This document shows positions 1 to 24,429 of a stretch of 24,429 nucleotides of DNA, piece by piece; position 1 is the first letter of the stretch, and each line of letters begins with the position of its first letter. The stretch spans positions 1 to 24,429 of the IMG/VR virus record IMGVR_UViG_3300048836_001196, one strand, 5' to 3'. This DNA comes from a virus. The position numbers and the translations under genes are program-made. The notes beneath the pieces are model-generated. The model made no database searches. It was not told the origin of the DNA and was given only the letters and a program-made list of their open reading frames with translations.

Positions 1-1200
1 CTCGGAGCCCACCACCGAGTGGACATGCAGGCCCAGGCCTTTAACGAAGTCCAGGGCGCTGGAGCCGATGCCAATGCTGTCGATGCACACCACCGCGCCG
101 TCACGGATCAACGGGGCGATGAAGCCAGCAGCAGCTGGGCCATCTTTCGTCACAGCACCAGGTACGGTCACGATCTTGTCGAACCACTGGCCGTGGCGGC
201 GGGCGGCCGACGACTTGTCCTGGCCACCACGCGAAGGGTCGAAGCCGATGGCAGTCATGGGCCCCTTTGCGTCGCGGTCCTTCCAGCGGGCTTGGGCAGC
301 CTTGACCCACTCGGTGGGGATCAACTGCCACACTGGATCGGACGCACCAGCATTGAAGTCGCCCCGCAGCATCTGCGAGCGCAGGGGCTCGGGCAGGGCC
401 TGTAGCGTGGCCTTGTACCCAGTGGTGGTCAGAAACAGATTGTCGTCCACCGAGCTGGGGATGAAGGTGCGGCTCTTGGGCTGCATCAGCTCGTTGCCCA
501 CCAGGAACGGCGTGCTGTCCGGAACCTCCTGGTCCTCGCCGCGCTCGTTCGTCACGTACCAGCGCAGTTCGCCCGGCTTGGCCGGGTTCGGATGCTGGGG
601 GTCCAGCCAGGCGGCCCAATAGCGCTTGACCCACTCCCCTTCGGCCGTGGTGGGCGGATTGCCAGCAGCCACCACGCGCTGGCGCACGCTGGGGTTGTCC
701 GTCCGCATCCAGCCGATCAGCGTGCGGAACTGCAGCTCGGTGAAGTGGGTGATCTCGTCGAAGCCTTTGAAGTCGTGCGGGCGTCCCTGGTACTTCATCC
801 AGTCGTCGGGGTCCTTCACGCTGCCCAGCTCCAGCACCTTCTTGCCAGGCAGGCGCCAGAGGTGATCCTGGCCGTTGTAGCCGGCGCGCGAGCCGAGGAT
901 CTTGGTCATGTCCTCTTCCAGGCCGATCAGCTGCACGGCCTCGCGGCGGAAGATGATGCTGTGCTCCTGTTCGGTCAGGCTCAGGCCCAGCAGCAGCGAG
1001 CTCTTGCCGCCGCCCGCGCTGCCACCGTAGAACAGGATGTCTGCGGGCGAGTGGTACGCCGCCGACTGAGGCCCGGCCTGCGGGACCCAGATGGCCGGTG
1101 CAGCCACCATGAGGAAAGAGTCCAAGGCCGCGCGCATTTCCGGCGCCATGCCCTTGAATGCCGACAGGATCTGCTCGGTGGTGGGCACAGCCAGCTTCAT
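1..1200 (-). CDS. terL: Phage terminase large subunit, 3' end cut off by the window
   Basis: This is the ATP-driven motor and nuclease that packages phage DNA into the prohead. Reading leftward from ATG 1200-1198 gives 400 residues without a stop up to base 1. A Walker A loop GGSAGGGKSS lies at about residues 59-68 and a Walker B-like FKGFDEIT ends with the acidic pair at 148-149. The RNase H-like nuclease half starts at GFDPSRGG (Asp321) and CIDSIGIGSS (Asp374), both typical metal ligands of large terminases. The remaining C-terminus is outside the window. Its ATG overlaps the TGA of the small-subunit gene in an ATGA junction, so the two subunits are probably translationally coupled. Portal and capsid genes would be expected further left. 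The family assignment is strong; the phage type is not resolved. Confidence 0.95.
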   Translation of the reverse strand, partial: MKLAVPTTEQILSAFKGMAPEMRAALDSFLMVAAPAIWVPQAGPQSAAYHSPADILFYGGSAGGGKSSLLLGLSLTEQEHSIIFRREAVQLIGLEEDMTKILGSRAGYNGQDHLWRLPGKKVLELGSVKDPDDWMKYQGRPHDFKGFDEITHFTELQFRTLIGWMRTDNPSVRQRVVAAGNPPTTAEGEWVKRYWAAWLDPQHPNPAKPGELRWYVTNERGEDQEVPDSTPFLVGNELMQPKSRTFIPSSVDDNLFLTTTGYKATLQALPEPLRSQMLRGDFNAGASDPVWQLIPTEWVKAAQARWKDRDAKGPMTAIGFDPSRGGQDKSSAARRHGQWFDKIVTVPGAVTKDGPAAAGFIAPLIRDGAVVCIDSIGIGSSALDFVKGLGLHVHSVVGSE

Positions 1201-2246
1201 TGCGGTGCGCCTCCGGCAGTCATCTGCGCGAACAGAGCCACCAACGCCGGGTTGCCCTGGAGGATGGCGGACATGCGCACGGCACGCTCGGTATCGCTCA
1301 GGTTGCGCAGCGCCAGTGGGTCGTTCTTCTGGGTGTTGTCCTTCTCGTAGACGCCCAAGATCTTGCCCAGCCGGTCCAGGGCGGCGCCTTTGTCCTGGGT
1401 GAGGACCTGCATGCCATCCTTGGTGCGTCGCACGCCTGCGTACAGCGCCGCTGCGGCCGGACTCAGGTAGCGGGTGTCCTTGATGACGTCCCGCGAGTGG
1501 CCGTCCCCGCAGCACTCGATGCAGTCGGGATTGGGCGGCAGGTGGGGATTGAAGCCGGTGCCGCCCTCCTCGTCGAACGCTTCGCCCTCCTTGGCCTTCT
1601 TGCGCCACTGCTCGAAGTCGGCGTCGCGCTGGAACTGGGTGCGCTGGCGCTTGAAGTCCGTGCCCCAGCAATGCCGGCAGCAGCCAACCTTGGTCTCGAC
1701 CAGTTCGCGGGGGTCGGCGAAGGCGATCAAGGCGATTTCGCGCACCACCCGGGCTGCCGTCACCTGGGTGCGGTCCTGCAGGACGGCTTGGCCAGCCGCA
1801 ACAGCTGCTTGGATGTTCGGCTTTGACAGGTTCTCCGCAGCGATCTGCCGCGCGCTGTCGGCGCTGTACCCGGCCCGGATAGCTGCCTGGGTGCCGTTCA
1901 GGTCAATCAGATACTCATCGACGAAGCGCTGCTGGCGAGGCTCCAGTCCTTCGGCCACCACGGGCGCAGGAGCAGCTGCAGGTGCTCGGGCAGCCCGTGC
2001 TCGTGGCTTCGGCTCTGGCTTGACCTTCTCCTCCTTGGCAGGCCGCACCCAGCCTTTGGCCGCAGCATGCTTGGCCACCATGGTGTGCGAGAGCCCGAAC
2101 GTCCTGCCTATCTCCCGGGTCGACTGGTGGCTGCCGCAAAAGGCCTTCTTCACGCCCGCCCAGTTGATCGCCTTACCGGGCGCAGGCGTGCTGCCGGCCT
2201 TGGTGCTCGGTGCTGTGCTGGGGTTCTTGCGGTTGCCGGTTTCCAT
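1197..2246 (-). CDS. terS: Phage terminase small subunit with N-terminal HTH and a zinc-knuckle insertion
   Basis: This subunit recognises viral DNA and hands it to the large terminase. From ATG 2246 (METGNRKN) the protein has 349 residues. An HTH comes first (STREIGRTFGLSHTMVAKHA, then GWVRP), followed by a basic Pro/Ala linker. Next is a Terminase_2-like core (RQQRFVDEYLIDLNGTQAAI, RAGYS). A Cys-rich insert follows with CCRHC and later CIECCGDG, which looks zinc-binding. Reading could extend upstream to ATG 2318, but that would overlap the preceding gene. The only good Shine-Dalgarno (GGAGG, about 2271-2275) is too far from ATG 2246 unless the hairpin at 2248-2268 folds. The gene ends in an ATGA overlap with terL. 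Family is confident; the exact start is less so. Confidence 0.9.
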   Translation of the reverse strand: METGNRKNPSTAPSTKAGSTPAPGKAINWAGVKKAFCGSHQSTREIGRTFGLSHTMVAKHAAAKGWVRPAKEEKVKPEPKPRARAARAPAAAPAPVVAEGLEPRQQRFVDEYLIDLNGTQAAIRAGYSADSARQIAAENLSKPNIQAAVAAGQAVLQDRTQVTAARVVREIALIAFADPRELVETKVGCCRHCWGTDFKRQRTQFQRDADFEQWRKKAKEGEAFDEEGGTGFNPHLPPNPDCIECCGDGHSRDVIKDTRYLSPAAAALYAGVRRTKDGMQVLTQDKGAALDRLGKILGVYEKDNTQKNDPLALRNLSDTERAVRMSAILQGNPALVALFAQMTAGGAPQ

Positions 2247-2247
2247 G

Positions 2248-2268
2248 TCCACGGAATGATTCCGTGGA
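2248..2268 (-). promoter_or_regulatory. Perfect inverted repeat between the terS Shine-Dalgarno and start codon
   Basis: Two 10-bp arms (TCCACGGAAT and ATTCCGTGGA) flank one central base. In the leftward mRNA this hairpin sits between GGAGG (about 2271-2275) and AUG 2246, leaving only about 2 bases to the SD and 1 base to the AUG. Folding would bring a distant SD next to the start codon. It could instead be a DNA site for the terminase small subunit. The symmetry is seen directly; its role is inferred. Confidence 0.6.
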
Positions 2269-2287
2269 TGCCTCCAGGATGGAAACC

Positions 2288-3283
2288 CTACAAGGGGGCT
2301 CCCAACGGCCGCACCCATCCCCGCTCACTCGCTCGCCTGCTCACGAAGCCTGGCTTCACACCGTACTTGGAGGCGATCTCTTTCGCCGTGTGGTTGGTGG
2401 TCAGGTACTCGCGCTTGATATCGTCCAGGTGCGGATGGGGTGCGGAGCCGGTCCTCCTGATCCCGCGGGCGTACCGTGCTGCTTTCACGGCCTCCGGGGA
2501 TCGGCCCACTCGCTTGGCCAGCTTGGCATCCGACATGGTCCCCAACAACGCCAGTTCTTCCGGCGTCCAGTGTTTCTGAGTCTGGAACGCGGCGATCCCC
2601 ATGAGTGCACGTACAGCAACCACCGATGCAGTGGTTCTTCCCCACTCCGCCGCCAGCTTGCCATCCGGTTTCTGTCCAAGTCGGGCGATCTGCTCTGGTG
2701 TGAAGATCTTCTTCTCCCGGAACCCTGGAATCCCGCGTTTCGTACGCGCATGGTTTACTTGGTTCTTGCTTTTCCCCAACCGCCGGCCGATCTCAGCATC
2801 CGAAGCCGTGCCGAGTTGGGCGACTTCCTCGGCCGTCCACAAATCGCGCTTGCGAAACGGTGGTATGCCGCGATAGTTCCGTGCGTTGCACACAGCCCCT
2901 GGACTCTTTCCGATCAGGGCGGCAACTTCAGTGTCAGGCGCCGTACCCAGCAAGGCGATCCAATCGGCACTCCAATACGCACCAAAGACCGGTATGCCTG
3001 CTCTGTCCCTTGCATCCTTCACCCGCCAGCCCGTCACGCCCAAGATGCGAGCGAGTTGGGCATCGGGCATCGTGCCGAGAAAGGCCCGGGTCTCTGCGGT
3101 CCAAATCTCGGGCGCCCTGAACACCGGAATGCCGCAACGCCGGCGTAGCGCGCGCACGCACTCCCGTGAGACGCCCCAAAGTTTTGCAAGATGCGCGTCT
3201 GGCATCGTCCCCAGGCGGACAATGTCCTCCGCCGCTTCTGGCAAAGCTAGTCGAGCTTTGGTCCATCGATAGCGTTGCACCAT
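2288..3283 (-). CDS. Tandem helix-turn-helix repeat protein upstream of terminase
   Basis: No named function is recognised. The 331-residue protein has six copies of a module of about 45 residues. Each has an aromatic/Thr-x-Glu start, an LGT-x-x-D turn, a short helix with Gly-x-Ser/Thr, a Val...AR helix and GIP-x-F. LG pairs fall near residues 24, 69, 112, 157, 202 and 247. Each module reads as a small Myb/homeodomain-like HTH. The seventh module (about 285-327) differs and resembles the N-terminal HTH of the neighbouring TerS: both have A-x-E/R-I-A/G...YG/FG...V then GWVRP. The start at 3283 has a strong GGGAGG site, two bases after the upstream stop. The protein is probably a modular DNA-binding protein tied to packaging or phage gene control; that role is inferred from context. 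Confidence 0.85.
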   Translation of the reverse strand: MVQRYRWTKARLALPEAAEDIVRLGTMPDAHLAKLWGVSRECVRALRRRCGIPVFRAPEIWTAETRAFLGTMPDAQLARILGVTGWRVKDARDRAGIPVFGAYWSADWIALLGTAPDTEVAALIGKSPGAVCNARNYRGIPPFRKRDLWTAEEVAQLGTASDAEIGRRLGKSKNQVNHARTKRGIPGFREKKIFTPEQIARLGQKPDGKLAAEWGRTTASVVAVRALMGIAAFQTQKHWTPEELALLGTMSDAKLAKRVGRSPEAVKAARYARGIRRTGSAPHPHLDDIKREYLTTNHTAKEIASKYGVKPGFVSRRASERGWVRPLGAPL

Positions 3284-3284
3284 C

Positions 3285-3773
3285 TCAGCCTCCCAGATCC
3301 CGCTTGAGCTTCTTCAGCTCCTCGTAGATGGTCGTCATCACGAAGTTGGCGTCGTGGCCGGCCTGGATGTTGCTGTACTGCACGGCGTCGCCCACCAGCA
3401 GACTGGCCAGCAGGCGCCGCTCCCTGGGCCACAGCTCCAGGCAGACGTCACCGATTTCTATTTTCGACAGGCCGCTGTGCAGATGCGTCACCGTGACGGC
3501 GCGCGGCTCCGGCATTTCCAGTTCGGGCTCGAAGACCCCGCTGGCAACCCGCCGCAGCTTCCCGTTGTCCACCATCCGGCCGGTATGGTCGTCCACGATC
3601 GTCAGCTTGTAGCCCGTGATCTGGGCCAGCCGGCCTCTTGTGATGGTCTGCTGCTGCGAATACATCTCGAGAATGGCGTCCCAGATGACCTGCGAGGTCT
3701 GTAGCAGCTGCTCGGCCTTTTGCTTGGGGCGGTCCATCTGCACCACGGGATCGGGCATCACGGCTTCGGTCAT
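3285..3773 (-). CDS. Phage protein of unknown function, probable winged-helix N-terminus
   Basis: This 162-residue protein is not assigned to a family. Residues about 30-80 (VIWDAILEMYSQQQTITRGR, LAQITGYKLTIVDDH, MVDNGKLRRV) look like a winged-helix DNA-binding domain that ends in a beta wing. The remainder is mixed, with an acidic stretch and a C-terminal Lys/Leu-rich helix (YEELKKLKRDLGG). The start ATG 3773 is preceded by GAGGAG at about 9 bases. It lies 25 bases after the helicase loader stop and its own stop abuts the next gene, so it is part of the leftward replication-to-packaging operon. Because of its position it could be a late regulator or a replication accessory protein, but nothing in the sequence decides this. 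Confidence 0.8.
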   Translation of the reverse strand: MTEAVMPDPVVQMDRPKQKAEQLLQTSQVIWDAILEMYSQQQTITRGRLAQITGYKLTIVDDHTGRMVDNGKLRRVASGVFEPELEMPEPRAVTVTHLHSGLSKIEIGDVCLELWPRERRLLASLLVGDAVQYSNIQAGHDANFVMTTIYEELKKLKRDLGG

Positions 3774-3798
3774 GGGTAGGTCTCCTCAAAATGCTGGA

Positions 3799-4671
3799 TC
3801 AGGTCTGCGGCGCGCGGTTGACGTTCCTGGCGCTCGGCCAAGTGCACTGCAGCACTCTGGCGCCCTCCCGCAAGCGGTCGTAGCAGCGGTCGCCAAGGGC
3901 TTTTTTCAACTCCTGCGCGGGGAGGTTTGAGATCACCACCGTGGGACGGCAGAGTTTGTAGCGGAGGTCGATCACGTCGAACAGCTGCACTTGCTCGGCC
4001 TCTGTGTTGAAGCTGTTTCCCACCTCGTCCAGCACCAGCAGCGCGACGCTGCCCAGGTGCTCCACGACCTCCTCTGTCGTCTGCGGCTCCCAGCTGTCCC
4101 AGGGATTGCTGGCGACCGGCTTCTTGCCCCAGCTCGCGCGCTGCATGGTGATGATTTCCCGGGCGCTGAGAACGCACGCCCACATGCGGCGCTCGCGGAT
4201 CACGTGCTGAACCATGGCGCTGCCGAGGTGCGTCTTGCCCGTGCCAGGTTGCCCGATCAGCCACAGCCCGCCTCCAGCTTCAGGGTTCAGGCCGGCGGCG
4301 AAACCGCGGCACTGAGCCAGCACCTCTTGCTGCGCTTTCCCGGCGCATTCGAAGCTGGCGAACGTTGACGCCAGCATGCGGCCCTTCAGGCCACTCTGGG
4401 CAAGCCTCCGGCGAAGCAGATCGTTCTGCCGTGCCTCTTCGGCTTCGGCCTTGCGCTTTGCTTCCTCCGCCGCGAACCGATCAGCTGCAGCTTGCGTGCA
4501 GGTGGGGCACTTGGTCATCATGCGCGACCCCGGATACACAGGCTTGGAAAGAAACTCGCCGTGTTCCTGGCATTGCTCCGTGCGCCCCACCGCCACAGGT
4601 TCCACAGGCGCATGGCGAGGGTCCAGATCGTCGTCGGTGTCGTCAAGCCAGTCAGCCGATGATGTAGCCAT
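3799..4671 (-). CDS. DnaC/IstB-like replicative helicase loader
   Basis: This AAA+ ATPase should load the host DnaB helicase at the phage origin, as DnaC or lambda P does by different means. From ATG 4671 it has 290 residues. The N-terminus is acidic and then carries a Cys/His cluster (CQEHG, then KCPTC at about 55-58), a probable zinc site seen in many phage DnaC proteins. The ATPase core has Walker A GQPGTGKT (about 140-147), Walker B LLVLDEVGN (about 211-219) and a sensor-like VVISNLPAQEL with a C-terminal YDRLREGARVL. An in-frame TTG at 4680 is possible, but AAGGA lies right against it and is better spaced for ATG 4671. It overlaps the end of the upstream initiator gene by 20 bases, a classic initiator-loader pair. 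Confidence 0.93.
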   Translation of the reverse strand: MATSSADWLDDTDDDLDPRHAPVEPVAVGRTEQCQEHGEFLSKPVYPGSRMMTKCPTCTQAAADRFAAEEAKRKAEAEEARQNDLLRRRLAQSGLKGRMLASTFASFECAGKAQQEVLAQCRGFAAGLNPEAGGGLWLIGQPGTGKTHLGSAMVQHVIRERRMWACVLSAREIITMQRASWGKKPVASNPWDSWEPQTTEEVVEHLGSVALLVLDEVGNSFNTEAEQVQLFDVIDLRYKLCRPTVVISNLPAQELKKALGDRCYDRLREGARVLQCTWPSARNVNRAPQT

Positions 4672-5494
4672 TTTCGTCAATTCCTTCGCTGTAGTTGATC
4701 TTGTCGAAACCAGAGTGCGATGACGGTTTGCGACCTACCCCGCCTGTTGCGTGCTCCTGCTTTGGAGGAAATAAGCCCTGCCAACCACGCGAAATGGAGT
4801 GCTCAATTACCGCCACGGGGTCGTGACCTTGGGCTCGATATTTCTCCAGGTCTTTCAACTGCAACATCGCTCCGGCCTGCGTGATGGGTTTTTTCCTGTC
4901 CGACCTGTCCTTCGTCCACATCGCCCAGGCTTCTCGAGGTAACCATTCCGGCAAGTCGATCTGCTCAGCGTTGAAGAACACCTTCGCGCGCTTTACTGGT
5001 TCCTTTACTGGTTCCTTTACTGGTTCTTTACTGGTTCCGTGGCCCAAATTTGGGCTCATTACCGGGGAAATTTGGGCCGATTGATCGGGAAATTTGGGCT
5101 CATTACCAGGGAAATTTGGACTCATTTCATTGACGGACGGATCAGGGAAATTTGGGCTCATTACCAGGGAAATTTGGGCCAATTGAGGAGCCTCGCTTGC
5201 AGTCGCAGGAGCTATGTCGTCAGGCGATTTCAGGCGGTAAGTGACGACCCGACCTGTCTGCCCTTTGCGTTCGCCGGAGTCCTCGATAAACCCTAACTCG
5301 CGCAACTTCAGCAGGTTCGCCTTCACGGACTTAGGGTCCATATCGGTGACCTTTGACAAATAAGCAATCGATGGAAAGCACAGCATTTCCACGCTCTCTG
5401 CGTTCACGCAGTCGGCCATGGCCACCAACAAGAACTTGGCAGATGCGCGGCCTACAGGTTGTTTCAATGCCCAGGCAATTGCAGGGAAACTCAT
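4652..5494 (-). CDS. Phage replication initiator-like winged-helix protein carrying origin iterons
   Basis: This is likely the phage initiator, functionally like lambda O. The protein has 280 residues. Residues 1-90 form a winged helix of the HTH_36 type (FPSIAYLSKVTDMDPKSVKA, LLKLRELGFIED, GRVVTYRLK). A low-complexity middle follows, rich in SPNFP, EPKFP and AQIS, then KEPV repeats. The C-terminal part (about 190-245) has LPEWLPREAWAMW, then ISRGWQGLFPP, typical of phage replication proteins placed before a helicase loader. The odd middle is explained by DNA: it is an iteron array read through in three frames (see 5046-5175). Start ATG 5494 overlaps the upstream stop as ATGA; the end overlaps the loader gene. 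Initiator function is inferred from domain, context and iterons. Confidence 0.87.
   Translation of the reverse strand: MSFPAIAWALKQPVGRASAKFLLVAMADCVNAESVEMLCFPSIAYLSKVTDMDPKSVKANLLKLRELGFIEDSGERKGQTGRVVTYRLKSPDDIAPATASEAPQLAQISLVMSPNFPDPSVNEMSPNFPGNEPKFPDQSAQISPVMSPNLGHGTSKEPVKEPVKEPVKRAKVFFNAEQIDLPEWLPREAWAMWTKDRSDRKKPITQAGAMLQLKDLEKYRAQGHDPVAVIEHSISRGWQGLFPPKQEHATGGVGRKPSSHSGFDKINYSEGIDENGYIIG
4992..5038. repeat. Four tandem TTTACTGGTTC repeats beside the iterons
   Basis: Four head-to-tail copies of an 11-12 bp unit (12, 12, 11 and 12 bases) end 7 bases before the first iteron. They encode the Lys-Glu-Pro-Val run of the initiator. They may be a second origin element or simple slippage; the sequence does not decide. 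Confidence 0.65.
5046..5175. repeat. Six AAATTTGG iterons, probable phage replication origin
   Basis: AAATTT cores start at 5046, 5068, 5090, 5112, 5148 and 5170, each followed by GGGC or GGAC and mostly preceded by GGG. Spacing is 22 bp except for one 36-bp gap. Because 22 is not a multiple of three, the same DNA is read as SPNF, AQIS or EPKF, so selection is on DNA rather than protein. Direct iterons inside the initiator gene next to a helicase-loader gene match the lambda ori-in-O arrangement. The repeats are seen directly; origin function is inferred. Confidence 0.8.
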
Positions 5495-6153
5495 GCTTCA
5501 ACCACGCTTTCTGTCCGGCCCAGCGCGGCTGCCTGGGCCCATTGCCGCAAGCACTCCACGGCCTCTGGATTGGTGTAAACATCGTCAGCCCAGGCAGGCG
5601 CCCCGTCCTGCGGGTTGAGCCATCCTGTCCAAGCACCCTTCGCAAATGGCGGCAGAAGCAGCGCCCGCAAATAGGTCATTCCATAGGGGATATCGCCCTG
5701 TGGAGTCGGGCGCACAAACCGCACTTGGCGCTTACCAGGCCGGCCACGGACTTCAACCGCCATCTCAACCAGAGTGTCTCCCTCGTCGAAGGCATAGAAG
5801 GATCTGCGCTGAACAACTGGGGTGCTGAACATATCCGGCGTGCTGCCGGGTTGCTGACAGAGTGCGCGCAGCCGAGCAACGTTGAACCGATAGTGCGGTA
5901 CCGCCCCGGGGGCGCCGCCGTGGGCATTGGCCGTCACTTCCAGCACGCCGAGCGTGATAAGCGCATGCACGTGTTTGCGCACCCTCGGCGTCGAAAGTCC
6001 AGCGAGGGCTGCCAACGAGGCCATGGACGCCTTCAGCACTCCGCCGTTGGCGTCGTGCAGCTCCGCCATGGCCAGTGCGGCGCGCAAGCACGCCGCGGGC
6101 TCAATGGCGGCAGCGCGCACCAGCGGCAACACGGGCTCGAAGTGGTGGGTCAT
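5491..6153 (-). CDS. Winged-helix phage replication-region protein
   Basis: This 220-residue protein has no named function that I recognise. The N-terminal third is helical (AAIEPAACLRAALAMAELHD) and runs into a winged helix at about 36-76 (LKASMASLAALAGLSTPRVR, KHVHALITLGVLEVTAN). The rest holds mixed beta segments (RSFYAFDEGDTLVEMAVEVR, then RQVRFVRPTPQGDIPYGMTY) and a C-terminal helix rich in Ala. It joins both neighbours by ATGA overlaps (6150-6153 and 5491-5494), so it is translated as part of the same unit as the initiator. It is probably a DNA-binding replication or regulatory protein; two adjacent winged-helix genes before a DnaC-like gene are common in such phages, but which one binds the origin is unknown. 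Confidence 0.82.
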   Translation of the reverse strand: MTHHFEPVLPLVRAAAIEPAACLRAALAMAELHDANGGVLKASMASLAALAGLSTPRVRKHVHALITLGVLEVTANAHGGAPGAVPHYRFNVARLRALCQQPGSTPDMFSTPVVQRRSFYAFDEGDTLVEMAVEVRGRPGKRQVRFVRPTPQGDIPYGMTYLRALLLPPFAKGAWTGWLNPQDGAPAWADDVYTNPEAVECLRQWAQAAALGRTESVVEA

Positions 6154-6440
6154 GCGGCCCCTTTCGCGCGTTGGATCAGGTGATGCGCTGCAAACGCAGA
6201 TTCCTGCTCGTGCAACACCTTCTGAGCCACGGCTGCGCGGGCCTCAGACTCGGCAAGAGCGGTTGCGACAGCATCAAATTCGGACAGCTGGATCGGCACA
6301 TGGTGCAGTGCCCCGCCCTCCCCTCGCACAGCGATGACCACATTTCCATAGGTGGTGGGATAGATAGCCAAGCCATGCTCAGACCGATCGAGCAGGACGT
6401 GACCGGCATCGCGGAGGTCTTGCCAGGTTGGGACAGTCAT
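6150..6440 (-). CDS. Small phage protein of unknown function (96 aa)
   Basis: No family is recognised. The chosen start ATG 6440 (MTVPTWQDLRDAGHVLLD) has GAGGAG about 9 bases upstream; an open frame continues up to 6596 but is Arg-rich there and is covered better by the small gene at 6437-6610. The protein has a mixed N-terminal half (HGLAIYPTTYGNVVIAVRGE) and a long C-terminal helix rich in Ala and Glu that could be a coiled coil (about 52-95). It overlaps the genes on each side by ATGA junctions. Membership in the leftward operon is clear; the role is not. Confidence 0.75.
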   Translation of the reverse strand: MTVPTWQDLRDAGHVLLDRSEHGLAIYPTTYGNVVIAVRGEGGALHHVPIQLSEFDAVATALAESEARAAVAQKVLHEQESAFAAHHLIQRAKGAA

Positions 6441-6610
6441 GCGGCGGGACTCCTCTGGTGCCGCTGACGTGCTTTTCCGGTAGCGCGCCCGTTCTTCTCG
6501 CCGCATGCACTGCGCAGTCCACGCACCCCAGTGATGGGTTTTCCGCGAAGCCCGGAAACGAGACCGGCTTCTGGGTCGATCAGATAGGCGCTGCATTTGC
6601 CGGGGTTCAT
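6437..6610 (-). CDS. Candidate small basic phage protein (57 aa)
   Basis: ATG 6610-6608 immediately follows the TAA of the preceding gene (6613-6611), and the TGA at 6439-6437 overlaps the next ATG as ATGA. The product begins MNPGKCSAYLIDPEAGLVSG and ends in a strongly basic tail with Arg, Lys and His. No Shine-Dalgarno is convincing, so it would rely on re-initiation after the upstream gene. The perfect fit into a run of coupled genes is the main support. No family is recognised, and it could be a fortuitous open frame in a 170-base spacer. Confidence 0.5.
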   Translation of the reverse strand: MNPGKCSAYLIDPEAGLVSGLRGKPITGVRGLRSACGEKNGRATGKARQRHQRSPAA

Positions 6611-6997
6611 TTAGGCCACCGCCCGAATGCCGCCACGGGCCTTGAGCTGCTCCATCGCCCGCATCGCGCGCTCCATGGTCTGGGCAGCGGAGTTCATCAC
6701 CTCAACCAGCTTCACCACCTCGTCCTCGGGCGCCTTACGGTCTGGCCGGGCGTGTAGGGTGTCATCGCAGGCGTGATACAGCGGGTCGTAGCACTCGCAG
6801 AACGCCATCAGGCGCAGCACCTGACCGAACGTCAGCCGCTGGTCCCCAGTCGGGTTGCAGCAGGCTTTCAGCCGGGCGTAGGCGCTCTCCACCTTCATGT
6901 CCGGGAATATGTGGGAAGCCACGTCCTTAAAAGGCTTGCCGCTGTTGCCTATCGCCGTGGCTATGGCATCGAACTCGTCGTCATAGAAGAGTTTCAT
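6611..6997 (-). CDS. Phage regulatory-type protein, first gene of the leftward replication operon
   Basis: The 128-residue protein starts MKLFYDDEFDAIATAIGNSG at ATG 6997 behind a GGAGG about 6 bases away. Residues about 10-75 look like an all-helical HTH-like domain: KDVASHIFPDMKVESAYARL, then RLTFGQVLRLMAFCECYD. This fold and position recall phage CII-type regulators (CP76-like), but I cannot confirm homology. The C-terminal third is a predicted amphipathic helix (VVKLVEVMNSAAQTMERAMR) that may oligomerise. As the promoter-proximal gene it may control the operon that follows. A CI-operator-like sequence lies just upstream (7015-7024). The gene call is strong; the function is tentative. Confidence 0.8.
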   Translation of the reverse strand: MKLFYDDEFDAIATAIGNSGKPFKDVASHIFPDMKVESAYARLKACCNPTGDQRLTFGQVLRLMAFCECYDPLYHACDDTLHARPDRKAPEDEVVKLVEVMNSAAQTMERAMRAMEQLKARGGIRAVA

Positions 6998-7005
6998 CTA
7001 GGCCT

Positions 7006-7024
7006 CCATAAAAGTTATGGGTTG
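7006..7024. promoter_or_regulatory. Operator-like site ahead of the leftward replication operon
   Basis: CCATAA-AAG-TTATGG (7006-7020) is a 6-bp inverted repeat, and its right part reads TTATGGGTTG (7015-7024), a 9 of 10 match to the TTATGGCTTG site in the cro-cI region. It sits about 10-25 bases upstream of ATG 6997. No convincing -35/-10 pair was found nearby on the minus strand. In the rest of the 101-base spacer (6998-7098) I see only a short GCCT-TTTC-AGGC hairpin at 7033-7044. Confidence 0.4.
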
Positions 7025-7098
7025 GAAGGGGTGCCTTTTCAGGCCCAAAAAAGGACGATTGCTCCCTCGTTGAATCACACCGCAACAGGGCAACAAAC

Positions 7099-7320
7099 AT
7101 GAACGCCACGACCATCCCCTTCCACAGCAGCACCCGTACAGCGCTGTCCACGAACATCGACCCAACCACTGGCTTGCGCACCCGCGTCTTGAGCACGTCC
7201 AAAGTGGAAATGGCTTGGCAAAGCGGCGAACTGATGCTGCATGGCCAGGTGTCGCGAACAAAGCTGATCGACCGAGATGAGCTGAAGCACATGCCGCGCT
7301 GGCAGCGGGGAGAGCTGTGA
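7099..7320 (+). CDS. Small phage protein of unknown function (73 aa)
   Basis: The frame from ATG 7099 gives a balanced protein beginning MNATTIPFHSSTRTALSTNI and ending in a charged segment (KLIDRDELKHMPRWQRGEL). The opposite-strand frames here are Ser/Cys/Arg-rich and look like shadows. A weak CAGGG lies about 9 bases upstream. It is transcribed rightward between two leftward units, diverging from the gene at 6997, which is unusual for an early operon and suggests a separately controlled gene. No family is recognised. Confidence 0.6.
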   Translation: MNATTIPFHSSTRTALSTNIDPTTGLRTRVLSTSKVEMAWQSGELMLHGQVSRTKLIDRDELKHMPRWQRGEL

Positions 7321-7392
7321 TGGACAAGGGTGCCCGCCCTCTCCCGGGCATACGATGGAGTTCTCACACGACAATCAGCGGAAGGGGCGGAC

Positions 7393-7644
7393 ATGACCGA
7401 CGAAAAGCTGCACGACGAATTGCGCGTCCTGAGTTGCAATTGGCAGATCACTCACACTCTCCTGCAGGAGTTGATCGCCGTACTGCCGCAACGAGAACAA
7501 GTGCTGCAGCGATTCCAGCAAGCCATCGAAAATTTGAGCCAGGGTGCGCCGAAGCACATCGACCCGGAGTACCTGGTGGAACTCCGGGCGCGGGCCGCTT
7601 TAACTCTGGGGAATATGCGCAGCGCCCCACCATCCGCCATGTAG
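7393..7644 (+). CDS. Small helical phage protein of unknown function (83 aa)
   Basis: ATG 7393 is preceded by GGAAGGGG at good spacing. The product starts MTDEKLHDELRVLSCNWQIT and is almost all helix up to about residue 55 (QELIAVLPQREQVLQRFQQA), followed by a short YLVELRARAALTLGNM helix. It may form a coiled coil or helical bundle. The stop at 7644 lies 2 bases from the end of the convergent gene at 7647. A weak GC hairpin (7332-7349) lies upstream. A 202-residue frame covering the same DNA is rich in Arg, Gly and Pro and was not used. Function is unknown. Confidence 0.72.
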   Translation: MTDEKLHDELRVLSCNWQITHTLLQELIAVLPQREQVLQRFQQAIENLSQGAPKHIDPEYLVELRARAALTLGNMRSAPPSAM

Positions 7645-7646
7645 AT

Positions 7647-7847
7647 TCAAAGGTGGACATAGGGAACCTCCTGGCGCCGGCGCGCGGCGGACTGCTGCAC
7701 TTGCTCGGCCTGAAACTGCTGGTGGAAGGTTTGGGCCGCCGCGGATCCGGGCGGCCAAGGGCATGCGGTGTGCGGACATTGGCCGGCTGCGGCAGCGGCA
7801 TGGGCGCTGCGCTGGATGGCCTCGAGGGGGACGATGGGCTCAGGCAT
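7647..7847 (-). CDS. Small Rmf/CrpP-like protein, second gene of the cro unit
   Basis: This 66-residue protein starts MPEPIVPLEAIQRSAHAAAA at ATG 7847, which overlaps the end of the cro-like gene by 8 bases and has GGGAG about 7 bases upstream. The middle reads CPHTACPWPPGSAAAQTFHQ, then QFQAEQ. That resembles the motif of ribosome-modulation-factor and CrpP-like small proteins found in phages and mobile elements (CPY-P-GS-x-A-x-x-F/W). In those families members bind ribosomes or have been linked to antibiotic tolerance; the match here is by eye and partial, so function stays open. The tail is Gln/Arg-rich. Confidence 0.65.
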   Translation of the reverse strand: MPEPIVPLEAIQRSAHAAAAAGQCPHTACPWPPGSAAAQTFHQQFQAEQVQQSAARRRQEVPYVHL

Positions 7848-8070
7848 GGGTGGGCTCCCGAGCCAGAGCGCCACCCGCAGCGTTCTGACCAGCGAAGTAA
7901 TCGACCAGCATTTGGACAGTGCTGATCCGAGGGTCCGTTACGGCGCCTTGGGCAATTTTGACCAACGTGTGGTACGGAACGCCACTGCTCTTCGCCACCT
8001 CGGCCCATCGGCCGCGGGTGCGTGTCAGCTCGCGCAAGACGCCCACGAGAATTGGTTCTGTGCTTTTCAT
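7840..8070 (-). CDS. Cro-like HTH repressor
   Basis: From ATG 8070 (MKSTEPILVGVLRELTRTRG) the product has 76 residues. A compact HTH spans about 17-60: RWAEVAKSSGVPYHTLVKIA, then QGAVTDPRISTVQMLVDYFA. This is the usual pattern of a small phage Cro/YdaS-like repressor. The start has GGAG 6 bases upstream; an in-frame ATG at 8100 lacks an SD and would run into the -10 region. The gene diverges from the cI-like gene at 8155 across an 84-base operator region and overlaps the next leftward gene. By position it is the lytic-side switch protein; the assignment rests on HTH, size and divergence. Confidence 0.82.
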   Translation of the reverse strand: MKSTEPILVGVLRELTRTRGRWAEVAKSSGVPYHTLVKIAQGAVTDPRISTVQMLVDYFAGQNAAGGALAREPTHA

Positions 8071-8089
8071 CGGGATCTCCAGATCCCTC

Positions 8090-8143
8090 AATATACCCAT
8101 TTATGGCTTGATGCACAACCTCTTATGGCTAGTCATTAATGGC
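8090..8143 (-). promoter_or_regulatory. Leftward cro promoter with CI/Cro operator half-sites
   Basis: On the minus strand, TTGTGC (8118-8113), a 17-base spacer and TATATT (8095-8090) form a promoter ending about 20 bases before ATG 8070. TTATGGCTTG (8101-8110, plus strand) lies in the spacer and TTATGGCTAG (8123-8132) lies just upstream of the -35; a looser TTAATGGCAA follows (8137-8145). The same 10-mers recur after cI. Promoter and operator roles are inferred from these matches. Confidence 0.6.
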
Positions 8144-8154
8144 AATATCTACGC

Positions 8155-8856
8155 ATGGTCAAACCTAAATCACTGGCGAACCTCGACCTCGGCAAGAACC
8201 TTCAGCTTCTGATGACGCTGACGCCTGGGCTCAACAGCCAGATGCAAGTTGCGAAGAGAACTGGCGTGTCTCAAAGCACGGTTGGCCGGATCTTGAGAGG
8301 CGAGGTGAACCCGTCGGTAGAGGCCACCCTGAGCATTGCAAAAGAGTTCGGCGTCGACCTTTATGAGCTCTACTTGCCACACGAGACCTTCTCGGCTTTC
8401 GCTAAGAGTGAAAGTCAGATTGGCCTCAAACGCACCGGCAGCAGCACATTTGACCCTCGCAGCAAAGGACTTGTGCCACTGATCGACTGGAGGCAAGCTG
8501 CGGGAAAATGGTCACCCACCGACGTCAAAGAGTGGGTTCTGTGTCCAGTCCCTGCCGGCAACCGCCTGTATGCGTTGGATGTGAAGGGACTCGGTATGTT
8601 CGACCCAACGGGTCCTCTCTCGTTTCGCGAGGGCGATAGGATATTCGTGGACCAAGCGCGCCAGGCGCACCACCGCGCCCTGGTGATCGTTCATCTGGCC
8701 AATGGCGAAGAGGCCGCGTTCCGCCAGTTGCTTCGTGAAGAAGGCAAGTGGCTGCTGCTGCAACTCAATCCTAGCTTGCCTCAGCGCATGGCGACAATGG
8801 ACGTGGACGACCGCCTTCTAGGCGTGGTGGTTGCCAAAGTCGAGAAATTTGACTGA
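8155..8856 (+). CDS. CI/LexA-like prophage repressor lacking the self-cleavage residues
   Basis: The lysogenic repressor has 233 residues. An XRE-type HTH occupies about 25-75 (MQVAKRTGVSQSTVGRILRG, then SVEATLSIAKEFGVDLYELY). A linker leads to an S24/LexA-type domain from about 106. An Ala-Gly bond (QAAGKW, 116-117) sits where such repressors are cut. The catalytic Ser motif G-[DS]-S-M appears as GLGM (145-148) with Gly at the Ser position, and the expected Lys is Arg190 or Phe189 (EEAAFRQL). The protein should therefore dimerise but not self-cleave. No Shine-Dalgarno precedes ATG 8155, so the mRNA may be leaderless as for lambda cI from PRM. The gene is a single-gene unit ending in a strong terminator. 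Confidence 0.9.
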   Translation: MVKPKSLANLDLGKNLQLLMTLTPGLNSQMQVAKRTGVSQSTVGRILRGEVNPSVEATLSIAKEFGVDLYELYLPHETFSAFAKSESQIGLKRTGSSTFDPRSKGLVPLIDWRQAAGKWSPTDVKEWVLCPVPAGNRLYALDVKGLGMFDPTGPLSFREGDRIFVDQARQAHHRALVIVHLANGEEAAFRQLLREEGKWLLLQLNPSLPQRMATMDVDDRLLGVVVAKVEKFD

Positions 8857-8869
8857 TTTACCCCCCACC

Positions 8870-8895
8870 GCCCGGAATCAGCTGGGCTTTTTTTT
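8870..8895 (+). terminator. Rho-independent terminator after the cI-like gene
   Basis: GCCCGG and CTGGGC (with one G-T pair) form a 6-bp stem around AATCAG, followed by eight T residues (8888-8895). It begins 14 bases after the stop codon and separates cI from the rightward promoter downstream. Confidence 0.88.
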
Positions 8896-8903
8896 GCGCA
8901 GAA

Positions 8904-8959
8904 CAAGCCACATATGGCTTGACAATGAGCCGGAATTAGTCACAATTGGCTAGCCATAA
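8904..8959 (+). promoter_or_regulatory. Rightward promoter overlapped by two CI/Cro-type operators
   Basis: TTGACA (8919-8924), 16 bases, then CACAAT (8941-8946) form a candidate promoter for the genes from 8977. A perfect 7-bp inverted repeat CAAGCCA-CATA-TGGCTTG (8904-8921) covers the -35. TGGCTAGCCA (8947-8956) is a 10-bp palindrome at the expected transcription start, and CTAGCCATAA (8950-8959) is the exact complement of the site at 8123-8132. The shared sites suggest the same repressor controls both sides of cI. Confidence 0.68.
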
Positions 8960-8976
8960 ACAACTCAGCCAACGCC

Positions 8977-9261
8977 ATGGACCACGTACAGACTGCTGCC
9001 TTGCTCGAAGCGGCCCCTGAACAGCACAGCCGCCGCTGCGGCCTAGCAAAAAACGCGATCGATTCCCGCCGGTGGCCCGTCGCAGCTTGCGGCCTGCGCC
9101 ACGCAGCAGCCATGGCCCAGAACTGGGCTATCCAGGCCCGGCAGCTTGCCGATTGGTGCGATGCCCAGGAGAAGGGCGACGCCGGCCATTCGCTCGAAGC
9201 TCACCCCCTTCTCGTAGGCCCCGAACTCGGGTCGCCTTGCGTGAGTCTGCAATGCCGGTAG
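8977..9261 (+). CDS. Possible phage protein, first gene after the rightward promoter
   Basis: ATG 8977 opens a 94-residue frame (MDHVQTAALLEAAPEQHSRR...) that is fairly balanced, with a helical middle (GLRHAAAMAQNWAIQARQLA). No Shine-Dalgarno is visible and the start lies about 24 bases after the predicted transcription start. A 69-residue frame on the other strand covers part of it but does not fit the local gene order. No family is recognised; its expression is suggested only by the promoter and the genes that follow in the same direction. Confidence 0.45.
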   Translation: MDHVQTAALLEAAPEQHSRRCGLAKNAIDSRRWPVAACGLRHAAAMAQNWAIQARQLADWCDAQEKGDAGHSLEAHPLLVGPELGSPCVSLQCR

Positions 9262-9302
9262 CCCGCCATCGCCCAGGCGCTGCGCGCCGTGTGGAGGTGG
9301 GC

Positions 9303-9482
9303 ATGAACTACGTGGCCTCCTTCATCCGATTGATCGGCCTGCGCCGGCGTGCTGGCGCTGGCCTGGGCGCCTCATTGCGCTGGGCTGCCGGGGTGCTGCT
9401 GCGCGACCGCCGAATAGATAAGCGCCACCAGCATCTGGAGCGCCGCGCTGACGTCGAGCGCCGCGCGCGCCAACGCCTGTAA
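9303..9482 (+). CDS. Small Arg-rich phage protein (59 aa)
   Basis: ATG 9303 has a strong GGAGGTGG site 4 bases upstream. The product begins MNYVASFIRLIGLRRRAGAG and contains a short Ala/Leu-rich segment (LRWAAGVLLRD) followed by a highly basic helix to the end. It might be a membrane-associated or nucleic-acid-binding peptide. No family is recognised. A longer upstream frame extends to 9072 but is Arg/Pro-rich there, so the SD-supported start is preferred. Confidence 0.55.
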   Translation: MNYVASFIRLIGLRRRAGAGLGASLRWAAGVLLRDRRIDKRHQHLERRADVERRARQRL

Positions 9483-9514
9483 CCCTTTCCCTCCCACCAC
9501 TACTTGGAGCAAGC

Positions 9515-10060
9515 ATGCCCACACCCAACCCGGCCGACAAGGCCACCTCGAAGCCGATCATCCTCACCCAAGCGAGCCATTCCGGCATCAGCGCCTTGGA
9601 CCTCACCACAGCGCCTCACCACATCCTTGTCGCTATTGCATCGGCTGCGCTCGTCGTGGCTGCCGATTGGAACAACGACAACATCAAGGCGGAGACCAAA
9701 GACGCTGCGGACTTTCTGGGCGCCCTCAGCACCACTATCGACAACCTTGACGCGCTCTACCATCCCGTCGTGCCCGGCCGTGAAGACCTGATGGGCATTG
9801 GGCTGACAGTGGCTGACGACGAGGACGGCTATCCCGTGATCCGCGGTGACCACATCGAATTGGTCAAGGCTACCGATCTGACGGTCCTTGAGAAGGCCGC
9901 CGTTCGCCAGTACCTCAAATTCAACATGCGTGCTGGTGAGGAAAGCGCGGACAGCTTCAAGGCGCGCTTGGCGCAGTTCGAGTCGGAGATAGCGCCCCCC
10001 CAGACTCAAGGCAATGCCGGGTATGTGGAATCGCCCGCTCCGGACTGGAGAGTCGCATGA
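9515..10060 (+). CDS. Phage protein of unknown function (181 aa)
   Basis: ATG 9515 follows GGAG at 6 bases. The product starts MPTPNPADKATSKPIILTQA. It has a hydrophobic stretch (HHILVAIASAALVVAADW, about 35-52) that may be buried or membrane-associated, then an acidic helical region (AETKDAADFLGALSTTIDNL). The second half has VIRGDHIELVKATDLTVLEK and a Gln/Glu-rich helix. The stop overlaps the next start as ATGA. I do not recognise a family. The gene belongs to the rightward unit that starts at the CI-controlled promoter. Confidence 0.75.
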   Translation: MPTPNPADKATSKPIILTQASHSGISALDLTTAPHHILVAIASAALVVAADWNNDNIKAETKDAADFLGALSTTIDNLDALYHPVVPGREDLMGIGLTVADDEDGYPVIRGDHIELVKATDLTVLEKAAVRQYLKFNMRAGEESADSFKARLAQFESEIAPPQTQGNAGYVESPAPDWRVA

Positions 10061-10662
10061 CTCTCGAAATTACAGGCTCAGAGACTGCTGACCAGCTCAT
10101 CAAGCAGCTCGTGTACCTGCGCCACTCGGCGCGCCGGATCATCAAGGGACTGGAAGCGACTGACCAGTCACGGGCTCACTTCGAGCGCCGCCGCGACAAC
10201 GCCGCCGACGGTTCCATGAAGGCAGAGGCGATGGCGGAACTGGCAAATCTCGACGAACGACAGCTGATGCTCCGCTCAGCTGAGATTGAAATCGGGCAGT
10301 ACCTTTTCCCGTTGTGTGACGCCCTTGACCAAAAGGCGACACGCGAACAGATCTTCGATGCGATCAACACCAACCCAGCCGATCGGGACACCGACCTGGT
10401 GCGGAAGTACGGCGAAAAGAGTCACCGACTGATCTGCGTGCTGGACCTGGAGAACTCTGCGAGCACGCGCAAAGAAGATTGGACGAGCCTGGAGATGCAA
10501 CCGCTGAAGTGGTGCCACACCATGGCATTTATGCGTGAGATGACCACCAACTCAAAGCTGGAACGAATCATTCACGATGGTGCGAACGACTTCTTCGGGG
10601 GAGCGTTCGGCGAGTACCGCGAACGCCCGCTGATGGAGCGGCTGGCAGGGCGGGCAGTGTGA
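10057..10662 (+). CDS. Phage protein of unknown function (201 aa)
   Basis: This protein is translationally coupled to the preceding gene (ATGA, 10057-10060). It is mostly helical and charged: QLIKQLVYLRHSARRIIKGL near the start, then a long helix to about residue 85, and a C-terminal half with WTSLEMQPLKWCHTMAFMRE. No metal-binding or ATPase motif is visible. The coiled-coil look suggests a structural or interaction role. The stop overlaps the next start by one base (TGATG). Confidence 0.75.
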   Translation: MTLEITGSETADQLIKQLVYLRHSARRIIKGLEATDQSRAHFERRRDNAADGSMKAEAMAELANLDERQLMLRSAEIEIGQYLFPLCDALDQKATREQIFDAINTNPADRDTDLVRKYGEKSHRLICVLDLENSASTRKEDWTSLEMQPLKWCHTMAFMREMTTNSKLERIIHDGANDFFGGAFGEYRERPLMERLAGRAV

Positions 10663-10877
10663 TGACCAATTACCTCACCCAACGGGCGATCAAACTCCAC
10701 ACCGGTCGCTTGCCGGGCGCCCAGCAGCCGGCGGCAGATCTCAGCGGGCCAGCCACGGCTGGCGGTCTGGATTACATCGTGCTGCGCAACATCGGTGGCG
10801 TCCTGGCGGTGTACCGCGTGCTGCCCATCAGCCGTACGCTGAAGCGGTTGAAGCGCTGGCCGAAAGAGGTGGCGTGA
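10662..10877 (+). CDS. Small phage protein of unknown function (71 aa)
   Basis: ATG 10662 shares its first base with the upstream stop; a GTG at 10659 is an alternative start. The product begins MTNYLTQRAIKLHTGRLPGA. A Gly/Ala/Pro-rich centre precedes a beta-like LDYIVLRNIGGVLAVYRVLP segment and a basic end (RTLKRLKRWPKEVA). It is the last gene of the rightward unit and converges on the brnTA pair. A weak GCAACC...GGTTGC inverted repeat lies in the 34-base gap, without a T tract. Confidence 0.68.
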   Translation: MTNYLTQRAIKLHTGRLPGAQQPAADLSGPATAGGLDYIVLRNIGGVLAVYRVLPISRTLKRLKRWPKEVA

Positions 10878-10911
10878 TGGCAACCATGGCGATGTCCACC
10901 ACGGTTGCGCA

Positions 10912-11202
10912 TCACCGCGAGTGCTGCGCCACGTACTCCCGCAGGACGCCATCCATGCGGGACTGCCAGCCGTCGCCCGTGCCACGGAAATACTCCACGA
11001 CCTCCGGGCTGTACCGCACCGACAGCAGCACCTTCGGCGTATCCGACTTTGGACGGCCGCCCCTTTTCACGGTAGCCCGCGCCAGCATGTCGTCGGTCAG
11101 CTCCGGCAGTTCGTCGTACTCGGCCGCCCCCACTCGGTGGGCGTCCACCTTGGCCAGGTCAGAGCCCAAGGAGCGGGCCGATGCGTTCGATTTCGCGTGC
11201 AT
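10912..11202 (-). CDS. brnA: BrnA-type antitoxin
   Basis: BrnA neutralises the BrnT ribonuclease toxin and represses the operon as a ribbon-helix-helix protein. The 96-residue product has a disordered N-terminus, an acidic middle (YDELPELTDDMLARATVKRG) and a C-terminal RHH of the family type (KVLLSVRYSPEVVEYFRGTG, then DGWQSRMDGVLREYV). Start ATG 11202 has GAGGA about 6 bases upstream and overlaps the end of brnT by 44 bases. Toxin-first order is the known brnTA arrangement. The pair lies between phage units of opposite direction, like a cargo (moron) module. Confidence 0.92.
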   Translation of the reverse strand: MHAKSNASARSLGSDLAKVDAHRVGAAEYDELPELTDDMLARATVKRGGRPKSDTPKVLLSVRYSPEVVEYFRGTGDGWQSRMDGVLREYVAQHSR

Positions 11203-11434
11203 TGCATTTCCTCATGCTGAAGACATGGCGATCCGCGCCACGCGGGGTGTAACCCACGGCCACCATGCGCCCGGCCAACAGGCCAAAGCAGATGATGCGG
11301 GCTTCGCCGTAATCCCGGCGGTCATCCTCGACCTCCAGGGTGTCGCCTTCGAATACGAGGGCAGCATCGGCGAAATCCAGACCGCGTTCGGCGAGCGTCT
11401 TGGCTCGCTTGGCGGGGTCGTAGGTCACTTCCAT
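11159..11434 (-). CDS. brnT: BrnT-type ribonuclease toxin
   Basis: BrnT toxins are RelE-like ribonucleases that stop translation when BrnA is lost. The 91-residue protein carries the family pattern: MEVTYDPAKRAKTLAERGLD, FADAALVFEG, a DDRRDYGEAR segment and a C-terminal VFSMRKCNAREIER. The conserved His/Arg/Glu-rich C-terminus is present. The start ATG 11434 lies immediately after a palindrome and a good -10, so the mRNA may be leaderless. The product is full length for the family with no visible damage, so the module looks functional. Confidence 0.92.
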   Translation of the reverse strand: MEVTYDPAKRAKTLAERGLDFADAALVFEGDTLEVEDDRRDYGEARIICFGLLAGRMVAVGYTPRGADRHVFSMRKCNAREIERIGPLLGL

Positions 11435-11438
11435 AGGG

Positions 11439-11469
11439 TTATTGTAGCTACGATAACTATGGAGCGCAA
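11439..11469 (-). promoter_or_regulatory. brnTA promoter and probable BrnA operator
   Basis: On the minus strand TTGCGC (11469-11464), 17 bases and TACAAT (11446-11441) form a promoter whose start would fall at about 11434, the A of the brnT ATG. An 18-bp near-palindrome with core GTAGCTAC (11439-11456) overlaps the -10 and is placed for autorepression. Both roles are inferred. Confidence 0.6.
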
Positions 11470-11528
11470 GGAGGAATGGTGGGCCCTCCTCGTCTTCGGC
11501 GAAAACCTACGGGGCATCGGTTGCGCAT

Positions 11529-11564
11529 GGCTCAGTTTTGAGCCGTCCCCCAGAAAGGGGGCGG
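11529..11564 (-). terminator. Paired GC-rich hairpins upstream of brnT
   Basis: GGCTCA-GTTT-TGAGCC (11529-11544) and a stem of CCCCC with GGGGG extended by CCG/CGG (11543-11564) lie in the 261-base gap between brnT and the gene at 11696. Neither has a T tract, so they are only possible weak terminators or RNA structures. Apart from these and the repeat at 11547-11580, nothing else is evident in this gap. Confidence 0.35.
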
Positions 11565-11580
11565 TGGAGTCAGGGCTTGG
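11547..11580. repeat. Direct repeat copy A (second copy at 12165-12198)
   Basis: CCCCCAG, nine unmatched bases and GGTGGAGTCAGGGCTTGG occur here. The same layout is found at 12165-12198 with one mismatch (GGTGGGGTCAGGGCTTGG) and identical 9-base spacing. The second copy covers the stop and 3' flank of the Arc-like gene, so copy A may be a remnant of a duplicated gene end. Confidence 0.6.
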
Positions 11581-11695
11581 TATTCGCCTCGTTGGATTCG
11601 GGGTCCCCAAAAGGCCCTCGATCAACAACAGGATCGGGGCTACGCTGGCAGCCATGTTTGGAACCTCAGGCTATGCGGGACAAGGAAACTGCTCT

Positions 11696-12118
11696 TCAGT
11701 CCCCCTTCCTCTCTGCCATTACAGGGGTGAAAACCACGTCCGCCTCCCTAATGCGCTCAGCGAGCATTTGCTGGCAAGACTTCTGGTAGAGAACGTAGTA
11801 AATCCGGTCCCGCAACACAGTTGCCACATCTGTTCTGTGAGCTGCGCAATACTGAAGAAACCTCTCGAAAGTGATCTCATCAAGTTTGGTTTTCGCAACG
11901 CAAGTCAGCTTCCCAAATGGGCTGGCGATGCTACGGGAAAACATGATTCCACTTTTTGCGATCGCCTCATCTCTGGCGCGATCAGCCGCCCGGCGCCGCT
12001 GTACGTCTGCCAGCACCCGCTCAAGTTCAGCAACATCCAGATCCTCAAAGAGTTCATGGGCCTGCTCAGCCACGCTCTCCTCGTGAACAGAGAGTTCCGT
12101 AATTGGGGGTTCGGTCAT
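11696..12118 (-). CDS. Unknown phage protein (140 aa)
   Basis: ATG 12118 has an excellent AGGAGGAG about 8 bases upstream. The product begins MTEPPITELSVHEESVAEQA. An acidic helical N-terminal third (ELFEDLDVAELERVLADVQR) precedes a basic segment and a mixed C-terminal half with LDEITFERFLQYCAAHRTDV and VLRDRIYYVLYQKSCQQMLA. No known domain is recognised. The DNA looks less GC-rich than its neighbours, consistent with recent acquisition. It follows the Arc-like gene at 12188 by 69 bases that hold a 6-bp inverted repeat (AATCAC...GTGATT, 12157-12176), and so may be co-regulated with it. Confidence 0.78.
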   Translation of the reverse strand: MTEPPITELSVHEESVAEQAHELFEDLDVAELERVLADVQRRRAADRARDEAIAKSGIMFSRSIASPFGKLTCVAKTKLDEITFERFLQYCAAHRTDVATVLRDRIYYVLYQKSCQQMLAERIREADVVFTPVMAERKGD

Positions 12119-12164
12119 GCGAGGCTCCTCCTAATTGGTCGAGGGCAAATGAAAGAAATCACCT

Positions 12165-12198
12165 CCCCCAGTGATTCCTTGGTGGGGTCAGGGCTTGG
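12165..12198. repeat. Direct repeat copy B (first copy at 11547-11580)
   Basis: This is the partner of copy A: CCCCCAG, nine bases, then GGTGGGGTCAGGGCTTGG. It includes the last codons and stop of the Arc-like gene (stop at 12188-12190). In both copies the complementary strand reads Lys-Pro-stop. Confidence 0.6.
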
Positions 12199-12583
12199 GC
12201 TTTCGGATGCGCTTGGTCGGCGGCTTCAAATCAACAATCCGGTGGAATGCTTCGGGATCAATGCGCCGCAGCTGATCCATCTTCACGATGTTTGCAAGAA
12301 GCTCTTCTGTTTGCTGTGTGAGCAACGACCGCAGCTCCCCCTTGAGTGCATCAACAGCCCCAGCAAATTCATCAGTGCCCGGCTGGTAGCCAATTGCGCG
12401 GGCACTCGCCTCTATCTGAGCCGCAGTTGCCTCAGCGCCTTTCTGATCCAGCGAGGCTGCCAAACGCCCCACGATCTCAGCGTTCAGGCTTTTCGAGGTC
12501 TTGTCCGCCGCTTCGCTCAGGGTGCGATGCAAATCTTTGGGAATCCGCAACGTGATGCGGGTGTAGCGGTCTTCATCGTCCAT
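12188..12583 (-). CDS. Arc-like ribbon-helix-helix protein with long C-terminal helix
   Basis: This 131-residue DNA-binding protein opens with a ribbon-helix-helix of the Arc family (RYTRITLRIPKDLHRTLSEA, then KSLNAEIVGRLAASL, about residues 6-47). A helical extension follows (GAVDALKGELRSLLTQQTEE) and a basic Pro/Lys tail. It diverges from a second Arc-like gene at 12690 across three operator sites, the layout of a repressor pair. It probably binds those operators and controls one or both directions; which promoter each protein prefers cannot be read from sequence. Confidence 0.85.
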   Translation of the reverse strand: MDDEDRYTRITLRIPKDLHRTLSEAADKTSKSLNAEIVGRLAASLDQKGAEATAAQIEASARAIGYQPGTDEFAGAVDALKGELRSLLTQQTEELLANIVKMDQLRRIDPEAFHRIVDLKPPTKRIRKPKP

Positions 12584-12593
12584 GCGTCAATTT

Positions 12594-12673
12594 TCCACCA
12601 AAACAGTGTCACAACCTATTGACACCGTATCAGTGTCACATTCACAATCCATCTACGACACCAAAACAGTGTC
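12594..12673. promoter_or_regulatory. Three 17-bp operators between divergent Arc-like genes
   Basis: Sites at 12594-12610, 12621-12637 and 12657-12673 share the form GACAC-N7-GTGTC. The second and third are exact in both arms; the first has a degraded left arm (TCCAC). The right part CAGTGTC is identical in all three. A plus-strand promoter TTGACA (12619-12624), 18 bases, CACAAT (12643-12648) overlaps site 2. No clear minus-strand promoter was found. Symmetry and repetition are seen directly; binding by the flanking RHH proteins is inferred. Confidence 0.75.
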
Positions 12674-12689
12674 TATGTGAGGAAGTCTT

Positions 12690-12851
12690 ATGAACCAGCA
12701 AAAGGAGCAACACGAGCGCATCACGTTGCGGATTCCGCGGGTACTGCACGACAAGGCCAAAACGAAAGCCGAGACCGAGCACATCAGCCTCAACAGCTTC
12801 ATCGTTCGTGCCATCGAGCGCGCTGCGGCTCAGAAAGGACAGCGGCAATGA
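12690..12851 (+). CDS. Small Arc-like ribbon-helix-helix regulator (53 aa)
   Basis: ATG 12690 follows GAGGAAG at 5 bases. The product starts MNQQKEQHERITLRIPRVLH and continues with helices KAKTKAETEHISLNSFIVRA and IERAAAQKG, which is a complete RHH domain with almost nothing else, about the size of P22 Arc. It is the first gene of a coupled rightward chain that ends at the integrase, so it may control excision and integration as well as the divergent Arc-like gene. Its stop overlaps the next ATG as ATGA. Confidence 0.85.
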   Translation: MNQQKEQHERITLRIPRVLHDKAKTKAETEHISLNSFIVRAIERAAAQKGQRQ

Positions 12852-13012
12852 CTGCGCACATGCAATCGAAAGGTGAGGAACCGCCCGGCCCTCACATGAC
12901 AGCTCGCGAAGAACGCGGCAGATTCACCGCCAGAAACGGCGAAGCCCCGAAGCAGGTCAGAGCGCTTCAGGGCTTCTTGATCCAGAACCCTTACCAGGAA
13001 CCAAGACCATGA
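12848..13012 (+). CDS. Small coupled phage protein (54 aa)
   Basis: ATG 12848 overlaps the Arc-like stop and its TGA (13010-13012) overlaps the next ATG, both as ATGA. The product begins MTAHMQSKGEEPPGPHMTAR, is hydrophilic and ends QNPYQEPRP. The position between two coupled genes supports it; sequence gives no function. Confidence 0.55.
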   Translation: MTAHMQSKGEEPPGPHMTAREERGRFTARNGEAPKQVRALQGFLIQNPYQEPRP

Positions 13013-13740
13013 CCAATGCTACAGCAGAGGCGCCCGTGGGCGCAATCAAGGCCCCAACTCGTCCCGCCAAAGGCACACCAGTGCGCGGAGTCGAGTCAGC
13101 CCCGCCCGAGCCGATCAGTGCCTTCGACTTCCTCGACCGCATCGGGGAAATCGGCGTGCACTGGTGGTCCCTGATTGATCATGTGCTTGAAACCCAGTCT
13201 TCTCAGACGGGCAAGGAGCAGCCCCTGCCCTTCTGGGCGCTCCAGATCCTGCAAGACCAGGGGCGACATCACACGTCGCATGATGAATTTCAGGTGCAAC
13301 GCGACAACCTGCGCGAAGTACTGCGCCTTTCCCGCGGCGAGCCCACCTACTGCTATGAAGTCTGGGGAGACCGCACCACACGGCTCTCGCTGCGTCACGA
13401 CTCCATTGCCGACGCCATGCCCGCCCGCGACCACTGGCGCGCGAACGGGCACCCCAACGCGTTCATCATGAAGCTGTACCGCCGCAACAACTGCTCCACG
13501 GCGGAGGGCCTTGCCATGCTGGACACACTGCTGGGAGCGGTGCAATTCGCTGGCGTGTCTTTGGCTCACGGCGAAGACGATGAGCACGTTTTCCAGATGA
13601 TGGATGAGACTGGTCGGACGGTATCGCTAAAAGCAAGCGAGCTGCGCGACCACCCGATCCTCGCCCGTGTCAGCAGCCCGAAAAACCGCGAGTCGCTGCT
13701 AGCTTGGCTGGGCAATCCGGGGAAGGACGGCAACCCATGA
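13009..13740 (+). CDS. Phage protein of unknown function (243 aa)
   Basis: The protein begins with a disordered Ala/Pro-rich leader of about 35 residues. A folded region follows (AFDFLDRIGEIGVHWWSLID, then PFWALQILQDQGRHHTSHDE). The centre has TYCYEVWGDRTTRLSLRHDS and IMKLYRRNNCSTAEGLAMLD. The last part is acidic and then basic. No catalytic motif is recognised. ATGA junctions link it to both neighbours. Its place in the chain before xis and int suggests an early or lysogeny-linked role, but this is only context. Confidence 0.75.
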   Translation: MTNATAEAPVGAIKAPTRPAKGTPVRGVESAPPEPISAFDFLDRIGEIGVHWWSLIDHVLETQSSQTGKEQPLPFWALQILQDQGRHHTSHDEFQVQRDNLREVLRLSRGEPTYCYEVWGDRTTRLSLRHDSIADAMPARDHWRANGHPNAFIMKLYRRNNCSTAEGLAMLDTLLGAVQFAGVSLAHGEDDEHVFQMMDETGRTVSLKASELRDHPILARVSSPKNRESLLAWLGNPGKDGNP

Positions 13741-14186
13741 GCGCCGCCGTACTCGAACGACCAGCCCAGCCGCCGCGCGCCGCGCTGCAGAGCTCTCCTG
13801 GGCTGCCTGCCCGCGCGATTGAGCAGGTAGGCGCACCGGCAGACCTGGGCCACCTCTTCGGCGAGCAGCTGGTGCAGGTGCACGCAGCGCTGTGTTACCC
13901 AGAGATCGAGGCAGGCGATTGCATCGCGGTCGATTTCGACCGTCGCGAAATCCGCCACGATGGGCTCTACATGATCACCATTCGTCACGACGATGGTGGA
14001 AACTGGTATGGCGCCCGCCGCTTCCAGTTCCGGCCAGTCGTGGATGGCTGCGAACTGTGGGGCCTCAATCTGGCTGCTGAAAATTGGGTCCCGCTAACGC
14101 CAGCAATGCGAGCGCGCATCACCGTGTACGGAGAAATCCGCGAGGTCTATAAGCCTGCGAGCAAACTGCGGAGGGCATCGCAATGA
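13737..14186 (+). CDS. S24/LexA-fold protein without HTH or catalytic Ser
   Basis: From the coupled ATG 13737 the product has 149 residues. After a loose N-terminus it carries a segment patterned like the C-terminal domain of S24/LexA repressors: YPEIEAGDCIAVDFDRREIR, HDGLYMITIRHD, GARRFQFRP and a final ITVYGEIREVYKP. Where LexA-type proteins have G-D-S-M-x-P, this has AALCYP, so no Ser nucleophile is present, and no DNA-binding domain precedes it. It could be a stand-alone dimerisation partner or a modulator of the CI-like repressor. The fold call is by eye. Confidence 0.65.
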   Translation: MSAAVLERPAQPPRAALQSSPGLPARAIEQVGAPADLGHLFGEQLVQVHAALCYPEIEAGDCIAVDFDRREIRHDGLYMITIRHDDGGNWYGARRFQFRPVVDGCELWGLNLAAENWVPLTPAMRARITVYGEIREVYKPASKLRRASQ

Positions 14187-14767
14187 CCTCCGCCCTGGAA
14201 AAGCTCGCGGGCTTGGCGCATTGGCCGCGCACCGCCGCTGCCCCGGCCCTGCTGAGCCCAGCCGCCGTCAAGATGAGCACGTTGCCGGTCGTGGTGGACA
14301 CGGCAGCTTGGTACGAAGAACACGCCCAGCTCTGCTACGAACTGCAGTTGGCTGCAGTCAGGGCCGGCGGACTGGGCAAAGATGCCGCGACGGAGGCCGC
14401 AGTCGATAAAGCGCACACGGCGCTACTGGCCCACGCCGCGATCATCCACGGCGGCTCAGAACCAGTATTGCTCGCGAAGGATGGCTTGCACGCTATCCCC
14501 TACGAGAAGCTGGCCGAGGCCCGCGCAAAGGTGCAGGTGCTGACAGCCGCACTCGCCCAAGCCCGCGAGGAACTGGCTGCCGCCAAGGCGGAGGGATGGC
14601 GCCCCGAGTTCGACGCCATGAGCCCGCGCCAGGAAGAACTGGCCATCCAGTTCTGCCAGGAAATCGCAGGCCGGCGCGGTGAAAGCGGCAGCCCGCCCGA
14701 CCCGGTGCGCCTGCTGGAGATGGCCCAGGCCCTGTATGAAGCCGAGCAAATGGAGCGCGCTCCATGA
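14183..14767 (+). CDS. Phage protein of unknown function with coiled coil (194 aa)
   Basis: The protein is Ala-rich and mostly helical. Residues about 36-85 form charged helices (VVVDTAAWYEEHAQLCYELQ). A long Ala/Glu/Lys helix at about 107-140 (KLAEARAKVQVLTAALAQAR) is a probable coiled coil. The C-terminal part (FDAMSPRQEELAIQFCQEIA, then VRLLEMAQALYEAEQMERAP) is again helical. It is ATGA-coupled on both sides. Several phages carry such proteins between regulators and integrase, but no function is known to me. Confidence 0.72.
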   Translation: MTSALEKLAGLAHWPRTAAAPALLSPAAVKMSTLPVVVDTAAWYEEHAQLCYELQLAAVRAGGLGKDAATEAAVDKAHTALLAHAAIIHGGSEPVLLAKDGLHAIPYEKLAEARAKVQVLTAALAQAREELAAAKAEGWRPEFDAMSPRQEELAIQFCQEIAGRRGESGSPPDPVRLLEMAQALYEAEQMERAP

Positions 14768-15006
14768 TCCGCCCTATCACCCAATTGACCAAGGCGGACA
14801 CCACAGCGCTCTGGTATGCAGTGGATGCCTACGGCTCCATGGTGCATGCCATGCGCGACCTTCCAACGTGCCTCTCCGAGGCAGCGATCGACAAAGAGCG
14901 CCAGATCCTGCTGACGGCCAAGCGCGCGCTGCGCAAGGTCAATGCCATTCGAAAGACGGGCGTGCTGCAGGTCGAGCGCAAAACTGCAGGAGGTGCAGGA
15001 GCATGA
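14764..15006 (+). CDS. Small phage protein of unknown function (80 aa)
   Basis: ATG 14764 is coupled to the previous stop. The product (MIRPITQLTKADTTALWYAV...) is helical with a basic second half (KERQILLTAKRALRKVNAIR) and a Gly/Ala tail. It sits directly before the excisionase-like gene with another ATGA overlap. It might be a DNA-bending or accessory recombination protein given size, charge and place; no family is recognised. Confidence 0.7.
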   Translation: MIRPITQLTKADTTALWYAVDAYGSMVHAMRDLPTCLSEAAIDKERQILLTAKRALRKVNAIRKTGVLQVERKTAGGAGA

Positions 15007-15236
15007 GCACGAGATGGGTCACTATCCAGAAGGCATCCGATCTGACGGGCTTGCCTGCAACGTTCTTCGATGAGCGCACAGGGCGCTCCGGCCGCTGGCC
15101 AGAGGGCAAGGTGTGGAAGTGGTTCGAAGGCCGCAAGCTGGTCGATACCGTGGCGCTGGACGTCTTCATCGACACGAACAGCAGCCCGCCCAGCACGCGC
15201 GGACGCAAGAAGGCGAGCGAAGCATGCCCGGCGTAA
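15003..15236 (+). CDS. xis: Excisionase-like protein
   Basis: This 77-residue protein (MSTRWVTIQKASDLTGLPAT...) has a winged-helix excisionase pattern: an HTH with WVTIQKASDLTGLPATFFDE, a turn GRSGRWPEG, then KVWKWFEGRKLVDTVALDVF. Such proteins bend attachment-site DNA and steer the integrase to excision. The C-terminal tail is basic (TRGRKKASEACPA). It overlaps the integrase start by 13 bases, so the two are probably made together. The symbol is given by role; the protein is not a close lambda Xis. Confidence 0.78.
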   Translation: MSTRWVTIQKASDLTGLPATFFDERTGRSGRWPEGKVWKWFEGRKLVDTVALDVFIDTNSSPPSTRGRKKASEACPA

Positions 15237-16366
15237 TCAAGAAGGACCAGCACATCCAAATCGACCTGCGCACGGTCGGCTACGGGAAGGAGCGGCTGGA
15301 CCTATTGCCGACACCGGTGAACCTGCGCTACGCCGAAAATCTGCGCAACGAGATTTTGGGCAAGATCGAGCGCGGCACCTTCGCGCTGGCCGACTATTTC
15401 CCAGACAGCCCGCGCGTGAAGAAAGACGCCCCAAGCATGACCATGGGAGAGCTGTTCACCGAATGGCTGAGGGTCAAAGCCCCAGACGTGCAGCACAGCA
15501 CGGCCCACCACTACCGCCAGACCCTGGAGAGCTACCACTTTGACGGCGTGCGCAACACGCGCGCGCCCGCTTTCGGCTTCCGCCAGCTCAGGACGCTGCT
15601 GGCGCAACTGCCTGAGCACCCGAAAACCTTCAACAACGTGGCCAGCGGGCTTCGCATGGTGCTCGAGTATGGCTACCGGGCCAAGATCCTGAAGGAGCCG
15701 CTGCACGAAGAGATCCACATGCGCCGGCACCAGAAGCCCGGACCCGACCCATTCACGCTCGACCAGGTTGAGCACTTCCTCTCCAAGTTCCAGAGCGAAT
15801 GCGCACGCGACTACTACGAGTTCGCTTTTTTCAGCGGACTGCGTCCCTCCGAGCAGATCGCGCTGCAATGGTCAAAGATCGACCTGCGGGCCGGCTCCAT
15901 GCGAGTCGACGAGGCACTCACGCGCGGCAAGCTCAAGGGGACAAAGACGAGCGTGGCGCGAGACGTAGAACTCACACAGCGGGCCCTGGCCGCGCTTGAG
16001 CGCCAGCGTGCCAGAACACAGGTCGCCGGCGGGCGCATCTTCGTGGACGAGGATGGGCAGCCGTTTGCCACCACGGACGGGCCGCTGCGCAATTGGTGGA
16101 AACCGACAATGCGCCGTTCAGGGCTGCGCGCGCGCGACGCCCGACAGAGCCGCCACACCTTCGCCACCGTGTGCCTGATGGCCGGCATCACGCCGGCGTG
16201 GGTAGCGCGCCAGCTAGGGCATTCGGTCGAGATGTTCTACCGCGTGTACAGCCGTTGGATCGACGGGGCCGACAAGGGCGCCGAACGGCGGAAGCTCGAC
16301 GCATTCCTCGGTGACAACCCACCCATGAAGAACGGGACAAGAACCGGGACAAGCCACAAGATTTAG
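15224..16366 (+). CDS. int: Phage tyrosine integrase
   Basis: The 380-residue recombinase starts MPGVIKKDQHIQIDLRTVGY at ATG 15224. It has an N-terminal arm-binding segment (to about 65), a core-binding SAM-like domain (about 72-165) and a catalytic domain. Expected residues are visible: Arg207 (SGLRPSEQ), Lys241 (GTKTSVARD), Arg310-His311 (QSRHTFAT), His333 (QLGHS) and nucleophile Tyr342 (VYSRW). The first His of the HxxR box is Arg307 here, a substitution also known as Tyr or other residues in related integrases. The gene ends 75 bases before a tRNA 3' fragment, the likely attachment core, so this is the prophage right end. Confidence 0.93.
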   Translation: MPGVIKKDQHIQIDLRTVGYGKERLDLLPTPVNLRYAENLRNEILGKIERGTFALADYFPDSPRVKKDAPSMTMGELFTEWLRVKAPDVQHSTAHHYRQTLESYHFDGVRNTRAPAFGFRQLRTLLAQLPEHPKTFNNVASGLRMVLEYGYRAKILKEPLHEEIHMRRHQKPGPDPFTLDQVEHFLSKFQSECARDYYEFAFFSGLRPSEQIALQWSKIDLRAGSMRVDEALTRGKLKGTKTSVARDVELTQRALAALERQRARTQVAGGRIFVDEDGQPFATTDGPLRNWWKPTMRRSGLRARDARQSRHTFATVCLMAGITPAWVARQLGHSVEMFYRVYSRWIDGADKGAERRKLDAFLGDNPPMKNGTRTGTSHKI

Positions 16367-16440
16367 AGCGAATTCAACCCGGTTCTAGGCCCAAAAACTG
16401 GATGTCCAATCAGTGGATTACCGCTTAAATTGGTGCGAAT

Positions 16441-16467
16441 CAGGTTCGATTCCTGTCGGGGGGACCA
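16441..16467 (+). other. tRNA 3'-end fragment, probable attachment site joining two elements
   Basis: CAGG-TTCGATT-CCTG forms a T-arm, followed by an acceptor strand and CCA (16465-16467). No matching 5' half (a C-rich acceptor strand plus D and anticodon arms) lies upstream, so it is a duplicated 3' end rather than a gene. The T-arm resembles that of tRNA-Arg(CCU), a frequent phage target, but identity cannot be fixed from the fragment. The remaining spacer from 16367 to 16440 shows nothing else clear. Confidence 0.72.
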
Positions 16468-16503
16468 AGTAGTCGTTTCATAACGCCTCACTACACCTCT
16501 AAG

Positions 16504-16535
16504 ACCCGCATGTTTCCTAGCATTGCGGGTTTTTT
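16504..16535 (+). terminator. Terminator downstream of the tRNA fragment
   Basis: ACCCGCA (16504-16510) pairs with TGCGGGT (16524-16530) and is followed by a run of T residues. It looks like the original host terminator of the tRNA gene or one carried with the 3' fragment. Confidence 0.85.
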
Positions 16536-16568
16536 GTTGTCTCAATCCATATCACCCCGTAACATGAC

Positions 16569-16633
16569 ATACCAACAAAACGTTGGTGCTTTTAACGGTA
16601 CCTGCACATACCAACAAAGCAGATACCAACAAA
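16569..16633. repeat. Three ATACCAACAAA direct repeats ahead of the P4-type integrase
   Basis: ATACCAACAAA starts at 16569, 16608 and 16623. The first is followed at once by an inverted copy (ACCAAC-AAAAC-GTTGGT, 16571-16587). The last ends 10 bases before the integrase ATG. Placement between attachment site and int suggests arm-type integrase or directionality-factor sites that may also govern int expression. Confidence 0.65.
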
Positions 16634-16643
16634 CGGGGCAGCA

Positions 16644-17861
16644 ATGGCACTCACAGACACTTTCGCAAAGAACGTCAAACCCACCGGATCGACAGTAGGC
16701 AACAAGCACACGGATGGGCAGGGGCTGTACCTGCACGTCAAAGATGCGGGCAAATACTGGCGAATGAGCTACCGCTTCCACGGCAAGCAAAAGACCCTGG
16801 CGCTGGGCGTGTACCCCGCTGTCTCTCTCGCCAAAGCCCGCCAACGGCGCGACAAGGCACGCGAGTTGCTGGCGGACGGCATCGACCCCGGCACAGCCAA
16901 GCGCGACGAAAAGCAGGCGAAGGCGGCTGCCGCTGGCAACACTTTCGAGGCGGTCGCAGAGCAATGGCTGAAAGCTACAGCGGCAAAGCGCGCAGCCATC
17001 ACCCAGGACAAGGTGACGACGTGGCTGCGCAAGGACGTGTTTCCGAAAATCGGCAGGATGCCCATCACCAGCATCGGGCCGCGTGACGTGCTGGCCGTGG
17101 TGCGCAAGATGGAAGCGCGCGGCGTGTTCGACAGCGCCAAGCGCATCGGGCAGATATGCGGGCAGGTTTTCCGCTACGCGGTGGCCGAGGGCACGGCCGA
17201 GCGCGATGTGACCACCGACCTGCGCGGCGCGTTCCAGCACGCAGAGAAAAAGCACTATGCCGCCATCACCGACCCCGTGCAACTGGGCGCGCTGCTGCGG
17301 TCCATTGATGCCTACACCGGGCACCTCTACAGCGTGGCCGCGCTGAAACTTTCACCGCTGGTGTTTCTGCGCCCCGGCGAACTGCGCACCGGCGAGTGGG
17401 CCGAGATGGATCTGGAGGCAGCAGAGTGGCGCATACCCGGCAGCAAGATGAAGATGAAAAACGACCACATCGTTCCGCTGTCGCAGCAAGCCGTAGAGAT
17501 TCTGCAAAGCCTGCACCCCATCACCGGGCATGGGCGCTATGTGTTCCCCAGCCTGCGCACGGGCGAGCGCCCCATGAGCGAGAACACGGTCAACGCTGCG
17601 CTGCGCGGCATGGGCTACAGCAACGAGGTGCATACCGCCCATGGGTTCCGGGCCACGGCGCGCACCATCATGGATGAAGTGCTGGGCGAGCGCGTGGACC
17701 TGATTGAGCACCAATTGGCCCATGCGGTGAAAGATGCCAACGGGCGGGCCTACAACCGCACGGCACACCTGCCAGCCCGGCGCGAGATGATGCAGCGCTG
17801 GGCGGACTACTTGGACAAGCTGCGCGCAGGTGCGGATGTGATCCAGTTCAAAAAAGCATAG
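16644..17861 (+). CDS. P4-type tyrosine integrase of the second element
   Basis: The 405-residue protein has the DUF4102 arm-binding domain of P4-like integrases at the N-terminus (TDGQGLYLHVKDAGKYWRMS, GVYPAVSLAKAR). A core-binding domain spans about 100-190. The catalytic set is complete: Arg243 (FLRPGELR), Lys272 (KMKMKND), His333-x-x-Arg336 (HGFRATAR), His356/His360 (EHQLAH) and Tyr370 (AYNRTAHL). This family inserts satellites and genomic islands at tRNA 3' ends, and here the fragment lies 177 bases upstream in the same direction, the usual geometry. The gene appears intact. It is unrelated in detail to the phage integrase at 15224. Confidence 0.95.
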   Translation: MALTDTFAKNVKPTGSTVGNKHTDGQGLYLHVKDAGKYWRMSYRFHGKQKTLALGVYPAVSLAKARQRRDKARELLADGIDPGTAKRDEKQAKAAAAGNTFEAVAEQWLKATAAKRAAITQDKVTTWLRKDVFPKIGRMPITSIGPRDVLAVVRKMEARGVFDSAKRIGQICGQVFRYAVAEGTAERDVTTDLRGAFQHAEKKHYAAITDPVQLGALLRSIDAYTGHLYSVAALKLSPLVFLRPGELRTGEWAEMDLEAAEWRIPGSKMKMKNDHIVPLSQQAVEILQSLHPITGHGRYVFPSLRTGERPMSENTVNAALRGMGYSNEVHTAHGFRATARTIMDEVLGERVDLIEHQLAHAVKDANGRAYNRTAHLPARREMMQRWADYLDKLRAGADVIQFKKA

Positions 17862-17917
17862 CAATCGACTCTCGCCCCAAGAAATTATCTGGCGTCAATA
17901 GAAACTCTTAAAACTGT

Positions 17918-17935
17918 TGTATTTTTACAAATACA
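17918..17935. promoter_or_regulatory. AT-rich palindrome between the P4-type integrase and alpA
   Basis: TGTATTT-TTAC-AAATACA is a perfect 7-bp inverted repeat within the most AT-rich stretch of the second element (about 17880-17960), with an outer GTTGT/ACAAC pair (17916-17920 and 17946-17950). It could be a regulator site or terminator-like structure for int. The 268-base gap 17862-18129 has no convincing gene. Confidence 0.5.
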
Positions 17936-18051
17936 TTTAATATCAACAACTTAGGACGAATTCGCTTCATTCTGACTCACTGAATATCGCGTCATGTCGT
18001 GAGAAGCCCCCCTCTAGGGTTTTTCGATTCGACGCTTGAGGAATCTATTAC

Positions 18052-18084
18052 GGGTTGCCCGGGATTTTTTAATCCGTGCAACCC
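18052..18084 (+). promoter_or_regulatory. Strong imperfect hairpin upstream of alpA
   Basis: GGGTTGC (18052-18058) pairs with GCAACCC (18078-18084); inside, CGGGATT and AATCCG pair around TTTT with one bulged G. The structure ends 45 bases before the alpA ATG and has no T tract after it. It may act on RNA (attenuation or stability) or as a protein site. Confidence 0.55.
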
Positions 18085-18129
18085 AAAGCGATTGATCACC
18101 GCTGTGTGTTGCACATCTGGAGTCAACAC

Positions 18130-18396
18130 ATGGAAGCCACCGTCAAGATCAGTCCAACTATTCCCTCATCAGTATTTGATGCCCTGCCCGACAGCGCATT
18201 CATTCGTGAATCGCAACTGGTGCAAAGCCCCAAGCGGCCAGAGAGCACAGCGCCGCTGCCCTTCAGTGCTCCGACCCTATGGCGCAAGGTGAAGGCCGGC
18301 ACGTTCCCCAAACCGCACCGCTTGTCTGAGCGCGTCACCGCCTGGAAGGTGGGGGACGTTCGGGAGTGGATCAGCGCACAAACTGCTGCGGCTTAA
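18130..18396 (+). CDS. AlpA-like transcriptional regulator
   Basis: This 88-residue protein (MEATVKISPTIPSSVFDALP...) ends in the AlpA/MerR-like winged helix: FIRESQLVQSPK, then FSAPTLWRKVKAGTFPKPHR and AWKVGDVREWISAQ. AlpA-type proteins in P4-like satellites and islands act as activators or excision-linked regulators of the integrase. ATG 18130 has TGGAG at 8 bases. It lies between integrase and primase, the usual place. The N-terminal 35 residues are longer than in minimal AlpA. A longer frame opens at 18076 but lacks an SD. Confidence 0.85.
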   Translation: MEATVKISPTIPSSVFDALPDSAFIRESQLVQSPKRPESTAPLPFSAPTLWRKVKAGTFPKPHRLSERVTAWKVGDVREWISAQTAAA

Positions 18397-18406
18397 GGGG
18401 GCGGCA

Positions 18407-18685
18407 ATGCACACAGACACCACCGCCCACAAAGAAATGCCCACCGGGGACGGCCATCCCACGGCAGGCAACACAGACACCACCACTTTAGCGAATGCGC
18501 AGGCCACCGACAAGGCATTTCCCAGCTTGCGCGCCGCGTTTGCACTCAAGGGGCACCGCCTGCATCGCAGAGCAGAACACGGCAGCGCAGAAACCTTTTG
18601 GGCGGAACGCTGGGGGCTGGTGCGCTACCTGCCCAGCCTGCACGATGCGGCGCTGTTCCTGGCGCAGATTGGAGGTCGGCTGTGA
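18407..18685 (+). CDS. Conserved-looking small island protein (92 aa)
   Basis: ATG 18407 has AGGGGG about 6 bases upstream, just after alpA. A polar Thr/His-rich leader of about 38 residues precedes a compact folded part (FPSLRAAFALKGHRLHRRAE, then WAERWGLVRYLPSLHDAALF, LAQIGGRL). This tail is of a kind I associate with proteins encoded just before replication genes of islands, with unknown function. The stop overlaps the primase ATG by one base, so it is coupled to it. Confidence 0.75.
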   Translation: MHTDTTAHKEMPTGDGHPTAGNTDTTTLANAQATDKAFPSLRAAFALKGHRLHRRAEHGSAETFWAERWGLVRYLPSLHDAALFLAQIGGRL

Positions 18686-21273
18686 TGACTGCTGTTACCC
18701 AACTCCAAAGCGAATTAAGCGCGCCTTCACCTGACGCATCCGCAATTCTTGCGGCGCTGTCCGTGCTATTCACGCTGAACGATGTGATCGAGCTGCGGGC
18801 CTTTCCAAAGGGCCGCAAGCGCACCGACGCGGGTTATTTTGACGGGCAGCACTGGCAGGAACTGGCCGAGCACGCGGCACGCCTGAGCGCCAGCGGCGCG
18901 GCGGTGTACGTCACGCTGAACCCTGTTGATCCGCAACTTTTGAGCCGGTACAACAACCGGATTGAATCCTTCGCGCAGTCCACCACCACCGACAAGCAAG
19001 TGACCCGGCGGCGCTGGCTGTTGGTTGATATTGACCCGGTGCGACCATCGGGCACAAGTGCAACGGATGCGCAGCTAGGCGCAGCGAAAGCGAAGGCGCG
19101 GGCGGTGTACGGCTATCTGAACGGGATCGGATGGGCCGCCCCGTTAGTGGCTGAATCTGGCAACGGTATGCACCTGCTGTACGCCATTGATCTGCCCAAC
19201 GACGACGACGCCACAGCGCTGGTGAAGGCGGTATTGATTGAGTTGGGCGAGCGCTTCGACGACGCGCAGACCAAGGTAGATCGGGCTGTTTTCAACGCGG
19301 CGCGAATCTGCAAGCTGTACGGCACACTGGCCAACAAGGGCGACCATACGGCGGCAGCACCGTGGCGGCTTTCCAAGCTGTTGCAGACCCCGGCGCGGGC
19401 CGTGGTGGCGCCTGAGCAATTGCGCGACCTGATCCCAGGGACGACCGCCAGCACGGCACCGACAGCGGCAGCACCCACGCGCCAGTCTGGCGGCTTCAAC
19501 CTGGAGGACTTTCTTTCCCGGCACGGGCTGGCCTGCACCACCGACCGGCACGACGGCAGCGAACGTTTCAAGCTGGAAGCGTGCCCATTCAACCCTGAGC
19601 ACGGAAATGGTGAGGCCGCCATTTTTCGGAAAGTATCGGGGGCGCTGGGGTTCAAGTGCCAGCACGATTCATGCAGCGCGAAGGCATGGGGCGACGTGCG
19701 TGATCTGTTGGACGGGCCACGACCGGCCAGCGCGACGGAACGCAACAAAACGCAACGCGGCGAGGCCTTCCCGCCATTGAAGGATGACGCGGCATGCACA
19801 TGGCCAGAACTTCAACCGCTGATCGCGCAGATCACGCCGGAGGAATACCCCTTGGACGCCCTGCCCGACTCGGTGCGCTGCGCGGTGCAGGAAGTGGCCG
19901 GGTTCGTGAAAGCACCGATCCCGCTGATCGCTACGTCGGCACTGGCGGCGCTTTCCCTGGCGATTCAGGCACACAGCGACGTAGAGCGGGCAGACAAGCT
20001 GTCCGGGCCGTGCGGCCTGTTCCTGCTGGCCATTGCCGACAGCGGTGAACGTAAGAGCACTTGCGACGGGTTTTTCACCAAGCCCATCCGGGACTATGAG
20101 GCGCGGAAGCAAGAAGCTGCAAAGCCACTGATTGCGGCGTTCAAGTCGGAACATGAGGCATGGGAGGCGCAGCGCAGCGGGCTGAAAGAAAAAATCAAGG
20201 CGCTGGCCAAAGATGGCAAATCCAGCACGGCGCAGGCGCAGGACCTGCGCAACCTCGATGAAGACGAACCGGCAGCGCCGCGCGTGCCCCGGCTGATCTA
20301 CGGCGACGCAACACCGGAAGCCCTGACCTACGCACTGGCGAAGCAATGGCCATCGGGCGGCGTTGTCAGTAGCGAGGCCGGGAGTGTGTTCGGCAGTCAC
20401 GGCATGGGCAAGGATTCCGTCATGCGCAACCTGGCGGCGCTAAACCAGCTTTGGGACGGCACGCCACTTCCCGTAGAGCGCAGATCATCCGAGAGCTTCA
20501 CTGTGCGAGGGGCCCGCCTGACGATGGCATTGCAGGTTCAGGAAACGACCATCCGAGCTTTCTTTGACAGCACCAAAGGGCTGGCACGCGGCACCGGCTT
20601 TCTGGCGCGGTTCCTTGTGTCCTGGCCAACGTCAACGCAAGGCACGCGCAAGTTCACCGAAGCCCCAACGAACTGGCCAGCACTGGCGGCATTCAATAAC
20701 CGCCTGACAGCAATATTAGAGCGGGCCGCACCGATTGACGGCGACGGCGCATTGACCCCGGCCATGCTGACACTGACGCCGGATGCCAAGGCGGCTTGGG
20801 TTACGTTTCACGACGCTATCGAGTCCGAGCTATGCGCCGGGCGCGAACTCTATGACGTGCGCGACGTGGCCAGCAAGACGGCAGACAACGCGGTACGGCT
20901 GGCGGCGCTGTTCCACGTTTTTACCGGCAACATCGGGCCGATTGATCTGGATGCGATGGAGTCCGGGGCGCGCATTGCAGTATGGCACCTGACCGAAGCG
21001 CGGCGCTTTCTGGGTGAACTGGCGATGCCTGCGGGGGTGGCAAATCCGACGCGGCTGGAATCCTGGCTGCTGGACTATTGCAGGCGCGAGAAAACCGACA
21101 GCGTGCCCACGCGTGAAGTGCAGCGCTGCGGGCCGGGCGGACTGCGCGACAAGCCCGCATTCAATGAGGCCGTCACCGAACTGGCGGAACTTGGGCGGGT
21201 GCGAGTGGTGCAGGACGGCAAGAAAAGGATGGTGCAGATCAATCCGGCGCTGCTGGCGGGGGCGACAGAATGA
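18685..21273 (+). CDS. Primase with AEP-like, zinc and DUF3987 regions
   Basis: This 862-residue protein likely starts replication of the second element. Residues about 30-235 look like an archaeo-eukaryotic-type primase: the acidic motif LLVDIDP (112-118), a SGNGMH motif (158-163) and FNAARICKLYGT (203-214). A zinc region follows with Cys300, His306, Cys325 and Cys330 (ACPFNPEH; KCQHDSC). The rest (about 375-862) matches the DUF3987/YfjI pattern with an atypical P-loop ADSGERKST (451-459). ATG 18685 has GGAGG at 9 bases. Primase-then-helicase-like layout recalls P4 alpha in logic, though not in sequence. The last codons overlap the next gene as ATGA. Confidence 0.88.
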   Translation: MTAVTQLQSELSAPSPDASAILAALSVLFTLNDVIELRAFPKGRKRTDAGYFDGQHWQELAEHAARLSASGAAVYVTLNPVDPQLLSRYNNRIESFAQSTTTDKQVTRRRWLLVDIDPVRPSGTSATDAQLGAAKAKARAVYGYLNGIGWAAPLVAESGNGMHLLYAIDLPNDDDATALVKAVLIELGERFDDAQTKVDRAVFNAARICKLYGTLANKGDHTAAAPWRLSKLLQTPARAVVAPEQLRDLIPGTTASTAPTAAAPTRQSGGFNLEDFLSRHGLACTTDRHDGSERFKLEACPFNPEHGNGEAAIFRKVSGALGFKCQHDSCSAKAWGDVRDLLDGPRPASATERNKTQRGEAFPPLKDDAACTWPELQPLIAQITPEEYPLDALPDSVRCAVQEVAGFVKAPIPLIATSALAALSLAIQAHSDVERADKLSGPCGLFLLAIADSGERKSTCDGFFTKPIRDYEARKQEAAKPLIAAFKSEHEAWEAQRSGLKEKIKALAKDGKSSTAQAQDLRNLDEDEPAAPRVPRLIYGDATPEALTYALAKQWPSGGVVSSEAGSVFGSHGMGKDSVMRNLAALNQLWDGTPLPVERRSSESFTVRGARLTMALQVQETTIRAFFDSTKGLARGTGFLARFLVSWPTSTQGTRKFTEAPTNWPALAAFNNRLTAILERAAPIDGDGALTPAMLTLTPDAKAAWVTFHDAIESELCAGRELYDVRDVASKTADNAVRLAALFHVFTGNIGPIDLDAMESGARIAVWHLTEARRFLGELAMPAGVANPTRLESWLLDYCRREKTDSVPTREVQRCGPGGLRDKPAFNEAVTELAELGRVRVVQDGKKRMVQINPALLAGATE

Positions 21274-21938
21274 GCCTGGCAAACCTACTCAAAAAAGGCA
21301 GTTTGCGCAGATTTGCGACTGCGACAGTTGCGACAGTTCAGCCATTTGCCCCCCCAACTGTCGCAAGTGTCGCAACAGTCGCTGTCGCAAATGCCCCAGC
21401 CAATGCAGCCAACGACCCGGCGACCACCCTGAGAAAACCTGAAACCGCGCCCTGGCGCGTCACGCTGGCACCCGGCACATCGGCGGCGACGGTAGAGAAG
21501 TTTCGGGCTGCATCGCTGGCGCTGGACGAGCTTATCGAGGGCAGCAATCTTGCGACGGCGGATACAGACCCTGACCGCTGGTGCTGGCCGCACGGGGATG
21601 CCATGAACACGGTAGAAATCGACGCCTTCACGGCGCGGCTGGCGCGCTTCACCGACAAAGGGATGAACCTGCCCGATGCAGAAGCGCTGGCCGACAAGCT
21701 GGTAGTGCGGGACCGTGAGGGCGATGACCGGCGGCTGTGCCTGGAGTGCGTGCACTTGTCTGGCTTTGCTCGAACAAGCTGGCGCTGCGGGAACTGGAAG
21801 GCCGCTGGTATCGCCATTCGCCCGCATGACACGCAGTTGCCCGCTGATCTCGTTGTGCGGTTGCAGCGATGTGACGGTTTCATGCCGCACCTGATCCCTA
21901 CACCTCAAGGAAACGATGATGACCACAATAGCCATTGA
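21270..21938 (+). CDS. Island protein of unknown function with C-terminal Cys cluster
   Basis: This 222-residue protein is coupled to the primase by ATGA. The start MSLANLLKKGSLRRFATATV leads into an Ala/Thr/Val-rich repeat region (to about residue 45). A helical centre follows (TVEKFRAASLALDELIEGSN, then ALADKLVVRDREGD). The C-terminus has CLECVHLSG and WRCGNWKAAG with one more Cys further on, a probable zinc site. I have seen this general layout in proteins after island replication genes, but no function is known to me. The repeat region corresponds to a DNA inverted-repeat cluster (21312-21391). Confidence 0.78.
   Translation: MSLANLLKKGSLRRFATATVATVQPFAPPTVASVATVAVANAPANAANDPATTLRKPETAPWRVTLAPGTSAATVEKFRAASLALDELIEGSNLATADTDPDRWCWPHGDAMNTVEIDAFTARLARFTDKGMNLPDAEALADKLVVRDREGDDRRLCLECVHLSGFARTSWRCGNWKAAGIAIRPHDTQLPADLVVRLQRCDGFMPHLIPTPQGNDDDHNSH
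21312..21391. repeat. Cluster of GCGAC/GTCGC repeats with an 11-bp inverted repeat
   Basis: Three GCGAC (21315, 21321, 21330) and four GTCGC (21360, 21369, 21378, 21384) lie within 80 bases. TTGCGACAGTT (21328-21338) is exactly complementary to AACTGTCGCAA (21356-21366) across a 17-base loop. All spacings are multiples of three, so protein-level repetition (Ala-Thr-Val) cannot be excluded. Confidence 0.6.
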
Positions 21939-22743
21939 CCCACATGCCCCCACTGCGGGCAATACACCGGCCCAACTTGTTGCAGGCGCCAGCCCCCAAC
22001 CCTACGAGGCCGTCCGCTTCAACGCCCTCAAGCACGGCATCCTGAGCCGCTACACCGTGCTCAGCCACGAGTGCCATGCTGACTACGAAAGCCTGGTCAA
22101 TTCGCTGATGGACGAGCACCTGCCAGCCGGCGCGACAGAACAGCACCTGATTGAAGAACTGGCCAGCGTGATCTGGCGCAAACGCCGGGTGCTGCAAGCC
22201 GAGGGGGCCACGATCAACAAGGGGTTGAAGGAGTCGTCACGCAACGCCAAGACAATCATCCCGGCAGCGGCACCCTTCGTATTGGGCCTGTCTGGTGACA
22301 GCATCCGTATCCAAGACGTGATGGACCGGACACCCGAAGATGTAACCGAAAATCAGAAGTCTGCCCGGCACGACCTCGATGCAACCAACAAGGCCAGCGC
22401 CATACTGCGCCAAGGTGGAGACCGCGCGTATGACAAGGCCCTGCGAGCCTTGCTGCCCGACACCCGCGAGTGGTGGCAAGAGTATGTCGATGACGAGGAA
22501 TACACCGCAGATGCCACGGGGTTGGAGGCGTTCATCCACGAGCACGTCACACCTCTTGTTTACCAGCAAGAAAAAGAGGCCCGCCACCACGACGCCATCG
22601 TGAACCAAGCCATTGGCGAAGGGTTGCATGCCTACAGGCTGGAGAAGCTCTCGCGCTACGAAACCCACCTGGACCGCAAGTTCGAGCGCACTTTGGCCAT
22701 GCTGATCAAGCTGAAAGAACTCAGAACCAGCCGGACGCCATAA
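21916..22743 (+). CDS. Conserved unknown protein, helical (275 aa)
   Basis: ATG 21916 (or 21919) follows AAGGA and overlaps the previous gene by 23 bases. After a short Pro/Ala leader the protein has a distinctive block RFNALKHGILSRYTVLSHEC, then SLMDEHLPAGATEQHLIEEL and ASVIWRKRRVLQAEGATINK. The centre is acidic, and the end is helical (LEKLSRYETHLDRKFERTLA, MLIKLKELRTSR). Proteins with this pattern turn up in many proteobacterial genomes and mobile regions as hypothetical proteins; no activity is known to me. No catalytic motif stands out. Confidence 0.8.
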   Translation: MMTTIAIDPHAPTAGNTPAQLVAGASPQPYEAVRFNALKHGILSRYTVLSHECHADYESLVNSLMDEHLPAGATEQHLIEELASVIWRKRRVLQAEGATINKGLKESSRNAKTIIPAAAPFVLGLSGDSIRIQDVMDRTPEDVTENQKSARHDLDATNKASAILRQGGDRAYDKALRALLPDTREWWQEYVDDEEYTADATGLEAFIHEHVTPLVYQQEKEARHHDAIVNQAIGEGLHAYRLEKLSRYETHLDRKFERTLAMLIKLKELRTSRTP

Positions 22744-22846
22744 GCAGCAGGCGATTTACGACGCACCAGTCGGGGCCTGGCACGCACCAGCGCCTCAGGT
22801 GCCTGTGACTTGCTTTTCGGGCTGCCCGCTGGCGCAGCGCCTTGCG
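22744..22846. other. Convergent intergenic gap
   Basis: This gap lies between converging genes. It holds two copies of ACGCACCAG (22759 and 22779) and a GGCGC-A-GCGCC palindrome near 22831 that could terminate transcription, though no T tract follows. Confidence 0.3.
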
Positions 22847-23035
22847 CTACTGCAGCTTCAACAACATGCCCTTTAGTTTTTCCAGTCGTTCCAGATCGTC
22901 CATCCACGGCGTCCAGCACGTCGCCTGCGGTAATGGTGGCGGCCGGTTGCGAAGCGCCTCGATCTCGCGCTGCAGATACTGCACCTGCTGCTCCTTGGTC
23001 AGTGCCTGCAGATTCTTTGCGTCGTCGTCCGTCAT
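22847..23035 (-). CDS. Small coiled-coil-like protein of unknown function (62 aa)
   Basis: ATG 23035 has GGAGG about 10 bases upstream. The product starts MTDDDAKNLQALTKEQQVQY and continues with a Leu/Gln/Glu helix, a Pro-rich turn (RNRPPPLPQATCW) and a second helix (MDDLERLEKLKGMLLKLQ), a possible helical hairpin. It lies downstream of hsdS on the same strand, separated by 224 bases, so it may or may not be co-transcribed. No family is recognised. Confidence 0.65.
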   Translation of the reverse strand: MTDDDAKNLQALTKEQQVQYLQREIEALRNRPPPLPQATCWTPWMDDLERLEKLKGMLLKLQ

Positions 23036-23259
23036 GGCTCACGCCCTCCAGGAAAGACGCCATGGTAGCCACTGGCCGCAGTGATGTTTCACGGCGACGG
23101 CGGCAAGCCGGGCATTCTGTGCAAATTGCTGGAGAGGCAAATCTGTTTCGCAAAATGGAGCGATCAAGACGGCAGCGTGCAGAGACGCCGACAGGCGGGG
23201 CGCGAGTGAAACGGGAACTGCTCTTGGGATTAGATGTTTCTCTATGAGAGGGCTGCCAT
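23036..23259. other. Gap between hsdS and the small downstream gene
   Basis: There is no convincing gene in these 224 bases on either strand: long frames exist but are Arg-rich shadows. The left end holds the Shine-Dalgarno of the 62-residue gene. No clear terminator for hsdS is seen. Confidence 0.4.
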
Positions 23260-24429
23260 CTATGCGCTCTTGAAGGCATCGGCAAGCAGCGCATCAAAGG
23301 TGGCTTGGGCTTTGGCGGTGGCGGTGGATTGCTGGGCCTGAATGGACATGATCTGTTCCATTTTGGCCGCAAAAGAAACCTGCAAGTCCAATGGCGGCAG
23401 CGCAATCTTGAACGCCTTGAGTTCTTTGCTGTTGATGTTGGCTTGGCCGATGGCACCCCGAGCCGTATCAAAAAGGATGCGTTTCATGTGTTTGGAATTC
23501 ATGAACACCCAGAGATAGCAAGAGTGCAACTTTTCGGGGTGTACACGCAGCCGAATGAAGTAGGACGCAGCAATGGCCTCGCAGTTGTCGTTCCATAGCC
23601 CGGTCTTGCCCACTAAGTCTTTGCTGTTGGTGCGATTGAACAGAATGTCGCCCTGTTGGAGTCGGTACTTTTCAACTTCTTTGGCGGACAAATTGACAAA
23701 CTTCAATGCAGACAGATTGAGCGTGCCCTCGTAGCTGACATTGCCCATGCGGATCAACGGCACGCCAGAACCGTCGTCGGATGCCTTGGTGCTGCTGCCA
23801 TAGTCGGCGGATTCGATGGCGTCACCGAGCGTGCTGACCGGCCACCCCTTCGGATTCGTCGCCGGGTCGCCAAACATGTCATTGAACAAAGCCGGAATGA
23901 GTTCGGCGGCTTTCTTTTCAGCTTCGCGCCGCAACCGGACAATGCCCTCGACGCGGGACAGTAGATCGACGATGCGGCGTTGTTCGGGGAGTGGTGGCGT
24001 TGGCACCTCAATGCGCTTTACGTCGGTCAGCGTCACACCCTTGACCGTAGCGCCTGCTCCCATACTCTCAATGCGTGCAGCCTGCGACAACAAAAACCAG
24101 AAAAGAAAGTCTGACGAAACAGTTTCATTGGGTGTCAGCCCCTTGATGTCTTGGTTTATGGCAAGACGCGCGTCAGCAATGGCAACCTTGCCCAAGCCGA
24201 CACGGGTAACCAAAAGCACCGTTCCAGGCTCGACAACGTTGGTTGCGGAATCAACGACAGCTTTCTCAGAAATGTGTTCCTGAGCATCGTGCAACCTGAA
24301 ACTTTTGAAGTCCTTGACTGTCACCCACGGAATGCTGCCGTTGAAGTATTCTGGTTCCGTTCTGGAGGGTGTTCCCCCACCGACTATTGAGCAAATTTCT
24401 CCGAGTCTCATCGTCGGCCATTGGCTCAT
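23260..24429 (-). CDS. hsdS: Type I restriction-modification specificity subunit
   Basis: HsdS reads the bipartite DNA target for a type I restriction-modification complex with HsdM and HsdR. The 389-residue protein is complete, with ATG exactly at the window edge. TRD1 starts MSQWPTMRLGEICSIVGGGT and ends at the central conserved region (PTPPLPEQRRIVDLLSRVEG, then helices to about 185). TRD2 begins GWPVSTLGDAIE and ends with the second conserved region (ALPPLDLQVSFAAKMEQI). Length is usual for HsdS. hsdM is expected just upstream to the right. The gene is likely defence cargo of the second element, since it follows the replication block on the opposite strand. The DNA target cannot be predicted. 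Confidence 0.93.
   Translation of the reverse strand: MSQWPTMRLGEICSIVGGGTPSRTEPEYFNGSIPWVTVKDFKSFRLHDAQEHISEKAVVDSATNVVEPGTVLLVTRVGLGKVAIADARLAINQDIKGLTPNETVSSDFLFWFLLSQAARIESMGAGATVKGVTLTDVKRIEVPTPPLPEQRRIVDLLSRVEGIVRLRREAEKKAAELIPALFNDMFGDPATNPKGWPVSTLGDAIESADYGSSTKASDDGSGVPLIRMGNVSYEGTLNLSALKFVNLSAKEVEKYRLQQGDILFNRTNSKDLVGKTGLWNDNCEAIAASYFIRLRVHPEKLHSCYLWVFMNSKHMKRILFDTARGAIGQANINSKELKAFKIALPPLDLQVSFAAKMEQIMSIQAQQSTATAKAQATFDALLADAFKSA

Follow-up and report, generated by a model that had tools for sequence, protein, structure and literature searches.

We find that a phage represented here by a 24,429-nucleotide stretch of viral DNA (the window) very probably carries a replication origin inside its own initiator gene, in the DNA that encodes a disordered linker, and that this origin would be of the lambda type, with iterons and a likely unwinding element. 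The element is a prophage whose likely replication start lies within the initiator gene. That gene (4652–5494, minus strand) encodes 280 amino acids in three parts: a winged-helix N-domain, a linker whose DNA is the proposed origin, and a helical C-domain. Residues 1–271 match positions 59–311 of the PHROG 678 'replication initiation O-like' profile (E = 4.4e-37), and the N-domain is assigned to Pfam HTH_36. An AlphaFold model built from 21 homologues contains a confident winged-helix domain (helices 17–28, 43–50 and 54–67; strands 70–78 and 81–88), a poorly predicted stretch of low pLDDT between residues ~92 and 170, and a helical C-domain, again confident, at ~175 to 237. The low-confidence linker is probably disordered, judging from the model, and its DNA consists of the iterons and a second array, which places the arrays between the winged helix and the C-domain. 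Together, the PHROG 678 and HTH_36 matches and the model bear out a preliminary description of this DNA, made from its letters alone, in which the gene around the array was held to encode a winged-helix initiator; the helicase loader proposed next to it is likewise present, directly downstream of the initiator gene, as a DnaC-like gene (3799–4680, minus strand; PHROG 50 DnaC-like helicase loader, E = 5e-54). Directly upstream (5491–6153, minus strand) lies a second winged-helix gene, weakly O-like (phrog_391, E = 7e-5; HTH_36 below cut-off), which carries no iteron array.

The iteron array (5041–5191, minus strand) comprises six 22-bp-type repeats with AAATTTGG cores on the plus strand, four proximal (5046, 5068, 5090 and 5112) and two distal (5148 and 5170), at steps of 22, 22, 22, 36 and 22 bp. 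These are the six cores at 22-bp steps with one 36-bp step that had been described earlier; the reported start at 5046 holds, and the end moves from 5175 to 5177, where the last core finishes. A seventh match starts at 5044 on the opposite (minus) strand and represents the second half of the 5046 copy, which is palindromic. The 24,429 bases hold no further copy of AAATTTGG; chance alone would give 0.63 matches in all, and none of 100 shuffles reached seven. Relative to the minus-strand gene the cores lie in codon phases 1, 2, 2, 0, 1 and 2 (one position in the phase listing is off by one, for the copy with TCC in place of CCC), a 3/2/1 distribution that confirms the claimed use of all three reading frames. 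The peptides encoded at the cores are AQIS (two), SPNF (two), SPNL (one) and EPKF (one), so that the earlier counts for AQIS and EPKF stand and the three copies of SPNF become two, the 5046 copy reading S-P-N-L-G.

Homologues from viral contigs, bacterial contigs and phage records, reduced to 56 non-redundant genes by removing those >85% identical in the N-domain, indicate what has been conserved; the searches were motif-seeded and therefore favour close relatives. DNA self-similarity was scanned over lags of 14–39, and significance meant exceeding all 200 codon-order shuffles; 40 of the 56 had a significant period, with the best lag exactly 22 bp in 24 of these 40 and no multiple of three in 29; the other 16 had no significant period within those lags. 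Iterons were located in 35 genes with a motif fitted to CC-flanked A/T cores, which misses others such as TGCCAACTTGGCA, the core of the distant homologue L138, spotted by eye. Steps in the 35 genes were 22 bp (77 times), 17 bp (23), 18 bp (9), 24 bp (8) and 36 bp (8), and the iterons occupied three frames in 30 genes, two in four and one in a single gene of the phiV10 type. In five disjoint pairs of relatives, synonymous differences affected 5 of 85 codons keeping their amino acid within cores versus 250 of 775 elsewhere (p = 3e-8). The 22-bp period is thus kept while the peptide changes, the pattern by which the preliminary description proposed to judge its claim, and the period, the three frames in 30 of 35 genes and the frozen synonymous sites support the view that selection has kept the array as DNA and not the peptide that it encodes.

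A highly improbable alternative is a peptide repeat or minisatellite, grown by slippage in a tolerant linker and without any function as DNA. The linker is indeed predicted to be disordered and tolerates length change, and the closest distinct relative (L003/L101; L003 5318–5560) owes its ten iterons to an in-frame tandem duplication of 102 bp, the duplicated block being the 22-22-22-36 unit. The phiV10 clade, with its 18/24-bp in-frame steps and copy-number polymorphism, has the look of peptide-compatible repeats. Against this, a period of 22, which is no multiple of three, is by far the commonest across divergent genes, synonymous sites within the cores are frozen, and core bases covary with the DNA-binding helix (see below); on these three grounds we rejected a peptide-repeat or minisatellite cause and retain the reading of the array as a DNA element. 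In the phiV10 clade itself (L206–L285), near-identical prophages differ in iteron number, the units gained or lost being 24 bp proximally and 18 bp distally in the linker.

Other loci vary in ways that touch the linker or the reading frame. L112 has an in-frame linker insertion of ~85 residues immediately ahead of the iterons (~nt 300–590, gene start 18); by eye it resembles a GIY-YIG nuclease, and it has no Pfam match. In L137/L145 (Paracidovorax anthurii) the arrays are followed at once by a break in the initiator frame, and the C-domain continues in a different one; this is probably a prophage in decay that retains intact array DNA. YdaU of the Rac prophage has no comparable period. A protein search of 401 genomes of one related bacterial family found only 12 carriers, and a phrog_678 family search of 369 genomes returned mostly weak HTH matches, with 8 of 14 control genomes also positive, so that only the best loci were used. 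The bare AAATTTGG pair pattern gave mostly scattered single matches across viral contigs.

Next to a second array lies an iteron that is a perfect palindrome, GCCCAAATTTGGGC (5042–5055); the remaining copies in the window combine AAATTT with a single full half-site. Among relatives, both half-sites are present in 35 of 35 genes at the iteron touching the second array, versus 105 of 182 iterons upstream of it. The second array itself (4991–5040, minus strand), absent from the preliminary description, follows directly after the last iteron of the window when read on the gene strand and consists of GGAACCAGTAAA-type repeats at 11–12-bp steps, with a 15-nt match occurring four times (4991, 5003, 5015 and 5026; steps 12, 12 and 11). 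GAACC occurs at least twice at the same place in 25 of 39 relatives, compared with 2 of 287 control windows drawn from these genes; the distance from one AAC[CA] motif to the next in the 39 relatives is most often 11 bp (33 times) or 12 bp (22 times), and second-array motifs fall in more than one frame in 30 of the 39 genes. Because place, 11/12-bp spacing and use of several frames all recur in relatives, we consider that the second array, on this comparative evidence, is also a DNA element.

Its low duplex stability fits a likely role in unwinding. The gene strand of the second array is A-rich and T-poor with 48% GC, and the 60-bp stretch of lowest stability in the initiator gene starts at 4991, with only 0.8% of window positions weaker. 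The origin could also be correctly placed while the second array serves as a duplex site for the C-domain, the loader or a host protein instead of opening, which we consider unlikely though a serious contender: the sequence is kept beyond its base composition, even in the distant L138 with its different iteron core, the 11–12-bp steps match one helical turn, and the GC content is 48%. The array is nevertheless placed like the AT-rich opening region of lambda and overlaps the 60-bp stretch where the gene is least stable, and the two roles can coexist; we keep the second array as a candidate unwinding element.

The same local instability bears on the 36-bp step, whose spacer (5120–5147) separates the distal from the proximal iterons and which had been suggested to mark either a lost repeat or the unwinding point. 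The step recurs among close relatives; in others an extra iteron divides this part into 17+17 or 18+18 bp, making a lost iteron plausible. An unwinding point at this step is unlikely because the A-rich, least stable repeats adjoin the 5046 copy, at the other end of the array, and we disfavoured it as the opening point.

Recognition of the iterons by the initiator is supported by covariation between residues and bases. The predicted recognition helix, residues 54–67, is encoded at 5294–5335 (minus strand), and each iteron half-site is laid out as two outer bases (−5 and −4), then [ACT]CC, then the A/T centre. Across 39 genes with at least five half-sites each, GT was the commonest outer pair in 25 of 28 genes with Arg54 versus 1 of 11 others (p = 4e-6); the idea linking Arg54 to GT arose after ~20 genes, and 19 of the 28 Arg genes were fetched afterwards. 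When the 79 alignable N-domain columns were ranked, residue 54 came first for G at −5 (omega-squared 0.80, Arg going with G) and residue 58 first for T at −4 (omega-squared 0.75), both lying inside the predicted helix. In a prediction fixed before a further fetch, the residue-54 rule held in three of three new genes and the residue-58 rule (a hydrophobic residue paired with T at −4), which had looked strong in the initial set, in one of three, the other two failing by a narrow margin; for this reason we dropped residue 58 and rely on residue 54 alone. The tree offers only four well-supported independent contrasts, all in the expected direction (p = 0.125; three to four of them in nearly all random pairings), so shared ancestry stays a partial alternative for the covariation. 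In the window the initiator has Pro at position 54, and the outer bases of the cores are GG or AG; in one sister pair, L109 combines Val54 with CC half-sites and L110 combines Arg54 with GT half-sites. Comparison of the relatives shows the initiator and its predicted DNA target changing together.

Covariation also bears on whether the array might be an operator, through which the initiator or another phage regulator controls transcription of the replication genes and not the start of replication. Operators of regulators are likewise palindromic and repeated, the replication operon contains the array, and autoregulation would be compatible with origin function; six helically phased sites ~300 bp into a gene, followed by a conserved low-stability repeat, nevertheless look like an origin and not like an operator, and the covarying protein is the initiator encoded at the array. 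We rate a purely regulatory array as quite improbable.

For the favoured reading, an origin, we propose that the winged-helix domains of the initiator bind the 22-bp iterons, about two helical turns apart, with the four proximal copies forming the core of the complex and the two distal copies lying beyond the 36-bp step. Strain from the bound initiator would open the adjoining, weaker A-rich 11–12-bp repeats, at which the C-domain, together with the DnaC-like loader, would place the replicative helicase. In this proposal the array runs through all three frames because helical spacing matters more than the encoded peptide. Covariation supports docking on the iterons. We infer that the initiator binds physically, that the second array melts, that the helicase is loaded and that replication starts at this site, the opening and loading steps by analogy with lambda (PMC5043065, PMC7466680) and from the local instability; at 48% GC, the second array is less AT-rich than the lambda opening region. 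GC skew of the 24,429-nt fragment gave no informative signal, and since the contig holds only 24 kb of the phage, a second origin may lie elsewhere.

Lambda provides a close precedent, with a proven origin of four iterons inside gene O followed by an AT-rich region (PMC7466680, PMC5043065). The coordinates in its record give iteron steps of 20, 24 and 23 and phases 0, 2, 2 and 1 of gene O; iterons in all three frames are therefore not new. Both systems place A-tract iterons mid-gene in all three frames, the one next to the second array being a perfect palindrome in the window, with an A-rich region after the iterons and a loader gene next. They differ in that the window N-domain is HTH_36 and not Phage_rep_O (no PF04492 match at E up to 1; hhalign probability against lambda O 1.8%), the loader is DnaC-like and not lambda P, the steps are exactly 22 bp with a 36-bp interruption, the opening region is a 48%-GC repeat of 11–12 bp, and distal iterons often lack one half-site. 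Solved structures gave no sequence match to either the window initiator or lambda O, and structural matches to the window initiator include the O protein of E. coli phage Min27. The preliminary description had envisaged a lambda-like origin built on a different initiator fold. Its lambda-type in-gene plan stands; the different fold was dropped on the AlphaFold model and the structural matches, as both N-domains are of winged-helix type; the initiator is a winged-helix protein whose sequence family is not that of lambda O. Stx phages carry six iterons, four of them strongly bound, the extra two adding 13 residues to O (PMC7466680), which parallels the 4+2 layout of the window and the in-frame 102-bp duplication in its closest distinct relative. 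The O protein of Gifsy-2 (PHROG 678) shares a homologous C-domain (hhalign 95.6%), iteron steps of 22, 22, 39, 22 and 22 in three frames and a DnaC-type gene next door, and differs in its lambda-type Phage_rep_O N-domain. We regard this family as modular and the window as one variant of the lambda plan, with no separate principle behind it.

Initiators of the phiV10/Bcep176 'primosomal' type (PHROG 1032 and relatives) likewise combine an HTH_36 N-domain, linker iterons and GAACC-type repeats after them; phiV10 differs in its 18/24-bp in-frame steps and its DnaT-type C-domain (PF17948 in p43, a domain that Pfam does not place in the window initiator), and Bcep176 in iteron steps of 17, 17, 17, 22, 22 and 22. 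Weak fold matches of the window initiator include 4pql and 5kbj, the latter a Rep–DNA complex, both of which we take to be pSK41-type RepA. In pSK41 RepA, an N-terminal winged-helix DNA-binding domain acts on Rep boxes central in rep, and the origin-encoded linker is dispensable as protein (PMC5703833). The resemblance, an N-terminal winged helix with binding sites central in its own gene, is architectural: RepA_N belongs to Firmicute plasmids, its CTD binds primase, and the window initiator has no RepA_N match in Pfam up to E = 1. In SPP1, oriL lies inside gene 38, with initiator-bound direct repeats in the initiator's own gene, an AT-rich unwinding element and a separate loader (PMC6316719), a plan similar to that proposed for the window; SPP1 is a Bacillus phage with a second origin, oriR, elsewhere.

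Elsewhere in the window, a 331-aa protein (2288–3283, minus strand) contains several tandem helix-turn-helix-like units, 'LGTMPDAxLAxxxG...RGIP', and a BrnT toxin/BrnA antitoxin pair lies at 10912–11434 (minus strand). Two tyrosine integrases with different arm-domain classes stand back to back at 15113–17861 (plus strand) and the window contains no tRNA, which together suggest two neighbouring integrated elements.

New here are the family-wide geometry, the second array and the residue–base covariation; the literature covered, which lay outside most subscription journals, contained no description of this origin family that we could find. Tentatively, and at slightly less than an even chance, we propose a widespread initiator family with a two-part in-gene origin, comprising 22-bp iterons and a sequence-specific 11–12-bp GGAACC array that both run through several frames, in which coupled changes of residue 54 and the outer bases would retarget the origin and amount to a readable specificity code. 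More generally, the origin reading presents initiator and origin as one self-contained unit and predicts the origin exactly, to the base, in many prophages in which the initiator bears only an 'HTH' or 'primosomal' annotation. In GC-rich phages the second array is a candidate sequence-specific opening element, and the L206–L285 prophages offer a natural series for copy-number effects. The covariation would give a direct handle on how the specificities of initiators and origins change jointly, with L109 and L110 as a natural sister pair for comparing them.
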